Shown here piece by piece: positions 1-64,000 of a stretch of 64,000 bases of DNA; within the stretch, counting starts at the first letter, position 1; each line of letters opens with the position of its first letter. The DNA comes from Anaerolineae bacterium UTCFX2. Lineage in GTDB: Bacteria > Chloroflexota > Anaerolineae > Anaerolineales > UBA4823. Made by a program: the position numbers and the translations under genes. Location of the stretch: assembly GCA_002050125.1 (NCBI GenBank), contig MWTA01000032.1, positions 1-64,000 of the forward strand. Reading direction: 5' to 3'. Below the pieces are notes generated by a model, which was not told where the DNA came from, made no database searches, and was given only the letters and a program-made list of their open reading frames with translations.

Positions 1-518
1 CCGCCCGGAAGCTTGTTGGCTTCGCCCAACATATACGCGGTGTTGATGCGTCCATACTCGAATCCGGGGATGTTCACCCACAGATCGCGCGGAATGGACA
101 GTATGCCGGCGGTGCGGTTGATCGGATCCACGGTCAAGAGGATCATGGTATCGGTGCGCGGCGGGCCATCACCCGCCCCCCAATCGCGATAGTCCAGCCC
201 CATCACCAGCATCGTGACGCGGTTGGCGCCGTCCCAGGTGGGGTGCGCTGCGGCGTTCGCCGGCGCCAACGGTGCGGAGCCTGGCGCCGGGGCGCCTGGT
301 TCCACGCCCGGCGCGGGATTTGGATCCTTGACCGAAACGCCGGGCAGATTGGTGATCTGCCAGGAGGCGACAAAATCGCGCACGGTCACGAATGTCAGAA
401 AAGCTGCCAGCAACGCGATAAAGAAAAACCCCGCCAACAACGCGATGCGCAGCACGACAACCGTGCGCTCATCGGAGCGGTTTGGGGTGGTATTTTGCAT
501 TTTTTCGATTCCAGCCAT
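1..518 (-). CDS. LCP (LytR-CpsA-Psr) family protein, N-terminal part
   Basis: Open to the left window edge on the minus strand, so only about 172 N-terminal residues are present. Translation from the ATG at 518 gives MAGIEKMQNTT, a single membrane segment at about residues 25-47, a Pro/Ala-rich linker, then the start of an LCP domain: VTMLVMGLDYRDW, the Arg/Asp motif RTDTMILLTVDP and SIPRDLWVNIPG, followed by RINTAYMLGEANKLPGG. LCP enzymes transfer lipid-linked glycopolymers to the cell surface. The Arg-Asp and RDLW motifs are the family's diphosphate-binding residues. The protein should be an inner-membrane protein with its catalytic domain outside. It diverges from the protease gene to its right. 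The in-frame ATG at 500 is a possible alternative start. Confidence 0.87.
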   Translation of the reverse strand, partial: MAGIEKMQNTTPNRSDERTVVVLRIALLAGFFFIALLAAFLTFVTVRDFVASWQITNLPGVSVKDPNPAPGVEPGAPAPGSAPLAPANAAAHPTWDGANRVTMLVMGLDYRDWGAGDGPPRTDTMILLTVDPINRTAGILSIPRDLWVNIPGFEYGRINTAYMLGEANKLPG

Positions 519-569
519 ACACAATCCCTTATTATTTGCCCTGGCTCAACCCGAGCCTGGAGCAGCGTG

Positions 570-575
570 ATTATA
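570..575 (-). promoter_or_regulatory. -10 element (TATAAT) for the LCP gene
   Basis: A perfect TATAAT reads on the minus strand, 52 bases upstream of the LCP start. No good -35 hexamer stands 16-18 bases further upstream, so this is a plausible but unproven promoter. Confidence 0.4.
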
Positions 576-657
576 ACACGCTCAAATGGGGCGAAAATCA
601 GGCTTTGATGAGCGGCAAGAAAGGCGCCGCCCTGCGAACCGGGTGGGGTAATGTGGG

Positions 658-663
658 TATAAT
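658..663 (+). promoter_or_regulatory. -10 element (TATAAT) for the protease gene
   Basis: A perfect TATAAT on the plus strand stands about 115 bases before the chosen start at 779. No clear -35 hexamer is visible. The 519-778 gap therefore looks like a divergent promoter region with nothing else recognisable in it. Confidence 0.35.
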
Positions 664-778
664 GCTCTACAAAACAGGGCTTGAAACGCGGACGGTCTGC
701 CTGGTATGTTTCCTGCACCAGGCTAACCGGTTGAGTCTTTGCACCACCCTGTCCAGCCAACTGACCCGGAGGCAGAGC

Positions 779-2086
779 ATGCGCGATTTTGAAGAAGCGA
801 AAATGGCGAAATCGGTCTACCAAGCCGAGCTCCTCTCCCGCCCAAACGTGGTAGGGTTGGGCGTCGGATATAAGACGCGCGGCAGCCGGGTGCTGGATGA
901 GTTGAGCCTGGTGGTGCTGGTGCGCAACAAACTGCCCCCGGTGAGCCTGAAGCCGCAGGAGATGATCCCGGCGGAGGTGGCGGGGGTGCGCACCGACGTG
1001 CTCGAAGTGGGCGTGCTGCGTCCGCTTATCTCGCACACCGAGCGGGTGCGCCCTGCCCCGGGCGGCGTGAGCATTGGGCATTTCCAAATCACCGCCGGGA
1101 CGCTGGGCTGCGTGGTGCGAGACCGCAAAAGCGGCGAGCGGTTGATTCTGTCCAACAACCACGTGCTGGCTGACCGCAACGCAGGTCGCCCCGGCGACCC
1201 GATCCTGCAACCCGGTCCCGCCGACGGGGGCACGCCCGAACGCGACACGATTGCGCTGCTGGAGCGGTTCGAAACCCTTTACTACAACGAAGAACCGCCG
1301 ACCTGCAGCCTGGCGAAGACCTATGCGCAGCTTGGGAACACCCTGGCGCGCTGGACTGGATCGAACCACCAGGTGCAGGCAGTGCAGCTGCGCCCGCTGG
1401 CGACCAACCAGATCGACGCGGCGCTGGCGCGGCCGATCGCGGACGGCGAGGTGCTGGACGAAATCCTGGAGATCGGCGCGGTGAGCGACGTGGGCGAAGC
1501 GGAACTGGGGATGCAGGTGATCAAATCTGGGCGCACGACCGCCTTTACGAGCGGCGCGATCAACGTGCTCGACGCGACCGTGACGGTGAATTACGGCGAT
1601 GAGCGCACCGCCACATTCGAACATCAGATCGTCTCTACCCCGATGTCGCAGGGCGGGGACTCAGGCTCGCTGCTGGTGGCGGACGCGGGCAAGCTGGCGG
1701 TCGGGCTGCTGTACGCCGGCTCCAACCAAGCCACGCTTTTCAACCCCATCCAGACGGTGTTCAAGCGCCTGAACGTCGAGCTGGACCAGCCGGGCGAGAA
1801 GGCGCTCAATCACCGCCAGAGCGCGCTGGAAAAGGCGCAGGCGGTCAAAGCGGCGCACGAGGCTGAGCTGCTCGCCATGCCAAACGTGGTGGGCGTGGGC
1901 GTGGGGCTGCAGCACAAACAGGGGCGCCGCACGGATGAGATCGGGCTGGTGGTGCTGGTGGATCATAAGCTGCCGATCGCGCTGCTCAAGCCGGAGGAAC
2001 GCCTGCCCGAGGAGATCGACGGCGTGCCGGTGGACGTGAAAGAGGTCGGGCAGATGCGCGCGGACGAGCTGTCCGGCGCAGCCTGA
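779..2086 (+). CDS. Trypsin-like serine protease flanked by a duplicated ~65-residue domain
   Basis: Start chosen at 779 because GGAGG lies at 768-772; the frame is open further upstream but that part is not protein-like. The 435-residue product has three parts. Residues about 16-82 (PNVVGLGVGYKT, LSLVVLVRNKLP, LEVG) and about 361-428 (PNVVGVGVGLQHK, IGLVVLVDHKLP, KEVG) are clear copies of one domain. Between them is a chymotrypsin-fold core with His128 in LSNNHVLA, Asp213 in QIDAALA and Ser295 in QGGDSGSLL, a complete candidate triad. The core resembles bacterial S1-type (NAL1-like) peptidases. No signal peptide is visible, so it is probably cytoplasmic or released by another route. The substrate is unknown. 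Fold and triad are well supported; the biological role is not. Confidence 0.8.
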   Translation: MRDFEEAKMAKSVYQAELLSRPNVVGLGVGYKTRGSRVLDELSLVVLVRNKLPPVSLKPQEMIPAEVAGVRTDVLEVGVLRPLISHTERVRPAPGGVSIGHFQITAGTLGCVVRDRKSGERLILSNNHVLADRNAGRPGDPILQPGPADGGTPERDTIALLERFETLYYNEEPPTCSLAKTYAQLGNTLARWTGSNHQVQAVQLRPLATNQIDAALARPIADGEVLDEILEIGAVSDVGEAELGMQVIKSGRTTAFTSGAINVLDATVTVNYGDERTATFEHQIVSTPMSQGGDSGSLLVADAGKLAVGLLYAGSNQATLFNPIQTVFKRLNVELDQPGEKALNHRQSALEKAQAVKAAHEAELLAMPNVVGVGVGLQHKQGRRTDEIGLVVLVDHKLPIALLKPEERLPEEIDGVPVDVKEVGQMRADELSGAA

Positions 2087-2114
2087 GGTCCACGATACAG
2101 TATCCGAGAAACCT

Positions 2115-2151
2115 GCCCGCTGTCAGAATACTTCATTCCAGCGGGCTTTTT
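2115..2151 (+). terminator. Rho-independent terminator after the protease gene
   Basis: GCCCGCTG (2115-2122) pairs with CAGCGGGC (2139-2146) and is followed by TTTTT (2147-2151). It lies 28 bases after the protease stop codon. Confidence 0.85.
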
Positions 2152-2210
2152 ATCGCCCAGAGACGGCGATCCTTGCGATATTGTCATGTGCGGCAGACAG
2201 AATCGTTGGT

Positions 2211-2216
2211 TATAAT
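2211..2216 (+). promoter_or_regulatory. -10 element (TATAAT) for the beta-helix gene
   Basis: A perfect TATAAT stands about 85 bases before the start at 2301. No convincing -35 is visible. Weak evidence alone, but it is the only promoter-like motif in this gap. Confidence 0.35.
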
Positions 2217-2300
2217 CTTCTGATAAACAGAAAAAACTGTGAGTTCGAGACCGCGCAGCCGCAAAACTCTCACAACATGCGCTTCACCTGAGGTCTAAAA

Positions 2301-4931
2301 ATGAACGCGAGATCAAACCCTTTTCGTCTGAAAACCGTCCATTTGCTGATCTGCCTGCTCTGTGCGGCGAGCTTGCTCCTCTCCCCGCTCGGGTTCGAGG
2401 CGGCGCGGGCGACCGACCAGCCGGGGGCGGGACGCCGCACAGTTGGCGCGCCGCTGGCGGCGGTGTACTACGTGAACGCCAACGCCTCGGGCGGGGGGGA
2501 TGGCTTGAGCTGGGCGAGCGCGTTTCAAACCGTGCAGGATGGGCTGGCTGCCGCCAGCAGCGGCAGCGAGGTCTGGGTGGCGCAAGGGGTCTACACCCCC
2601 GGCGCCCCGGGCGACCGGACGCGCACCTTCACGCTTAAAGAAGGGGTGAAGGTGTACGGCGGGTTTGCGGGCACGGAGAGCCTGCGCTCGGAGCGCGACC
2701 CCGAGAAGCGGCGTACCATCCTGAGCGGCGACCTGGAGGGCGACGACGACGGCACCAGCGCGGCTATGGACGACAACAGTTATCATGTGGTGACCGCCCC
2801 CAGCGGAATCTCGACCGCGACGCTGTTGGACGGTTTCATCATCCAGGGCGGAAACGCAGATGGAAGCAACCCGAACGACCGCGGCGGCGGAATGTTAAAC
2901 CAAAACAGCGACCTGGTTCTGTACCGGATCACCTTTTTGGGCAACCGCGCCATAGAGGGCGGGGCGATGCACAACAGCGGCAGCAACCCCAGGATCTTTT
3001 CCTGCTCCTTTCTGAATAACACCGCCGGCAGCGGGGGAGCGATTTACAACGCCAGCGGCAGCACGCCGCGGGTGGTGAACACGGTGCTGAACGCCAACCT
3101 CGCCGCGGACGGCGGGGCGATCTACAACGCCAGCGGCAGCAGCCTGGATATGACGAACTCGACGGTGACCTACAACACCGCTGACAACGGCGGCGGAATT
3201 TACAACGCCACCAGCGGACCGAAGGTGAAAAACAGCATCTTGTGGGGCAACCAGGCGGACAACGGACCGCAGATCCTAAACTCTTTCACCTACACGTTCG
3301 AACTGCAACAAAGCCTGGTGCAGGGGGGCGAACCGCCGTTTGTGACAGTCACCGGCGCGCTGCTGACGATGGACCCGCAATTTCAAGACCCGAAGGGCTT
3401 GGACAACCAGCCTGGGACGCTCGACGACAACCTGCGGCTGCAATTTACCTCTCCAGCAATCGACGCGGGGGATAACTCGCTGGTTCAGGCGGATTCATAC
3501 GACCTGAACGAAAACGGAAACACAAACGACGAAGCGCCGGACCGCGACGGGCGCGCGCGGCGCGTGGAAATCGCGTTCGTGGTGGACTCGGGGTCGGGCG
3601 CGGCGCCGCTGGTCGACCTGGGGGCGCACGAGGCGCGCGTGGTGTATGTGCGCAAGACCGGCAGCGGGTTGAACAACGGGACCTCGTGGCTGAACGCCTA
3701 CCGCTCGCTCCCGAACGCGCTGAGCAAGACGGCGACCGGGGACGAGTTGTGGGTGGCGCAAGGGGTTTACACACCCACATTGCCGCTGGCAACGCCAATC
3801 GTGACGGACACCTTCCAGATTCCACAAGGGGTGGCGGTGTACGGCGGGTTCGCGGGGAACGAGGTAGTGCGCAACCAGCGCAACCCGCTGACGCGTAAAA
3901 CCGTGCTGAGCGGCGACCTGGCGGGGAACGACAACGGATGGGCAAACAGAACAGAAAACAGCCTGAACGTGGTGCGGATGAGCGGGGTGGATGCGCGCAC
4001 GGTGCTGGACGGGTTCACGATCCAGGGCGGGAACGCTCAGTATTATCCGTACGCGTTCGCCCTGACTGACCCATGGCGCATGGCTCAATTCCTGCAGGAG
4101 CAGCTCAGCGCGCCGCTGGACAGCCCGATCTACCGTTACAGCGGTGGAGGGATGTATCTCGAGCAAGCCAGCCCGCTGCTGGTCAACCTGACGTTTTATC
4201 AGAATTACGCCTGGTTTGGCGGCGGGGCGCAGAGCAGATTGGGGCAGCCGTATTTCTTTAACTGCGCCTGGGTCGGCAATCAGGCTCTGTCGGGCGGCGG
4301 GCTGTATACCTTCTCTTCTGACGCCGAAATCGTGACCGCGCTGTTCAACGGCAACCAGGCTGAAGGTCCTGGAGGGGCGCTATACATTGTATTTAGCAGT
4401 CCCCTGGTCATCAATGCGACTTTCAGCCAGAACAAAGCCAACTTGAGGGATGATCCAGGGCTGGGCGGCGACGCAGTGCACAGCACGCAATCCTCGAGCC
4501 GGCCGATCTTCCGCAACACGATCTTCTGGGGAAATGACGACCAGCCGTTTCGCTTTGACAGCGGCAGCGCCGCCACGTTCAATTATGTAAACAGCCAGAC
4601 CAGCTGTCCGGGCGGGTCGACCTGCACCAATCTGCAGACGGGGATGGACCCGCTGTTCTTCAACCCGCTGGGCGGCGACGGGCTGCCCGGCACGCTCGAC
4701 GACGATCTCAGACTGCCGTTCTCCTCGCCGGCGCGCGATGCCGGGTTCAACGCCTACCTGCCGCTCGATGTGTGGGACGTCAACAATAACGGCAACATCA
4801 CCGAAAGGATGCCCTACGATCTGGCGTTGCAGCCGCGCCTGCAGGGCGTGGCGGCGCCATACACGGTGGATCTGGGGGCTTATGAAGCTGCGGCGTACAA
4901 GACCTATCTGCCAAGCGCCAACCGTCCCTGA
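2301..4931 (+). CDS. Secreted right-handed beta-helix protein with two tandem modules
   Basis: 876 residues. An N-terminal signal peptide (basic n-region, Leu-rich core, likely cleavage near residue 38 after AARA) implies export. Two homologous modules follow. Each opens with a YYVNA.. or VYVRKTGSG segment, then WVAQGVYTP, KVYGGFAG or AVYGGFAG, and ILSGDLEGDDDG or VLSGDLAGNDNG. Each then runs through short Gly-rich rungs such as GGAIYNASGS that recall Chlamydia-type PMP repeats and parallel beta-helices. Each module closes with an Asp-rich segment (LDDNLRLQFTSPAIDAG; LDDDLRLPFSSPARDAG) and a VDLGAHEA/VDLGAYEA end. The C-terminus reads YKTYLPSANRP. Likely a surface or extracellular adhesin-like or structural protein; no catalytic residues can be assigned. 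A start with AGG upstream at 2301 fits. Confidence 0.8.
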   Translation: MNARSNPFRLKTVHLLICLLCAASLLLSPLGFEAARATDQPGAGRRTVGAPLAAVYYVNANASGGGDGLSWASAFQTVQDGLAAASSGSEVWVAQGVYTPGAPGDRTRTFTLKEGVKVYGGFAGTESLRSERDPEKRRTILSGDLEGDDDGTSAAMDDNSYHVVTAPSGISTATLLDGFIIQGGNADGSNPNDRGGGMLNQNSDLVLYRITFLGNRAIEGGAMHNSGSNPRIFSCSFLNNTAGSGGAIYNASGSTPRVVNTVLNANLAADGGAIYNASGSSLDMTNSTVTYNTADNGGGIYNATSGPKVKNSILWGNQADNGPQILNSFTYTFELQQSLVQGGEPPFVTVTGALLTMDPQFQDPKGLDNQPGTLDDNLRLQFTSPAIDAGDNSLVQADSYDLNENGNTNDEAPDRDGRARRVEIAFVVDSGSGAAPLVDLGAHEARVVYVRKTGSGLNNGTSWLNAYRSLPNALSKTATGDELWVAQGVYTPTLPLATPIVTDTFQIPQGVAVYGGFAGNEVVRNQRNPLTRKTVLSGDLAGNDNGWANRTENSLNVVRMSGVDARTVLDGFTIQGGNAQYYPYAFALTDPWRMAQFLQEQLSAPLDSPIYRYSGGGMYLEQASPLLVNLTFYQNYAWFGGGAQSRLGQPYFFNCAWVGNQALSGGGLYTFSSDAEIVTALFNGNQAEGPGGALYIVFSSPLVINATFSQNKANLRDDPGLGGDAVHSTQSSSRPIFRNTIFWGNDDQPFRFDSGSAATFNYVNSQTSCPGGSTCTNLQTGMDPLFFNPLGGDGLPGTLDDDLRLPFSSPARDAGFNAYLPLDVWDVNNNGNITERMPYDLALQPRLQGVAAPYTVDLGAYEAAAYKTYLPSANRP

Positions 4932-4947
4932 GCCGCAGGCGCGCCCG

Positions 4948-7440
4948 CTAATCCGCTTCGCGCCTGTGCTCCACTTCCACCCATAGCTGTTCGCCGTTGG
5001 TGGTCAGCTCGATCCAGCCGTTTTGATCGGTGCGCAGCAGCGGGACCTCGCCAAGGGCTTGCAGCGCCTCCGGATGGGGCAGACCTTCCGGGTTGCCCGC
5101 CGCAACGCTGAGCAGCGCCAGTTGCGGGTTCCAGCGCGCGATCCACTCCGGCGGGTTGAGCGCGGCGTGCCCGGCGTCCGCCAGCAGCAGCGCCGTCACC
5201 CGCGGCTGCGCGGGGTCGCGCAACAGGGTTTGCAGCGCGTCGGCATCCAGCCCCAGCGGCAGCAACGCCCGGAAGCGCCCCCATTCGAACAGCAACACCG
5301 CGCCGCGCGGTCCGCTGGCGAGCGCTTGCAGGCGCGCCCCCTCCCCCAGGTCGAGAGTCTGTCCGGCAAGCACCGGGGTGAGCGGGATATCCCCGGCGGC
5401 GAGGGCTTTTTGGAGCTGGCGGGCGCTGTAACCGCCCAGCGGCGAACCCGCCCAAAGCGTCCGCTCGACCTGAAAACGCTCCAGGGCGGCGGGCAAGGCG
5501 GCGATCTGCTCTTCGCGGGTCGCGGCGACCACGAGCCAGTCGATCTCCCGCTTGCCCAAAGGCAACCGCCGCCCAAGCGCCCCCGCGAGGGCGTTGGCGC
5601 TCGCTCCGCCATTGATAAGCAAGTTGCGCCCGCCGGGGGTTTGGATCAAGAGCGCCTCGCCGCTGCCAGCCTCGAACACAATCAAGTGCAGCCGCCCATC
5701 CGGCTGGCTCAGGACGCGCTGCCAGACCACCAGCGCCAGCAGCGCCGCAGCCAGGCTGACGATCCATCCCAGGCGGACCGAGCGCTCCGCCGCCAACGCC
5801 TGCGCGAGCGGAGCGCCGAATTTCGAAAGCCAGGCTTTGAGCCGACCGCCCAATAACGTGAACGAAAACAGAAGCAAATAAAAGGCGAGCACGACCCAGG
5901 GGCTTAACGGGGCGATGGTGCGCGCCGCGCCGGGCGCCTGCGCCAGCGCCTCGACGATCCGGACGGTGTAGGCGATCCAGGGCCAGGCTAATACGGAAAG
6001 GAGCCGTCCGAGCGGAAGGAAGACCAGCCCGGCAAGCGTCGCCAGCCCGCCCAGGATCATGAGCGGCGGCTGGGCAGGCAGCACGAGCGGGTTGGCGATC
6101 AGTGAGATGTAGGATGCCTGGTGAAAATAATATAGGATCAGCGGCAGGGTGGTGAGTTGGGCGGCGAGTGTGAAGAGCAGATATTCGCCCACCGGTCCCG
6201 CCAGACGGCGGGCGCGTTCATACGGAATCCAGCGCCCGGCAAGGACGATAAAACCCCGTGAGAGCGGGTCCGCATAGAGCATCAAACCCAGCGTTGCCAT
6301 GAACGAGAGCTGAAAACCGACGTCCCAAAGCACGTGCGGGTCAAAGAGCGCCATGAGGGCGGCGACAAAGGCGAGCGTGTTGAGCGCGCCTGAACGGCGT
6401 CCCAGGCGCAGGGCAAAAACCGCCAGCCCGCCCATGAGCGCCGCCCGCACCACCCCGGCGCTGGCGCCGGCAAGCACTGCGTAGAAGGCAATGCCGATCC
6501 AGGCTGCCAGCATGCCGCGCCAGGGACCCAACAGCCGCCCGAAAAGCGCCACGAGCAAGCCCGAGATGATCGCAAAGTTGAAGCCGCTGATGGCGATGAT
6601 GTGGGCAACGCCGGTGAGGCGGAAGGCGTCCAGCAGGTCCTCCGGGATGCCGGTTTCGATCCCCAACAGGATGCCGGATAGCAGCGCGGCTTCGGGGTCG
6701 GGGAAGAGGACATGGACCATGCCGTGCGCCCGGCGGCGCAAGTCGTAGATGGCGCGGCGGAGCGGGCTGCCCTGGGCTCGCTCGACCAGCCAGGCGCAGT
6801 CGCTGCGGAGCGGCTCGGCGCAAGTCGAGCAGTAGCCGCAGCTCAGGGTGGTGTAGATGCTGTGATGGGCGAGGTAGGCGCGATAGGAGAACTCTTCCGT
6901 TTCAAAAGGGGCGCGCAGGCGGCCTTCAATCTGCAGGCGGTCGCCGTAGCGCCAATCGCCGCCGGGAGGCAGGCGCGCCAACAGCAAGCCTTCGACCGGT
7001 TGGAAAGCATCGCTGTCAGGCAGGCGCAGCCGCTCGACCCGCACTTCGAGCTGGGTGTAGGCGTCCCGAAACTCCGGATCGGCGGCAATAACCCCTTCGA
7101 GGCGCACGCGGCCCGGCAGATCGTTGTACCAGGCTAAATGCGCAGGCGAGATGACCGGCAGGGTGGACTGCCAGCGCGCCAGACCGAGCAGGGCAGCCAG
7201 CGGCAGCAGCAGGAGGATAAAGCCCGGCAGCAGAACCTCCTGGTTGGGGGGCCAGCAGTCCGCAAAGCGGTCCATAAGCCCCCAACGCGGAGCAATACGC
7301 CAGTAGTAAAAATGCAGGATCGCGAGAACGAGGAATAACAGCCCCAGCGCGCCGATCAGCCAGGGCAAAAACGCCCCTCCGAGAAACCACCCGGCGAGGA
7401 TGCCACCCAGGAATGCGAGCGAGAGCCAGAGAAGCGGCAA
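4948..7440 (-). CDS. comEC: ComEC/Rec2-type DNA uptake membrane protein with degenerate C-terminal domain
   Basis: 830 residues with a TTG start at 7440, preceded by GGAGG six bases upstream. Layout: hydrophobic N-terminus, a DUF4131-like region (about 60-200), then the multi-spanning Competence domain (about 220-500) including LTGVAHIIAISGFNFAIISGLL, which matches the conserved ComEC signature region. A metallo-beta-lactamase-like domain begins near 578. ComEC forms the inner-membrane channel that takes up single-stranded DNA in competent cells. In this copy the C-terminal domain lacks the metal-binding motif: the HxHxDH position reads VVAATREEQIAAL, the LLIDGG position is LLINGG, and the usual HHGS segment is LLADAGHAAL. 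It may therefore be a channel without nuclease activity. The gene stands alone and runs convergent to the beta-helix gene. Confidence 0.9.
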   Translation of the reverse strand: MPLLWLSLAFLGGILAGWFLGGAFLPWLIGALGLLFLVLAILHFYYWRIAPRWGLMDRFADCWPPNQEVLLPGFILLLLPLAALLGLARWQSTLPVISPAHLAWYNDLPGRVRLEGVIAADPEFRDAYTQLEVRVERLRLPDSDAFQPVEGLLLARLPPGGDWRYGDRLQIEGRLRAPFETEEFSYRAYLAHHSIYTTLSCGYCSTCAEPLRSDCAWLVERAQGSPLRRAIYDLRRRAHGMVHVLFPDPEAALLSGILLGIETGIPEDLLDAFRLTGVAHIIAISGFNFAIISGLLVALFGRLLGPWRGMLAAWIGIAFYAVLAGASAGVVRAALMGGLAVFALRLGRRSGALNTLAFVAALMALFDPHVLWDVGFQLSFMATLGLMLYADPLSRGFIVLAGRWIPYERARRLAGPVGEYLLFTLAAQLTTLPLILYYFHQASYISLIANPLVLPAQPPLMILGGLATLAGLVFLPLGRLLSVLAWPWIAYTVRIVEALAQAPGAARTIAPLSPWVVLAFYLLLFSFTLLGGRLKAWLSKFGAPLAQALAAERSVRLGWIVSLAAALLALVVWQRVLSQPDGRLHLIVFEAGSGEALLIQTPGGRNLLINGGASANALAGALGRRLPLGKREIDWLVVAATREEQIAALPAALERFQVERTLWAGSPLGGYSARQLQKALAAGDIPLTPVLAGQTLDLGEGARLQALASGPRGAVLLFEWGRFRALLPLGLDADALQTLLRDPAQPRVTALLLADAGHAALNPPEWIARWNPQLALLSVAAGNPEGLPHPEALQALGEVPLLRTDQNGWIELTTNGEQLWVEVEHRREAD

Positions 7441-7630
7441 ACCCAGCCTCCAGGACGGATTGTATCAGAATTAACCGCGAGAAGCCGGGGAGGTCGCTCA
7501 ACGCCAGCCAGAATAATAGCTTGCTTAATCCCTGCACAGACAAAGATAAATTGGCTATACTATAGAATGTTAGGCAACATCGATGAAACGGGCTCATTTT
7601 TCAACCAGGCATTGAAACAGGAGGACCGCC

Positions 7631-8332
7631 GTGGCGCTCATTTTGATTGTGGACGACGAACAGCTCATCACCGAATCGCTCTCTTACAGCTTGAAACGGG
7701 AGGGTTTCGACGTGGTTTCGGTGGCAGACGGGATCTCAGCCATCCAGGCGGTGGAAACGCACAAACCCGACCTGGTGGTGCTGGACCTGATGCTGCCGGA
7801 CATCAGCGGCTTCGAAGTGTGCCGCCGGCTGCGCACGTTCACCGCCATCCCGGTGATCATGCTCACCGCCCGCAGCGAGGAGATCGACCGCGTGTTGGGG
7901 CTGGAAGTGGGGGCAGACGACTACCTGGCTAAACCGTTCTCTTTCCGAGAGCTGCTGGCGCGCATCCAAGCCATGCTGCGGCGGGTACAGCTCGACCGTC
8001 AGGTTGTCCAGCCGCAGCCCATGTCCACCAGCCAGTTGAGTCTGGATCCCGTCGCCCGCCGCGTGTTCAAGGGCGAGCAGGAATTACAGCTCTCGGCGCG
8101 CGAGTTCGATCTGCTGGCGGTGTTGATGCGCAACGCCGGGCGGGCGATGAGCCGCGATGAACTGATCAAGCAGGTCTGGGGCGACGATTGGGTGGGGGAT
8201 CCGCGCACGCTGGACGTGCACGTGCGTTGGCTGCGCCTAAAAATCGAAGAAGACCCAGCCAGCCCGCAATACATTCAAACCGTTCGAGGTTATGGGTATC
8301 GCTTTGCAGGACCAGAAGAACTTCCTTTATGA
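7631..8332 (+). CDS. OmpR/PhoB-family response regulator
   Basis: 233 residues. GTG start at 7631 with AGGAGG at 7619-7624. The receiver domain (1-120) has the acidic pair VDDE, the phosphoacceptor Asp52 in LVVLDLMLPD, Thr79 in IMLTA and Lys101 in YLAKPF. The C-terminal winged helix (about 130-230) has the ELQLSAREFDLLAVL entry and the RTLDVHVRWLRLKIE recognition region of OmpR-type DNA-binding domains. It forms a pair with the histidine kinase immediately downstream, whose start overlaps its 3' end. The regulated genes cannot be told from the sequence. A TATACT hexamer at 7556-7561 could be its -10. Confidence 0.95.
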   Translation: MALILIVDDEQLITESLSYSLKREGFDVVSVADGISAIQAVETHKPDLVVLDLMLPDISGFEVCRRLRTFTAIPVIMLTARSEEIDRVLGLEVGADDYLAKPFSFRELLARIQAMLRRVQLDRQVVQPQPMSTSQLSLDPVARRVFKGEQELQLSAREFDLLAVLMRNAGRAMSRDELIKQVWGDDWVGDPRTLDVHVRWLRLKIEEDPASPQYIQTVRGYGYRFAGPEELPL

Positions 8333-9803
8333 TGCATTCACCCGGCTAAAAAGCCTGTTTCGCAAACCTGGCTCGACGCTCAATTCCCAACTGGTATTCT
8401 CGCATCTGGCGGTATCGCTCGTCAGCATCATCCTGATGGCGATCTTCACCGGGCGTTACATCTTTCAGGCTGCCAATTTCGAACTGGAGCACAACCTGCA
8501 GGACCTGGCGTTCACCGCCAGCAACGCAATCGAGCTTCCGATCCAGGAGGTGAAAGAGGGTCGGGTTCAGCCGACCTTCATTCGCGAGCTCTTGACGCGC
8601 CTGTTTGCCGATAACGCGAACATCCACTTTACCGTGTACAACGTCGACGGGCGCCCGATCATCGCGAGCGAAGAACCGCTGCCGCCCAGAGCCACTCTGG
8701 AGAACGCCCCGGAAGTGCTTCAAGCCCTGCAAAGCGACATCGGGCGGGGCGTGAGCGTGCGGCGGGATGAGCACGGCGACCGGTATATGTACATGGCAGT
8801 GCTGGTGCAGAAGGAGATCGAAGTGATCGGCATCCTACGCCTGGCAGTCGCCATGGCGCCCAGCCTGGAATCGGCGCGCCAATCCTTCTTGGTGATGCTC
8901 ATGGTAGCGCTGCTGATCGTAGTCGGGGTCAGCCTGGCGGGGTGGTTCCTGGCAAACAACCTGGCGCGCCCGATCCAGGTGCTGACCCAGGCAGCCGGAC
9001 AAATGGAGCACGGCGACCTGGGCGTGCGGGTCAAGCCATCCGGTCCGCAGGAGATTCTCCGGCTGGCAGAGGCGTTTAACAGCATGGCGTCCCGGCTGCA
9101 ATCCAACGTCAACGAACTGCGCGCCTTTGTGGCAAACGCCAGCCACGAACTGCGCACACCGCTGACCACGATTAAATTGCGCGCCGAGGCGCTAAGCGGG
9201 GGCGCGATGGAAGAACCGGAAGTAGCCAAGCGCTTCCTGAAGGAGATCGATACCGAGATCGACCGGCTGGTGCGGATGGTCAATGACCTGCTCGATCTCT
9301 CGCGGATGGAAGCCGGGCTGGGGGGCGGCACAAAGGCGCCGGTGGACCTGAGCGCAATCGCCAATGAAGTGTACGAAACGTTTGAAATCCGGGCGGCTTA
9401 TGGGCAGGTGGACCTGCGGATCGAGATCGAGCCGGATCTGCCCCCGGTGATGGGCTACGAAGATCAATTGCGCCGGGTCATTTACAACTTACTCGAAAAC
9501 GCCCTGAAATATACCCCTCCCGAAGGACAGACCGAAATGCTGCTGAGGCGTGGACCCAACCCGAATACGGTGCGGCTGCTGGTGCGTGATACCGGTCCAG
9601 GGATCTCTCCAGAACACCTGCCGCACGTATTCGAACGCTTTTACCGCGCAGAGACGAATCCGCCGCGTCCCGGGCAGGCGCGCGGCAGCGGTCTGGGGCT
9701 GGCGATTGCCAAATCGATCGTCGAAGGGCACGGCGGCGAGATGGGCGTGAGCAGCCAGCTTGGCAACGGGACCACTTTCTGGGCAGATCTACCCGTCAAT
9801 TGA
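8292..9803 (+). CDS. Membrane sensor histidine kinase, partner of the preceding regulator
   Basis: 503 residues. The ATG at 8292 overlaps the regulator by 41 bases; no later ATG precedes the first membrane helix, though a TTG at 8304 is possible. Layout: membrane helix about 35-57, extracytoplasmic sensor region about 58-197, second helix about 198-220, HAMP about 221-273, then HisKA with the phosphorylated His284 in ASHELRTPLTT. The ATPase domain has an N-box (NLLENALKYTP), G1 (DTGPGIS), F-box (HVFERFYR) and G2 (GSGLGLAIAK). All kinase motifs are intact. The ligand is unknown. Its 3' end overlaps the convergent pentapeptide-repeat gene by 15 bases. Confidence 0.94.
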   Translation: MGIALQDQKNFLYDAFTRLKSLFRKPGSTLNSQLVFSHLAVSLVSIILMAIFTGRYIFQAANFELEHNLQDLAFTASNAIELPIQEVKEGRVQPTFIRELLTRLFADNANIHFTVYNVDGRPIIASEEPLPPRATLENAPEVLQALQSDIGRGVSVRRDEHGDRYMYMAVLVQKEIEVIGILRLAVAMAPSLESARQSFLVMLMVALLIVVGVSLAGWFLANNLARPIQVLTQAAGQMEHGDLGVRVKPSGPQEILRLAEAFNSMASRLQSNVNELRAFVANASHELRTPLTTIKLRAEALSGGAMEEPEVAKRFLKEIDTEIDRLVRMVNDLLDLSRMEAGLGGGTKAPVDLSAIANEVYETFEIRAAYGQVDLRIEIEPDLPPVMGYEDQLRRVIYNLLENALKYTPPEGQTEMLLRRGPNPNTVRLLVRDTGPGISPEHLPHVFERFYRAETNPPRPGQARGSGLGLAIAKSIVEGHGGEMGVSSQLGNGTTFWADLPVN

Positions 9804-10469
9804 GACTGGCGGCGGCTCAAAGACATTTCCATCCGTCATAATGGCGCCCTCCAGGTTGGCGCCCTCCAGGTTGGCATCGGTTATGTCAGCCCCGGTGAGG
9901 TCCGCCTTGCTCAGATTGGCGTGGGACAGGTTGGCGGCTGTCAGATCAGCCTTGACCAGGTTAGCGCCGGTCAGGTTCACCCCAACGAGATTGGCATCGA
10001 ACAGGTTAGCCATCGAGAGGTCGGCGCCGCTCAGATTGGCGCTAGCCAGGTTGGCTTTGCTGAGGTCAGCCCGGTTCAAGATGCAATTGTTAAGGTTGGC
10101 GCGGATCAAGGTCGCTTTGCTCAGGTTGGCGCGGCTCAAGTTGGCTTCGACGACGATCGCCTCGACCAGGTCGGCTTTTCCGAGATCCGCCCGGGTGAGG
10201 TTGGCGCGGCTGAGATTGGCTTCATTCAGATTTGCGCGCTGCAGATGCGCCTCGAAGAGATTAGCCATGCTCAAATCGGAACGGCGCATATCTGCTCCGG
10301 CGAAGTTTGACCAGTTCAGATCCGCCCGGCTGAAATTTGCCATGTCCAGCTTGCATTCGCTGAAATCGACCCAATAGAGCGAGGCGCCGCTCAGATCGAT
10401 CTTGACCAACCAGAGCGGGCGCGGACGGTTCAAGAGGTCATAGATTTGAAAAGGGCTTAATGTTGACAT
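9789..10469 (-). CDS. Pentapeptide-repeat protein
   Basis: 226 residues. GGAGGTG precedes the ATG at 10469. After about 25 residues with an IYDLLNRPRPLWL motif, nearly the whole chain consists of A(D/N)LxxAN-type pentapeptides, about 35 in a row, which form a right-handed quadrilateral beta-helix. Such proteins range from DNA mimics that shield gyrase to proteins of unknown role; the sequence does not say which. No signal peptide or membrane helix. The repeat gives the DNA a strong 15-base periodicity, which also keeps the opposite strand open. The 3' end overlaps the histidine kinase gene. Confidence 0.9.
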   Translation of the reverse strand: MSTLSPFQIYDLLNRPRPLWLVKIDLSGASLYWVDFSECKLDMANFSRADLNWSNFAGADMRRSDLSMANLFEAHLQRANLNEANLSRANLTRADLGKADLVEAIVVEANLSRANLSKATLIRANLNNCILNRADLSKANLASANLSGADLSMANLFDANLVGVNLTGANLVKADLTAANLSHANLSKADLTGADITDANLEGANLEGAIMTDGNVFEPPPVSIDG

Positions 10470-10472
10470 GGT

Positions 10473-11309
10473 TCACCTCCAGGTTGACCCTTCATTTCGA
10501 AGATGCGGTTTCAGACGAGCATCAAGATGGCGGCGGACTGCCTCGCAACGGAGGCAGTAGCTCCGGTCGCACAACAAAGCCAGCGGGTCCGCCTCGATGC
10601 GGGCCCGAGCAACAGAAACCAACTCCTGCAAAGGCAGCGCCACGACCTGGCTGCTGCCAAGCGGGGCGCGGCGTGAAATTCCGCTGATCCAGGGCGAAAG
10701 GGCGTTGAAACCATCCGAACAGCCCGGAAACCCGCCGCACTCCACCACCCCCTGCGGCGTGAGCGCCCAGCGGATGAACTGCTTGCGCCCAGCCAGGAAT
10801 TCGGCGTAGTGCAGGCTGGTGTTCACATCTTGACCGACGCCCAACAAGAGCACCCAGCCGGCGCGCTGAAAGAGAACCTCGATGGGGCTTAACGGCGCTT
10901 GAACGGTCTGGGTGGTCAGGATCGGCGCCGCCCGCAAACCGACAAACGAAAGGACCGGATGGCTGGAGCGCATGGCGCCTGGGGTGTTGCGCAGCAACTC
11001 CGGGATGACCCCTATCAGACGGTCGACCGGCATCGTGGGGGAGAAGATTTGCGCCATCTGGTTGCGATCGCGGTCAGCGGCGTAATCCAGGGCGTTATCC
11101 GGCGGACCGAACGGAGGGGTTACCATCGTCTTATACGTAAAAGCCGGCATGACCAGGGTCGGATAGACCTGCAGCAAAGCGTTCAGGAGCGTAAGCCCGC
11201 CGCCGTCCACCGGACCAAAAGCGGAGAGCGAGGCGTGGGCAATGACCGGCGCACCCGCTGGCACGTCAAGCTGTTCGAACGCCTGGATAATGTCCGTAGA
11301 AGCGATCAT
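10473..11309 (-). CDS. AAC(3)/YokD-family acetyltransferase-like protein
   Basis: 278 residues. The start at 11309 overlaps the stop of the enoyl-CoA hydratase gene as ATGA. The N-terminus VIAHASLSAFGPVDGG and the later VMPAFTYKT, MRSSHPVLSFVG and LLLGVGQDVNTSLHYAEFL segments match the aminoglycoside 3-N-acetyltransferase (antibiotic_NAT) fold, which uses acetyl-CoA. The Cys-containing tail SYCLRCEAVRRHL resembles YokD-type members rather than clinical resistance enzymes. Placement behind an enoyl-CoA hydratase and an SDR suggests a metabolic acyl-CoA acceptor role more than drug resistance, but that is inference. It may or may not modify aminoglycosides. Confidence 0.82.
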   Translation of the reverse strand: MIASTDIIQAFEQLDVPAGAPVIAHASLSAFGPVDGGGLTLLNALLQVYPTLVMPAFTYKTMVTPPFGPPDNALDYAADRDRNQMAQIFSPTMPVDRLIGVIPELLRNTPGAMRSSHPVLSFVGLRAAPILTTQTVQAPLSPIEVLFQRAGWVLLLGVGQDVNTSLHYAEFLAGRKQFIRWALTPQGVVECGGFPGCSDGFNALSPWISGISRRAPLGSSQVVALPLQELVSVARARIEADPLALLCDRSYCLRCEAVRRHLDARLKPHLRNEGSTWR

Positions 11310-12082
11310 GTCCCTTGCCAGTCGGGGCTGCGCTTCTCAATGAAGGCTGCCATCCCCTCCTTCTGATCGTGGGTGCTAAAGAGCAGGTAAAACGCCCGGC
11401 GTTCGTTGGCAATCCCTTCAGTGAGCGAGGTCTCGAACGCGTTGTTGATCGCTTCTTTGGCGAGTCGGAGCGCCAACGGCGCGCGCTGGGCGATCTGCCC
11501 GGCTAATTCGAGCGCCTCATCCAGGTAACGCTCGAGCGGCGCAACCCGGTTGACTAAGCCGTAGTGGAGCGCTTCCTGGGCGGTGAGCACCCGATTGTTC
11601 AGGATAACCTCCATTGCAAGAGCTTTGCCAAGCGCGCGGGTCAAGCGCTGTGTGCCGCCCGCGCCCGGAATTACGCCGATGTTGATCTCCGGCTGACCAA
11701 AGCGGGCGGTCTCGGAGGCGACGATCATATCGCAGGAAAGCGCCAGTTCATTGCCGCCGCCCAAACACCAGCCCGAAACAGCCGCAATGACCGGTTTTTT
11801 CACCCGCCGGATGCGGTCGAAATAACCGATCGCATCCCGCTTGAGCATCTCGACCGCCGTGGCAAGCGCCATATCTTTGATGTCCGCGCCAGCGGCGAAG
11901 GCGCGTTCATCGCCAGTAATCACGATTGCGCCAACGCTTTCGTCGGCGTCGAAATCGTCCAGCGCGCCCATCAACTCGAGCATCAACTGCGGGTTGAGGG
12001 CGTTCAGCGCCTTGGGTCGGTTCAACCGCGCCAATCCGACCCGCTCGCGCTTCTCTACGAGGATAAATTCTGCAGCGCTCAT
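11306..12082 (-). CDS. Enoyl-CoA hydratase (crotonase family)
   Basis: 258 residues from the ATG at 12082, preceded by AAGGAG. Typical crotonase layout: oxyanion-hole motif AFAAGADIKDM, then SGWCLGGGNELALSCDM and FGQPEINIGVIPGAGGTQRL. The two glutamates used by true hydratases (Glu in GGNELA and Glu in QPEINIG) are both present, so water addition to trans-2-enoyl-CoA in beta-oxidation is the best prediction. C-terminal helices end with EGMAAFIEKRSPDW, the usual family tail. It lies 37 bases after the SDR gene and is coupled by ATGA to the AAC(3)-like gene, so the three probably form one transcript. Confidence 0.92.
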   Translation of the reverse strand: MSAAEFILVEKRERVGLARLNRPKALNALNPQLMLELMGALDDFDADESVGAIVITGDERAFAAGADIKDMALATAVEMLKRDAIGYFDRIRRVKKPVIAAVSGWCLGGGNELALSCDMIVASETARFGQPEINIGVIPGAGGTQRLTRALGKALAMEVILNNRVLTAQEALHYGLVNRVAPLERYLDEALELAGQIAQRAPLALRLAKEAINNAFETSLTEGIANERRAFYLLFSTHDQKEGMAAFIEKRSPDWQGT

Positions 12083-12119
12083 TCTGAACTCCTTTTCGGT
12101 CTCCTTACTTTTTGGCGGG

Positions 12120-12833
12120 TTAAGCCCGCGTTTCAAGATCCAGCGGCTGGCGAACGATCGCTCCTGTCAGCGTCGAGCCGCGGCTGCAAAGCGCCAAGAT
12201 TAACTCGACCAACCGAGGGTCGGGTTCAGCCTGGTCTGCTAAAGATAAATTCTCCGCTGGCGAATCCCAGGGACAGACCGCGTTGACCCGCACGCCGTAC
12301 TCTGCCAGTTCCTGGGCTGCAGCGCGCGTCAGCCCGACCAGCCCGTGCATCCCGGTGAGGTAGGCTGCCTGGCGCTTCGGATCGGGCAGGCGGGGCGGGC
12401 TGGCGAGGTGCAGAATCGCCCCGCCGCCCTGGTGGCGCATCTGGCGCCCTAGGAGCTGGGTCAGGAAGAACGCGCCGCTCAGATTCACCTCCAACGCCCG
12501 CTGCCAGTCCCACTCGTCCAGTTCGAGCAGCGCCGCCGGCGGGCTGACGCAGGTGTGGTTCACCAACACGTCCACGCGTTCAAAATCCTCCAGCACCTGG
12601 TCGATCATGTTCAAAGCCGGCATCCGCTTGGACACATCGGCAACGTAATCCCTGGCTTGCCCGCCTTCATCCAGGATGGATTGAAGGGTGAGATCCAAGT
12701 TGACCGGGGTGACGTCATTCAACGCCAGAAGCGCCCCACTCCGGGCAAATTCGCGGGCGAGGCGCCGTCCCAAAGCGCGCCCCGCGCCGGCTATCAGCAC
12801 GACCTGACCGGAGAATTGGGCTTGCTCTTCCAT
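12120..12833 (-). CDS. Short-chain dehydrogenase/reductase-fold protein lacking the catalytic lysine
   Basis: 237 residues. Rossmann fold with GAGRALGRR nucleotide-binding motif near residue 16-24, an acidic ND after strand 2, and VADVS. The usual NNAG is NHTC and the active-site Ser is present in LHLASPP. The YxxxK motif reads AAYLTGMHGLVGL: Tyr is kept but Lys is replaced by Met. The downstream RVNAVCPWD segment is normal. The protein is therefore SDR-like with impaired or altered catalysis, perhaps a regulatory or binding homologue. First gene of the operon with enoyl-CoA hydratase and the AAC(3)-like protein. Confidence 0.85.
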   Translation of the reverse strand: MEEQAQFSGQVVLIAGAGRALGRRLAREFARSGALLALNDVTPVNLDLTLQSILDEGGQARDYVADVSKRMPALNMIDQVLEDFERVDVLVNHTCVSPPAALLELDEWDWQRALEVNLSGAFFLTQLLGRQMRHQGGGAILHLASPPRLPDPKRQAAYLTGMHGLVGLTRAAAQELAEYGVRVNAVCPWDSPAENLSLADQAEPDPRLVELILALCSRGSTLTGAIVRQPLDLETRA

Positions 12834-12850
12834 CTCGCTCCTAAACGCGC

Positions 12851-13573
12851 CTAATCGGGACAGACCGGAATGCGATCCGGGTTGGTGTGGGAATTCAGCG
12901 GCAGACCCAGATAGGGCGAGGGGTCGAGGGTGTTTTCGATTTCAAGCTCGTTGAGAAAATGCCCGCTGCCATCGTCCTTGACGATCGAGAAGTGCAGGTG
13001 AACCCCGACCGGGTTTCCGGATACGCCCGAATAATTGCCCTGAAAGCCCAACAACGCGCCTTCCTCAACGTAGATTTCCTGGATTCCGGGAGGATAGGTG
13101 GGGGCGACGAAGGATGCGCCGTCGAATCCAGCCATGTGAGTATAGTACGCCCAGATTTGACGTCCGGGCTGGAGCGGGTCCTGGGGGATGCGAATGATGA
13201 GCGAGGATTTCCAATCGAGTTGGCGCGTCAGATAGCCCGGATAGGCGGCGTAGACCGGGGTGAGGTTGACGTCGGCGCCGCCAAAGATATCGATCCCCTG
13301 GTGGCGGTGACCCACCCGAAAGGAATCGCCCCATAGAAAACCGATGTAGCCGTTGGTGGGAATGATAAACGGCGCCTCGCCGCACCTTTGCCCCGCCTGG
13401 ACCGCCCATTCAGGATGCGCAGCCGGATCGCGGATCCAGGCAAGAACGCGCGGCGATCGCACATCTTCGCCGCGCAGGTTTCGGTAAATCCAATAGCCGA
13501 GGGCAGCCAGGATGACGAGCAGCGCCAGGACGATCAGGAGACAACCAGAGCGCGGCAATTCACGCTTTCTCAT
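12851..13573 (-). CDS. Membrane-anchored M23-family metallopeptidase
   Basis: 240 residues. A single N-terminal membrane helix (about 11-30) after a basic stretch places the rest outside the membrane. The LytM/M23 zinc site is complete: His91 and Asp95 in HRHQGIDIFG, His146 in YYTHM, and His192/His194 in GVHLHFSIV. These enzymes cleave peptidoglycan cross-bridges or act in cell-wall remodelling. Compact domain without SH3 or LysM repeats. Its stop lies 17 bases upstream of the SDR gene start, so it may be co-transcribed with that operon. Confidence 0.88.
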   Translation of the reverse strand: MRKRELPRSGCLLIVLALLVILAALGYWIYRNLRGEDVRSPRVLAWIRDPAAHPEWAVQAGQRCGEAPFIIPTNGYIGFLWGDSFRVGHRHQGIDIFGGADVNLTPVYAAYPGYLTRQLDWKSSLIIRIPQDPLQPGRQIWAYYTHMAGFDGASFVAPTYPPGIQEIYVEEGALLGFQGNYSGVSGNPVGVHLHFSIVKDDGSGHFLNELEIENTLDPSPYLGLPLNSHTNPDRIPVCPD

Positions 13574-13595
13574 TCAACCCCTCATAATCGCCGGA

Positions 13596-13937
13596 TTATT
13601 CTTCTGCCGGCTTGAACTTGCGAATATTTTCAAGCTCATCCTGCTTATGGTCAGCCAAAAAGAGGGTCAACCGCCCGCCGCTGAACTGTTGCAGCAGCCG
13701 CCCGGCAGCCATGCCTGCCGGGGAGGTCAGGGCGGTTTCTGCCTCTGCGAGGGTGTTGAAATAGAGCTCGTGCATCTGACCTACGGAGCAGCTTCCAAAC
13801 AGATGGCGCTCAACCCGGCTGGTCGATTCGCGCAAGAGCCCCGGCATCTCTTCAGCCAAACGCAAAAAAGCGGGCCACTGGGTCTCAAAACGAGTCCAGT
13901 CTTCCTGTTCTTCAATCAAGATAACGAGTTTATGCAT
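13596..13937 (-). CDS. EthD-like small alpha/beta-barrel protein
   Basis: 113 residues; GAAGGA precedes the ATG at 13937 and a TATAAT lies about 25 bases further upstream. The pattern KLVILIEEQEDWTRFETQWPAFLRLAEEMPGL, followed by HELYFNTLAEAETALTSPAGMAAGRLLQQF and a terminal strand LTLFLADHK, matches the ferredoxin-like dimeric alpha-beta barrel of EthD proteins. EthD members are poorly characterised; some aid ring oxidation or decarboxylation. No catalytic role can be assigned here. It is just upstream of, and in the same direction as, the M23 peptidase. Confidence 0.7.
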   Translation of the reverse strand: MHKLVILIEEQEDWTRFETQWPAFLRLAEEMPGLLRESTSRVERHLFGSCSVGQMHELYFNTLAEAETALTSPAGMAAGRLLQQFSGGRLTLFLADHKQDELENIRKFKPAEE

Positions 13938-14052
13938 GGGAATCCTTCCATGCGCCCATTATACTCGCAGCCTTTTGGAATCCATCACTCTCAAAAGGTG
14001 GTTTATGGTATGATTCGCCTGGTTAATAATAATGGTACCGGAGCAAAACCTA

Positions 14053-14445
14053 ATGGAAGACAAGATCACCATTATCGAAGGTCCCACACCTACGTTTGAA
14101 ATTGTTAAAGACGGCTGGGCGCTCGGTTTGAACGAGAGCCACTTGCTGTTCGAAATAGGGCTGACGCAGCTGCGCACATACAACGGGCAGAGCCTGCTCG
14201 AGCGCTGTCACCGCGCCTGGCGGCACAACAACGCGATCAACCTGGAATACCGCGACGAGAACGGTTTCGAAAATCAATCGCCGATTCTGGCGGCGCGCAC
14301 ATTGGAAGTCGATGAGGGTCAGGTGTTGCTGCTGTGGGTGCGCCAGGAGATCGACATCGACGCGCTGGAGGCGGCGGATGAAGGACTCGAAGATGAGTAC
14401 GGCGAGGACGATTTCGGCGACGACCCAGACGCCCCCTCCCTCTAA
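14053..14445 (+). CDS. Conserved-looking acidic protein of unknown function
   Basis: 130 residues from the ATG at 14053, which has GGAG at 14040-14043; an in-frame ATG at 14032 is less well placed. No family recognised. The first 105 residues are an even alpha/beta mixture (ITIIEGPTPTFEIV, WALGLNESHLLFEIGLTQLRTYNG, LEYRDENG), and the C-terminus is a strongly acidic disordered tail (EDEYGEDDFGDDPD). No membrane segment. A clean terminator follows, so it is a single-gene unit. Confidence 0.7.
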   Translation: MEDKITIIEGPTPTFEIVKDGWALGLNESHLLFEIGLTQLRTYNGQSLLERCHRAWRHNNAINLEYRDENGFENQSPILAARTLEVDEGQVLLLWVRQEIDIDALEAADEGLEDEYGEDDFGDDPDAPSL

Positions 14446-14466
14446 AGAGAACCTGCAAACTCTACC

Positions 14467-14498
14467 AAAGAACCCGGAAAACCGCCGGGTTCTTTTTT
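14467..14498 (+). terminator. Rho-independent terminator
   Basis: AAAGAACCCGG (14467-14477) pairs perfectly with CCGGGTTCTTT (14485-14495) around a seven-base loop and runs into a T tract ending at 14498. It follows the acidic-protein gene. Confidence 0.92.
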
Positions 14499-14533
14499 AA
14501 TCTGCCGGACAACGCCAACAGAAAGAAGGTAAG

Positions 14534-15313
14534 ATGACTCAAGCACCAGAAGTTCTATCGAGCAGCCTGATAAATGGAGTATTGCGGCTGGAAATGAACC
14601 GCCCGCCGGTAAACGCGCTCAACTTCGCGCTGATCGAAGGTTTACACGCGGGGTTTCGGCGGGCGCAGCGCGAAGACCAGGTTCGGGCGGTGCTGCTCTG
14701 CGGCGCGAGCAAGACCTTCAGCGCCGGGCAGGACGTGCGCGATTTCGCCGGAGCGGCGGAGGTTTCGTATCGGTATCATCTGCAACGCACCTACAACCCA
14801 TTGATCTTGCAGATCCGCCGGCTCGAAAAGCCGGTGATTGCGGCGATCCAGGGCGCGGCTTCCGGGGCGGCGCTGGGGATCGCGCTGGCATGCGACATCC
14901 GGATCGCCGCGGAGCAGGCGCGCTTTGTCGTTGGGTTCAACGCGATCGGGCTGGCGCCGGATTCGGCGGTCTCGCTGCTGCTGCCGGCGCTGATCGGCTT
15001 GGGGCGCGCCGCGGAATTCACTTTTACCAACCAGCCAATCGAGGCAGAGCTGGCGCTCCGCTGGGGATTGGTGAACCGGCTGGCGCCAGCCGAGCGGCTT
15101 GGGGAAGCAGCGTTGGCGCTGGCTGAAGAACTGGCACAAGGACCGGTGGGCGCAATGGGGCTGGCAAAACGGGCTTTCAACCACGCCGTGCTAAGCGACC
15201 TCGAACGGGCGCTGGATTACGAGGGGCGCCTGCAAGAGATCGCCGGAAAGAGCGAGGAACACAAAGAGGGCGTTCGAGCGTTTCTGGAGAAGCGGCAAGC
15301 CCGCTATTTTTGA
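14534..15313 (+). CDS. Crotonase-family isomerase, PaaG-like
   Basis: 259 residues, with GAAAGAAGG just before the ATG. Crotonase fold with the oxyanion motif TFSAGQDVRDF and IQGAASGAALGIALACDIRIA. The first hydratase Glu is absent (ASGAALG), and the second motif reads GFNAIGLAPDSAVSLLLPALIG. The PDS sequence is typical of PaaG, the ring-1,2-epoxyphenylacetyl-CoA isomerase, where this Asp is catalytic. The best call is an enoyl-CoA isomerase; the phenylacetate pathway itself is not visible in this window, so the substrate is uncertain. Confidence 0.83.
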   Translation: MTQAPEVLSSSLINGVLRLEMNRPPVNALNFALIEGLHAGFRRAQREDQVRAVLLCGASKTFSAGQDVRDFAGAAEVSYRYHLQRTYNPLILQIRRLEKPVIAAIQGAASGAALGIALACDIRIAAEQARFVVGFNAIGLAPDSAVSLLLPALIGLGRAAEFTFTNQPIEAELALRWGLVNRLAPAERLGEAALALAEELAQGPVGAMGLAKRAFNHAVLSDLERALDYEGRLQEIAGKSEEHKEGVRAFLEKRQARYF

Positions 15314-15336
15314 TGCGCTCGTCCCGATCGAACTGC

Positions 15337-16101
15337 CTAACGGAGAAACCCAAAGACCTTCAAAGCCGCTAACCCGGCGAACAGGAGCGCCACCAGGATG
15401 CCAGCTCGGACGACCTCGCCCGTTTCGCGCTCGTCCTGGATGCTGGACATATAACCGGGGACGCGCGGCGCGTAGAGCGGTCCCGCAAACCAGGCGAACA
15501 GCACCCCGCCGATCAGCCCGCCCAGGTGACCCCAGTTGTCGATGCCCGGCGAAAGCCCGATGACCAGGTTGATCAGGGCGATGGTGACCACGTTCATGAG
15601 CGAGCGGCGCGCCGCCGGTCCAAACGTCTCCCGGTTATGGTAGAGCAGCACCCCCTGTGCGCCCAAAAGGCCGAAGATGGCGGTTGACGCGCCCAAAGAT
15701 GGAGCGCTCGACATCAGAAATGAAAGCACGTTGCCGGCAAAACCCGAAAGCAGATAGATCGCCAGGAAGCGACCATGACCGTAGAAGCGCTCCAGCCCAA
15801 CGCCCAGCACGAACAGCGCATACATATTGAAACCGATGTGCAAGAGCGAGGCGTGCAAGAACATGGGGGTGATCAGACGGTAGAACTGCCCATTGATGAT
15901 CAGCGCATTCACCTTCATGCCGAGCGCTGCCGGCAGGTCGGTTCCGAGCGTATATTGGGTGAGCATCTGCAGCACGTAGATTGCAATCGTGATGACCAAC
16001 AAAGCCTGGGTGACGACTGGTCGCCAGGCGCTCGAGCCGCTTATCCCTGCTGGCGCAGTTTCGCGCGCCGGCGGGGGATAATCGTAGGGGGAATAACTCA
16101 T
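15337..16101 (-). CDS. Rhomboid-family intramembrane serine protease
   Basis: 254 residues with six to seven membrane helices. The catalytic Ser lies in LGASTAIFGLLGA and the partner His in NWGHLGGLIGG; the HIGFNMYAL motif supplies the conserved His and Asn of helix 2. The Pro/Tyr-rich cytoplasmic N-terminus (about 30 residues) is not conserved. Rhomboids cleave membrane proteins within the bilayer; the substrate is unknown. The start overlaps the guanylate kinase stop as ATGA, so the two genes are translationally coupled. Confidence 0.93.
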   Translation of the reverse strand: MSYSPYDYPPPARETAPAGISGSSAWRPVVTQALLVITIAIYVLQMLTQYTLGTDLPAALGMKVNALIINGQFYRLITPMFLHASLLHIGFNMYALFVLGVGLERFYGHGRFLAIYLLSGFAGNVLSFLMSSAPSLGASTAIFGLLGAQGVLLYHNRETFGPAARRSLMNVVTIALINLVIGLSPGIDNWGHLGGLIGGVLFAWFAGPLYAPRVPGYMSSIQDERETGEVVRAGILVALLFAGLAALKVFGFLR

Positions 16102-16721
16102 AAAGCCACCTTTCTGTGATGCACGCGGGCATGTTCAGCCTTGATAATCGCCATGATAGTGTCCAGGGTTTCGTCAAGGTGGTTTTCACGATTGATCACC
16201 ACGTAATCGAACAGGTCGATCTGTTTCAACTCCTGGCGGGCGGTAGCGATGCGCAGCTTGAGACCTTCGGTGTCCTCGCTCTTGCGGGCGGTCAGACGGC
16301 GAACAAGTTCATCTTCGTCTTGGGCGGTGAGGAAGATCAGCAAGGCTTCGGGCGCCAGCCGGCGCATGGTCTTTGCGCCTTGCACGTCCAGACGCATCAC
16401 GACATCTTTGCCGCTATTGAGCGCTAAACGGACCTGCTCTTGTGGAACGCCCTTGAAGTCCTCGTAAACGATAGCGTACTCCAACAGCTCACCCTTCTCG
16501 ATCATCTCGGCGAATTGGTCTTTGGTCAAGAAGAGATAGTCCACGCCGTAGACTTCGTCCGCGCGCGGCGGGCGGGTGGTGGCGGTAACCACGAATTCGA
16601 AGGGCAGACCCTGCGCTTCCATCTGTTCAATAACTGTATCCTTGCCCGACCCTGAGGGGCCAGAAATGACGATCAACAGCGGCTCGTGAGTGTGAGGGTA
16701 AAAATCTTGATCTGATGACAC
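16098..16721 (-). CDS. gmk: Guanylate kinase
   Basis: 207 residues with a GTG start at 16721 and GAGG upstream. The P-loop reads ISGPSGSGKDT (about 19-29). The GMP-binding region has TTRPPRADEVYGVDYLFLT and the ELLEYAIVYEDFKGVP stretch; LDVQGAKTMRRL and RLTARKSEDTEGLKLR complete the family signature. It phosphorylates GMP to GDP in purine nucleotide metabolism. The P-loop Ser and Asp positions are slightly unusual (GVGKGT is commoner), but the length is standard. Confidence 0.96.
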   Translation of the reverse strand: MSSDQDFYPHTHEPLLIVISGPSGSGKDTVIEQMEAQGLPFEFVVTATTRPPRADEVYGVDYLFLTKDQFAEMIEKGELLEYAIVYEDFKGVPQEQVRLALNSGKDVVMRLDVQGAKTMRRLAPEALLIFLTAQDEDELVRRLTARKSEDTEGLKLRIATARQELKQIDLFDYVVINRENHLDETLDTIMAIIKAEHARVHHRKVAL

Positions 16722-16768
16722 GTTTGCCTCGATTCGAAGTTCTCTCTTCCTTTTGCTATAGACTTGAT

Positions 16769-16774
16769 TATAAT
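16769..16774 (+). promoter_or_regulatory. -10 element (TATAAT) for the FmdB-like gene
   Basis: Perfect TATAAT 41 bases upstream of the ATG at 16816, in the gap between divergent genes. No good -35 hexamer at the usual spacing. Confidence 0.4.
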
Positions 16775-16815
16775 TTCAAATCATCTGATCCTGATTTCAC
16801 TTCCACGGAGGAAAA

Positions 16816-17208
16816 ATGCCATATTATCCTTATCGCTGTCTCGATTGCCGGAAAAGGTTCGAGGTCTTTCTATCTTACAGCGAATATGGATCCGTGGCGG
16901 TTGTGTGCCCGCACTGCAAGAGCCAGAACGTTCAGCGTAAGATCCAGCGGGTGCGGATCGCCCGCTCGGAAGAGAGTCGCCTCGAAAGCATGGCGGACAT
17001 GGACGATTTCGACGGGCTGGAAGAAGATCCGCGCGCCCTGGGGAAAATGATGCGCAAGATGAGCCGCGAAATGGGCGAAGAAATGGGCTCAGAGTTCGAC
17101 GAGGTGATCGATCGACTCGAGGCCGGACAAAGCCCGGAGGATATTGAAGCCTCCATGCCAGACCTGGGGGGTCCACCCGGCGGGGACGCTGACCTGGACG
17201 ATTTCTAA
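16816..17208 (+). CDS. FmdB-type zinc-ribbon protein with long acidic tail
   Basis: 130 residues; ACGGAGG just before the ATG. The N-terminus MPYYPYRCLDCRKRFEVFLS and CPHCKSQNVQRKIQRV give the two CxxC pairs of the FmdB/CxxC regulatory-protein family, a small zinc ribbon sometimes linked to formamidase or amidase regulation. Residues 50-130 are a Met/Glu-rich helix and an Asp/Gly-rich tail without known homology. The 3' end shares the tetranucleotide CTAA with the convergent tmk gene. Confidence 0.85.
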   Translation: MPYYPYRCLDCRKRFEVFLSYSEYGSVAVVCPHCKSQNVQRKIQRVRIARSEESRLESMADMDDFDGLEEDPRALGKMMRKMSREMGEEMGSEFDEVIDRLEAGQSPEDIEASMPDLGGPPGGDADLDDF

Positions 17209-17858
17209 GCGCGCGGCGCGAATCCAACTCGCTCCAACCATTCAAGAACCTCGAGGTGCACTTGCGCCTGCACCTGATCCGGCGGTTGACTCGCATCGAT
17301 AATCAGCCAGCGCTGAGGCTCGCGGCGCGCCATTTCGAGATAGCCCTGGCGGACGCGCTGGTGGTATTCCTGTTCGTAGGCATCCATGCGGGTCCATTCA
17401 GCGTGCCCTTTGCGCCGGCGCAGCCCAAGCTCGGCGTCGATATCCAGGAGCAGGGTCAGATGCGGAACCAGACCGCTGGTCGCAAAGGCGATAATCGGCT
17501 TGATTTCCTCGATCGCGAATAGCTGGTAGCCATAGCCCTGGTAAGCCAGGGTCGAATCGGCGAAGCGGTCGCACAAGACCAGGTCGCCTTGTTCGAGGTG
17601 GGGCAGGATGACTTCCTGGACGTGCTGGGCGCGGGATGCCTGAAAGAGCAGCAATTCGGTGCGCGGCTGCAGATCGGTGTTTTTCAAACCCATCAAAATA
17701 TCTCGGATCTGGTCGCCGATGCGGGTGCCGCCCGGCTCGCGAGTGGCGACGACCGGGAAACCCAGCGCTGTGAGATGGTCAGCCAACCGAGCCATCTGGG
17801 TCGATTTACCGCTGCCATCCGGTCCTTCGAATGTGATGAATTTACCTTTGCGCTCCAA
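17205..17858 (-). CDS. tmk: Thymidylate kinase
   Basis: 217 residues. P-loop FEGPDGSGKST (10-20), the TREPGGTRIGDQIR motif with the DRX-partner Arg, CDRFADSTLAYQGYGY, and a Lys/Arg-poor lid region near RRRKGHAEWTRMD. Converts dTMP to dTDP for DNA synthesis. Normal length for the family. It lies 23 bases downstream of the R3H ATPase start-side operon, in the same direction, and may be its next gene. Confidence 0.96.
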   Translation of the reverse strand: MERKGKFITFEGPDGSGKSTQMARLADHLTALGFPVVATREPGGTRIGDQIRDILMGLKNTDLQPRTELLLFQASRAQHVQEVILPHLEQGDLVLCDRFADSTLAYQGYGYQLFAIEEIKPIIAFATSGLVPHLTLLLDIDAELGLRRRKGHAEWTRMDAYEQEYHQRVRQGYLEMARREPQRWLIIDASQPPDQVQAQVHLEVLEWLERVGFAPRA

Positions 17859-17881
17859 GCCGCCTCTATCGGGTGCGCGGG

Positions 17882-19498
17882 TCAGGTTTCGCGGAAGATG
17901 CGCACCCGCCGATTGGGTTCTTTGCCGTAAGAATGGGAAATCAGGTTGGCTTCGCGCGCCATCTGGTGCTGCAGGCGGCGGATCGAAGAAGCCGCGGGCG
18001 GCAGCTCCACCCAGCGCTCGCCATTCATGACTGCCAGGATGGCGGAGCGGGTTTCTTCGACGGCTGAATCGACGCCGGCGTTGCTCAACTCATCCGAATA
18101 GAGGTTAAAAAGGTCGCTCAAGAACTGCAGCATCTGGTTCACGGTGTTCGAACGCAGGACATAGATGGGGATATTGCGGTTTTCGGCGTCAGTGATGGCG
18201 CGCTGGCGCTTGCGATAATAAGAGCGCAGCGTAACCAGCGCGTCTGCGTCGGATGGCTGATCCACAATCACCACCGGTACGCTCAAACGGCGCGCCGCCT
18301 GGGAGAGGCGGTTGCGGGCGACGCCGTAAGGGTAGATGCGCATGGTCTGCAAGCTGCTGCGGCCGCGGGAGCCTGGGCTGGGCGCCGCGGGGCGCGCCGG
18401 CTTGAACGCGTTCGCCTCCGCGGCGGCGCCAAAACCCTGTGGGGCGCCTTCGGCAGTCTGGCGGCGGTAGCCCTGCTGACCGATGCCCGACGAGCGCGCG
18501 GGTTGAGGGGCGCGCTCGATGCGGATTTCGCCGTTGATCCTGGAACGAATCTCGGGCGGGAGCGGGTAGCCGCGCAGCAGAGAGTCAACCGCGGCGGCAA
18601 CGTCCGCATGGACAGCCAGGCGGTCGCGGTTCTGAATTTCGATCAGGACGTCGAAGGTGGGGGGCGAGCGGCGCTCCAACACAGTTTTTTGAGTGCCGCG
18701 CCGGCGAGCTTCTTCGTCGGAAAGGGTGACCGATTCAATGCCGCCAACCAGGTCGGAAAGCGTGGGGTTGAGCAGCAGGTTTTCGAGCGAGTTGCCATGA
18801 GCGGTGCCGATCAACTGTACGCCGCGCTCGGCAATGGTTCGCGCGGCTTCCGCTTCCAGTTCACGACCGATCTCGTCGATCACAATGGCTTCAGGGTTGT
18901 GGTTCTCGACCGCTTCGATCATGACTTCGTGCTGGAGGGAGGGCTTGGCGACCTGCATCCGGCGCGCCCGCCCCACCGCCGGGTGAGGCACGTCGCCATC
19001 GCCGCCGATTTCATTGGACGTATCCACGATCACCACGCGCTTGGTCTCAGCCAGGATGCGGGCGGCTTCGCGCAGCATGGTAGTTTTGCCGATCCCAGGG
19101 CGCCCGAGGATCAGCAAGCTCTTTCCACTTTCGATCAGATCCTTGATGATGTCGGTTGTGCCATATACAGCCCGACCCACGCGGCAAGTGAGCCCCACAA
19201 TATCGCCCTTACGGTTGCGGATGGCGGCGATGCGGTGCAGCGTGCGCTCCAAGCCCGCCCGGTTATCGGCGTCAAAATCGCCTATCCGGTCAACGACAAA
19301 ATCGATGTCTTCATGGGCGACTTCGATCTGGCGCAGGACCACCTCGCGCTCGACAAAACGGGCGGTGGGCAGCCGCCCTAGGTCCAGGATCACCTCCAGT
19401 AAGTTGTCGCTATCATCGGCTTCTTGCAGGGAAGCCGCAATCACCGCGGGCAGCACCGACATCAGGGCGTGCAGGTCATCGGTTATTTTCTGTTGCAT
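17882..19498 (-). CDS. SpoIIIAA/Ycf45-type AAA ATPase with C-terminal R3H domain
   Basis: 538 residues from the ATG at 19498. An N-terminal domain of about 110 residues precedes an ATPase core with Walker A LGRPGIGKTT (131-140), VDTSNEIGGDGDVPHPAVGRARRM and Walker B EAIVIDEIG, closely like SpoIIIAA and the plastid Ycf45 proteins. A linker rich in Ala, Pro and Arg (about 370-410) leads to a conserved region with VPVVIVDQPSDADALVTLRSYYRKR. The last 30 residues (RRLQHQMAREANLISHS) form an R3H single-strand nucleic acid-binding motif. Probably a cytoplasmic nucleic-acid-linked ATPase of unknown duty. It begins four bases after the unknown gene upstream. Confidence 0.9.
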   Translation of the reverse strand: MQQKITDDLHALMSVLPAVIAASLQEADDSDNLLEVILDLGRLPTARFVEREVVLRQIEVAHEDIDFVVDRIGDFDADNRAGLERTLHRIAAIRNRKGDIVGLTCRVGRAVYGTTDIIKDLIESGKSLLILGRPGIGKTTMLREAARILAETKRVVIVDTSNEIGGDGDVPHPAVGRARRMQVAKPSLQHEVMIEAVENHNPEAIVIDEIGRELEAEAARTIAERGVQLIGTAHGNSLENLLLNPTLSDLVGGIESVTLSDEEARRRGTQKTVLERRSPPTFDVLIEIQNRDRLAVHADVAAAVDSLLRGYPLPPEIRSRINGEIRIERAPQPARSSGIGQQGYRRQTAEGAPQGFGAAAEANAFKPARPAAPSPGSRGRSSLQTMRIYPYGVARNRLSQAARRLSVPVVIVDQPSDADALVTLRSYYRKRQRAITDAENRNIPIYVLRSNTVNQMLQFLSDLFNLYSDELSNAGVDSAVEETRSAILAVMNGERWVELPPAASSIRRLQHQMAREANLISHSYGKEPNRRVRIFRET

Positions 19499-19502
19499 GT
19501 TG

Positions 19503-20441
19503 TTATTGTCTCTCCAACCGGGCAATTGGGGCAGTAATTTCGGGCTGCCCTCCTTCCAGGGCTGGCAGCGCAAATTGTCTGACAGCTTTTTGCTGGACGA
19601 CCAACTGCCGCGCCATCACCGCCTGGCGAGCCCCAGCCTCCGCGCCCAACTCCTCAATCGCCGGCTCCAACCAGGATTGATAAGAACGGATACAAATATA
19701 GATCGGGCGGTTTCTGCGCCCGGGTAATTTTTTAATCATCTCCGTGAAATGATGAGGAACGTCCTGCGCATCGGGGTGGATGAAAGGCTGCACCCAGATG
19801 CCGCGCCGCCCATATTTTAACTCCACATAGGCTAACAATTCGCCGTTCTGGTAATACACCATGCCGCGCGGTTTTTGCGAAGTGAAGGGCTCGATCTGCT
19901 GAACCAAACCCGGCACCAGGCTGTCGTACAAGTTGCGGACATGCAGGCTATCGCGGGAATTTACCGCCCGCCAGTTCTGAATGGCTGAATTACCCGCGCG
20001 GCGGGTGGTGAGCTGCCAGATTCGCTGGCGGTTGTAGATGACAAAACTGCACTTCCGCAAAGACTCGAATGCCGGCGTGCCATCTTCCACGTCGGCAAGT
20101 AAACGCAGCGCCCCCCGCTCGCCCGAGACGAACATCAGGTGCTCGACCAGGGGGCAAACGCGTTCGGGCTCCAAAGTTTCCGTGGGAGAAATAAAGGTGA
20201 GGTGAGAAAGCGGCGAACCATTCAGGTGAATGAATTGACCCAGCAGCGGCGGGTGTTGGCTGCGCTTTCCATCTTTGACGCAAGTCACGACGCCCATTGC
20301 CGGTGCGAGAAACGACATAATGGCTCCCGGAAAAGCCAGCGGACCCTGGGTAAGCAGCAAGGCGCTATCCAGATATACCATCTTGCGCCGATAGCGATAC
20401 AGGGTGGGTAAATCTCGGCAGTCGAAAAGCCGCACACTCAT
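19503..20441 (-). CDS. Unknown protein, possibly acyltransferase-like
   Basis: 312 residues from the ATG at 20441, chosen because it opens a protein-like N-terminus (MSVRLFDCRDL) 20 bases after pdxT; an upstream in-frame start would overlap pdxT. No family is recognised with confidence. The layout of two roughly equal alpha/beta halves, with strands such as RGMVYYQNGELLAYVELKY and WVQPFIHPDA, recalls tandem GNAT-like folds but lacks an obvious acetyl-CoA loop. It sits inside a leftward operon between pdxT and the R3H ATPase, so it is probably co-expressed with both. Confidence 0.65.
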   Translation of the reverse strand: MSVRLFDCRDLPTLYRYRRKMVYLDSALLLTQGPLAFPGAIMSFLAPAMGVVTCVKDGKRSQHPPLLGQFIHLNGSPLSHLTFISPTETLEPERVCPLVEHLMFVSGERGALRLLADVEDGTPAFESLRKCSFVIYNRQRIWQLTTRRAGNSAIQNWRAVNSRDSLHVRNLYDSLVPGLVQQIEPFTSQKPRGMVYYQNGELLAYVELKYGRRGIWVQPFIHPDAQDVPHHFTEMIKKLPGRRNRPIYICIRSYQSWLEPAIEELGAEAGARQAVMARQLVVQQKAVRQFALPALEGGQPEITAPIARLERQ

Positions 20442-20460
20442 TTTTTTCGGTCCGCCCGGT

Positions 20461-21045
20461 TCAGTTTTCCCGCGCCCGCTCCACGAAATACTGGTGTACC
20501 CGGTGGTCATCGGTCAGCTCTGGGTGAAATGAAGTAGCCAGGAGGCGCCCCTGCTGGGCGGCAACGATGCGTCCATCCTCGAGCTGCGCCAGGATTTGCA
20601 CTCCTTCGCCAACTTTTTCGATCAAGGGGGCGCGAATAAAAATGGCAGGGTAAGGACCGCCCTGCGGAGCCACCTTTTTCAAGGCTGGGATATCGATTGC
20701 CGTCTCAAAGCTGGCGACCTGGCGACCGAAAGCGTTGCGTTCCACCTGGATATGCATGAGCCCGAGCAAGGGCTGGTCGCGATGTACATCGTCGGAAAGC
20801 AGGATTGCCCCGGCGCAGGTGCCCCAGATGGCGCGTTTAACCCCAAAGTCACGCAGCGGCTCGATCAGACCATAGGCGGCTGCCAATTTGCCGATTGCGG
20901 TGGATTCGCCGCCAGGGATGATCAGTCCGTCTAGAGAATCGAGATGAGCGGGCAGCCGAACTTCAAGCGCATCAACGCCGATAGATCGCAGGATGGCGAT
21001 GTGTTCAATAAAGTCACCCTGCAGGGCGAGCACACCGATTTTCAT
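20461..21045 (-). CDS. pdxT: Pyridoxal 5'-phosphate synthase glutaminase subunit
   Basis: 194 residues. Class I glutamine amidotransferase fold: GVLALQGDFIEHI at the N-terminus, IIPGGEST, the nucleophilic Cys in GTCAGAILL and the His-x-Glu of SFHPELTDD. It supplies ammonia from glutamine to PdxS, the synthase encoded 18 bases upstream. The two make PLP from ribose 5-phosphate, glyceraldehyde 3-phosphate and glutamine (DXP-independent route). Complete, normal length. Confidence 0.97.
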   Translation of the reverse strand: MKIGVLALQGDFIEHIAILRSIGVDALEVRLPAHLDSLDGLIIPGGESTAIGKLAAAYGLIEPLRDFGVKRAIWGTCAGAILLSDDVHRDQPLLGLMHIQVERNAFGRQVASFETAIDIPALKKVAPQGGPYPAIFIRAPLIEKVGEGVQILAQLEDGRIVAAQQGRLLATSFHPELTDDHRVHQYFVERAREN

Positions 21046-21063
21046 ATAAGAGCAAAGACCCGC

Positions 21064-21951
21064 TTACCAGCCTCTTCCAGCGAGCAATTCACCCTCGGGG
21101 ATCGCCGATATTTGGCGTCCAACCATCGGCTCTCCGAGATTGCGGCTGACTTCCGCCAGGATGTATGGATCGTTGAAATGCGCGACGGCTTTGACAATGG
21201 CTGCGGCGCGTCGGGCTGGGTCTCCGGATTTAAAGATGCCGGAACCGACAAACACGCCATCCACGCCGAGCTGCATCATCATCGCCGCATCTGCTGGAGT
21301 GGCAATGCCGCCCGCGGCGAAGTTCACAACCGGCATACGTCCGAGCGAGCGGGTCTCCATCAGCACTTCGTAAGGAGCGCTGAGCTCTTTGGCAAAGGAC
21401 ATCACCTCTTCCTCGGGCATGTTCTGGACGCGGCGGATTTCTCCCAGAACTGAGCGCGCGTGGCGAACCGCTTCGATCACATCGCCGGTTCCAGCCTCGC
21501 CTTTGGTGCGCATCATGGCTGCTCCCTCGCCAATCCGGCGCAGCGCTTCGCCCAGGTTGCGGCAGCCGCAGACAAACGGGACTTTGAAACCGTGCTTGTT
21601 GATGTGGTGCTGCTCGTCTGCCGGCGTCAAGACCTCGGACTCGTCGATATAATCGACGCCGATGGCTTCCAGGATTTGGGCTTCGACAAAGTGTCCGATT
21701 CTGCATTTTGCCATGACGGGAATGGATACCGTGTCCATGATCTTAAGGATCAATTCGGGATCGCTCATCCGCGCCACTCCGCCATCGGCGCGGATATCCG
21801 CCGGGACCCTTTCGAGCGCCATCACTGCCACAGCGCCAGCGTCCTCGGCAATCCGGGCGTGTTCCGGGGTGACCACGTCCATGATTACGCCGCCCTTGAG
21901 CATCTGAGCCAGGCCCTTCTTAACGGCAAAGGTACCCAATTCTTGCTCCAT
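21064..21951 (-). CDS. pdxS: Pyridoxal 5'-phosphate synthase lyase subunit
   Basis: 295 residues with GGAGG before the ATG. Highly conserved (beta/alpha)8 barrel: [43 protein letters not shown], the catalytic Lys in [45 protein letters not shown] and [19 protein letters not shown]. Forms the dodecameric core of PLP synthase with PdxT. First gene of a leftward operon pdxS-pdxT-unknown-R3H ATPase. Confidence 0.98.
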
Positions 21952-22094
21952 TTCTTACCTCCAGATCAACGCCGGCTTTGCGCCGGCGAAATTTTGTAGA
22001 ATGCAGTGGGGTGCACAAAGCTTCTCATCTTCATTCTACCATGTGCAGGATTGCAATGCAATCCATCGCGCCAAAAAGTCGCCCATCGGTGAGA

Positions 22095-22129
22095 AAGCGG
22101 CCTCAGACGTCTACCGCCCGAGGCCGCTT
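22095..22129 (-). terminator. Terminator hairpin after clpC
   Basis: AAGCGGCCTC (22095-22104) pairs with GAGGCCGCTT (22120-22129). On the minus strand it lies about 30 bases after the clpC stop and runs into TTTCT. The remainder of the 21952-22156 gap holds only the upstream region of pdxS. Confidence 0.75.
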
Positions 22130-22156
22130 CAATGCATATAGACGATTAGCGGTCTC

Positions 22157-24673
22157 TCAGACCGCCGCGACTGCCTCTTCCGGCGCGGTTCGATCCTGCT
22201 CGTCCAGATCGGCGCGGCGCAGGGCAATTTCGTCGCCCTCAAGATCGACGATGATCTTGGTGCAGTCCTCGAACTCGCCAGACAAGAGCGCGTCAGACAG
22301 CGGATCTTCTACCTTCTGCTGGATCACCCGGCGCAGCGGGCGCGCACCCATATCAGGGTCATAGCCCAGATCAGCCAGCTTTTCCAGCGCTGCCGGGGTC
22401 GCATGGAGGATAATCGCGTGTTCCTTCAGGCGTTCCGCGACTTTGTTCAGTTCTAGCTCGACAATTTTGGTGATGTCTTCGCGATTCAAAGCCCGGAAAA
22501 CGATCACCGAGTCGAGCCGGTTCATGAACTCGGGGCGGAAAACGCGCTTGAGCGCATCCATGAGTTTCTTGCGCATGTCGTCGTAAGCCAGCCGCTCTTC
22601 GGTTTCTTCGTCGCGCTTGAGCGCAAACCCGAGCGTGGACTGGCGCTTGATCATGTCTGCCCCTACATTGGAGGTCATCACAATGATGGCGTTGCGGAAA
22701 TCCACTTTGTGCCCTCTAGCATCCGAAAGATGACCTTCTTCCATAATCTGCAGGAGCATGTTATGCGCTTCTGGGTGAGCCTTCTCGATCTCGTCAAAAA
22801 CGACGATCGAGTAGGGCCGGCGGCGGAGCGCTTCGGTGAGCTGCCCGGCTTCCTCATAACCCACATATCCAGGAGGCGCACCCACCAGGCGGCTGACGGT
22901 GTGACGCTCCATGAACTCCGACATATCCAACTGGATCAAAGCGTCTTCGCTCCCAAACATGAAGCGCGCTAGGGCTTTGGTCAGTTCGGTTTTTCCGACC
23001 CCGGTCGGACCGAGGAACAGGAAGGAACCGATCGGGCGGCGCGGATCTTTGAGACCGGCGCGGGCGCGCCGCACCGCTTTGGAGATCGCTTGGATGGCTT
23101 CCTCCTGCCCGATGATGTGTTCGCGCAGGTCGTCCTCCATGCGCAGCAGCCGCTGGGATTCTTCCTGGGCGATTTGCATCACCGGCACCCCGGTCCACAT
23201 CGCGACGACTTCGGCGATGTCGTCTGCGGTCACGGTGGGGCTGTTAGCGCGGTCCCAGCCGGTGCGCAAGCGGTCGAGTTGAACCTCGATCGCTTCCTGG
23301 CGGGCGAGGAAATCCTGGGCGTCATCATTGCGCCCGTCTTCCTGCGCCAGGGTGTAATTCTGGCGCAGCTCGCGCAACTGGTTCATCAACTCCTTGGTCA
23401 ACTGGGCGGAAGGGCTTTTGTACATGCGCACCCTGGATGACGATTCGTCGATCAGGTCGATGGCTTTATCCGGCAGAAACCGTTCGGTAACATAGCGGGA
23501 TGAAAGCTGGGCGGCTGCGTCCAGGGCTTCGTCCGAGATCTTCAGGCGATGGTGCTCTTCGTAAGCGCCGCGCACGCCTTTCAAAATCTCGATCGTCTCG
23601 TCAACAGACGGCTCTTCGACGACCACCGGCTGGAAACGCCGCTCCAGCGCCGCGTCGCTCTCGATGTGCTTGCGGTATTCATCCAACGTGGTTGCGCCAA
23701 TGACCTGCAGCTCGCCGCGCGAGAGCGCCGGCTTGAGGATGTTTGCCGCATCCACCGAGGAACCAGCCGCGCCAGCGCCGACCAGCATGTGCACTTCGTC
23801 GATGAACAGGATGGCTTCAGAGGCTTTCAGTTCATCGATCACGCGCTTGAGGCGCTCTTCAAACTGCCCGCGATACATTGTGCCCGCAACCAGCGATCCA
23901 ACGTCCAACTGCAACACCCGCTTATCGAGCAGCGGCGCCGGCACATCGCCTTCGATGATGCGCTGAGCCAGCCCTTCAACGATGGCGGTTTTGCCCACGC
24001 CGGGCTCGCCGATCAGCGCCGGGTTGTTCTTGGTGCGGCGCGCCAGGATCTGGATCACCCGCTCGATCTCCATCTGGCGACCGATTACTGGATCCAGCTT
24101 GCCGTCTTCGGCGAGCTGGGTCAGATCAGTGGCGAGTTGATCGACCATGGGCGTCTTGGCTTTGCTCTGTTCCTGGCGGGCGGAGGAACGGCGCTCGCTG
24201 GTGGAGGGAGCGGCGCCCGTTTTCTGAGAGGCGCTGCTCTCCTGCAGCACCCTGCGGGTTTGTCTGCGGATCTGCTCAGCAGTCACGCCCAGCTTGCGCA
24301 GCACATCCATGGCAATGCCCTCGCCATGGCGGACGAGCCCCAAAAGCAGGTGCTCGGTCCCGATATAATGATGACCCATCCTGCGAGCCTCATCTACGGC
24401 ATATTCCAATACTTGCTGCGTCCCAGGAGAAAGGTCCAGCTTTCCACCCCGATATTGTCCCGGTCCAGTCAGTCGTTCGACAATTTCCTGTACACGGTCC
24501 GCTTCAAGACCTAACTCCCTTAAAACGCGTCCGGCAACACCACCCTCTTCGCGGATCAAACCGAGAAGCAAGTGTTCTGTTCCGATGTAGTTATGGCGCA
24601 TGCGCTCCGCTTCCTGATGAGCCAGGCTGAGAACTCGACGCGCCCTTTGCGTAAAACGCTCCATGCCAGACAC
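22157..24673 (-). CDS. clpC: ClpC-type AAA+ unfoldase
   Basis: 838 residues. GTG start at 24673 has AGGAGG six bases upstream; the ATG at 24664 is too far from it. Layout: two Clp-N repeats (each with [13 protein letters not shown] or [13 protein letters not shown]), first AAA+ module with [15 protein letters not shown] near 220 and Walker B ILFIDEVH, a middle domain of ClpC size with the linker region (about 410-470), and a second AAA+ module with [16 protein letters not shown] near 555 and [10 protein letters not shown]. It unfolds substrates for ClpP proteolysis in general and stress protein quality control. No ClpP or McsA/McsB is in the window. No CtsR-type operator was recognised upstream. 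Confidence 0.97.
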
Positions 24674-24834
24674 GGCACTCCTCCTAAATAACTATTAAAC
24701 GATACGATCCATCCTGAATACCTAATTCCGAGACAGATGGTCTTATTGAGATTCTACCAGAATTTGGAGTAAGTCCCTTTTTTTAGGACTGCAAACCAGC
24801 TAATTTAACAAAACTCTTAGAAAAAGCCAACAAA

Positions 24835-24855
24835 GCGCCTTCACCGGAGAGGCGC
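24835..24855 (-). terminator. Probable terminator hairpin after the S1-type gene
   Basis: GCGCCT (24835-24840) pairs with AGGCGC (24850-24855) with a nine-base loop. Read on the minus strand it is followed by TTTG and, ten bases on, TTTTT. It stands about 100 bases downstream of the S1 stop. Imperfect T tract, so moderate support. Confidence 0.5.
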
Positions 24856-24951
24856 GTTATTGGTTTACCTGGAATTTTGCGGTCGTAGACCGGTGATTTT
24901 ATTGCCCGCTGGGTTCAAGCCGTACCGGACAGGCGATCGCCCAAGACCCCT

Positions 24952-26265
24952 TCACTCTGCCGGCTGGTCGGCGTTGCCTTCCACTTCTGCCTGGGGCGGT
25001 TCGGGAAGGTCCTCTGCGTCCACAGCGGGCGCTCCCGTTTGATCGGTTTCACCAGATTCGTCTGCCGGGGCGGTGTCAGGCTGTTCGATTTCGTCCGAAA
25101 GCGCCATTTTCCAATCCAAATCGGCGTACGCAGCCGAATCGACCTTGCGGCGGCTGAGCCCAATCCGGTGTCGCTCGGCGTCAATTTTCAAGATGCGCAG
25201 CGTGAGCACGTCGCCTTCGCGCACAACTTCTTTTGGATGAGTGACCCGCTGTTCGCTAAGTTCTGAAACGTGGATGAGACCTTCGATATCCTCGCCGATC
25301 TTAGCAAAGGCGCCAAACTTTGTCAGATGCGTGATCGTTCCTTCGATCAGCATGCCTTCCTTCAAATCGCCGATGCGCTGCATCCAGGGGTCGCTTTGAA
25401 GCTGGCGGATAGACAACCCAATCCGTTTGCGTTCGCGATCGACGCTGATGATCTTCACTTTGACCTCATCGCCGACTTTGATGACTTCGTTCGGATGCTG
25501 GATGCGATCCCAAGAGATTTCAGAAAGATGGACGAGACCATCGGCACCGTCGATATTGACAAATGCGCCGAAATCCGCCAGGCTGGTGACACGACCGGTA
25601 CGCACCTCGCCTTCCTGCAACCCATCGAGCAGGCGATCTTTGAGGGTTTCGCGGGTCTCCTGCAAAGCCAGCCGCTCAGAAAGGATCAGTCTGCGCCGGC
25701 CGCGGTCGACCTCGATCACGCGCACATTGATGTCTTCGCCCATCATTTTGGCATAGCGCTGTTCAGGGTTTTCGCTGCTGCCAGGTCGGCGGGTCAGGCT
25801 GATTTGCGAAGCGGGAATGAAACCTCGCAGGCTGCCAATTGGAACGATCAAACCGCCTTTGTTGTAATCGATGATTTTGCTGGCAAACTCATTATTCGTT
25901 TCGAGCAGAGCATCAACGATATCCCAATCCTGTTCTTCGCGCGCCCGACTAAAGGAGAGCACCACGTTGCCGTTCTGGTCCTCTGGCGCGATGACAAAAA
26001 CCGGTATTTCCTGCCCGACCTGGAGGTTTTTCCGCTCATCATCCGGGATCTGTTCCAGCTCCCGCCCAGAAATCACCCCTTCTGATTTTGTTCCAATGCT
26101 TACCAGGATTTCATTGTCTCGAATAGTCGCGATAATTCCTCTGCGAATCTCTCCCTGGGTTGGAAGATCCAGGCTCAGACCTTCTTCCAGGAGAGATTGC
26201 ATTGAAACCCTTTCCCTGTCTTCCTCCTCACCCTCTTGCCCAAACAGGGCGCCGTCTTGATCCAT
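24952..26265 (-). CDS. rpsA: S1-domain RNA-binding protein (ribosomal protein S1 type)
   Basis: 437 residues from the ATG at 26265. The open frame continues upstream, but that portion includes the promoter and is not protein-like. Four S1 (OB-fold) repeats: about 37-100 (GEIRRGIIATIRDNEILVSIG), 120-185 (degenerate, FASKIIDYNKGGLIVPIGSLRGFIP), 210-275 (GEVRTGRVTSLADFGAFVNI) and 295-365 (GMLIEGTITHLTKFGAFAKIG). A long acidic C-terminal tail follows. Four repeats is typical of S1 outside Proteobacteria (six in E. coli). Binds mRNA and helps initiation or translation of structured messages. The strong promoter at 26308-26336 fits high expression. Confidence 0.92.
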   Translation of the reverse strand: MDQDGALFGQEGEEEDRERVSMQSLLEEGLSLDLPTQGEIRRGIIATIRDNEILVSIGTKSEGVISGRELEQIPDDERKNLQVGQEIPVFVIAPEDQNGNVVLSFSRAREEQDWDIVDALLETNNEFASKIIDYNKGGLIVPIGSLRGFIPASQISLTRRPGSSENPEQRYAKMMGEDINVRVIEVDRGRRRLILSERLALQETRETLKDRLLDGLQEGEVRTGRVTSLADFGAFVNIDGADGLVHLSEISWDRIQHPNEVIKVGDEVKVKIISVDRERKRIGLSIRQLQSDPWMQRIGDLKEGMLIEGTITHLTKFGAFAKIGEDIEGLIHVSELSEQRVTHPKEVVREGDVLTLRILKIDAERHRIGLSRRKVDSAAYADLDWKMALSDEIEQPDTAPADESGETDQTGAPAVDAEDLPEPPQAEVEGNADQPAE

Positions 26266-26307
26266 ATGTATGCTTCGCTCCGCTCGCCACTTAAATTTTA
26301 GGTGTGT

Positions 26308-26336
26308 ATTATAAAGGTGAAAAGGCAACTTGACAA
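26308..26336 (-). promoter_or_regulatory. Sigma-70-type promoter of the S1 gene
   Basis: On the minus strand TTGTCA (26336-26331), a 17-base spacer and TATAAT (26313-26308). The start of transcription should fall near 26300, giving a leader of about 35 bases. Confidence 0.75.
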
Positions 26337-26443
26337 CCTTTATAATCGGGTTAGAATTCATACAGCCCTGACGCTGATCCTGCCAGTGTAATCTCGTCCG
26401 CTTCTTCTTAAAGTAGTAGCCGGGCATATGCACCGAGGGAATT

Positions 26444-27544
26444 ATGCCGCATATTTATCCATTTACCGCAATCGTTGGTCAAGACCGCATGAAGCGCGCC
26501 CTGGTTCTAAACGCGGTGAACCCGCGCATCGGCGGCGTGCTGATACGCGGCGAGCGCGGCACGGCAAAGTCCACCGCGGCGCGCGCGATGGCGGCGCTGC
26601 TCCCAATGATTGAGGTCTATGCCGATTCTCCTTTCAACGACGACCCGAACGAACCCAATACCTGGTCGGATTGGGTGAAAGAACAGATTGGATATGGAAA
26701 ACAACTGCAGATCGTCCGGCGGCAGATTCGGTTTGTCGACCTGCCGGTCAGCGCGACCGAGGACCGGGTTGTGGGGACGCTGGACATCGAAAAAGCAATC
26801 CAGAAGGGCGAGCGGCATTTCGACCCGGGCGTGCTTGCCGCGGCAAACCGCGGGCTGCTCTATATCGACGAGGTCAACCTGCTGGACGACCATGTGGTCG
26901 ATCTGCTGTTAGATTCAGCCGCGATGGGGGTCAACATCGTCGAGCGGGAGGGGATATCCTTTTCGCACCCTTCGAGGTTCATCCTGGTCGGCACAATGAA
27001 CCCGGAAGAGGGGGATCTGCGACCGCAGCTCCTGGATCGATTTGCCCTTTCGGTGGAGATCCACGGCATCCGGGATGCACGCGAGCGGGTGTTGATTATG
27101 CAGCGCAACCTGGACTTTGAGGAAGACCCGGACGGCTTCTACCAAAAATGGGAAGCCAAAGAGCAAGAGCTTTCCAGACAGATCGAACAGGCGCGGCTGC
27201 TGCTGGATAAAGTTAAATATACCAATCGCGATTTGATCGCAATTGCATCGCTGACCTCTTCGCTCAACGTCGATGGTCATCGGGCTGACCTGGTGATCCT
27301 CAAGACCGCCCGCTCCCACGCGGCTTTCGAAGGGCGTTCCACGATCAATGAGCGCGATATCGCCCTGGCGGCTGAACTGGCGCTGCCGCACCGGATCAAG
27401 CGCGGACCCTTCCATCAAGCTGAGATGACGATGGAAGACCTGCAGGAACGCATCGAACAACTCCAGGGCGCTGCCTCCACCCAGAACGAAGTCGAGCCTA
27501 TTCCAGACGAGGAACAAACCAGCGAAAAAAAAAAGAGCCGGTGA
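26444..27544 (+). CDS. Magnesium-chelatase subunit I-like AAA+ ATPase
   Basis: 366 residues. AAA+ core: TAIVGQDRMKRALVLNAVNP, Walker A LIRGERGTAKST, RFVDLPVSATEDRVVGTLDIEKAI, Walker B GLLYIDEVNLLDD, and LVGTMNPEEGDLRPQLLDRFAL with the arginine finger. This is the ChlI/BchI pattern, including the insertions of magnesium or cobalt chelatase motor subunits. A Glu/Lys-rich tail ends the chain. The next gene is a ChlD-like VWA protein overlapping it as GTGA. No large chelatase subunit (ChlH/BchH/CobN) is in the window, so the client is unknown. Transcribed away from rpsA; TATAAT at 26341-26346 may be its -10. Confidence 0.88.
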   Translation: MPHIYPFTAIVGQDRMKRALVLNAVNPRIGGVLIRGERGTAKSTAARAMAALLPMIEVYADSPFNDDPNEPNTWSDWVKEQIGYGKQLQIVRRQIRFVDLPVSATEDRVVGTLDIEKAIQKGERHFDPGVLAAANRGLLYIDEVNLLDDHVVDLLLDSAAMGVNIVEREGISFSHPSRFILVGTMNPEEGDLRPQLLDRFALSVEIHGIRDARERVLIMQRNLDFEEDPDGFYQKWEAKEQELSRQIEQARLLLDKVKYTNRDLIAIASLTSSLNVDGHRADLVILKTARSHAAFEGRSTINERDIALAAELALPHRIKRGPFHQAEMTMEDLQERIEQLQGAASTQNEVEPIPDEEQTSEKKKSR

Positions 27545-28488
27545 CCGCGGAGATTTCGGAAGAGGACTCTAGCCGTCCGCCGGCTGAGCCGTCCCGCCAG
27601 AGCGCATTCGATCAGATGAGCACGAACTGGTGGGAGGGGGGTGATAAGGTCAAGATCGGGCAGACGTTCCTGCCGCGCAAGATTCAAAACCCCTTGGACC
27701 GGATCAACCGCCGCTTCGGCGGCAGGCGGTCGCGCACCTACACCGAACGCAAGCGTGGTCGCTATATTCGCTCCCGCCCGGCTGGCGGCAAAACCGACGA
27801 CCTGGCGTTTGACGCCACGCTGCGCGCTGCAGCGCCGTTTCAGAAGGAGCGTCAGGAACAGCGTAAACGGGTGGCATTCGCGATCCGGCGAACCGACTTC
27901 CAGCGCAAAGTGCGCGTGAAGAAAGCCGCTAACCTGATCTTGTTTGTGGTGGATGCTTCCTGGTCGATGGCGGTCGCCGAACGCATGGCGGCGACCAAAG
28001 GCGCCATTCTTTCACTGCTAACGGATGCTTACCAGCGCCGCGACCGGGTTGGGTTGGTGGTCTTTCAAAAGAACAAGGCAACCCTGATCCTGCCGCCGAC
28101 CAACTCGGTTCAACTCGCGCAGCGGGCGCTGGCGGACATCCCGGTGGGGGGCAAAACGCCGCTTTCGGCTGGGCTGCTCATGGCTTACGAAGTGATCGAA
28201 AAAGAGCGTCTCATCCATCCGGATGTGAACCCGCTCATCATCTTGCTTACGGATGGCGCCGGCAACGTCTCCATGACCAGCCTGCCGCCGCAGGAAGAAT
28301 CCCGCCGGCTGGCTGAGCAAATTGCCGAAACAGATATTCGCAGCGTTGTGATCAACATGGAGCACGTGGCTTTCGATCAAGGTCTGGCGCAAACTCTGGC
28401 GGATCATTTGAAATCTCCCTGCTACACGCTGAGCGAACTCAAAGCTGAGGCGCTCTACCAGAAGGTGCGCGAAGAAATGGTCGCCTGA
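27541..28488 (+). CDS. VWA-domain protein, ChlD/BchD C-terminal-like
   Basis: 315 residues. The GTG start overlaps the preceding stop as GTGA. A basic N-terminal half (Arg-rich RFGGRRSRTYTERKRGRY) leads to a von Willebrand A domain with a full MIDAS: DASWS in VVDASWSMAVAERM, Thr in GGKTPLSAGLLMAYE and Asp in ILLTDGAGNVS. This corresponds to the C-terminal part of ChlD/BchD, here without its own AAA+ half, paired with the ChlI-like ATPase. Such two-gene units are related to MoxR/VWA chaperone systems that insert metals or remodel complexes. Ends at the edge of the origin-like region. Confidence 0.86.
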   Translation: MTAEISEEDSSRPPAEPSRQSAFDQMSTNWWEGGDKVKIGQTFLPRKIQNPLDRINRRFGGRRSRTYTERKRGRYIRSRPAGGKTDDLAFDATLRAAAPFQKERQEQRKRVAFAIRRTDFQRKVRVKKAANLILFVVDASWSMAVAERMAATKGAILSLLTDAYQRRDRVGLVVFQKNKATLILPPTNSVQLAQRALADIPVGGKTPLSAGLLMAYEVIEKERLIHPDVNPLIILLTDGAGNVSMTSLPPQEESRRLAEQIAETDIRSVVINMEHVAFDQGLAQTLADHLKSPCYTLSELKAEALYQKVREEMVA

Positions 28489-28546
28489 GTTCGAACCCTC
28501 ACCTTTAGCTAGATTATCTGACTCATGGGGGTTGTTTCCTGGGGGA

Positions 28547-28592
28547 TTCATTATATATGTATGAATATATTAGTTAATCGTAGTCTTAGTAG
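28547..28592. other. Putative DNA unwinding element with DnaA-trio-like triplets
   Basis: 28547-28574 is almost wholly A and T. It is followed by the in-register triplets TAA TCG TAG TCT TAG TAG (28575-28592), four of which fit the DnaA-trio pattern, and then GGGC (28593-28596) abutting a DnaA-box-like 9-mer. Confidence 0.6.
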
Positions 28593-28596
28593 GGGC

Positions 28597-28605
28597 TGTG
28601 GATAT
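28597..28605 (-). promoter_or_regulatory. DnaA-box-like 9-mer
   Basis: TGTGGATAT on the plus strand reads ATATCCACA on the minus strand, one mismatch from TTATCCACA. It adjoins the GC cluster and triplets. The overlapping TGTGGAGAA at 28605-28613 (TTCTCCACA on the minus strand) is another one-mismatch copy. Confidence 0.6.
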
Positions 28606-28792
28606 GTGGAGAACACCCAATTTGGGTAAGCTGCACCCCGAGAGGCAGGGCTGACCTCCGTGCGAGCGCTACATTTGGCGGTTTCGGCGAATTCATTTCT
28701 CCACCGGCGGACTGGGGAGTAAGCCGGAAGGAATCGGAGTATTCTTTATACCCACAAAGACCAGACGGGATTTGGGAACGATTCGCGGGCGC

Positions 28793-28808
28793 CCCCCATA
28801 TATGGGGG
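28793..28808. repeat. Perfect 16-base palindrome CCCCCATATATGGGGG
   Basis: Perfect inverted repeat between the two DnaA-box groups. Near-copies of the same C3-4/W8/G3-4 design occur at 28944-28959 and 56761-56776. Could bind a dimeric protein or extrude as a cruciform. Confidence 0.6.
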
Positions 28809-28864
28809 TGGCATGACTGCCCAGGAACCGGACAAATTCGGGGGTTTTCCCCAACCCGCGCAAG

Positions 28865-28894
28865 TTATCCACAGTTTTTCACAACTTATCCACA
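28865..28894 (+). promoter_or_regulatory. Three tandem DnaA boxes
   Basis: Perfect TTATCCACA at 28865-28873 and 28886-28894, with TTTTTCACA (fits the relaxed TTWTNCACA) at 28875-28883 between them. Start-to-start distances are 10 and 11 bases, so all three face the same side of the helix. Confidence 0.85.
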
Positions 28895-29059
28895 GTTTTT
28901 GGGGGGATCAACGCTCATCCAGGTCTAGACAAGTGAACGCTGACCCGTATATATAGGGGGTGGTGGGGCGACTGCTGGTTGAATTGGTGTAACCTGCGGC
29001 TAAAATCTGCATCTAAAAGTGAGCGTACAAGCAACAACATTTACTCAAGGAGACATCGG

Positions 29060-29446
29060 ATGGAAATGACAATCGATTTTCCCGGCGGAGCGCGGGTTGA
29101 CGCTCATTTTGGGGGTTTCACGGTTCAAACCGACCAGCCGCCAGCCGCAGCGGCGCCCACCCCGTTTGCCACCTTCCTGGCTTCGATCGGGACCTGCGCG
29201 GGGATATATGTGCTTGGTTTCTGCCAGCAGCGCGGGCTGCCAACAGAAGGAATCCGGATTATCCAGCGCATACACGCCAACCCATTGAACGGAATGATTG
29301 GCAAAATCGATTTGGAAATTCAAGTTCCAGCTGCTTTTCCGGAGAAATATCTGCCGGCGCTGGTGAAAAGCGCCGAGTTGTGCGCGGTGAAAAAACATCT
29401 CGAGCAGCCGCCGCGGTTTGATGTTTTTGCCCGGACATCGGTATAA
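29060..29446 (+). CDS. OsmC/Ohr-family protein
   Basis: 128 residues; AAGGAG at 29047-29052 fixes the ATG at 29060. OsmC fold with the two redox cysteines in standard context: Cys46 in FLASIGTCAGIYVLGF and Cys108 in KSAELCAVKKHLEQPP. These members reduce organic hydroperoxides through the Cys pair. The N-terminal strand pairs IDFPGGARVDAHFGGFTVQTDQP are typical of the YhfA-like subgroup. First gene right of the origin-like region. Confidence 0.87.
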   Translation: MEMTIDFPGGARVDAHFGGFTVQTDQPPAAAAPTPFATFLASIGTCAGIYVLGFCQQRGLPTEGIRIIQRIHANPLNGMIGKIDLEIQVPAAFPEKYLPALVKSAELCAVKKHLEQPPRFDVFARTSV

Positions 29447-29447
29447 T
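29442..29447 (+). promoter_or_regulatory. -10 element (TATAAT) for a possibly leaderless GNAT gene
   Basis: TATAAT overlaps the OsmC stop codon and ends nine bases before the ATG at 29457, where no ribosome-binding site exists. TTGATG at 29418-29423 (spacer 18) could be the -35. Transcription would begin at or next to the start codon. Confidence 0.55.
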
Positions 29448-29456
29448 TCAATCGCG

Positions 29457-29990
29457 ATGATGCCCGTAGGCGAAAGGCTGCAACTGATCGAGCCGAGCGA
29501 GGCGCTCAAAGATTTCTATCTGGAAATGGTCGAAGAATGCCGGGAGGCGTTCGAGTTTTATGCTTTCCACGATCGGGCATTGAACGATTACCGCGGTTAT
29601 CTGACAGATTTACAAGCCTGGAAGCGCGGCGAACGCCTGCCCCCGGGGTTCGTTGCGATGACCAGCTACTGGCTGGTCAGAAACGGTGAAAGGGTGCTGG
29701 GCGAGACCCGCCTGCGCAGCCGGCTGACGCCAGCCCTGGAGGTGGAAGGCGGTCACATTGGTTATATGATCCGCCCAAGCGAACGCCGTAAAGGATACGG
29801 CACGCAAATCCTGGCGCTGGTGCTGCCCCAGGCGCGCTGGGCAGGACATCGACGCGTGCTAGTGACTTGCGACACCGATAATATTGGCTCGGCGCGCATC
29901 ATCGAAAAGAACGGCGGCGTGCTGAACAGCTATTCGGTATCGCTCTACAGCGGGAAACAGGTATCGCGTTACTGGATCGAGCTTGAATAA
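29457..29990 (+). CDS. GNAT-family N-acetyltransferase
   Basis: 177 residues from the ATG at 29457 (29460 is an equal alternative). RimJ/RimL-like GNAT layout: variable N-terminal half, then VEGGHIGYMIRPSERRKGYGTQILALVLPQA, where RRKGYG is the acetyl-CoA pyrophosphate loop, and VLVTCDTDNIGSARIIEKNGGVL, the characteristic Asn-containing C-terminal motif. Substrate unknown. Starts ten bases after the OsmC stop. Confidence 0.88.
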   Translation: MMPVGERLQLIEPSEALKDFYLEMVEECREAFEFYAFHDRALNDYRGYLTDLQAWKRGERLPPGFVAMTSYWLVRNGERVLGETRLRSRLTPALEVEGGHIGYMIRPSERRKGYGTQILALVLPQARWAGHRRVLVTCDTDNIGSARIIEKNGGVLNSYSVSLYSGKQVSRYWIELE

Positions 29991-30038
29991 AAAAAGCTGC
30001 CGAGCCTGCGCCCAACCGGCTTCTTTGCTTGCACAGGA

Positions 30039-30120
<82 letters not shown>

Positions 30121-30245
30121 TAATTTATAGTGCCAAGTATAACGAAAACCGGATATGCGGTCAAGCAGAATCGCAGCCAGCGCAGCGGAAATCTCGAAAA
30201 AGCCGCGGCTTCCTGACCCCATCGCCCGTATTGGTTGTTAACAGG

Positions 30246-30251
30246 TATAAT
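30246..30251 (+). promoter_or_regulatory. -10 element (TATAAT) for the YchF-like gene
   Basis: TATAAT 36 bases before the ATG at 30288, downstream of the divergent tRNA. No good -35 at 17 bases. Confidence 0.45.
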
Positions 30252-30287
30252 ACCGCTTTTAGTTTTTCGATCACAGGAGCTAAATTA

Positions 30288-31379
30288 ATGCGTCTGGGAA
30301 TCATCGGACTTCCACAATCTGGCAAGACAACGATTTTTAATGCGCTGACGCGCGGCAGCCAACCGGTCACGCTGAGCGGCGGGCGGATCGAGGTGCATAC
30401 CGCAGTCGTGGACGTGCCCGACGAACGCCTCGACCGCCTGGTGGAAACATTCCACCCGCTGAAAACCACCCATGCGCGGGTGACTTATGCGGATATCGCC
30501 GGGCTGGAAGGGCGCGCCGGAGATAACGGCAACGGGAACGGAAGGGGCGGCGTCTCCGGGCAGCTGCTCAATCAGCTCGCGCAGATGGACGGTTTTGTGC
30601 ATGTGGTGCGGTGTTTTGAAAACCCGAGCGTCCCGCACCCGATTGGGAAAGTTGACCCGCGGCGCGACATCGCTGCGATGGACGCCGAGTTGGCGCTCAA
30701 CGACCTGATCGCCGTCGAACGCAGGCTCGAGCGCCTGGCTGAAGAGAAAAAAAAGGGCGCCGGGCGCGACAAACTGCTGATCCAGCGTGAGGCTGCCCTC
30801 TTCGAACGTTTTCAGCAGGCGCTCTCGAACGATGTGCCGCTGCGCGATTTGGAAATCGAACCGGATGAACAGAAAATGCTGGCTGGGTTTGGTTTGCTCA
30901 CCCTCAAACCGGTTCTGGCGCTGCTCAACTTGGGGGACGGGCAGGCGCAGCCGGAATTGGAATATCCGCACAGCCACAGCGCGCTGATGAGCCTGCAGGG
31001 GCGGCTGGAGATGGACCTGGCGCAACTGCCGCCGGACGAAACCGAACTGTTCATGCACGAATACGGCATTACAGAGCTGGGGCTCTCGGTCGTCATCCGC
31101 CGGTCTTACGAGCTGCTCGGGCTGCTGTCTTTTTTCACGGTCGGCGAGGACGAGGTGCGCGCCTGGACTGTGCGCCGCGGCGCCTCCGCCTGGGAAGCAG
31201 CCGGGGTAATTCACACCGACCTGCAAAAAGGCTTCATCAGAGCCGAGGTGGTCAAGTATGACACCCTGGTTGCGCTGGGCGGTTTGAACGAATCGCGTTC
31301 GAACGGACGTCTGCGGCTGGAAGGCAAAGATTACTGCCTGAGCGACGGCGAGATTATGCACGTGCGGTTCAACCTTTAG
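30288..31379 (+). CDS. Obg/YchF-like P-loop GTPase
   Basis: 363 residues; AGGAG at 30275-30279 supports the ATG at 30288. G1 reads GIIGLPQSGKTT, G3 is DIAGL, a coiled-coil insertion follows (ERRLERLAEEKKKGAGRDKLL), and the C-terminal 85 residues form a TGS-like domain with LLSFFTVGEDEVRAWTVRRGASAWEAAGVIHTD and GFIRAEVV, exactly the YchF arrangement. YchF proteins bind ATP or GTP and the ribosome in stress responses. The chain is divergent: the G1 loop is not GLPNVGKS, and the NxxE specificity motif is replaced by LLNLGDGQ. A paralogue of ychF is as likely as ychF itself. Confidence 0.85.
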   Translation: MRLGIIGLPQSGKTTIFNALTRGSQPVTLSGGRIEVHTAVVDVPDERLDRLVETFHPLKTTHARVTYADIAGLEGRAGDNGNGNGRGGVSGQLLNQLAQMDGFVHVVRCFENPSVPHPIGKVDPRRDIAAMDAELALNDLIAVERRLERLAEEKKKGAGRDKLLIQREAALFERFQQALSNDVPLRDLEIEPDEQKMLAGFGLLTLKPVLALLNLGDGQAQPELEYPHSHSALMSLQGRLEMDLAQLPPDETELFMHEYGITELGLSVVIRRSYELLGLLSFFTVGEDEVRAWTVRRGASAWEAAGVIHTDLQKGFIRAEVVKYDTLVALGGLNESRSNGRLRLEGKDYCLSDGEIMHVRFNL

Positions 31380-31471
31380 TTGCGGCTGGGCGGCGTAATC
31401 CTGAAACCCGCTTGTTCAGGCGATACAGGCAAGTCATTTTTCTCATTTGATTTCAACAGAAGGAGCAGCCA

Positions 31472-33244
31472 ATGGCAGAGTACACTCAATCCCGCTGGAG
31501 CTTAGCAGATCTGTTTCCCTCTCTCGAAGCGCCGGAGTTGCGTCTGGCAATCGCCGATTTGGAGCGCCGCAGCAGGGATTTCGAAAAATACCGGGCGCGC
31601 CTGGTGGACGAGATCAGCGCAGGCGAATTTCTGCAAATTGTGCAAGAACTGGAAATGATCAACCAAAAGGCTTCGGAAATCTATGGTTTCGCGAGCCTGA
31701 GCTTTGCCGCGGATACCCAGCTACAGAGCGCCCAGACCTTGCTGGCGCAGGTGCAGCAACTGACCGCGGAGATGGAAAACCGCACCCTGTTCTTCAGTCT
31801 GTGGTGGAAGAGCCTGGCGCAGGCGCCGGCGGAACGTCTGGCAGCGGCTTCGGGCGATTATCGCTACTGGCTCGAACAGATGCGCCTTTTCACGCCGCAC
31901 ACCTTGAGCGAAGCGGAAGAGAAGGTGATCAACCTCAAGAACACCACGGGCGCAAGCGCGCTCCACAATCTGTACGATTCGATCACCAACCGCTACGTAT
32001 TTCATTTGACGGTTGCCGGGGAAGCGCAGGAACTGACCCGAGGCGAACTTATGGCGCATGTGCGCGGACACGATCCAGAGCTGCGCCAAGCGGCTTATCA
32101 GGAGTTGTATCGGGTGTATGGCGAAGAGGGTCCCATTTTGGGTCAAATCTATCAGACGCTGGTGCGCGATTGGCGCAGCGAACAGCTCGACCTGCGCAGC
32201 TTCAGCGCTCCGATCGCCGCGCGTAACCTGATGAACGACATTCCCAGCCCAATCGTTGACACATTGCTGGAGGTGGGGCAGCGCAACGCCGGGCTGTTCC
32301 AGCGTTTCTTCAGGCTGAAAGCCCGCTTGCTCGGGATGGAGCGGCTGAGGCGGTACGATATCTACGCCCCGGTCGCCCAATCCGAGAAAACCTACGCCTA
32401 TCCGTCTGCGGCTGAACTAGTGCTGGATTCGTTCGGGCGCTTTGATCCACGACTGGCGCGGCTGGCGCAGCGCGTGTTCGACGAACAGCACCTGGACAGC
32501 GAAGTGCGCAAGGGCAAACGCAGCGGCGCGTTCTGTTCAACCGTATCGCCGCAGTTAACCCCGTGGGTGTTGGTCAATTACCAGGGGCGGGCTGATGATG
32601 TGGCGACGCTGGCGCACGAACTCGGTCATGCGATCCATTCGATGCTGGCGGAGCACCACAGTCTGTTCACTCAGCACGCCTCCCTGCCGCTGGCTGAAAC
32701 CGCCTCTACTTTCGGAGAGATGCTGTTGATCGACCGGCTGTTGGAGATGGATAAGGACGCGTCCGTCCGGCGCGACCTGCTCTTCCGCCAGGTGGACGAC
32801 GCGTATGCAACGATCATGCGCCAGACTTTCTTCGCGTTGTTCGAACGCCAGGCGCACGAGCTGATCCACCAGGGGGCGTCGGTGGACGACCTGTCCGCCG
32901 CCTATATGCAAAATCTCGAAGCCCAGTTTGGCGATTCGGTCGAGATCGGCGCTGAATTTCGCTGGGAGTGGGTCTCGATCCCGCACATCTTTCAGGTGCC
33001 GTTCTACGTCTATGCCTATGCCTTTGGGCAGCTATTAGTGCTTTCGCTTTACCGCCAATACCAGGCGGAAGGCGAATCGTTTAAGCCGCGCTACTTGAAA
33101 ATCCTCGCCGCGGGGGGTTCGGAGGCGCCGGTGAAGGTGCTGGCTGAGGCGGGCATCGACGCATACGATGCTGGGTTCTGGCAGGGCGGCTTTGATGAGA
33201 TCGCCTCGCTGGTTGGACGCCTCGAAGCGGCGGCAACAGCATAA
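31472..33244 (+). CDS. pepF: Oligoendopeptidase F (M3 family)
   Basis: 590 residues; AGGAG shortly before the ATG. The zinc site is LAHELGHAIHSMLAEHH (HExxH) followed by the downstream Glu in ETASTFGEMLL. The N-terminal helical oligopeptidase F domain (about 100-180), the FCSTVSPQLTPWVLVNYQG segment and the C-terminal FYVYAYAFGQLL motif all match the PepF/M3B group. Degrades short peptides in the cytoplasm. The chain is complete and no signal peptide is seen. Confidence 0.95.
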   Translation: MAEYTQSRWSLADLFPSLEAPELRLAIADLERRSRDFEKYRARLVDEISAGEFLQIVQELEMINQKASEIYGFASLSFAADTQLQSAQTLLAQVQQLTAEMENRTLFFSLWWKSLAQAPAERLAAASGDYRYWLEQMRLFTPHTLSEAEEKVINLKNTTGASALHNLYDSITNRYVFHLTVAGEAQELTRGELMAHVRGHDPELRQAAYQELYRVYGEEGPILGQIYQTLVRDWRSEQLDLRSFSAPIAARNLMNDIPSPIVDTLLEVGQRNAGLFQRFFRLKARLLGMERLRRYDIYAPVAQSEKTYAYPSAAELVLDSFGRFDPRLARLAQRVFDEQHLDSEVRKGKRSGAFCSTVSPQLTPWVLVNYQGRADDVATLAHELGHAIHSMLAEHHSLFTQHASLPLAETASTFGEMLLIDRLLEMDKDASVRRDLLFRQVDDAYATIMRQTFFALFERQAHELIHQGASVDDLSAAYMQNLEAQFGDSVEIGAEFRWEWVSIPHIFQVPFYVYAYAFGQLLVLSLYRQYQAEGESFKPRYLKILAAGGSEAPVKVLAEAGIDAYDAGFWQGGFDEIASLVGRLEAAATA

Positions 33245-33253
33245 GAGGGTTGG

Positions 33254-33934
33254 ATGAATCAACAACAAACCGCCTCGCTGGCGGCGGTGTTCGCCGCAGT
33301 GCAAGCCGCGCTCGAAAAACACCGCCAGCAGCTAAACCAGGAGGATGTCATAAACGGCAACCATGGCGATCACATGGTCGAAGTCTTCCTCCTGGCTTCG
33401 CAGGCAGCCGCGAGCGTTTCGGAAAGCGACCCGGGCGGAGCGATGATTGCAGCAGCCCAGGCGCTCGAGAATTGCTCGAACAACGGTTCAGCTGAGGCGT
33501 ATGCGCGCGGATTGCGTCAGATGGGGGAGCAGTTGCGGCGCGGCGGGGTCACGCTCAATGAGCTGGCAGCCGTGCTCGAAAAAGCGCTGGCGCCGGATGA
33601 AGGCAAAATCGATCCTGAGAACTCGACCGGGCAGAAGGTTCGGGACCAGGGCGGCGGGGCGGCGCTAAAAGCGCTGCTGGCTGGCTTGGCGGGCTGGAAC
33701 CAGGCAGCCGCTGGCCGCGCGGTTGCCAAGGACCCGTTGGATCTGGGGGCGATGTTCGAGTTTGGGACGACGCTGCTGCAAGCCAAGCAGCGCCAGGGGA
33801 AACGCATCGATGTTCTGGCGGACGCTGCCGTCTCAGCCAGCCCGCTGAAGGCGGTCCCGCACCGCCAGAAATCGGGGATGATTGCGATGCGTACCCTGCT
33901 GGAGGCTTTCCAACAGTCGGCGCGCCCCGACTAA
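33254..33934 (+). CDS. DhaL/DAK2-like helical protein with altered metal site
   Basis: 226 residues starting ten bases after pepF. The all-helical pattern and the motif at about residue 34-41, NGNHGDHM, align with DGDHGTNM of the DhaL (DAK2) domain that binds ADP-Mg in dihydroxyacetone kinases. Both metal-binding Asp residues are Asn. Later segments such as GGAMIAAAQALENCSNNGSAEAYARGL and TGQKVRDQGGGAALKALLAGLAG fit the same fold only loosely. No DhaK partner is nearby. It is therefore a DAK2-like protein that may not be a kinase. The 3' end shares CTAA with convergent ssb. Confidence 0.6.
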   Translation: MNQQQTASLAAVFAAVQAALEKHRQQLNQEDVINGNHGDHMVEVFLLASQAAASVSESDPGGAMIAAAQALENCSNNGSAEAYARGLRQMGEQLRRGGVTLNELAAVLEKALAPDEGKIDPENSTGQKVRDQGGGAALKALLAGLAGWNQAAAGRAVAKDPLDLGAMFEFGTTLLQAKQRQGKRIDVLADAAVSASPLKAVPHRQKSGMIAMRTLLEAFQQSARPD

Positions 33935-34317
33935 AAAGGAAATTCCTCGTCCTCGGCTACCGGCGGGACAACCGGTTCGCTCTCGTCGGCTCTGCGGTCG
34001 AGGATCTGTACTTGGGACGCCACGACCTTGGTGATATAGCGTTTTTCGCCAGCCTGTTCGTAGTGGTCGGTCTGCAGGCGACCTTCGACAAAAACCAGCC
34101 TGCCCTTGCCGAGATACTCCTGACAAATTTCGCCCAGGCGCCCCCAGGCTTCGACATTGAACCAATCGGTTGCTTCACGGGATTCGCCCTCCCGCGAAGT
34201 CCAACGCCGATTGACAGCCAGGCTGAACTTGCAAACTTTGTTTCCTTTAGGGGTGAAGCGCGTCTCGGGATCCCGTCCGAGGTTGCCAATCAGTTGCACG
34301 CGATTGAGCGCAGGCAT
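33931..34317 (-). CDS. ssb: Single-stranded DNA-binding protein
   Basis: 128 residues with AGGAGG before the ATG at 34317. OB fold: MPALNRVQLIGNLGRDPETRFTPKG, FSLAVNRRW, TDWFNVEAWGRLGEICQEYLGKGRLVFVEGRL, YITKVVASQVQIL. The C-terminus ends DEEFPF, the acidic tip that docks replication and repair partners. The linker is short (about 20 residues), so it is smaller than many SSBs. Located 5 kb from the origin-like region. Confidence 0.96.
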   Translation of the reverse strand: MPALNRVQLIGNLGRDPETRFTPKGNKVCKFSLAVNRRWTSREGESREATDWFNVEAWGRLGEICQEYLGKGRLVFVEGRLQTDHYEQAGEKRYITKVVASQVQILDRRADESEPVVPPVAEDEEFPF

Positions 34318-34531
34318 GATACCTCCTATGATTGGATAGAAAGGCTCAATAGATGGTATGCTCAGTTTAGCGCGAGTTGGGTCGATGTCAAGAGCCAGAT
34401 TTTGCTACGTGAGGTGTTGCAATCTGATCCAATCGCTGGTATGCTTAGGGGGGCGATTCGCAATTGGACGCATTGCAACAACAATAACATAAGCGAACAG
34501 CTCAGACAATTAATCATGCATAACGGGCGCT

Positions 34532-35200
34532 ATGTACATTGCGATTGAAGGCGTGATCGGGGTTGGAAAAACGACTCTGGCGCGCCTGCTGCAGCCGGTT
34601 TTTGGTGCTGGAACGCTGCTTGAGGTGTTCGAGGAGAACCCGTTCCTGTCCGATTTCTATGCGGACCGGGCGCGTTACGCTTTTCAGACCCAGATTTTCT
34701 TCTTGTTGAGCCGCTATCGCCAGCAGCGGCGCACCGTCGCGACAATGTTAGAAATCCACAAACACCTGATCGCAGATTACACCTTCGAGAAAGACGCCTT
34801 GTTTGCGCAGATCAACCTTAAGGGCGATGAGCTGGATGTGTATTACAAGGTACACGAAGCCCTGGCGGAGAAGATCATCCTTCCGGATTTGGTGCTCTAT
34901 TTACGGGCGGACACGGACGTTCTAATGCGGCGGATTGCACTGCGCGACCGGCCTTATGAGCGCAACATGGAACGCGATTATATCGCCCAACTCAACGAAG
35001 CGTACGACGAGTTTTTCAGCGAACGCCAGCCGCGCCGGACGCCCGTGCTGTGGATCGATACCGATGAGCTGGACTATGTGCGTGTCCCCGAAAACCTGGC
35101 TTGGGTTGAGAACCGCATCCGCCAGGTTCTCAAATTGCCGCCTTTTCAAGCTGAACTCCCGCTGCCGCTTACCGGACAAAGCGGCGAAACGACTGAATGA
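34532..35200 (+). CDS. Deoxynucleoside kinase (dAdo/dGuo kinase type)
   Basis: 222 residues. P-loop IEGVIGVGKTTLARLL (5-20), EVFEENPFLSDFYAD with the catalytic Glu, FFLLSRYRQQRR, ADYTFEKDALFAQINL and the RDRPYERNMERDYIAQLNEAYDEFF lid/Arg motif are those of the deoxyadenosine/deoxyguanosine kinase family. Salvages purine deoxynucleosides into dNMPs. No ribosome-binding site is evident. The 34318-34531 gap holds nothing recognisable beyond ssb's upstream region. Confidence 0.92.
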   Translation: MYIAIEGVIGVGKTTLARLLQPVFGAGTLLEVFEENPFLSDFYADRARYAFQTQIFFLLSRYRQQRRTVATMLEIHKHLIADYTFEKDALFAQINLKGDELDVYYKVHEALAEKIILPDLVLYLRADTDVLMRRIALRDRPYERNMERDYIAQLNEAYDEFFSERQPRRTPVLWIDTDELDYVRVPENLAWVENRIRQVLKLPPFQAELPLPLTGQSGETTE

Positions 35201-35249
35201 TGCCCGAGTATGAGAGCGGCGGATACTCCTGCAGACGGAAGACGCCTTA

Positions 35250-36263
35250 ATGCGCATCACGCGGGAATTCATCCTTAAGTTTGCGAATGAGCTGGTGGAT
35301 CGCCGGCAGTTTTCTGGGCGGGATTTGACGGCGGTTTACATATGCGGCTCCTTCCTTGAGGAAAGCTATCAATTGGGCGACACGGGCGACGTGGACCTGG
35401 TGATGATCCACAACGAAAAACCAGAGCTGGAACGGGAACTCGTACGGCTGACGGACGATCTGCATCTCGACATCTCCCACCAGGATCAGCGCGAATACCG
35501 GGACACGCGGCGCTTGCGCGTTCACCCCTGGACTGGCCCAACGCTGAACGCCTGTCGCATTATTCACGATCCAGGGCATTTTTTGGATTTTGTGCAAGCA
35601 AGCGTGCGCGGGCAGTTTGACCGACCTGATCATATCTATGCGCGCTCGCGCGCGCAAATGGATCGCGCGCGGGAGCTCTGGTTCGAATTAACCGGTCAGG
35701 AGAGCGGCGATGCGCTCGTTCCACTGCAGAAATACCTCTCGGCGGTCGAAAAGGCGGCTAACTCGATCGCGAGCCTGAGCGGAATGCCGCTGGCGGAACG
35801 GCGGCTGTTGTTTGAGTTCCCGCAGCGCGCCGAAGCGTTGAGCCTGCCGGGGCTGTACCCCGGGCTGCTGGGCTTGTTGGGCGCTCCAAACCTGGACGCG
35901 GGAGCGCTGACCGTTTGGATCGAGCACTGGAAGAATGCCTACTGGTCAGCTCCGAGCGAGAACCGCCCGGTCCGCCTGGCTGCAGAACGCCTGCATTACT
36001 ATCTGGGCGGTTTCCGCGCCGCGCTAGAAGGAGAGCAGCCCGCCGCCCTGCTCTGGCCGCTGCTCAACACCTGGACGGACCTGATGCAATGCTACCCGGA
36101 CGAGGCGCCAGAACGCGCCAACTGGCGCAGCGCGGTCGAGAAGCTGGAGCTGTACGGCAAGGCGCAGAAACAGCGGCTGCAGGCGCTGGACGCCTATCTG
36201 GATTTGATCGAGGAAGCGCTGGAGGACTGGGCGCACCGCAACGGCGCCTGGGAATCGGCTTGA
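35250..36263 (+). CDS. Nucleotidyltransferase-fold protein with helical C-terminal domain
   Basis: 337 residues. Residues 28-76 carry a pol-beta-type nucleotidyltransferase motif: Gly33-Ser34 in YICGSFLEESYQLGDTGDVD, Asp47 and Asp49, and a third Asp74 in LHLDISHQD, so the full metal triad is present. The remaining about 250 residues are alpha-helical with no match I can name. The layout recalls aminoglycoside nucleotidyltransferases and MNT-type enzymes. No antitoxin or partner is adjacent; the substrate is unknown. The gene ends five bases left of the parS site. Confidence 0.75.
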   Translation: MRITREFILKFANELVDRRQFSGRDLTAVYICGSFLEESYQLGDTGDVDLVMIHNEKPELERELVRLTDDLHLDISHQDQREYRDTRRLRVHPWTGPTLNACRIIHDPGHFLDFVQASVRGQFDRPDHIYARSRAQMDRARELWFELTGQESGDALVPLQKYLSAVEKAANSIASLSGMPLAERRLLFEFPQRAEALSLPGLYPGLLGLLGAPNLDAGALTVWIEHWKNAYWSAPSENRPVRLAAERLHYYLGGFRAALEGEQPAALLWPLLNTWTDLMQCYPDEAPERANWRSAVEKLELYGKAQKQRLQALDAYLDLIEEALEDWAHRNGAWESA

Positions 36264-36268
36264 GTGGA

Positions 36269-36284
36269 TGTTTCACGTGAAACA
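36269..36284. promoter_or_regulatory. parS: parS site (ParB centromere-like site)
   Basis: TGTTTCACGTGAAACA is a perfect match to the chromosomal ParB-binding consensus TGTTNCACGTGAAACA; the palindrome extends two bases further each side (36267-36286). In bacteria such sites cluster near the replication origin and seed ParB/SMC loading. parA and parB are not in the window. Confidence 0.93.
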
Positions 36285-36695
36285 TCCGGTTCTGGGGGAA
36301 AAACTTTCCTTCGTAAGAGTTTTCTCGGCGTTGAAGGGCGTAACCATGACCCGGTGGTCGATCCAGTTGGGCGTAGCGTCCAGGATTGGGACGATCCAGA
36401 ACATCCCCGGTCCGCGCAGCCCGCGAAATTTACCGAGCCGCAACAGCACGGCTTTTTCCCACTGCAGCGCTACCTTCAACCCGAAAAGAACGTACAGCGC
36501 AGCCAGCATGATCACGCCCGCCGCCAGACCGAACCACAGGCTGGGAAATCTTGCCTGATCCATCCAGAACAAGAGCAAAACGACCAGAGCGACCAGTGCG
36601 ATGAATATCGCCAGAGCCAGGCTGCTGATGCGCAGGTTGTCCTGTTTTTCAACCTTGCCGGGCAATTTTTGTGATGGGCGGATGTAGGTTGTCAT
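36273..36695 (-). pseudogene. Truncated slipin/stomatin-like (SPFH) membrane protein
   Basis: 140 residues; its start overlaps the GntR stop as ATGA. Two membrane helices (about 25-45 and 52-72) are followed by the opening of a stomatin/slipin SPFH domain: VALQWEKAVLLRLGKFRGLRGPGMFWIVPILD and HRVMVTPFNAEKTLTKE. At the point where full-length slipins continue into the main SPFH body (about 150 more residues), the frame reads SFSPRTGCFT and stops; the stop codon TGA lies inside the parS palindrome. No continuation is found in other frames. It is either a degraded slipin cut at parS or a short stable derivative. Confidence 0.75.
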
Positions 36696-37084
36696 GTCAT
36701 ATTCTCCTTTTCAGACATTAAGCCTTTCTTGAATTCCTCGCCGATCTCCGCGGGCGAATACCCGCGCCGGATCAATTCTCGCAGGAAGTGCTGTATCTGT
36801 TCTTGCAGGCTCTGCTGGCGCAGCGTCCGAACGGTTTCTTCCGATGGGGTCTTCCAGACGTACGTTCCGCGGCCGTGCTGGGTCGAAATCAAGCCGGCTT
36901 CGTCCAGCAGGCGGTAAGCCCGGGCGATGGTGTTAAAATTCACGCGCAAGTCTGCCGCGAGCTGGCGCACGGTTGGAAGCTGGTCGCCTGGTTGGATCGC
37001 GCCGGACGCGATCCACCGCTGGATTTGCTCGACAATTTGGGCGTAGATGGGCTGCCCGCTGCGAAAGTCAACCTGAATGTTCAT
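36692..37084 (-). CDS. GntR-family regulator (YtrA-like)
   Basis: 130 residues. Winged helix of the GntR family: PIYAQIVEQIQRWIASGAIQPGDQLPTVRQLAADLRVNFNTIARAYRLLDEAGLISTQHGRGTYV. No large ligand-binding domain, only a short helical tail (about 80-130), as in the YtrA subgroup, which often auto-regulates a membrane-protein operon. The next gene, overlapping by ATGA, is the truncated slipin. Repeated AATGTATNA elements upstream (37107-37146) may be its operator. Confidence 0.9.
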   Translation of the reverse strand: MNIQVDFRSGQPIYAQIVEQIQRWIASGAIQPGDQLPTVRQLAADLRVNFNTIARAYRLLDEAGLISTQHGRGTYVWKTPSEETVRTLRQQSLQEQIQHFLRELIRRGYSPAEIGEEFKKGLMSEKENMT

Positions 37085-37184
37085 GCGCTATCAAAACAAG
37101 AATTTTACGGTCGAATGTATCAATGTATTAGTGTATCAATGTATGATTGAATGAATTGTATCTAGTTTTCGGGTTTTGTCAAGG

Positions 37185-37190
37185 TAAAAT
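37185..37190 (+). promoter_or_regulatory. -10 element (TAAAAT) for a leaderless DUF1848 gene
   Basis: TAAAAT ends six bases before the ATG at 37197 and there is no ribosome-binding site, so transcription would begin at the start codon. Confidence 0.55.
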
Positions 37191-37196
37191 TCGAAT

Positions 37197-38123
37197 ATGA
37201 TCATCAGCGCCAGCCGCCGGACGGACATCCCGGCATTCTATGCCGACTGGTTCATCAACCGGGTGCGCGAGGGATACTGTGAGGTGCCCAACCCCTTCAA
37301 CCCGCGCCAGGTCGCTGCGGTCTCGCTCAAAGCGCAAGACGTAGACTGGATCGTGTTCTGGACGCGCAGCCCGCGCCCGCTGATGCGTTATCTGGAGGAA
37401 CTGGATGACCGCGGCTTTGGTTATTATTTTCAATTCACCCTGCTGGATTACCCGGCGCAAATCGATTCACACACGCCCTCCACGACGCGCGCCCTGGATA
37501 CGTTTCGCCTCCTGACAGATCGGATTGGCGCGGAGCGGGTGATCTGGCGCTATGATCCGATTGTGCTGAGCGAAATCACGCCCGTGGATTATCATCTGGA
37601 AAGGTTCGAGCGGCTGGCGGCGGCGCTGCAGGGTTATACCAAACGGGTGGTGGCGAGCCTGCTGGATGTGTATGCCAAAGCCCGCCGCCGGTTGGAAGGC
37701 TTGCAGAGCCAGGGCGCGAGGTTGCTGCCAGTTGCGCACGAAAAATTGAACAAAAACACTACCCTGCCAGACGAATTGACGTCGTTGTTCGCCGGTTTAG
37801 GTCGCTTGGCGCGCGCTCATAACCTGGAAATTCAGAGCTGCGCTGAGGAAATTGACTTGGCGGCTTACGGTATTTCAGCCGGCAAATGCATCGATGGAGG
37901 ATTGATCGAGCGGCTCTCGGGTCGCCCCGTCATCCAGCAGAAGGATCCGGGGCAGCGCAAAGCCTGCGGGTGCGTGGTCAGCAAAGATATCGGGATGTAC
38001 GATTCATGCCTGTTTGGCTGCCGCTATTGTTATGCGACGCGCAGCTTTGAGCAGGCGCGGTACAACTACGCCGCACATGACCCGCAGGCAGCCTCGCTCT
38101 ACGCGCCGGGTTCTCCCCGGTGA
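37197..38123 (+). CDS. DUF1848 family protein with C-terminal cysteine cluster
   Basis: 308 residues. It begins MIISASRRTDIPAFYADWFINRVREGYCEVPNPFN, the signature start of DUF1848 proteins, and continues with DWIVFWTRSPRPLMRYLEEL and RYDPIVLSEITPVDYH. Five cysteines near the C-terminus (KACGCVVSKDIGMYDSCLFGC, then YCYA) resemble a radical-SAM-like or other Fe-S site. The function of the family is not established; a (beta/alpha) barrel is plausible. Probably leaderless, and the gene stands alone. Confidence 0.88.
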   Translation: MIISASRRTDIPAFYADWFINRVREGYCEVPNPFNPRQVAAVSLKAQDVDWIVFWTRSPRPLMRYLEELDDRGFGYYFQFTLLDYPAQIDSHTPSTTRALDTFRLLTDRIGAERVIWRYDPIVLSEITPVDYHLERFERLAAALQGYTKRVVASLLDVYAKARRRLEGLQSQGARLLPVAHEKLNKNTTLPDELTSLFAGLGRLARAHNLEIQSCAEEIDLAAYGISAGKCIDGGLIERLSGRPVIQQKDPGQRKACGCVVSKDIGMYDSCLFGCRYCYATRSFEQARYNYAAHDPQAASLYAPGSPR

Positions 38124-38221
38124 GGCAGCCGCAGCCCCGCAGACCCCTGAGCCGGTCAGCGATGCAGCGCTAATTTGCGCCAGGCGTGTGCGCTATGTAG
38201 TTCTTCAGTGGAGCGCCGGGG

Positions 38222-38989
38222 CTAGGCTATAGTGAGCTGGCTGGCTGCGGCTTGATCCACCAGCCAGAGTAAATCTCCCTGCGCTGGGCGGATCAGCGCG
38301 GCTGGCTTGGGGGAGGCTGCATCGGCAGGCATCATCGTCTGGCGGAGCGCAGCCGCTTTTTGTTCCCCGCTCACGAGAAAAAGCACACTGCGCGAGGCAT
38401 TGAGGGCTGGCAAGGTCAGCGTCAACCGGTCGACCAGCGGCTCGGGCGGGCTGGTGTGCGGCACTGCCGCCACCCAGTGATCGCGGATCTGCAAAGCCGG
38501 GGAGCCGGGAAACAGCGAGGCGGTATGACCATCCTCCCCCATGCCTAAGAGGGTCAGATCGAACGTGAACCCGGAGGTTGGCGCGCTGGCTGAGCCGAAA
38601 AACCCTGCCAGTTCGGCTTCGTACTCCGCAGTTGCCGTCTCTGGGGGAAGCTCGCCATGCATGCGGTGGATGTTTGCGGAGGGTATCGATACGTGTTCAA
38701 GTAGGCTGTGGGAAGCCAGGCGGAAATTGCTGTCTGGATGATTGGGAGGGACGCAGCGTTCATCGCCCCAGAAAACATGCGTCTTGGACCAATCGACGTA
38801 CCCGGCAAACTCTGGCGCGGCTAACCGGGCGTAGAGCCCGCGCGGCGTCGATCCGCCGGCGAGCGCTACCAGGAAGACGCCGCGCCGTTCAACGGCTGCC
38901 TCAGCCGCCGCGATGAAGCGCCGAACGCCCGCCTCCGCCAGCGCGTTTGGATCGCGGCACAACTGTAGCTTGGTATATTCAACTTTCAT
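38222..38989 (-). CDS. pgl: 6-phosphogluconolactonase
   Basis: 255 residues. Glucosamine-6-P deaminase-like fold with [39 protein letters not shown] and [18 protein letters not shown], the DevB/SOL-type lactonase signature including the catalytic His in GEDGHTA. It hydrolyses 6-phosphoglucono-lactone made by Zwf, whose gene is directly upstream and overlaps as ATGA. Last gene of the leftward tal-pgi/zwf/pgl operon. Confidence 0.95.
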
Positions 38990-40437
38990 TCATGAATACA
39001 ACCCAGCAGCCATTTGCGGCGGTCCGCCTCGATCAGATGGTCTGCCTCGGCGGGTCCCCAGCTTCCTCTGGGGTAAAAACTCAGCTCCTTTTTGCCCGGC
39101 GCGGAACTGACCCGAATGACCGGGTCGATCAATTTCCAGGATTCTTCGTTCTCGTCGTTACGGGCGAACAGCGAAGCGTCCCCGGCGAGCGCATCCAGCA
39201 GCAGGCGCTCATACGCGCTGGGAAGACCGCTGGCGCCATAATAATCGCGATAGTGAAACTCCATGTCCACCGAGCGGCTCTCTCGGTTGGAACCCGGCAC
39301 CTTGATTTCGAAACGCAGGTGGGTCCCCTCGTCAGGTTCGATGCAGATGCTTAAGACGTTCGAACTAAAATCCACATCCGAGGTCTTATCAAACATCACC
39401 TTTGGTGGGCGCTTGAACTCGATGACGATCTCGGTGGCTTTGCTTTTCAAAGCCTTGCCAGTGCGCAGATAAAACGGTACGCCCTGCCAGCGCCAGGTAT
39501 CCAGAAACAGCCTCAGCGCCGTAAAAGTGGGGGTGCGCGAATCGGCGGGGATGCCTGGGGCGCCGCGGTAGCCTTCGTATTGACCGATGACCACCCGGCT
39601 GGTCTCGATCGGGCGGGTGGCGCTCAACACCTTCACCTTTTCGTTGCGCAAATGGTCGGCGTTGAGGGAGGCTGGCGGCTCCATGGCAATGAGGGTATAA
39701 AGCTGGAGCATGTGGTTCTGAACCATGTCCCGCAGGACGCCGGCGTGGTCGTAATAGTCGGCGCGATGACCGATGTCGACCTGCTCGGCGGCGGTGATCT
39801 GAACGTTGTCCACGTAGTTGCGGTTCCAGATCGGTTCGAAGATCGCGTTTGCAAAGCGGAAGAACAGGATGTTTTGGGCGGTCTCTTTTGCCAGGTAGTG
39901 ATCGATGCGGAAGATCTGATCTTCGCGGAAGACCTTGTGGATCGCCCGGTTGAGCTGGCGCGCCGATTCCAGATCGGTGCCGAAGGGCTTTTCGATCAAG
40001 AGACGGCAGTATCCCTTGGCGTCAGACTCCATGTGCAGTTGACCGAGGTTAACCACGGTCGGCGCGAAGAACTGCGGGGCGACTGCGAGATAGTAGAGGC
40101 GGTTCGCCGGACCGGCTTCGATTCTTTCCAGTTCCGACTTCAACCCTCCCATGTCCTGCGCGGATGTCAGATCCCCGCAGATATATTCGAACACAGCGGC
40201 GAACTTCGACCAGGATTGCGGGTTGTAATCTTGTGGGCTAAAGGTTTTCAACCCCGTTTCCAGGCGCTGGCGAAACGAATCGGTGTTTAGGTCGCTGCGT
40301 GCGAAGCCAACGATCTTGAGACCTTGCGGCAGGCGGTCCTTGCAATACAGGTTGTAAAGCGCTGGGACGAGCTTGCGCTGGGTCAGGTCGCCCGAAGCGC
40401 CGAAGATGACGATTGTGGTAGGCAGGGTATCGCTCAT
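38986..40437 (-). CDS. zwf: Glucose-6-phosphate 1-dehydrogenase
   Basis: 483 residues. NADP-binding N-terminus [22 protein letters not shown], substrate motif [15 protein letters not shown] with catalytic His, [14 protein letters not shown], and C-terminal [20 protein letters not shown]. Full length. It oxidises glucose 6-phosphate in the oxidative pentose phosphate pathway and lies between the fused tal-pgi and pgl genes with ATGA overlaps at both ends, so the three products are made in step. Confidence 0.97.
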
Positions 40438-43214
40438 TTCAAAGCCTGTATCAGGTGGGTCAAACCGATCTGGATATCTTCGTTGAGGTGGAAGCGCAGC
40501 ACTTTGCGCCTGTTATCCAGCAGCGCCTGCCGGTCGCCGAGCGCCTGAGCTAACTCGAGCACCCCAAACGAAAGCGATGAATCGGTTTTTCCCGCCTCGT
40601 CGGGGATGGGGGTGTCTTCGTCAGCCTGGTGCGTGATCTGGATGAAGAGACCGTGACCGGCGTCGCCTTTGTGAAGCTGCCCAGTCGAATGCAGGAAGCG
40701 CGGTCCATAACCGGTTGTCACCGCCAGGCGCGTGCGCTGGCGCAGTTCGGTGCGCAGCGCCAGGAGCGAGGCGTCGCAGGCGGATGAAGGCGGCAGGTAA
40801 GCCTGGATGGCGATGTAGCTGCCGGGCTGTGCGCCGCCCAGAAAGTCTGACGCGACCTCTTGCAACGTCTTGCCCGTGGATTCGCCGTAGATCGAAATTC
40901 CTTGCTCTTGGAGCAGCGGCGTGAGGCTGGGCAGTGCGCCGCTTTGCTTGTATGCCTCGACCATGTTGCGCGCTTGCACCTTCGCCGCTTCGACGTTGGG
41001 CTGGTCGAAAGGCTGGATGCCCAGGCGCTGCCCTGCGACGGCGATGGCAAACTCCCACAGGAAGAACTGACCGCCCAGGTCGTATAAATCTTTCATATCT
41101 AAGCGCACGACGGGGTGCCCCGCGAATTCGAGCGCCAGCACCGGAACGTCAAAATCGTGCTCGTCCGCCAGCCGCAGGTAAACAAACGCCCGGTCATCGG
41201 CGTAATTCTCTGGAAGCCCAACGGCTTCGCCGACCACCGGAAGAATGCCTTTGCCGTCTTTGCCGGTGCTCTCGGCAATGAGCTGTTCCACCCAATCGCC
41301 AAAGTTGCAGACTTCAGCCGAGGTGATAAAGGTAAGCTTGTCGCGCCCCTGGCGCGCCAGTTCGGCGATGATCGCCCCCAGGTGAGCGCCCGGGTTGTCG
41401 CGCGGGGCCGTCTTCTTACAGCAATCCGCCATCCCAATGGCGCGCTGAAGCAGCAATTCGAGGTCGACCCCGATCAGCGCTGCTGGAACGAGCCCGAAAT
41501 GGGAGAGCGCGGAATAGCGCCCGCCGATGTTAGGGTCGTTCAAAAACACCGCGCGAAAACTGAAGTCGTGACCGATCTGCGCCAAACCGCTACCCGGGTC
41601 GGTAATCGCGATGAAATGCTCTCCCGCCTGCGCTGCGCCGAGACGTTGGGCTGCGAGGTTGTAGAAGTACTTGAAAAAAGAGATCGTTTCTACCGTTCCG
41701 CCGGACTTGCTGGAGACGATGTAGAGCGTTTTGGCGGGGTCCAGGCGGTGGGCGCAATCGAGCACTGCCGCCGGGTCGGTGCTGTCGAGCGCAACCAGGT
41801 CGAGGCAGCCCGGGCGAACCCCAAAGGTCTTGCGCATCACTTCCGGCGCCAGGCTCGATCCGCCCATCCCGAGCAGCAACGCATGGGTGTAGCCCTGTTG
41901 GCGCAGCTCGTCCTGCAATGCCTGAAGGCGCGGGATCTCTTTCTGCATGGCTTCGGCGATTTGCAGCCACCCCAGGCGGTTGGAGATCTCTTGTGGTTCG
42001 GGCTTCCAAACGGTGTAATCCAGCTCCCAGATGCGCGGGATGATGCGCTTTTCTGCCAGTTCGTTAAGCGCCGCGTCGACTGGCTGCTGGTTTGCGCCGA
42101 GCGCGGCGGAAAATTCCAGGTCTGCGGCGCGGAAGCTCTCCGCCTTGCGGGTGATGCTCTTCATCAATAAATCGAACGACTTGACAAAGTTAGATACACC
42201 CTCATCCTGCAATTTCTGGGTGACCGCATCCAGATCGATCCCCAGCCCCGCCAGCCGGTTGATCTGATCCTGGGCGAGATCCAGATCGCGCTCGATGGAC
42301 GGCTCCAACCGCCCGTGATCCTCCACTGCCGCGATGGTGGCAGGCGGCAGGGTGTTCACGGTGTGCGCTCCGATCAGCGCGTCCGCGTAGAGCGTGTCTG
42401 GATAAGCCGGGTTCTTGGTGCTGGTGCTAGCCCAGAGCGGGCGCTGGAGCTGAGCTCCATGGTCCGCCAGGCGCTGCCAGCGCGGACTGGAATAGGCTTC
42501 TTTGAAAATGGCATACGCTAGTTTTGAATTGGCGATGCCGATGGTCCCGAGCAGGTCCTTCGCGCCGGCAGCTTCGAGTTGTGGGTCGACCGCTGTATCC
42601 ACCCGGCTGACGAAAAAGGAGGCGACCGAAGCGAGGCTGCGAATATCGTGACCCGCTTCCAGCCGCTGTTCAAGCCCCGCCATGTGCGCCTCGATGACCT
42701 CTTTATACATCTCGATTGAGAAGATGAGCGTGATATTGATATTGACGCCCGCCGCCAGCCCCCCCTGGATGGCGGGAAGACCCTGCGGGGTGGCGGGGAT
42801 TTTGATCATCAGGTTGGGTCGATCCACCTTTTTGAACAGGCGCTGAGCTTCGGAGAGGGACGTCTGCGAATCGTACGCCAGCTTGGGGCTCACCTCCAGG
42901 CTGACAAACCCGTCCGTGCCCGAGCTTTCATCGTAAACGGGGCGCAGGATATCCGCCGCGTTGCGCAGGTCATCGATCATGAGCTCCTCGAAAATCTCTG
43001 GGGCTGATTTCCCTTCCCGAGCCAGTTCGCGCAGTTCCCCGTCGTAATCGCTGCTGCTGGAAATCGCTTTGTCGAAGATGGTCGGGTTGGAAGTTAAACC
43101 GCGCAGCCCTTGCTTGACCAGCCGGCTCATTTCTCCGGTTAATAAATATTCACGCCGGATGTCGTCCAGCCAGATCGATTGACCCAATTTAAGATAATCT
43201 TTCAATTCCAACAT
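40434..43214 (-). CDS. tal-pgi: Bifunctional transaldolase / glucose-6-phosphate isomerase
   Basis: 926 residues; GGAGG precedes the ATG at 43214. Residues 1-360 are a transaldolase: [12 protein letters not shown], the Schiff-base Lys138 in [12 protein letters not shown] and [12 protein letters not shown]. Residues about 390-926 are phosphoglucose isomerase: [67 protein letters not shown] and the [12 protein letters not shown] region. The fusion joins two non-oxidative enzymes at fructose 6-phosphate and is known in several bacterial phyla. It heads an operon with zwf and pgl. Confidence 0.95.
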
Positions 43215-43408
43215 TGCACACCTCCTAATAATTCCTGTTAGCCGGGCTGCCGCCGAAGCCGTCCGGCGATGTTGTTACGAACCGTTTTCAAGTATTCGGG
43301 GATGTTCCCGGCTCGCGCTTTCTTGATGCACGTTTCCAGTTGCAATGATGACTGGGGCGCTGGCTGCGCCGGTCAGTTGACGCTCGCTCGAGTTTCCTGG
43401 GTCTGAAT

Positions 43409-43414
43409 TATAAT
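43409..43414 (+). promoter_or_regulatory. -10 element (TATAAT) for leaderless radA
   Basis: TATAAT ends seven bases before the ATG of radA, with no ribosome-binding site between. The divergent tal-pgi gene starts 195 bases to the left. Confidence 0.6.
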
Positions 43415-43421
43415 ACCGCAC

Positions 43422-44864
43422 ATGCCTAAAACACGCACTCAATATGTTTGCCAGCAATGCGGGCGCGCCAGCGCGCGCCAGATGGGGCGCTGCCCACAAT
43501 GCGGCGCCTGGAACAGTATGCTGGAGGAAATCATTCCCGAGGTCGCCGGCGCCTCCGCCGCGCGCCACGCGCGCGGGCTTTCGGGGGGGCGCACGACCCC
43601 GCGGCGTCTGAGCGAGATCGGAGGGGATGTCGATGAGCGGCTGCCTCTCTCGATACACGAATTTGCGCGCGTGCTCGGCGGCGGCGTAGTTCCAGGTTCG
43701 ATTGTTCTGATCGGCGGCGATCCCGGGATTGGCAAATCCACGCTGCTGCTCCAGGTGGCGCTTGAAATGGCGCGGCGCACCCCTGTGTTGTACGTCTCGG
43801 GGGAGGAATCCGAACGGCAGATCAAGATGCGCGCTAAGCGCCTGCTGCGCCTGGCGCAGAACGGCGCTGACGCCGCTGCTGTAGAAGAAGCGTTTCCGCA
43901 AGACCTGTTCCTGGTCACCGAGACGAACCTGAGCCAGATCCTGGAGCACATCGCGGAGGTCAAGCCGCAGCTGCTGATCCTGGACTCGGTCCAGACCACT
44001 TATATACCGGAATTGGACAGCTCCGCCGGCTCGGTCACACAGGTGCGCGAGACCGCCGCGCGCTTGCGCGAACTGGCAAAGTCGAGCGGGATGGCGGTCT
44101 TCTTGATCGGTCATGTGACGAAGGAAGGCGCAATCGCGGGGCCGCGCGTGCTCGAGCACATCGTGGACACGGTGCTGTACCTCGAGGGGGACCGCTTCCA
44201 GTCTTACCGGCTGCTGCGCTCCACGAAGAATCGCTTTGGGGCGACCTCTGAAGTGGGGGTGTTCGAGATGCGCGAGCGCGGCTTGGTCGAGATCGTCAAC
44301 CCTTCCGAAGCGTTTCTGGCTGAGCGCATGGTGAACGCCCCCGGTTCGGCAATTGTGGTGACGATGGAAGGGACCCGGCCGCTGCTGGTCGAGATCCAGG
44401 GGCTGACCAGCCCCACCGCGTTTGGCAACCCGCGCCGCACGCCGAACGGGATCGATTTCAACCGGCTGCTGCTCACCGCTGCGGTTCTCACGCGCCGCTT
44501 GGGGATGCGCCTGGGCGAGCAGGACATTTTTGTCAACGTGGTTGGCGGGATTTCCATCAGCGAGCCGGCGGCTGACCTGGCGGTAGCGGCGGCAATTGCC
44601 TCCTCTTTGCGCGGCGTGCCGGTGCGCGCCGAGTCGGTGTTGATTGGCGAGGTGGGGCTTTCGGGCGAGCTGCGCCTGGTGGGTCAGATGCCCGCCCGGC
44701 TGCGTGAAGCGGCTAAGCTGGGTTTCAAGACCGCGATTGTCCCGCGGCGTTTGCGCCAGTTCGAACCCTGGCCCGAAGACATACAGGTGGTGGAGGCGCG
44801 CTCGCTGCGCCAGGCGCTCGAGGCGGCTTTGCTGCCGGGCTCGCCCGATGAAAAGGCGGAATAG
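43422..44864 (+). CDS. radA: DNA repair protein RadA
   Basis: 480 residues. N-terminal C4 zinc finger (Cys10, Cys13, Cys24, Cys27), RecA-like core with Walker A GGDPGIGKSTLLLQ (about 102-115), the RadA-specific KNRFG motif in STKNRFGATSEVGVFEM near 268, and a C-terminal Lon-protease-like domain (about 300-450). RadA is a helicase that promotes branch migration in recombination. Complete. It is followed at 26 bases by a dus gene in the same direction. Confidence 0.97.
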   Translation: MPKTRTQYVCQQCGRASARQMGRCPQCGAWNSMLEEIIPEVAGASAARHARGLSGGRTTPRRLSEIGGDVDERLPLSIHEFARVLGGGVVPGSIVLIGGDPGIGKSTLLLQVALEMARRTPVLYVSGEESERQIKMRAKRLLRLAQNGADAAAVEEAFPQDLFLVTETNLSQILEHIAEVKPQLLILDSVQTTYIPELDSSAGSVTQVRETAARLRELAKSSGMAVFLIGHVTKEGAIAGPRVLEHIVDTVLYLEGDRFQSYRLLRSTKNRFGATSEVGVFEMRERGLVEIVNPSEAFLAERMVNAPGSAIVVTMEGTRPLLVEIQGLTSPTAFGNPRRTPNGIDFNRLLLTAAVLTRRLGMRLGEQDIFVNVVGGISISEPAADLAVAAAIASSLRGVPVRAESVLIGEVGLSGELRLVGQMPARLREAAKLGFKTAIVPRRLRQFEPWPEDIQVVEARSLRQALEAALLPGSPDEKAE

Positions 44865-44890
44865 CCGCCGCCGCTAGATTCTCTCTCGAC

Positions 44891-45850
44891 ATGCAGGTTA
44901 CGCAAACGCACCCCAGCTTCACAATTGGGGAGATCCCGGTCTACGGCGACCTGATCCTTGCGCCGATGGATGGCTTCTCCGACCAGCCTTTTCGTTCGTT
45001 GTGCCGCGAACTCGGCTCGGCGGTCAGTTACAGCGAGTTCATCAATGCGCTGGATGTGCTGCACGGTCACCCGCGCCTGGAGGAAAAGCTGGCTTTCCAG
45101 TCCGAAGAACGCCCGCTGATTTACCAGATCTACGACAGCGAGCCGGCGCGTCTGGTCGAGGCGGCGCTCAAGCTGCGCCGGCGCGGACCGGACGCGATCG
45201 ACCTCAACCTGGGTTGTTCGGACCGCAGCGTGGCGGGGCGCGGGGCTGGCGCAGGAATGCTGCGCGACCCGCAGAGGGCGGCTCTGGCAATCGGGATGCT
45301 CCGCCGGGCGCTGGACATTCCGGTGACCGCCAAAATGCGCCTGGGCTGGGACGATCAGGAGCGCAACTACCTGACGGTCGCCCAGCTGCTCGAACAAAAC
45401 GGGGCAAGCCTGATCGCGGTGCACGGTCGCACGAAAGCGCAGGGGTACTCCGGCGCGGCGGACTGGGATGCGATCGCCAGGATCAAACAGGCGGTCAGCG
45501 TGCCGGTGATTGCCAACGGCGACGTGCGGAGCGCGGCGGACATCGAGCGCGTCTTAGCGCACACCGGCTGCGACGGCGTGATGATCGGCCGCGCCGCGAT
45601 CGGCAATCCCTGGATCTTCTCCAGGCTGGACCGCGATCAGGTATCCAAAGAGCAGGTGCGGGAAGTGATGCTGCGCCACCTGGAGCGTAACCAGGCGTTT
45701 TACGGTGAAACGCGCGGGCTGGTGCTCTTCCGCAAATACGCCAGCCGGTATCTCTCGCCGTTGAGGCTCTCGGTGGAACTGCGCAAGCAGCTGCTCACGG
45801 CTGAAACCTCACCCGATTTCCTCGAAATTCTCGATCGGATACCGGCTTGA
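44891..45850 (+). CDS. dus: tRNA-dihydrouridine synthase
   Basis: 319 residues. FMN-binding TIM barrel with LILAPMDGFSDQPFRSLCRELG, YQIYDSEP, the NLGCSDRSVAGRGAGAGML active-site loop with the catalytic Cys (near 109), PVTAKMRLGWDD, AVHGRTKAQGYSGAADW and IANGDVRSAAD. The family usually has NxGCP; here Pro is Ser. Reduces specific uridines in tRNA. DusB-like by pattern. No ribosome-binding site is visible, so coupling to radA is likely. Confidence 0.94.
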   Translation: MQVTQTHPSFTIGEIPVYGDLILAPMDGFSDQPFRSLCRELGSAVSYSEFINALDVLHGHPRLEEKLAFQSEERPLIYQIYDSEPARLVEAALKLRRRGPDAIDLNLGCSDRSVAGRGAGAGMLRDPQRAALAIGMLRRALDIPVTAKMRLGWDDQERNYLTVAQLLEQNGASLIAVHGRTKAQGYSGAADWDAIARIKQAVSVPVIANGDVRSAADIERVLAHTGCDGVMIGRAAIGNPWIFSRLDRDQVSKEQVREVMLRHLERNQAFYGETRGLVLFRKYASRYLSPLRLSVELRKQLLTAETSPDFLEILDRIPA

Positions 45851-45950
45851 TCAATCTTATACCTCGCAGTCACATCCAGTCGGGCATGACCCATACCGCC
45901 ATTGATTTACGATATGGGGGTAGAATAAAAGATATAGGCAAGGAGAATTT

Positions 45951-46481
45951 ATGACAGCACTATCTCAGACGAATCGCGGCCTCTTGGATCGGGGGCTCAT
46001 CTCGCGGGTGCGGCGCAACCACGGGCTGGAACATGCCACGCTGCACGTGTTGACGGAGGGGTTTCCGGGCCGGCCGCTGGCGGGACATTCCGACGTGGGC
46101 GGTTTCTGGATCATCGGTGAACTGGAAACCCCCGACGTAATTTCGGCTGCGGAGGAAGCGCTGGCGCGCCTGCAAGCCGGCGAGCGCCGGCTTGCGGTGC
46201 ATCCGAGCTGCGGGACCAACTTTGCCACCGCGGGGGTGCTGGCGGGTTTGGCAGCCGGGGCGGCGATGTTCGGCGCCGGGCGCAAATTACGCACCAACAT
46301 CGAGCGGCTGCCGGCTGCGATCATGCTGGCGACGTTGGCGCTCGTCGTTGCTCAACCCCTCGGTCTGCTGGTCCAGGAGCGTTTCACCACGTCCGGCGAG
46401 CCGGGTTCGCTGCAAGTGGTAGAGGTGAAACGCGTCCAAAACTCCCGCTTGCCGGTTCACCGGGTCGCCACGCAGGGTTGA
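45951..46481 (+). CDS. DUF6391-like membrane protein
   Basis: 176 residues with AAGGAG before the ATG. Motifs RRNHGLEHATLHVL, LAGHSDVGGFWIIG and LAVHPSCGTNFATAGVLAGLAAGAA followed by a second hydrophobic helix (LPAAIMLATLALVVAQPLGLLVQ). The His-rich and Cys-containing blocks resemble DUF6391 proteins of Chloroflexi and Cyanobacteria; I assign this by memory of the pattern only. Two probable membrane helices. Function unknown. Four bases separate it from holA. Confidence 0.65.
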   Translation: MTALSQTNRGLLDRGLISRVRRNHGLEHATLHVLTEGFPGRPLAGHSDVGGFWIIGELETPDVISAAEEALARLQAGERRLAVHPSCGTNFATAGVLAGLAAGAAMFGAGRKLRTNIERLPAAIMLATLALVVAQPLGLLVQERFTTSGEPGSLQVVEVKRVQNSRLPVHRVATQG

Positions 46482-46484
46482 GAT

Positions 46485-47492
46485 ATGGGAAAACCCACGC
46501 CGGTGGTTTATATCCTGCACGGCGAGGATGAATTTGGGATTGCCAAGAAGCTTGCCGAATTTGAGCGGCTGTTTGACGATCCGGGCGCTGCAGCAATGAA
46601 CACCATCAGGCTGGAGGGCGGGGCGTTTCAACCGGAAAGGTTGATGGAAGTCGCCGGAGCGCTGCCGTTCCTGGCTAAGCGCCGCCTGGTGATCGTGTTC
46701 AATCCGACGAGCCGGCTGGGGACGAAGGAAGCCCGGCAGAAATTCATGCAAGACCTCGAGCAGATCCCGGCGACGACGGCGCTGGTCCTGTGCGAAGACA
46801 GACTGCTCACGGTCGAGCGGGAGGGGGAAAAAGATACGCGCCGCTGGCTCGAAAAATGGGCGCAAAAGAACCCCGAGCGCGCCTGGATTCGGGCGTTTCC
46901 GCCGCCAAAAGGCGGTGAATGGGCGCAGTCAATCCAGAATCTGGCGCGCCAGGAAGGCGGGCAAATTTCTCCGCAGACGTCTGTGGCGCTGTATGAACTC
47001 ACCAACGGCGACTTGCGCCTGGCAGCCCAGGAAGTGAAAAAGCTGCTGGCTTATGTGAACTATAGCCGCCCCATCCAGCTTGAGGACGCGCTGAAGCTGA
47101 CCGCCGATGTGGGTCAGGGGGACATTTTTGCAATGGTGGACGCGTTGGGAAACCGCGACCGGCGCCGGGCGCTGGGGATGCTGCGCCGGCTGCTGGATTA
47201 CCTGGACTATTATGCGATCTTTGGGATGACCGTGCGCCAGTTTCGCCAGATTGCGCAGACGCGCGCGATCTTGGATGCGGGCAAGGACAAAGCGGAGGTT
47301 ATCCGCGTGTTTAGGTTGTTTGATAAAAAAGCTTTCCTGGCGGACCGGTTGATCGGGCAGGCGCGCCATTTTTCAATAGCGGAACTGCGGTTGATCTACC
47401 ATCGCCTGCTGGAGACGGACGAAGCGGTCAAGACCAGCCAGATGCCGGGCGATCTGGCGTTGGAGATGCTGGTCGCTTCCTTGACAGATTGA
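46485..47492 (+). CDS. holA: DNA polymerase III delta subunit
   Basis: 335 residues. N-terminal AAA+-like domain without a P-loop: VYILHGEDEFGIAKKLAEFERLF, LPFLAKRRLVIVFNP and a Lys/Arg-rich region. It continues with LYELTNGDLRLAAQEVKKLLAYV and DIFAMVDALGNRDRRRALGMLRRLLD, and the C-terminal collar helix bundle. This is the pattern of HolA, the clamp-loader wrench that opens the beta clamp. Length is normal. Confidence 0.88.
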   Translation: MGKPTPVVYILHGEDEFGIAKKLAEFERLFDDPGAAAMNTIRLEGGAFQPERLMEVAGALPFLAKRRLVIVFNPTSRLGTKEARQKFMQDLEQIPATTALVLCEDRLLTVEREGEKDTRRWLEKWAQKNPERAWIRAFPPPKGGEWAQSIQNLARQEGGQISPQTSVALYELTNGDLRLAAQEVKKLLAYVNYSRPIQLEDALKLTADVGQGDIFAMVDALGNRDRRRALGMLRRLLDYLDYYAIFGMTVRQFRQIAQTRAILDAGKDKAEVIRVFRLFDKKAFLADRLIGQARHFSIAELRLIYHRLLETDEAVKTSQMPGDLALEMLVASLTD

Positions 47493-47540
47493 AAGGCAGA
47501 TTAAAAAAAAGACAGGTTGAAACAGCCCGCGACGTGCGCG

Positions 47541-47573
47541 CCGGGGCAGCGCTGTTAGTGTACGCTGCCCCGG
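47541..47573. terminator. Strong hairpin between convergent genes
   Basis: CCGGGGCAGCG (47541-47551) pairs perfectly with CGCTGCCCCGG (47563-47573) around an 11-base loop. It sits between the stops of holA and the small protein gene. Neither side has a T tract, so it may stop transcription only weakly or protect 3' ends from both directions. Confidence 0.55.
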
Positions 47574-47582
47574 CTGTCTTGG

Positions 47583-47861
47583 TTACGCCCCGCCGTTGAC
47601 GCCGATCCAGAGGTGGTTGGGGAGGACCGATTGGTTGGAACGCACTTCGATGCCGCCGGCGGTGAAGCGCTTCTCGTTATGCTTCTCGTTGGTGGGCGGC
47701 GCAGCGACTGCACCAGATTTGCCGTTGAGCATACTGGGATGGACGAAGCAGAGGGTGGGTCTGCTGCCGTATTTATCCCGATAGTACAGCGCGGCGCGCT
47801 CGATTTTGCTGTCCAGGTTGACTTTGGGGTCGTTATCGAACCAGAGCATGCCGATGTTCAT
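47583..47861 (-). CDS. Small protein of unknown function, partner of the FtsK-like ATPase
   Basis: 92 residues; the start overlaps the ATPase stop as ATGA. Opens MNIGMLWFDNDPKVNLDSKIERAALYYRDKYG and continues RPTLCFVHPSMLNGKSG, a compact alpha/beta start that reads like a conserved domain. The C-terminal half (KRFTAGGIEVRSNQSVLPNHLWIGV) looks like a short beta-rich end. I recognise no family. Coupling and shared SOS-like control tie it to the ATPase. Confidence 0.7.
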   Translation of the reverse strand: MNIGMLWFDNDPKVNLDSKIERAALYYRDKYGSRPTLCFVHPSMLNGKSGAVAAPPTNEKHNEKRFTAGGIEVRSNQSVLPNHLWIGVNGGA

Positions 47862-48784
47862 GTTTCATCTCCTTCCAGATTATTCGGGTCGAAATCTTCG
47901 TCCTGCGCTTGCGATTGCGAGGGGTTGAGGGCGCAGGTCCAGAAGCGCAGCCAGGCGCCGCCGTAAGGAACCAGAAATTGCTGGCCCTTTCGCAGGCGGC
48001 GCGTCGAAAGCCCATCGCTGCTGGCAAGCTGGCGCGCCAGGCGCTCGTCCTGCATGTGACCAAACAGGCGGGTGCGGAACGCGCTGAGGTAGCGTGGCTC
48101 GATCTGCGAGACCTGCCCAGCCGGCAGGGCAGCCAGCGTCCAAAGCTGGTAACGCGGACCGTGGCGGATCAGCCAGTAAAGGCTGCTAAAAGTGGGTTCG
48201 TCCAGGAACGGCAACAACGCTGCCAAATCGTCGATCACCAGCAGGAATGTTGGGTCCTGTGGACCGGTGCGCTTGCGCATTTCAGCGGTGCGCACCATCT
48301 CTTCGACCAGGCTGAGGATGCCGGGATGTTCAACCGGTAGCAAACGGCGGCAGTGGGATTGGTTTTCTAGCCCAGCGTATTCTTCGGGTTGGACGGCGAT
48401 CAGGTTGAAGACGACCTGCTGGGGTGAATTGATGTGAACCAGCGAGGTCAGCAGCGCTTGGAGCAGGGCGGTCTTTCCGCTGCCCGGGTCGCCAACGAGC
48501 AGCAGCGCCCCCGGCGCCGGATTGCTGAAATCCAGCAGGAAGGGTAAGCCGTCGTCGCAAACGCCGAGCAAGGCTGAGCTTTCGGGAATCTCAGCCAGAT
48601 TCAACCCGTCCAAAATTTGATCCAGTTTGGGTTGGACGCTCAGCGCCGGAACCGCAGCCGCCTCAGCCCCGTAAGCCACTAGGGGCGGGGGCTTGCGGCG
48701 CAGCCGCGGATATCCTCCGGCGGCTGGAAAAAAGCGATCGAGTGGTTTGAGGCGGCGAGCCAACGCCTCGTTCAGAGTAGACAT
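47858..48784 (-). CDS. FtsK/SpoIIIE-like P-loop ATPase of unknown function
   Basis: 308 residues with GGAGGAG just before the ATG. Residues 1-90 have no clear match. Residues about 92-290 form a RecA-like ATPase: Walker A LLLVGDPGSGKTALLQALL, Walker B TFLLVIDDLAALLPFL, and a later segment YLSAFRTRLFGHMQDERLARQLASSDG that resembles the sensor region of FtsK/TraB-type motors. No membrane helices and no DNA-binding gamma domain, so it is not a classical FtsK. It forms an operon with the 92-residue protein under a promoter with an SOS-like palindrome. Confidence 0.75.
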   Translation of the reverse strand: MSTLNEALARRLKPLDRFFPAAGGYPRLRRKPPPLVAYGAEAAAVPALSVQPKLDQILDGLNLAEIPESSALLGVCDDGLPFLLDFSNPAPGALLLVGDPGSGKTALLQALLTSLVHINSPQQVVFNLIAVQPEEYAGLENQSHCRRLLPVEHPGILSLVEEMVRTAEMRKRTGPQDPTFLLVIDDLAALLPFLDEPTFSSLYWLIRHGPRYQLWTLAALPAGQVSQIEPRYLSAFRTRLFGHMQDERLARQLASSDGLSTRRLRKGQQFLVPYGGAWLRFWTCALNPSQSQAQDEDFDPNNLEGDET

Positions 48785-48804
48785 AGCTCCTCCATTCTTG
48801 CTAT

Positions 48805-48822
48805 ATAGAACATATGTTCTAT
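48805..48822. promoter_or_regulatory. SOS-like operator palindrome
   Basis: An 18-base perfect palindrome with core GAACATATGTTC, matching the Gram-positive LexA/DinR design GAAC-N4-GTTC. It overlaps the end of the -10 element and the expected transcription start of the ATPase operon, the right place for a repressor. Confidence 0.65.
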
Positions 48823-48848
48823 TATAAACGGTTTTATGGAAGTGTCAA
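48821..48848 (-). promoter_or_regulatory. Near-consensus sigma-70 promoter of the ATPase operon
   Basis: On the minus strand TTGACA (48848-48843), a 16-base spacer and TATAAT (48826-48821). Both hexamers are perfect. Transcription should start near 48814 within the palindrome. Confidence 0.82.
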
Positions 48849-49032
48849 GAGTTGAATTAATGTTCGTGTATTGGCGTATCTTGAGTCGGATTATCCGGGG
48901 CATTGCCTCGATTGTCGGGAAGAATACCCCGCGAACGTCTCCCATGCCGCTGCGGTGAAAATCTCTACTGCGGCGCTGGCTGGGGAAGGGGAAGGGGTTT
49001 TGGATTAGCAGCCTTGAAACTTTACCGGACAA

Positions 49033-50163
49033 TTATAGAGGTTTGCGGTACACCCGGTAGCGCTTGTAGATACGGGCGCCCATGCGCTCCGCCAACTGCG
49101 GGGTAGCCGGGTTGTCCTCGCTGGTGAGCGACAGGTCGATCCATTCATAGCCTTTATTTTGCACTCGGCGCGCCATTTCGTCGAACAACAGCACCCCCAC
49201 CCCGCGATTCCAGTATTCCGGCAAGACCAGAACGCTCTTGATCGTCAGGCACTTGGGCTGGCGGCGCATATACCAGATCAGCCGCAGGTAATCCCAGGGA
49301 TAGCGCAAACCGTTGGCATGTTGAAAGGCTTCGTTCAAGTTTGGCAGCGCCGGGAACCAGCCGACCGCGCGCCCATCCACTTCGGCAAACAGGATCAACT
49401 CTGGGTCGGCGACCTGGCGAAATTGCGCCAGCATTTCCTCCAGCGCCTCGCGCTGCCAGGGAATGAAATCGGTCAGGTGGGCGGTGGCGCGGTTGAGCAG
49501 TTCCAGGATGGTTTGAGCTTCTTCGGTCCAACGATCCAGGCGCGCTGCGCGGATCTGGATCTGGCCGCGTTGGCGCAGACGGTCAGCCAGGCGGTGTAAA
49601 TGCTCCATTTCCGGGTTGTCTGCCGTCAGATCGAAGGCAAATGCCAGATTGTCGCCGCGCGCGGGGGCGAAGCCATAGCGCTCGACGAAATCACGATAAT
49701 AGGGTGGCGTGTGACCGCAGAGCAGCGCCGGCGGGCGGTCGCGCCCTTCGATCAGCACGCCATAACTGTCTTCATAATCGAGGTTGAATGGACCATAGAG
49801 CGTTTCCAGCCCGCGCTGGCGCGCCCAGTCAGCGGCGCGCTCGAACAGAGCGCAGGCAATTTCATAGTCGGGGAGGCACTCGAAGAAACCGAACATGCAA
49901 TCGCGCATGCCGCGTTGTTCGTTGACCGCGCGATCTTCTGCAGCGCAGATGGTGCCTGCCGGGCGGTTGTCTTGCCAGGCGATAAAGAATTCAGCTTCAC
50001 CGCGCTGAAAAAAAGCGCCCTTTTGTGGATCGATGCGCCGCGTGAGCTCCGGCAGAAGCGGGGGCGCCCAGAGCGGATCGCCGCGGTAGATGCGCCAGGG
50101 AAAACGCAGAAAGATATTACGGTCAGCCCGGCTGCGCAGCGGGAGAATCTGCAGAGTGCTCAT
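49033..50163 (-). CDS. GNAT-superfamily acyltransferase, two-domain type
   Basis: 376 residues. N-terminal half: WRIYRGDPLWAPPLLPELTRRIDPQKGAFFQRGEAEFFIAW and a degenerate GNAT core. C-terminal half: LILFAEVDGRAVGWFPALPNLNEAF, IKSVLVLPEYWNRGVGVLLFDEMARRV (pyrophosphate loop region) and SEDNPATPQLAERMGARIYKRYRVYRKPL. The pattern is that of large bacterial N-acyltransferase proteins whose substrate is unknown. It overlaps the transporter stop by ATGA, so the two are co-translated, suggesting a shared substrate. Confidence 0.8.
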   Translation of the reverse strand: MSTLQILPLRSRADRNIFLRFPWRIYRGDPLWAPPLLPELTRRIDPQKGAFFQRGEAEFFIAWQDNRPAGTICAAEDRAVNEQRGMRDCMFGFFECLPDYEIACALFERAADWARQRGLETLYGPFNLDYEDSYGVLIEGRDRPPALLCGHTPPYYRDFVERYGFAPARGDNLAFAFDLTADNPEMEHLHRLADRLRQRGQIQIRAARLDRWTEEAQTILELLNRATAHLTDFIPWQREALEEMLAQFRQVADPELILFAEVDGRAVGWFPALPNLNEAFQHANGLRYPWDYLRLIWYMRRQPKCLTIKSVLVLPEYWNRGVGVLLFDEMARRVQNKGYEWIDLSLTSEDNPATPQLAERMGARIYKRYRVYRKPL

Positions 50164-51524
50164 AGGACTTCCGGCGGCTCCAGCGCAGTAGCCCGGCGTT
50201 CTTCCAGTTGCATGACCACTTCGTTGTATTCCGCCCTTCCGAGCGGATAGAAGTAGGCGAAGACGATCCCGCTCAGCAGCAGCAGCGCCGGGATCGGACC
50301 GACCACCAGCCGAATCCCGAACAAGGCGGATGGCTGCTGGACAGCCGCGTTGGGGATGTAGCCGGTCCGGTCGAGCAGCAGCAGGATGAGCGGGATGGCG
50401 ATGGAAGAGGCTACTTTCTGCATCAGAGAAACCAGGCTGTAGAACATCCCTTCATGGCGTTTGCCGGTTTGCAGCTCATCCCATTCGATGGCGTCGGGAA
50501 TGATCGCCCAGGTCAGTACGTGGGCGGCGCTTATCCCGATGCCCGCCATGATACACAAGGTCATGATCCAGGGTAAACCGGTGTCGGCGGTAACCGTGAC
50601 CAACACAACCTGGACGGCAGCCCAAAAAGCGATCCCGAAGATGTAAGCCAGGCGTTTGTTCCAGTTGTGCGCCATCCAGACCCACAACGGCAAGGCGATG
50701 ATGGCGGTTATGAAGATGGCGCCCATGATCAAATCGCTTTGATCTTCACGCAGCAGCGCATATTTAATAAAAAAGAGCAGCGCAGTCTGTAAGATGTCTA
50801 TTGCAACCCAGGTGAGCAGGAAGATCACCGCGCCAAAAATGAAAGGTCGATTTTTTAACGCGGCGCGCAGCGACTGGATCAGGCGCGGCTGCTGCGCCTG
50901 CATGTAATCGGGGCGCTCGCGGGTGTTGAAAAAGACGAGCAGGATGGGCAGCATACAAAGCAGTCCAAAAAGAACCGCCATTTCACGCACCCGCCCGGCG
51001 TTTTCAGGGATGAGCGAACCGATGATCGCCAACGGAATTGTGAAGGCGATCAGGCTGCCCGCGATTGAAAAGAGCATGCGGTATGAGGTCAGGCTGGTGC
51101 GCTCATCGTAATCCTCGGTCAATTCGGGCGTCAGCGCGGCGTAGGGCATATTGGTCAGGGTAAAGGTGAGGTCGAAGAGCATGTAAGCCAGGGCGTAGTA
51201 ACTAGCGAGCAGGAACTGATTCGCCAGGGGCGGACGAACCCAAAGCATGATAAAACACAAGCCGAACGGCAGGGCGCCAAAGATCAGGAAAGGCCGGCGG
51301 CGCCCCCAACGCGTGCGCATGCGGTCCGAAAGATGCCCGATCAGGGGGTCGTTAATGTAATCCCAGGAGCGGCCTAGGAAAATAGCCAGGGCAGCCAGGC
51401 TGGCTGGCAAACCCACGACATCGGTCAGGAAGATGGCAAAATAGACCGCCAGGATCGTGTTGGTGACGCTGAAAGAGATGTCGCCAAAGCCGTAAATCCA
51501 TTTTGTGCGCCGGTTGAGGGTCAT
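50160..51524 (-). CDS. MFS transporter, GPH (MelB-like) sugar:cation symporter family
   Basis: 454 residues from the ATG at 51524 (GAGG nine bases upstream; a GTG at 51539 is also possible). Twelve membrane helices. GPH signatures: KWIYGFGDISFSVTNTILAVYFAIFLTDVVGLPA, GRSWDYINDPLIGHLSDRMRTRWGRRRPFLIFGALPFG and AALTPELTEDYDERTSLTSYR. Likely sodium- or proton-coupled uptake of a glycoside or sugar acid. It is followed by the coupled acyltransferase gene. Confidence 0.9.
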   Translation of the reverse strand: MTLNRRTKWIYGFGDISFSVTNTILAVYFAIFLTDVVGLPASLAALAIFLGRSWDYINDPLIGHLSDRMRTRWGRRRPFLIFGALPFGLCFIMLWVRPPLANQFLLASYYALAYMLFDLTFTLTNMPYAALTPELTEDYDERTSLTSYRMLFSIAGSLIAFTIPLAIIGSLIPENAGRVREMAVLFGLLCMLPILLVFFNTRERPDYMQAQQPRLIQSLRAALKNRPFIFGAVIFLLTWVAIDILQTALLFFIKYALLREDQSDLIMGAIFITAIIALPLWVWMAHNWNKRLAYIFGIAFWAAVQVVLVTVTADTGLPWIMTLCIMAGIGISAAHVLTWAIIPDAIEWDELQTGKRHEGMFYSLVSLMQKVASSIAIPLILLLLDRTGYIPNAAVQQPSALFGIRLVVGPIPALLLLSGIVFAYFYPLGRAEYNEVVMQLEERRATALEPPEVL

Positions 51525-51724
51525 AGGCGAGTTCCTCACTGCGAGGTGGGATGATGAAATACTACGCGACCATATAGCCAGTTTTCTGCCTGGATTTTAT
51601 CCGATCTGGCAGGGTTCAGTAACCCAATCCGGCGATAAGAATCCTGCGCGGACGTGCAACTTATTGGACGGTTGTGCATCTAAGATATAGTTTGTCAGAA
51701 TGTTTCATCTGTGAGGTAACGCTT

Positions 51725-51931
51725 ATGCCGCTTTTTGAATTTGTGTGCAGCGAGTGCGGTCAGCCCTTTGAGGAACTGGTTCGCAGTTCCAACGCAATCA
51801 GCGAGGTGAGCTGTCCAGAGTGTGGCAGCCCCAAGGTTTCCAAGAAAATATCCACCTTTGCCTCCAGGCTGAGCGGCGGGGTAAGCTCAAGCGGTTTCAG
51901 CGCGGCGTCATGCGCGCCGGGCGGCGCCTGA
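51725..51931 (+). CDS. FmdB-type zinc-ribbon protein
   Basis: 68 residues; GAGG at about 51713 precedes the ATG. MPLFEFVCSECGQPFEELV and VSCPECGSPKVSKKIS give two CxxC pairs, the compact FmdB ribbon, followed by a Ser/Gly tail ending CAPGGA. A second member of the family to which the gene at 16816 belongs. Role unknown; likely a metal-binding regulator. Confidence 0.85.
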   Translation: MPLFEFVCSECGQPFEELVRSSNAISEVSCPECGSPKVSKKISTFASRLSGGVSSSGFSAASCAPGGA

Positions 51932-52048
51932 GGCATATCCCGTTAGCCGGCTGTAGGCTGGTCAACCCATAATTTTTTCGAGATAAAAGCCTGGGAGCTA
52001 ACAAAAGCCTCAGGCTCTTAAACTATTTACAGAATGTGGACTGGCGGG

Positions 52049-52054
52049 TAAACT
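52049..52054 (+). promoter_or_regulatory. -10-like element (TAAACT) for a possibly leaderless gene
   Basis: TAAACT ends six bases before GTG 52061 and nine before ATG 52064, with no ribosome-binding site. Weaker match than the other examples. Confidence 0.35.
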
Positions 52055-52063
52055 TTCGGGGTG

Positions 52064-53506
52064 ATGAGCACTCTGGACGCCGAGCGCGAACGCCAATTCA
52101 TGGATTATCTGCGTGATGGAATCACGGCTGCGAAGGATGGTCACCGCAGCCTGGCTCAATCGCTGCTATACCGCGCGATCTATATCAATGGCGATGACGC
52201 CCGCCCCTACATCTGGCTGTCTTCCACGACCGACGACCCGCTCGAACAAATCGAATATCTGGAGAAGGCTGTGGCAGCAGAACCTGCCAACGTCGCTGCC
52301 CGGCGCGGCCTGGCGCTGCTGAAAGGGAAGATCGATCCAACCAGGCTGATGCAGGCAGAAGCCTTAGAAAGGGCTGACGAAGCGGCTGTTATAGGGGCGG
52401 GGCCCGCCTCGAGCGCGCCGATCCAGGTTGAAGGCGAGGCGTTCCTCTGCCCGCGCTGCGGCGGGAGGCTGACATTTTCGATGCAGAGCGGGGCGCCTAC
52501 GTGCGAGTATTGCGGTTATCACGAAGACAGCGCCGCTTCAGGCATAGAATCTGCCGGCCCATTGGCTTCGCTGGCGGATCGAGCTGAGCAGGTGCTGGAT
52601 TTTCTCATCCCGACCACGCTGGGTCACACCTGGGCAAGGGCGCAGCAGCATCTTTGCTGCGAACGCTGCGGCGCACACAGCCTTTTGCCCCCGGGGCAGA
52701 AAACCAACCAATGCCCGTACTGCGGTTCGAACCAGATCGTGAAGACCACGCCGCTGGAAGAGCTGGTGGACCCGCAACTCGTCGCGGTCGTGAAGATCGA
52801 TGAGGGCGAGGCGCGTAAACGGGTGCGCCAGTGGTTGGGGAAAGGATTGTTTGCTCCCGATAATTTGATCAGCTCCGGCGCGAGCTTGCAGCTTCGGGCT
52901 GGATATTATTCATTTTGGACCTTCGACGGCGCGGTGGAAGTGCGCTGGTCCTGTGAAGTGAATATGGGGAGTAACGATCGCCCTCGCTGGGAACCTTCAA
53001 ACGGCGTGGAGACGCGTTTTTTTGATGACGTGTTGGTGCCAGGGATCAAGACGATCACGCTCCAGGAGCAGCACGCATTGCAGCCGTTCGACTTACACGC
53101 CGTGGAAAATTTCGATCCTGGATACCTGGCGGGCTGGCCGGCAGTGTTCTACGACCGCTCGCTTTCGGACGCTTCGCTGGTTGCCCGCGACGAGGTGATT
53201 CGCGAAATGCGCCCCCAAATGTACAGCCTGATCGAGCCCGGCCGCGACAAGCGCAATGTCAACATTGGGGGCGGAGAATGGAGCGGGATGACCTTCAAGC
53301 ATTTGTTGCTGCCGCTCTGGATCGGCGAGTATCGTTTTCAGGGCAAGAATTTTCAGGTGCTCGTTAACGGTCAGACCGGCAAAGTGACGGGCGAGAAACC
53401 AAGCGATTCGGTCAAGATCGTGTTTATGGCGCTGCTGGTGTTGGTGATCCTGGCAGTCATCGTGATGCTGTACTTGATCTTTGGCGCGCCAAACGCGCCC
53501 TTATGA
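52064..53506 (+). CDS. TPR-like and double zinc-ribbon membrane-anchored protein
   Basis: 480 residues (ATG 52064; GTG 52061 also possible). Order: TPR-like helical repeats (about 1-90; SLLYRAIYINGDDARPYIWLS), first zinc ribbon near 125-150 (FLCPRCGG and CEYCGY), second near 200-225 (CCERCGAH and CPYCGSN), then a beta-rich domain (about 230-440) with RAGYYSFWTFDGAVEVRWSCEV and LLPLWIGEYRFQGKNFQVLVNGQTGKVTGEKP, and a single C-terminal membrane helix. The domain order is like that of bacterial zinc-ribbon proteins of unknown role that pair with membrane quality control. Tail-anchored. Function not assignable. Confidence 0.72.
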   Translation: MSTLDAERERQFMDYLRDGITAAKDGHRSLAQSLLYRAIYINGDDARPYIWLSSTTDDPLEQIEYLEKAVAAEPANVAARRGLALLKGKIDPTRLMQAEALERADEAAVIGAGPASSAPIQVEGEAFLCPRCGGRLTFSMQSGAPTCEYCGYHEDSAASGIESAGPLASLADRAEQVLDFLIPTTLGHTWARAQQHLCCERCGAHSLLPPGQKTNQCPYCGSNQIVKTTPLEELVDPQLVAVVKIDEGEARKRVRQWLGKGLFAPDNLISSGASLQLRAGYYSFWTFDGAVEVRWSCEVNMGSNDRPRWEPSNGVETRFFDDVLVPGIKTITLQEQHALQPFDLHAVENFDPGYLAGWPAVFYDRSLSDASLVARDEVIREMRPQMYSLIEPGRDKRNVNIGGGEWSGMTFKHLLLPLWIGEYRFQGKNFQVLVNGQTGKVTGEKPSDSVKIVFMALLVLVILAVIVMLYLIFGAPNAPL

Positions 53507-53584
53507 ACGCCGATCCGGATGGCGCTGGCGATCAGATAAAGCGTTGCATCCACATCCTTTGAATAAGGCAATCTCATTGTTTTT

Positions 53585-56656
<3,072 letters not shown>

Positions 56657-56760
56657 AGCGCCAGGGGTTCGCGGATCGAGAAAATTAATCAGCCGCTGAG
56701 GAGGGAGAAACGAAGCGGCTGCAATGCAATTAATCTGCAAAATAATTTAAAAGAGATCGA

Positions 56761-56776
56761 CCCCTATATATTGGGG
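56761..56776. repeat. CCCC-W8-GGGG near-palindrome upstream of the NHLP-like gene
   Basis: CCCCTATATATTGGGG, one mismatch from a perfect inverted repeat, resembles the elements at 28793 and 28944. It lies 38 bases upstream of the -35 of the next promoter. Confidence 0.45.
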
Positions 56777-56814
56777 AGAATTGTTAAAGTTTTGCCTAAA
56801 CTGCGGGAGAATGC

Positions 56815-56843
56815 TTGACATTCCGCTTAATTGATGTTATTTT
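56815..56843 (+). promoter_or_regulatory. Sigma-70-type promoter upstream of the NHLP-like gene
   Basis: TTGACA (56815-56820), a 17-base spacer and TATTTT (56838-56843). It drives the small peptide gene and perhaps the isoprenoid-synthase-like gene, with a leader of about 90 bases. Confidence 0.7.
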
Positions 56844-56939
56844 CTTTCTTATAGGCACCTTACAAATATGCAAGGTGAAATATCAAAAGTGCAAGTTCAA
56901 ATGAGCGGTTCTGGCGGGAATCGCTCGCAGGAGGCCGAG

Positions 56940-57149
56940 ATGTCGTTAGCAAAGGTTGTCCATCAACTGTCCACCGACAATGATTTCGCTGCGCAATGGA
57001 AATCAGATCCCGAGGGCACACTGGAAAAGCAAGGCTTGAAGCTGTCGAGCGAGGAACTGGCGTTCCTCAAGACCGGACTCAAGCGGCGAGACGTCGATGA
57101 AGTCCGCCTGGCGGATTATCTTTACAAGGCTAAGAATTGGCAATTTTAG
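56940..57149 (+). CDS. Os1348/NHLP-clan small protein (RiPP leader-like)
   Basis: 69 residues; AGGAGG at 56929-56934 fixes the ATG at 56940 although an ATG at 56868 keeps the frame open. The sequence MSLAKVVHQLSTDNDFAAQ, then WKSDPEGTLEKQGLKLSSEE, shows the helix and (D/N)PExTLxxxGLxLSxEE pattern of nitrile-hydratase-like leader peptides (NHLP; Os1348 and Franean1_4349 families). Such peptides either lead ribosomally made modified peptides or act as free small proteins. The C-terminus LYKAKNWQF has no Gly-Gly site and few cyclisable residues. It ends in TAG, after which the same frame stays open into the next gene. Confidence 0.7.
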   Translation: MSLAKVVHQLSTDNDFAAQWKSDPEGTLEKQGLKLSSEELAFLKTGLKRRDVDEVRLADYLYKAKNWQF

Positions 57150-57224
57150 ATTCGGCATAATAAACTGAATTCTTTTCAAGAAACGATCAATCGAATATGG
57201 CACGCAGGCGGCGCATGGTCCGAG

Positions 57225-57230
57225 TATATT
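57225..57230 (+). promoter_or_regulatory. -10-like TATATT before the isoprenoid-synthase-like gene
   Basis: TATATT ends six bases before the ATG at 57237. It could give a leaderless transcript, but the same bases encode EYIRAM-like sequence in the open frame, so the true start may be upstream. Confidence 0.3.
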
Positions 57231-57236
57231 CGGGCG

Positions 57237-58127
57237 ATGCGCCTGGCTGTTAACCGCGGTTCGGATGCAGGCGAGGCGTCGAGTCTGGCGGCGCTGCCGG
57301 GTCTGTGCTGTCAGGCGGCGGGAGGGGATGCCGCCGAGGCGCAGGTGTTGACGGCAGCCTGGCTTTTGCTCTACGAGGCGGCTGCGATTACCGATAACAT
57401 AGAAGACCGTGATCCTCCGGCTGATTGGTGGGCGCAATCCGGCAGCGCCGCCGCCCTGAGCGTCGCGACCGGGTTGTATTTCAGCGCCTGCCAGGCGCTG
57501 ATCCAACTGGAGGCAGCGCTCCCCGACCTCCGCACGGCGCGGGAGGTGCGCGACGAGATGCTGCGCCGGGTTCTTGAAATGTGCAGCGGGCAGCACCTCG
57601 ACCTGACGCAGCCCCGCCCAACCCTCGCGACCTACTGGCAGGTAGCGGGGGCAAAATCGGGTACATTCTTTGGCATGGCTGGCTGGGCGGGGGCGCGCCT
57701 GGCGACCACAGACCCGCAGACGCTGCAGGGGTTTCAAGAGTTCGGCGTCCAGTTGGGGCTGCTGATCCAAATCCTAGACGACTTGAAGGAATACCAAATC
57801 CTCGAACAAAGGGCGCATGAGAACGCGCTAGATCCTGAAAGCCTGCCTGATTTAGGGCGTTCGCTGCCGGCGGCGTACGTGCGCGAGGTGGCGCCGCCGG
57901 ATGTGGTCGCACGTTTTGAACAGTTATTGGCAGCCCCGACCGCGACCGCGGATGCGGGCGCCCAAATCGTGCAAACAATCGAACGTTTTGGCGGCGCGGC
58001 TTACGTGCTGGCAGAACTGGAAGTCAAACGCCTGAAAGCGTTGGAAGGGCTGGAAAGCGCGGGCGCTCGTCCGCCTGCGCGGGACGACCTCCTGCGCCTG
58101 CTGGCAGCGGTTTACCCCCTCGATTGA
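57237..58127 (+). CDS. Class 1 isoprenoid-synthase-fold protein (polyprenyl synthetase-like)
   Basis: 296 residues from the first ATG. All-helical trans-prenyltransferase pattern: LPGLCCQAAGG and AAWLLLYEAAAITDNIEDRD (first aspartate-rich region, Asp53, Asp57, Asp59; DNIED in place of DDxxD), GQHLDLT (118-124), KSGTFFGMAGWAGA and GLLIQILDDLKEYQ (second region, Asp181/Asp182). Residual Asp and Lys positions could still bind diphosphate. Upstream of the ATG the frame stays open for 29 codons after a TAG and reads like a helix (NSFQETINRIWHAGGAWSEY), so the protein may be longer than annotated. The substrate may be a short prenyl diphosphate or something else. Shares direction with the NHLP-like gene. 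Confidence 0.75.
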   Translation: MRLAVNRGSDAGEASSLAALPGLCCQAAGGDAAEAQVLTAAWLLLYEAAAITDNIEDRDPPADWWAQSGSAAALSVATGLYFSACQALIQLEAALPDLRTAREVRDEMLRRVLEMCSGQHLDLTQPRPTLATYWQVAGAKSGTFFGMAGWAGARLATTDPQTLQGFQEFGVQLGLLIQILDDLKEYQILEQRAHENALDPESLPDLGRSLPAAYVREVAPPDVVARFEQLLAAPTATADAGAQIVQTIERFGGAAYVLAELEVKRLKALEGLESAGARPPARDDLLRLLAAVYPLD

Positions 58128-58226
58128 GCCGTACAGATCGGTTCAAGCGTGTGTTTCATCTGCAAAGCCCCGCTAAAAAGCCCCGCGCTCCGGTATACAT
58201 TTGTAAAGAAAACCAGCGCTTTGTGC

Positions 58227-58232
58227 TAGAAT
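58227..58232 (+). promoter_or_regulatory. -10 element (TAGAAT) for a possibly leaderless histidine kinase gene
   Basis: TAGAAT ends six bases before the ATG at 58239 and there is no ribosome-binding site. TTGTAA at 58201-58206 is the nearest -35-like hexamer but stands 20 bases away. Confidence 0.5.
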
Positions 58233-58238
58233 CTTGCT

Positions 58239-61055
58239 ATGCAAGCCGCTCGCGCAACCCCCTTACGACAAGCCGAAAGATGGATGGCGGTATTGCCGTT
58301 CATCCTGGCATTGGGCTTCTTTGCGTTTATCGCCTTCACCGCGATCCGGTTAATCAGCTATCCAGATGATGGAATTGATAATGTAGATCAGGGCTTGGTC
58401 CTGTTGCTTCAACCAGGAGGTCCGGCAGATGGGATACTGCTGCCGGGGGACGTTATTCAAACACTGGAGGGGGTCCCTTTCGAGCAGGTCCGCTTTGATT
58501 ACAACCGGTTGGGTAAGAAGGGCGGAGAAGCGATTAATTTGACGCTCCTGCGGGATGGGCAGACGATCAAGACCGCATACGTTATGAAAGCGCCTTCGGC
58601 GGGGCTGATCGCCAGCCGGCTCATGGCGATTCTGGTAGCGCTGATCTTCTGGGCGGTGGGAGTGGTGGTGGAGGCTTACAAACCGCTGGGGAAGAGCCAG
58701 CCGGTTGTCTTCCTTTGGTTTCAAGTCAGCGCGCTCACTCTGTCAGCCGGGTCGGCTTCCTCTATGGGGATGATCTGGGCTGGTACGCTTTTTAGCACGC
58801 TGCTCTGGATCCTCGGTCCGCTTTCGGTCCATTTTCATGCAATCTTCCCTCAACCGAACCTGGGTAGGGGTCTAAAGATCTATCTCCGGGTTGTGTATCT
58901 GATCGCTCTGATCGGGGTGTCGCTGCTCTTGTGGACAGGAGCGCCGCAACTGTCTGCGGCTTCTTTGCTGCTGCTGGCGATCAACTTGTTTGTAAGCGTG
59001 GGGTTATTGGTAATTGATTATTATAGAGCCGAGTCGCCTGGGGTGCGCGGCAAGATCCGCCTGGTGTTATTGGGCGGCGCGCTGGCGGTGATTCCTTTTC
59101 TAATTCTGACCCTTCTGCCGGATGTGCTTTTTGGGGAGCCTCTGGTCCCCTATTCTTATGCGTTTCTGTTATTGGGGATTCTCCCGCTGACGTACGGATA
59201 CGCCATCTTTCGCTATCGGTTGATCGAGATCGATCAGAAAGTCAACCGCGGCGCGACCTTCATCCTGGTTTTTTCAATCCTGGCGGGTTTCTACCTGGTG
59301 CTCTCCGCGATTTTAAATCATATACTACCCCAGGATCTGCGCACCTCGCCGCTCATCAACACCATCCTGGTGATGACGCTGGCGAGTTTTTACATTCCTC
59401 TCTTTCGCGGGGTACAGCGGCTGGTTGACCAGATGTTTTATGGCGGCTGGTACGATTACCGGTTTGGCATCCGCCAGCTTACTGAAAACCTGTTTCAGAT
59501 CAACGACTTGAAGCTGCTGGCAGAGACCGTCAGCGCAAGGCTGGTAAATACGTTCCGCCTGGAGGAAGCGGTGGTTTTTTTGCGCGACCAGAGCGGAGAC
59601 TTTTCGGTGGTCGAATCTACCTTTGGAAACGCGGCAAAGAAGCACGTTCGGCATCAATTCCCCGTACTGCCGCGCTCCAGCCTGACATATCTTATGAGAA
59701 TCGGCGCAACCGAACGCACTGAACTGCTGCAAGCGCTTTCCCAGGTCACGCTAACCCCCCAGGAATTGCAGTTATTGAGGACCGAACAGATCCACCTGTG
59801 GGTGCCGATCGTCGGTCACACTCAGATCATGGGGTTGCTGGCATTGGGTCCCAAGCTGGGCGGTGATGTGTATAGCGCGGATGATCTTGATATCCTGCGC
59901 GTGGTTGTTCAACAGCTAAGCCCGATTGTCGAAAACATTCACCTGGTTTTGGATCTGAAACAGCATGCGCGCGAACTGGAAAGCCGGGTGGAGCAGCGGA
60001 CCGCCGAACTGCACGATGAAAAGGAACGGGTCGAGGCGATCTTAGCCAACGTAGGCGACGGGGTGGTCGTCACAGATTTGGCGGGAGATATCCTGACAGT
60101 CAATCGGGCGTTTGAGAAGCTCTCCGGCTATTCCGTGCAAGAAATCTCAGGGCTTAACCTGTTCCAGATGATCGTGCAGGATAACATTCTCACCCAGGTG
60201 AACGCGATGCGCGAATCGCTGCAAGAGGGACATGCCTGGAGCGATGAATTGGTCAGCCGGCGGAAGAACGGTAAGCAGTACAATGTGCGCTTTACAATTG
60301 CGCCGGTTCATGATCGAAGCGGTGGAACGGTGGGGTTTGTGGGCAGCCAGACCGACATTACCCGGCAAAAAGAGCTGGACCGCATGAAGGATGCATTCAT
60401 ATCCGATGTATCCCACGAGCTGCGAACGCCCATCACAAATATCGGTTTGTACATAGAGTTGTTGAAGAACGCGCCTTTAGACCGCCACAAACACTATCTT
60501 GCTGTCGTCAAGGGTCAGTCTGAAGTCCTGACAAAACTGGTAGAGGATATCCTGGATCTTTCCCGCCTGACCGCATCCAAAACCCGATCGGTGACTTATG
60601 CTCCTGCAGATCTGAACACGCTCACTGAGCAAGTTGTCCTGGCTCATATACCGTTGGCGGAAGCGGCGGGAGTGAAAATAAGTTTTTCCCCCGAGCCGAA
60701 CCTGCCGTTGATTTCAGTTGAGCAAAATCAGATCGGTCGGATGCTGACAAACCTGATCACAAATGCGATCCGCTACGCCCCGCAAGGAGAGGTGCAGGTG
60801 ATGACCGCCCTGGCAGATGAGCGGATCTGCCTGACCGTGCGGGATACGGGGATTGGGATCGACCCTCAGGACCTACCGCATATTTTTGACCGGTTCTATC
60901 GCGGGCGGAATGTGCGGCAATCCGAGATGCATGGGACCGGCTTGGGGCTGGCGATCGTTAAAGAGATCGTTGATTTTCATGCGGGGGAGATTGAAATGGA
61001 AAGCGAGCTGGGAAAAGGCTCTTGTCTGCGCATCTGGCTGCCGATTGCGCAATAA
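58239..61055 (+). CDS. Large orphan hybrid-architecture sensor histidine kinase
   Basis: 938 residues. Order: one membrane helix (about 14-38), a PDZ-like loop domain (about 45-115; PGGPADGILLPGDVIQTLEGVPFEQV), six to seven membrane helices (about 125-370), a GAF-like domain (about 425-570), coiled coil (LKQHARELESRVEQRTAELHDE), PAS (about 600-700; VGDGVVVTDLAGDILTVNRAFEKLSGYS), HisKA with His near 725 in SDVSHELRTPITN, and HATPase with NLITNAIRYAP, DTGIGIDPQDLPHIFDRFYRG and GTGLGLAIVKEIV. Complete kinase with no response regulator in the window. PDZ plus polytopic plus GAF/PAS suggests it reads both envelope and internal signals. Confidence 0.9.
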   Translation: MQAARATPLRQAERWMAVLPFILALGFFAFIAFTAIRLISYPDDGIDNVDQGLVLLLQPGGPADGILLPGDVIQTLEGVPFEQVRFDYNRLGKKGGEAINLTLLRDGQTIKTAYVMKAPSAGLIASRLMAILVALIFWAVGVVVEAYKPLGKSQPVVFLWFQVSALTLSAGSASSMGMIWAGTLFSTLLWILGPLSVHFHAIFPQPNLGRGLKIYLRVVYLIALIGVSLLLWTGAPQLSAASLLLLAINLFVSVGLLVIDYYRAESPGVRGKIRLVLLGGALAVIPFLILTLLPDVLFGEPLVPYSYAFLLLGILPLTYGYAIFRYRLIEIDQKVNRGATFILVFSILAGFYLVLSAILNHILPQDLRTSPLINTILVMTLASFYIPLFRGVQRLVDQMFYGGWYDYRFGIRQLTENLFQINDLKLLAETVSARLVNTFRLEEAVVFLRDQSGDFSVVESTFGNAAKKHVRHQFPVLPRSSLTYLMRIGATERTELLQALSQVTLTPQELQLLRTEQIHLWVPIVGHTQIMGLLALGPKLGGDVYSADDLDILRVVVQQLSPIVENIHLVLDLKQHARELESRVEQRTAELHDEKERVEAILANVGDGVVVTDLAGDILTVNRAFEKLSGYSVQEISGLNLFQMIVQDNILTQVNAMRESLQEGHAWSDELVSRRKNGKQYNVRFTIAPVHDRSGGTVGFVGSQTDITRQKELDRMKDAFISDVSHELRTPITNIGLYIELLKNAPLDRHKHYLAVVKGQSEVLTKLVEDILDLSRLTASKTRSVTYAPADLNTLTEQVVLAHIPLAEAAGVKISFSPEPNLPLISVEQNQIGRMLTNLITNAIRYAPQGEVQVMTALADERICLTVRDTGIGIDPQDLPHIFDRFYRGRNVRQSEMHGTGLGLAIVKEIVDFHAGEIEMESELGKGSCLRIWLPIAQ

Positions 61056-61139
61056 TTCGCAGCCCGAAAAGATTTCAACGCCGCGCTCAACGGAGCCGGC
61101 TGACCCGATCGTGCCTTTGAGTTGGAGTCTGGTAGGAAA

Positions 61140-63092
61140 ATGTCGATAACCGACGATATTAAAGACCGGATTAACATTGTGGATCTGGTCTCCGAATCGG
61201 TACAACTGCGCCGCACGGGCAAGAATTACACGGGCTTTTGTCCTTTTCACCCCAACCAACGGACGCCAGCCTTTGTCGTTTTTCCAGACACCGGCACCTG
61301 GCGCTGTTTTGGGCAATGCAACGAGGGCGGGGATATTTTCCAATTCGTAATGAAGAAGGAGGGTTGGGATTTCTCCGAGACGCTGCGCTATCTGGCTGAA
61401 CGGGCTGGCTTGCAGTTGCAGGCTCAAACCCCCGAAGCGCTGGCAGCTGCTGAAGTGCACGACCATCTGCACAATCTATTAGAAGCGGCGGTGATTTTCT
61501 ATCGTGACCAGATGCTGAACACCCGGGCGGGAAAAGCAGCGTTGGAATACTTAAAGAAGCGCGGTCTCAACGAAGCCACGCTGGAGACTTTTGGGCTGGG
61601 CTACGCCCCCGATTCCTGGGATGTGACCTTGAAGCACTTCAGGGGCAAGGGGCATTCTATCGATGAGCTTTTATCCGCGGGGCTCGTGACCGAGAGGGAG
61701 GCGGGGCGCGCTCATGAAAAGGGCGCCCAGGAGGCAGGCGTGTATGACCGCTTCCGCAACCGCATTATGTTCCCAATCCGAGACGGGCGCGGGCGTATGG
61801 CTGGCTTCGGCGCGCGCATTCTCAATCCAGATGATGTGCCCAAGTTTCTGAATTCGCCGCAGACGCCGGTGTTTGACAAGGGACGCCTGCTCTACGGGCT
61901 CGACCGGGCGCGCAAAGCGATTCGCGCCCAGGACCAGGCGGTGATCGTGGAGGGCTATCTGGATGTGATCGCGCTGCACCAGGCTGGCTTTGAAAATGCG
62001 GTTTCCCCGATGGGCACAGCTTTGAGCGAATCGCAATTGTATCTGTTGAAGAACTTCACCCAGCGGGTGGTGCTGGCTTTAGATTCCGACGCCGCCGGCG
62101 ACAAAGCCACGCTGCGCGGGCTGCAGATCGCCCGCCAGGCGATGGACCGCGAGCAGGATCCGGTTTTCGATGCGCGTGGATTGCTGCGACACGAGGCGCG
62201 CCTGCAGGCAGATATTCGCGTCACCACGCTGCCAGCCGGGATGGACCCGGACGAAGTGGTCAACCGCGATCCGGCTGAATGGCAGCGGATCCTGGAGCAA
62301 GCCCAACCGATTGTCGTGCATGTAATGGAAGCGCTTGCCGTAGGTCGGGATGTCCAAGATGCGAAGGTGAAGAGCGAGATCGCCGCGCAGGTAATCCCGT
62401 TGATTGAGGATTTGCCCAACCCGATTGAACGGGACACTTATAGACAGCGGCTGGCGCGTTTTCTGCGAGTCGATGAGCAAACGTTGATGGCTTTCAACCC
62501 GCAGCCAAGACGCCAAAAAGCGCGCGCCGCGCGCTTTGCTGCGCCAGCCGCCTCAGAAAAGCAGCCAGCGGTCAAACCGGCTGCAATGAGCAGTTACACT
62601 TTGGAAGCGCATTGCTTAGGGATATTGCTGCGCAAGCCTAACTTGCTGTATCTGGTCGACCGTCACTTGCAAGAAAATGGGCTGGCTCGCCTTGCGCCGG
62701 ATGATTTCGAGCACGCCGACCACAAAACGATCATCCGCCTCTTTCAAGACTCGCTTGACCAGGACCTGGGCGAACCGCTGGATTTTGTGATGAACAACAT
62801 GTCCCTGCCGCTGATGGATCTGGCGGATGGGCTGCTGGCTCGCACGGAAAAACTAGATCCGAATGAAGAGCGCGTCCTGGAGGATTTGATGCGCGGCTTG
62901 CTGGATCTGAGGCGCAGAAGACTCCACCAGGAATTGGACTATCAGCGGTTCTTGATTGAAGAATCCCAGGTTCAGGGAGATATCCGCGCCACACAACACC
63001 TGCAATATATGGTAAAACTGGCAGAAGCGAAACGCCGGATCGACTATGCAATGAAAAAATACAGCAGCCGCTCTCCTGCGTTGCGGTCTTAA
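61140..63092 (+). CDS. dnaG: DNA primase
   Basis: 650 residues from the ATG at 61140; a TTG at 61122 is weaker. CHC2 zinc domain with Cys34, His37, Cys56 and Cys60 (GFCPFHPNQRTPAFVVFPD and WRCFGQCNEGGDIF), catalytic core and Toprim (VIVEGYLDVIALHQAGFENAVSPMGTAL; VLALDSDAAGDKATLRGL). A linker with Ala/Pro and basic residues (about 450-490) precedes a C-terminal helicase-binding region (SYTLEAHCLGILLRKPNLLYLVDR). It makes RNA primers for lagging-strand synthesis. rpoD follows at 62 bases, the classical dnaG-rpoD order. Confidence 0.97.
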   Translation: MSITDDIKDRINIVDLVSESVQLRRTGKNYTGFCPFHPNQRTPAFVVFPDTGTWRCFGQCNEGGDIFQFVMKKEGWDFSETLRYLAERAGLQLQAQTPEALAAAEVHDHLHNLLEAAVIFYRDQMLNTRAGKAALEYLKKRGLNEATLETFGLGYAPDSWDVTLKHFRGKGHSIDELLSAGLVTEREAGRAHEKGAQEAGVYDRFRNRIMFPIRDGRGRMAGFGARILNPDDVPKFLNSPQTPVFDKGRLLYGLDRARKAIRAQDQAVIVEGYLDVIALHQAGFENAVSPMGTALSESQLYLLKNFTQRVVLALDSDAAGDKATLRGLQIARQAMDREQDPVFDARGLLRHEARLQADIRVTTLPAGMDPDEVVNRDPAEWQRILEQAQPIVVHVMEALAVGRDVQDAKVKSEIAAQVIPLIEDLPNPIERDTYRQRLARFLRVDEQTLMAFNPQPRRQKARAARFAAPAASEKQPAVKPAAMSSYTLEAHCLGILLRKPNLLYLVDRHLQENGLARLAPDDFEHADHKTIIRLFQDSLDQDLGEPLDFVMNNMSLPLMDLADGLLARTEKLDPNEERVLEDLMRGLLDLRRRRLHQELDYQRFLIEESQVQGDIRATQHLQYMVKLAEAKRRIDYAMKKYSSRSPALRS

Positions 63093-63154
63093 AGATAGCA
63101 AGCAATCAGCCCGCCAAGCGGCATTTCGAAAGAAATAGTCATAAAAGAACAGAG

Positions 63155-64000
63155 ATGTCTGCAGGACCAACAGCACGAGATACAACTCGGGGTTTCCAGG
63201 ACGAACTGGACGATTCCGATCCGCTGACGCTTTCCGATCTCTATGAAGAGGATCTGACCCTGAACGGCGTCGACGAAATACCGGGAGATGATGAAACCTC
63301 GGGAGATAATGAAAACGGAGAAGATGATTTATTCACCGGCGAGGATATTGACGAAGAGACTCTGTCGTTGGAGACAGCAGACCTGGAATTGCTGATTAAA
63401 GAAGAACCATTGAACTTACTCCAAGACCCAAAAATATATTCGGAAATTAATGAAGATCCGGTGCGGCTTTATCTGAAAGAGATCGGAAACATCGATCTGC
63501 TAAAGCTGGATCAGGAGTTTTGGCTGGCGACTCGCCTGGAAGCTGCCCGGCGGCTGGAGGCTTTAAACCGCAGGCATCCATTAGCGCGCAGCCAAAGCCC
63601 GGCGGACGAAGAGGCTCTTATTCCCGAGTCGTACCTCCAGGATGGCGAGACCGCGCGCCGCATCTACCAGGCGCTGTATGAGGAGTTGTCCACTACCTGG
63701 TCGCGCGTCCAACAGGATACCGGACGATTGGGTTACGAATGTCTGGACCTGGGTCAAATTCTGGCAGAGGCTCAGATGCTGCGCTCGACCTGGCAGAGCG
63801 GGATGCCTTCATACCTGAGGTCTTATCTCGATAATGGGCTTTGGGGAACGGACCCGCTCTGGAACGACATTGCCCGGCTGGCTTTTACCGTTTTTCTCTA
63901 TTTATACATGCTGCCGCAAAGCCTGGACAAGCTGCTGTCCACCCATATCAAGAGCAAAGGCAGGCTCCCCAGACAGGCTACTTTCATGAAGCATCTGCCA
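63155..64000 (+). CDS. rpoD: Primary sigma factor RpoD, N-terminal part
   Basis: Open to the right window edge; 282 codons are present. An Asp/Glu-rich N-terminal region (about 1-105; region 1.1-like) precedes the region 1.2 motif EINEDPVRLYLKEIGNIDLLKLDQEFWLATRLE near residue 106-135. The rest is the variable non-conserved spacer before region 2.1. Regions 2-4 lie beyond the window. Position after dnaG and this sequence support the primary sigma-70 gene. A weak purine-rich stretch lies before the ATG at 63155. Confidence 0.9.
   Translation, partial: MSAGPTARDTTRGFQDELDDSDPLTLSDLYEEDLTLNGVDEIPGDDETSGDNENGEDDLFTGEDIDEETLSLETADLELLIKEEPLNLLQDPKIYSEINEDPVRLYLKEIGNIDLLKLDQEFWLATRLEAARRLEALNRRHPLARSQSPADEEALIPESYLQDGETARRIYQALYEELSTTWSRVQQDTGRLGYECLDLGQILAEAQMLRSTWQSGMPSYLRSYLDNGLWGTDPLWNDIARLAFTVFLYLYMLPQSLDKLLSTHIKSKGRLPRQATFMKHLP

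Follow-up and report, generated by a model that had tools for sequence, protein, structure and literature searches.

Whether the chromosome of Anaerolineae bacterium UTCFX2 starts its replication at a site apart from dnaA was the question raised by one intergenic region in the 64,000-nt stretch of its DNA that was analysed (the window). The original prediction had placed in this gap, on the minus strand, a DnaA box, a GC cluster, DnaA-trios and an AT-rich tract in the order of a basal unwinding system (BUS), with three phased DnaA boxes to the right. Both the intergenic nature of the region and the order of its elements were confirmed, and the parts of the module and its surroundings are as follows.

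28489–29059, no strand: intergenic region with the predicted oriC, between a VWA-domain gene (27541–28488) and an OsmC-like gene (ATG at 29060)
28546–28590, no strand: putative AT-rich unwinding tract that overlaps the trios (80% AT)
28573–28592, plus strand: DnaA-trios, read 3′ to 5′ leftwards from the GC cluster as GAT GAT TCT GAT GCT AAT
28592–28596, no strand: GC cluster (minus strand GCCCC)
28597–28605, minus strand: BUS-proximal DnaA box ATATCCACA, with exactly the same box in 40 of 46 homologous BUSs
28605–28613, minus strand: DnaA box TTCTCCACA, sharing one base with the proximal box
28793–28808, no strand: perfect palindrome CCCCCATATATGGGGG, not repeated exactly elsewhere in the genome; its place in homologous origins is fixed
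28845–28853, plus strand: first and degenerate member of the phased array, TTTTCCCCA, spaced 20 nt from the next box
28865–28873, plus strand: perfect DnaA box TTATCCACA
28886–28894, plus strand: perfect DnaA box TTATCCACA, 21 nt past the previous box
36269–36284, no strand: parS site TGTTTCACGTGAAACA, at the ends of two convergent genes; the genome has no other exact copy

Read along the minus strand, the module is TTCTCCACATATCCACA-GCCCC-TACTAAGACTACGATTAACTAATATATTC, in which two overlapping DnaA boxes are followed by the GC cluster, the in-register trios and the AT-rich tract; the second box (TTCTCCACA) is an addition to the elements originally listed. The spacer between the proximal box and the trios is 4–5 nt, inside the 16-nt limit for a BUS, and the AT-rich element, which adjoins the boxes, is the maximum of the window (top 0.003% of its 45-nt stretches). 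The phased DnaA-box array lies 235–290 nt away from the BUS. Its two perfect boxes, 21 nt apart, stood as predicted, but the weak box predicted between them (about 28876) is not conserved in relatives and was dropped from the array; the conserved third element is the degenerate TTTTCCCCA at 28845, with which the array shows the same 20 + 21 nt spacing as in relatives. An extra minus-strand TTATCCACA, absent from the window, is located about 115 nt from the BUS in Longilinea (L327:10017–10025) and several homologous origins.

The clustering of DnaA boxes is denser than chance. Among 300 simulated order-1 Markov sequences of 64 kb (19.2 Mb), none contained tandem boxes, a full BUS or double boxes, while the window contains one of each. 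Moreover, a search of the whole genome (2.92 Mb, an 83%-complete assembly of 111 contigs) returned a single match for the BUS pattern and a single one for the phased double box.

This arrangement resembles the BUS of B. subtilis oriC (incC boxes #6/#7 plus DnaA-trios), with tandem boxes, a short GC-rich spacer, trios beginning with GAT, an AT-rich tract and a distal DnaA-box subregion. Unlike that system, the boxes here overlap by one base, the middle base of the trios is A or C, a palindrome lies between the BUS and the distal array, and the module is not beside dnaA. The same element order is shared with origins in DoriC and in a survey of 2,070 origins, which found a BUS in 85% of them and GAT as the commonest trio next to the box, and whose main text does not mention Chloroflexi (PMC8287927).

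The module recurs among relatives of the order Anaerolineales. A strict pattern consisting of the tandem boxes plus the first trio (TCCACANATCCACAN{4,6}TAC) was matched in 26 of the 201 genomes of the order, representing eight families and always with one match per genome, versus a single match of the reversed pattern in all 201 genomes. With a looser pattern, matches were obtained in 36 of the 121 genomes from the Longilinea family, a few of them by chance, and the phased double box was present in 32 of 41 relatives (reversed control, 0). As many genomes of the order are without the strict pattern, this form of the module is not universal. Its internal distances are constant while the flanking genes vary: the neighbours are the VWA and OsmC genes in the window and spoVS plus dnaN in Longilinea, and in several family members MFS-like or lipoprotein-like genes (named by eye) are inserted beside it. 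The OsmC neighbourhood was tried and rejected as an origin marker, since a BUS was nearby at just 8 of 80 OsmC loci; the neighbourhood is thus not fixed, and the origin module sits in shifting gene contexts, independent of dnaA. In one genome (G246), three identical BUS-like sequences (CCACATATCCACAGTTACTA; L286, contigs C55, C82 and C86) were found, versus a single copy elsewhere, which could reflect a repeat or arise from the assembly.

The trios were compared across 46 distinct BUSs, using trios 2 to 5 (184 trios), which are outside the constraint of the search pattern; eight looser-pattern matches resembling chance were removed by eye beforehand, and the sequences are related and not independent. 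The middle base was A in 53%, C in 40%, G in 3% and T in 4% of the trios (local background, 28/21/24/27%), with A or C in 93% overall, while the first base was G in 75% and the third T in 88%. Matches to N[AC]T averaged 3.39 of 4 in register, versus 0.26–0.28 in the other two registers. The survey had searched for (.A.){3,}, that is, at least three consecutive 3′-NAN-5′ trios within 16 nt of a DnaA box (PMC8287927), and this rule is satisfied by 18 of the 46 origins, compared with 21% of random stretches. Because the middle base is A or C and not A alone, the published rule misses 28 of the 46 origins, including that of the window (a run of two); under 3′-N[AC]N-5′, the window has a run of six, and 44 of the 46 origins have at least three in-register trios. 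On this evidence, the module of the window appears to work like a BUS, yet it fails the strict published definition.

The DnaA of this genome consists of domains I, III and IV, and its alignment to B. subtilis DnaA (8btg) revealed that the equivalents of Asn187, Ile190, Ile193, Arg202 and Glu228 are kept. All five of these trio-contacting residues are also unchanged in each of the 24 relatives checked. In B. subtilis, cytosine is tolerated in place of the central adenine, the amino group on both bases being read by Asn187, and the authors noted that this tolerance raises the possibility of further recognised trio sequences (PMC10721633). The frequent breach of the strict NAN rule could also be read as a sign that the region is a true origin opened in the E. 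coli manner, by array-docked DnaA at an AT-rich duplex-unwinding element, with the trio-like triplets being incidental. We consider this unlikely, as the triplet periodicity runs over five repeats in one register, a middle A or C is exactly what the B. subtilis substitution tests permit, and every trio-contacting residue of DnaA is kept. With the trios taken as functional parts of a BUS, these natural sequences bear on a question left open in 2023, namely whether the A-to-C tolerance of B. subtilis trios is used in nature. An A-or-C code, if true, would lend evolutionary support to amino-group recognition of the middle base, and it suggests loosening the rule of origin finders from NAN to N[A/C]N.

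Six family members share a further conserved 21-nt double DnaA box, which has no BUS and coincides with the start of a gene for a DUF92 membrane protein, usually near a moaA-like radical SAM gene (L079:9808–9837, L080:10068–10097, L085:10174–10203, L086:9981–10010, L088:6416–6445 and L091:9777–9806). This double box is possibly a DnaA-controlled promoter or a titration site. DnaA clusters outside origins therefore occur in this group, and the module in the window might by the same token be a DnaA-controlled promoter or a DnaA-titration site (of the datA or DARS type) and no origin. Such a role is most improbable: a BUS and a consistent skew flip are both missing from the DUF92 site, whereas the module keeps its spacing despite changing neighbours and comes with trios, an AT tract and a nearby parS.

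GC skew also points to an origin at the module. Of 19 module sites, 15 had negative skew in the 7.5 kb to the left and positive skew in the 7.5 kb to the right, compared with 15.7% of random points. The mean skew change at these sites was +0.084, versus 0.000 (sd 0.051) for random points, and none of 20,000 resamples was as high, a figure that is indicative since four of the 19 sites were placed by hand via DnaA-box clusters and the genomes are related. One relative (G281) showed no flip within reach.

For a chromosome-wide view, the main contig of the isolate Longilinea arvoryzae KOME-1 (G230; 4,145,241 nt, ~4.1 Mb), which carries the same module, was examined. In 20-kb samples, one arm, running from 2.9 Mb past the end of the contig to 0.65 Mb, has negative skew, and the other, between 0.667 and 2.6 Mb, has positive skew. 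Such a layout of two arms, with the terminus at roughly the opposite side, is that of a normal chromosome. Over the continuous interval of 560–800 kb, the minimum of cumulative skew is at 664,869 and the BUS at 677,395, a distance of 12.5 kb; the homologous module of a relative is thus located at the skew minimum, as is typical of oriC, with ~12 kb of positive skew to its left. Two further genomes (G016 and G013) were discarded as whole-chromosome maps, both being patchy and G016 having runs of N (joined contigs); in another (G035), skew was noisy and the strict pattern detected no BUS.

In the window, raw skew flips only locally, from −0.032 to +0.054, and is mostly positive again over 1–19 kb; third-position skew, once balanced for gene direction, keeps its sign. 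The argument from a switch in majority gene direction, which the original prediction had put forward, is weak. As the sign change in Longilinea is also displaced by ~12 kb, this pattern weakens the case for an origin and does not overturn it. Chromosome-wide skew of this genome itself is not computable from its fragmented, incomplete assembly.

The surroundings of the module were compared with those of known origins. An exact parS, a common though not universal feature of origin regions, lies 7.4 kb from the module here, and parS pairs are found at 13 kb in Longilinea, 4.6 kb in G084 and 10.8 kb in G011, so that in four genomes an exact parS is 4.6–13 kb away, as at ParB-parS loci near oriC. 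Unlike such a locus, parB is remote, at 3.26 Mb in Longilinea; relatives have it, whereas a search of this incomplete genome yielded none. Adjacency to dnaA, a common but non-defining trait of oriC, is seen neither here nor in Longilinea, where dnaA is at 3.83 Mb, ~1 Mb from the module around the circle. An origin elsewhere would have been indicated by a dnaA-dnaN locus with a denser group of DnaA boxes; the dnaA of this genome, on a different contig, has a single lone box within the 15 kb read. Since its contig is one piece of a metagenomic assembly, the module might instead be the origin of a second replicon or of an integrated plasmid. This is extremely unlikely: housekeeping genes surround the module (by-eye assignments are clpC, ribosomal protein S1, ssb and ychF, with S1 domains detected), no plasmid Rep gene was seen by eye, and the same module is on the 4.1-Mb main contig of Longilinea near the skew minimum.

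Taken together, the recurrence of the module, the skew flips at 15 of 19 sites, the Longilinea minimum, the adjacent dnaN in Longilinea, the nearby parS and the location of dnaA elsewhere argue that the module is an oriC with a BUS, unlinked to dnaA, in line with the original prediction; judged from sequence comparison, this stretch is very probably the chromosome replication origin of an uncultured Chloroflexota bacterium, far from dnaA. It belongs to a known kind of oriC, from which it departs in two ways, by its A-or-C trios and by the fixed palindrome. With it, an order composed of mostly uncultured Chloroflexota gains a well-supported oriC; the literature searched contained no such map.

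We are highly confident in 28489–29059 as a chromosomal oriC where DnaA on the tandem boxes and array would open the AT tract through a filament on the trios, with the array looped in. By analogy with the BUS mechanism, base capture and looping distal box of B. subtilis (PMC6669920, PMC8287927, PMC10721633), DnaA would bind the overlapping minus-strand boxes (28597–28613) and the phased plus-strand array (28845–28894). From the tandem boxes, a DnaA-ATP filament would extend leftwards onto the plus-strand trios, capturing bases one and two in each (G followed by A or C), and the tract at 28546–28590 would open. The distant array would supply DnaA to the BUS, probably via a loop, and the palindrome at 28793 would probably be bound by a dimeric factor aiding loop formation or control. 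The anatomy of this scheme is supported by conservation, whereas its dynamics are modelled on B. subtilis.

The palindrome between the BUS and the array recurs in other origins. In 44 origins, the best match to CCCCCATATATGGGGG averaged 12.57 of 16, versus 9.12 (sd 0.12) for shuffled versions, and strong matches are mostly at 195–207 nt (on the scale of the match scan) in two families. Furthermore, CCCC-N4..8-GGGG was found in 17 of 46 origins and in 31 of 896 control stretches. Across 30 genomes there are 26 occurrences of the palindrome core CCCCAKATMTGGGG, 16 of them within about 0.3 kb of a BUS or the double box; the other occurrences include four in G009, so the palindrome is not strictly origin-only. 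Its identification as parS was rejected, as canonical parS is present separately. The symmetry suggests a dimeric protein as the binder, which may be a new initiation regulator. On the whole, we favour the proposal that Anaerolineales origins combine a natural A-or-C trio code (3′-G[A/C]T-5′) with a dedicated palindrome, CCCCC-ATATAT-GGGGG, between BUS and distal array, to which a probably lineage-specific regulator or architectural protein would bind. Partial copies of the palindrome are also present, at about 38–40, 67–69 and 166 nt (on the same match-scan scale) in other origins and at 28948–28960 (TATATATAGGGGG), right of the box array, in the window.

Follow-up and report, generated by a model that had tools for sequence, protein, structure and literature searches.

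A conserved small protein and a reduced FtsK-type ATPase form a predicted LexA-controlled operon in Chloroflexota

Results

The window, by which we mean the whole 64,000-nt stretch of DNA analysed here, belongs to a 2.92-Mb genome that is 83% complete, and its minus strand carries a two-gene operon behind a consensus promoter. The -35 hexamer TTGACA (48843..48848, minus strand) and the -10 hexamer TATAAT (48821..48826, minus strand) are separated by 16 nt, and this arrangement (minus strand, 48848-48821) was the sole 12/12 promoter among five promoter-like sites between positions 44000 and 54000 (shuffles: 3.1), confirming the perfect promoter claimed in a preliminary description of this DNA. 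The 18-bp palindrome that the description had placed over the start site, ATAGAACATATGTTCTAT, was likewise found, at 48805..48822, where it begins within the -10 hexamer and spans the likely transcription start site. With up to two mismatches allowed, the palindrome occurs once in the window (0.06 expected from shuffles), and its core, GAACATATGTTC (48808-48819), is present a single time in the genome.

A GGAGG ribosome site, read from the sequence, precedes the start of P1 (308 aa; 47858..48784, minus strand), a single-domain ATPase of the FtsK/HerA family that lacks the alpha domain. P1 is followed by P2 (92 aa; 47583..47861, minus strand), a conserved basic protein with a pI of 9.2 whose start codon overlaps the P1 stop codon in the sequence ATGA. 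Given this overlap, the match of P1 to PF01580 and the failure of P2 to match Pfam, NCBIfam or PHROG, the earlier reading of the locus as an FtsK-like ATPase gene coupled to a 92-residue protein of no known family was correct. In the window the operon is flanked by holA and a GNAT acetyltransferase gene, and division genes are not among its neighbours. By reading, holA, an rRNA-methyltransferase-like gene and uppS are recurrent neighbours of the operon within the order, and they yield no functional story.

The preliminary description had recognised a LexA/DinR-type box, GAACN4GTTC, in the palindrome and had pointed to lexA and recA as places where the same motif should recur. We found one lexA gene in the genome (TIGR00498, 1.4e-46), with the promoter TTGACA-CAGAACGGATGTTCGTGT-TATTAT, in which an exact box, GAACGGATGTTC, lies within the spacer between the -35 and -10 hexamers. 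The recA promoter, TTGACAAATAGAACGCTTGTGCTAAACT, carries a one-mismatch box (GAAC-GCTT-GTGC) directly after TTGACA. The check proposed in the preliminary description, by which its reading would fall if the palindrome were missing at recA and lexA, did not refute that reading. Among relatives, 30 of the lexA loci were examined and 28 parsed, and an exact box was located near the start of the open reading frame (ORF) in 25 of these 28. In other Chloroflexota families, six of 16 lexA promoters had an exact box, three had a one-mismatch box and seven had no box. Across the genome, GAACN4GTTC is present 45 times, with many of the sites intragenic by reading, versus 21 times for a reversed control motif; the 8-base core alone is therefore weak evidence, and it is position and conservation that carry the case.

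We ranked the boxes of the genome with a weight matrix made from the relatives' operon boxes, and the ranking favours the P1-P2 operon for that reason. The second-best box (L213, position ~1501; G000:C64:2657), with a further imperfect box nearby, sits between a transglycosylase SLT gene (PF01464, 2.9e-20) and the gene for an oppositely oriented 267-aa protein, for which an NCBIfam search gave no match. Another box (L240, position ~1501; G000:C107:14897) lies at the start of a gene that matches TIGR03916 (4.7e-84, below the cut-off), a family of putative DNA modification or repair radical SAM proteins, and this gene is plausibly a further SOS gene.

To measure conservation at the operon itself, we retained the best 80 of 251 P2 relatives from the genome collection and set aside three loci at contig ends (L109, L115 and L120). 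The box at the operon start was exact in 60 of the remaining 77 loci, had one mismatch in 12 and was missing from five, two of which are doubtful misses: the contig of L103 is cut inside P1, and the box of L079 is 605 bp away on the upstream side, with a 167-aa ORF in between. The reversed motif was found at the operon start in one of the 77 loci, and the background, calculated from box density in the rest of these loci, was 0.005 per 261-bp window. Exact boxes preceded 33 of 40 operons with P1 and 27 of 37 P2 genes standing alone, so the box follows the first gene, whichever that is. From this conservation and the exact box at lexA, which together uphold the LexA/DinR assignment, we conclude that the palindrome at 48805-48822 is very probably a LexA site.

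The arrangement extends beyond the order. A phylum-wide set of 60 P2 loci, drawn almost entirely from beyond the order and including two doubtful hits (L261 and L296), contained 18 with an exact box in the 250 bp upstream and 13 with a one-mismatch box. By chance, a one-mismatch site is expected in about 10% of 250-bp windows (uniform bases), which makes the one-mismatch counts, here and in the 77 loci above, softer than the exact ones. An exact box within this distance was absent from 42 of the 60 genes, and the reversed motif was found upstream of none of the 60. Five more loci carry a promoter-like box of the form TTGACATAGAACNNNNGTTC at 297-414 bp. P2 was detected in 94 of 399 Chloroflexota genomes, versus a lexA match in 387 of 399, which indicates that P2 is not essential to the SOS response. 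With lexA this widespread, co-occurrence of P2 and lexA is uninformative, and we discarded it as evidence.

The P1 protein matched PF01580, the FtsK_SpoIIIE motor family, at 1.2e-9 (38.4 bits; cut-off 24), and PF17854, the FtsK alpha domain, was not among the best 25 of 30 families for the window copy (worst E 0.19). A predicted structure (pLDDT 88.3) aligned with the DNA-bound FtsK motor 6t8b (Z 25.6, 2.6 Å over 247 residues), EccCb1-D2 9jv8 (Z 25.5, 2.5 Å over 234), 4n1a (Z 24.4) and TcpA 6o1x (Z 23.2); the structure prediction proposed in the preliminary description thus returned a fold like that of the FtsK motor for P1. Two further FtsK/SpoIIIE genes in the genome score strongly (4.7e-60 and 1.4e-59), so P1 is not the housekeeping FtsK. 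We also considered a type VII secretion or conjugation ATPase and rejected it, as the fold is similar but the scores were far below the cut-offs and no such neighbours were seen by eye. An anti-phage system was rejected as well, since the PADLOC matches of P1 were all of a generic P-loop kind and P2 had none.

The window copy of P1 has an intact Walker A motif (GDPGSGKT, residues 98-105; 48470..48493, minus strand) and keeps a Walker B-like LLVIDD. A P1 homologue lies directly upstream of P2 in 41 of the 80 loci, and 12 of these 41 sequences have lost Walker A, with GDPGSGKT replaced by GDEKAETS, SDQREYRQ and others. On the P1 tree this loss needs five changes, at least four of which are forced by well-supported branches, and the count was unaffected when the Walker A columns were omitted from the tree. 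The claimed two-protein module therefore stands in part: the pair is coupled here, but P2 is often alone behind the box and the ATPase signature can be lost. P1 is optional, and its motor is probably dispensable.

Seven distant loci carry, ahead of P2 and in the place of P1, a gene for an FtsK-type protein of 386-509 aa, and in six of them an exact box stands close to the start of that gene; for L260, one of the seven, the box falls 310 bp into the nominal ORF, the actual start of which is uncertain. The alpha domain was present in all four of these chromosomal partners that were scanned, and such an alpha-domain protein would be the older form, shortened in the order to which the window belongs. 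In two loci (L242 and L245), an ORF of 205-255 aa lies between the FtsK-type gene and P2; its product has hydrophobic stretches near the N terminus and a long tail that is probably disordered, and it is perhaps a membrane anchor.

These features bear on the possibility that the operon encodes an SOS-induced DNA pump, in which a ring of FtsK-like P1 would move or strip DNA, clearing trapped or damaged DNA in the way that SOS-induced FtsK may in E. coli, and P2 would act as a DNA-loading or specificity factor in place of the gamma and alpha domains. The Walker A and Walker B-like motifs of the window copy, its match to a DNA-bound motor, the alpha domain kept in distant partners, the basic character of P2 with basic tails in some distant members, and the SOS induction of E. 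coli ftsK, as given in the part of PMC4080785 available to us, all fit such a pump. However, Walker A is missing from 12 of 41 P1 homologues although gene and box stay, about half of the 80 P2 loci have no adjacent P1, and the window copy itself is without the alpha domain. We consider a DNA pump unlikely.

The consensus of P2 reads M-x-x-GMLWFDND-PK-x5-KI-x-RAA-x-YY-x2-KYG-x2-P-x-LCFVHPSM ... IEVR-x3-SVLPNHFWIGV. Within the signature GMLWFDND (residues 4-11; 47829..47852, minus strand), W7 and D9 do not vary among 45 sequences from across the phylum, and K19, A23, Y27 and G87 are nearly invariant. The median pI over 102 members is 8.8, and some distant members have lysine- and arginine-rich tails. 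Carriers of P2 include the cultured species Anaerolinea thermolimosa (L106) and Bellilinea caldifistulae (L099). P2 is the constant part of the system, with the box directly upstream even where the ATPase is missing.

Searches with P2 against Pfam, NCBIfam, PHROG and PADLOC at E up to 1 gave no match, those against PDB sequences gave no credible match, and a Pfam scan of 102 P2 relatives produced scattered weak matches only (best 0.015). The structure prediction suggested in the preliminary description gave an AlphaFold model for P2 (pLDDT 78.7) with a beta-alpha-beta-beta-beta-beta order but no convincing relative. We rejected a PD-(D/E)XK nuclease, since PF07788 matched in four of 102 members (best E 0.015) and the E of the putative E-x-R is lost, by eye, in distant members. 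The best PDB fold hit, to HK97-type capsid domains, had a Z of 5.7 (5.3 Å over 85), which is under the level that the tool treats as informative.

The best viral match for P2 was an uncharacterised 85-aa protein (E 0.0063), and P2 homologues were present on 23 IMG/VR contigs classed as viral (L160-L182), some of them beside ParA, ParB or FtsK-like ATPases. Such contigs would be expected if P2 and an FtsK-like ATPase were a domesticated module from conjugative or plasmid-like elements, now under SOS control and serving defence or exclusion. Against this origin, no box was found within 300 bp upstream of the IMG/VR copies in the DNA examined, none of 50,697 phage and 72,556 plasmid records yielded a P2 at E 0.01, and PADLOC offered a generic P-loop for P1 and nothing for P2. 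The chromosomal distribution of P2 and its box look ancestral, and we judge a mobile-element origin improbable.

Some distant P2 genes lie near mraZ or a minD-like gene. In 12 of the 60 distant loci mraZ and P2 are divergent and 174 bp to 3.2 kb apart, two of the 60 have minD-like genes by P2, and a thirteenth locus (L293) has rsmH and no mraZ match. In the Anaerolineales, a GAACN4GTTC box is placed over the start codon of mraZ itself (GAACnnATGTTC; L014 / G000:C42:9304-9315 and L321-L350). Of 31 mraZ genes in this set four were unparsed, and GAAC was at -6 in all 27 others, with 21 exact boxes and six reading ATGTTT. This conservation suggests LexA control of the division cluster. In the window's genome, a second RecA-family gene (PF00154, 7.9e-59; 331-aa open frame) is divergent from mraZ (L019, 1480 onward; G000:C42:9793-10512).

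Discussion

Binding of the palindrome by some other regulator, with a fortuitous likeness to a LexA box, would accord with the 45 genomic sites, many of them intragenic by reading, and with the seven of 16 distant lexA promoters that have no box, but it is very improbable given that 25 of 28 parsed relatives have this same core at lexA, that recA nearly has it, and that it stands before a radical SAM gene of DNA-repair type.

We infer that the P1-P2 operon is repressed by LexA and induced by DNA damage. LexA, bound over the start site of the consensus promoter, would keep P1 and P2 shut; DNA damage would lead to RecA-driven self-cleavage of LexA, and the promoter would open. The conserved product is P2, which is small, basic and of alpha/beta type and belongs to an unnamed family. 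P1 is an FtsK-type ATPase pared down to the motor domain, its output matched to that of P2 through translational coupling. Since many genomes keep only P2 behind the box, and Walker A has been lost repeatedly in P1, the effector is probably P2, with P1, a DNA-translocase descendant, as its probable docking or regulatory partner. The likeliest task would be a checkpoint at the division septum or the chromosome terminus that delays division or chromosome closure until DNA is repaired.

We hold this explanation as a whole, a LexA-repressed SOS operon with P2 as effector and a checkpoint on division or the chromosome as its task, with moderate confidence, and the checkpoint function of P2, taken separately, is a tentative assignment. 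The link to division or the chromosome is the weakest step of the explanation; it is drawn from the FtsK ancestry of P1, the mraZ and minD genes by P2 in other lineages and the box over the mraZ start codon, and our sequence and fold searches gave no match tying P2 to division or DNA.

Several known systems resemble parts of this one. The GAAC-N4-GTTC motif was described for B. subtilis and extended to Gram-positives, according to the part of PMC3323433 available to us, and the operon shares with the Gram-positive LexA/DinR regulon the box core, the palindrome, the promoter overlap and the box at lexA. It differs in belonging to Chloroflexota and in that P1 and P2 are not in the SOS lists examined. 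A LexA study in Dehalococcoides reportedly also found a box of Gram-positive type. E. coli ftsK (dinH) is presented in the accessible portions of PMC4080785 and PMC11002266 as an SOS-induced DNA translocase under LexA. P1 shares the FtsK-family motor fold and predicted LexA control; unlike E. coli FtsK, it is a motor domain only, in a genome with two other FtsK/SpoIIIE genes, and its family can lose Walker A. We know of no counterpart of P2 in the E. coli ftsK system.

The fold of P1 is shared with the ATPase domains of EccC/EssC (9jv8, 4n1a) and TcpA (6o1x), whereas its TIGR03925 score was 26.5 against a cut-off of 346.55 bits, and reading the window by eye from 40 to 56 kb revealed no recognisable secretion or transfer genes. 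With SulA, YneA and other SOS inhibitors of division, P2 has in common that it is a small protein predicted to be LexA-controlled and that a division link is proposed for it; it differs in matching no Pfam family. YneA is a membrane-anchored protein, whereas a membrane-anchor segment is not evident by eye in P2. For mraZ, the excerpt of PMC3998124 available to us states that the LexA site at a gut metagenome homologue was bound by B. subtilis LexA in vitro. This gut Firmicutes case likewise has a LexA-type box at mraZ, but the Anaerolineales box, a predicted LexA site, lies over the start codon.

The recurrence of box and P2 in distant relatives points to an undescribed part of the Chloroflexota DNA-damage response. 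Among open-licence papers on Chloroflexota LexA or SOS, surveyed by title and the start of the abstract, we found none describing a P1-P2 operon. SOS regulons beyond the well-studied phyla are largely unread, and an FtsK-derived protein in which Walker A has disappeared several times offers a clean case of a motor protein becoming something else. Carried to its full extent, the argument would make P2 the founder of a new SOS effector family, the phylum's damage checkpoint on division or chromosome closure, partnered first with an FtsK-type translocase induced by the SOS response, later with a shrunken derivative that repeatedly became ATP-dead and served as a scaffold, and finally acting alone, with LexA control of mraZ as a second arm; we put this forward as a possible but speculative history. 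With its LexA box kept across classes, with or without the ATPase, the P2 family is a candidate for the damage-response effector that has been missing in the Chloroflexota.
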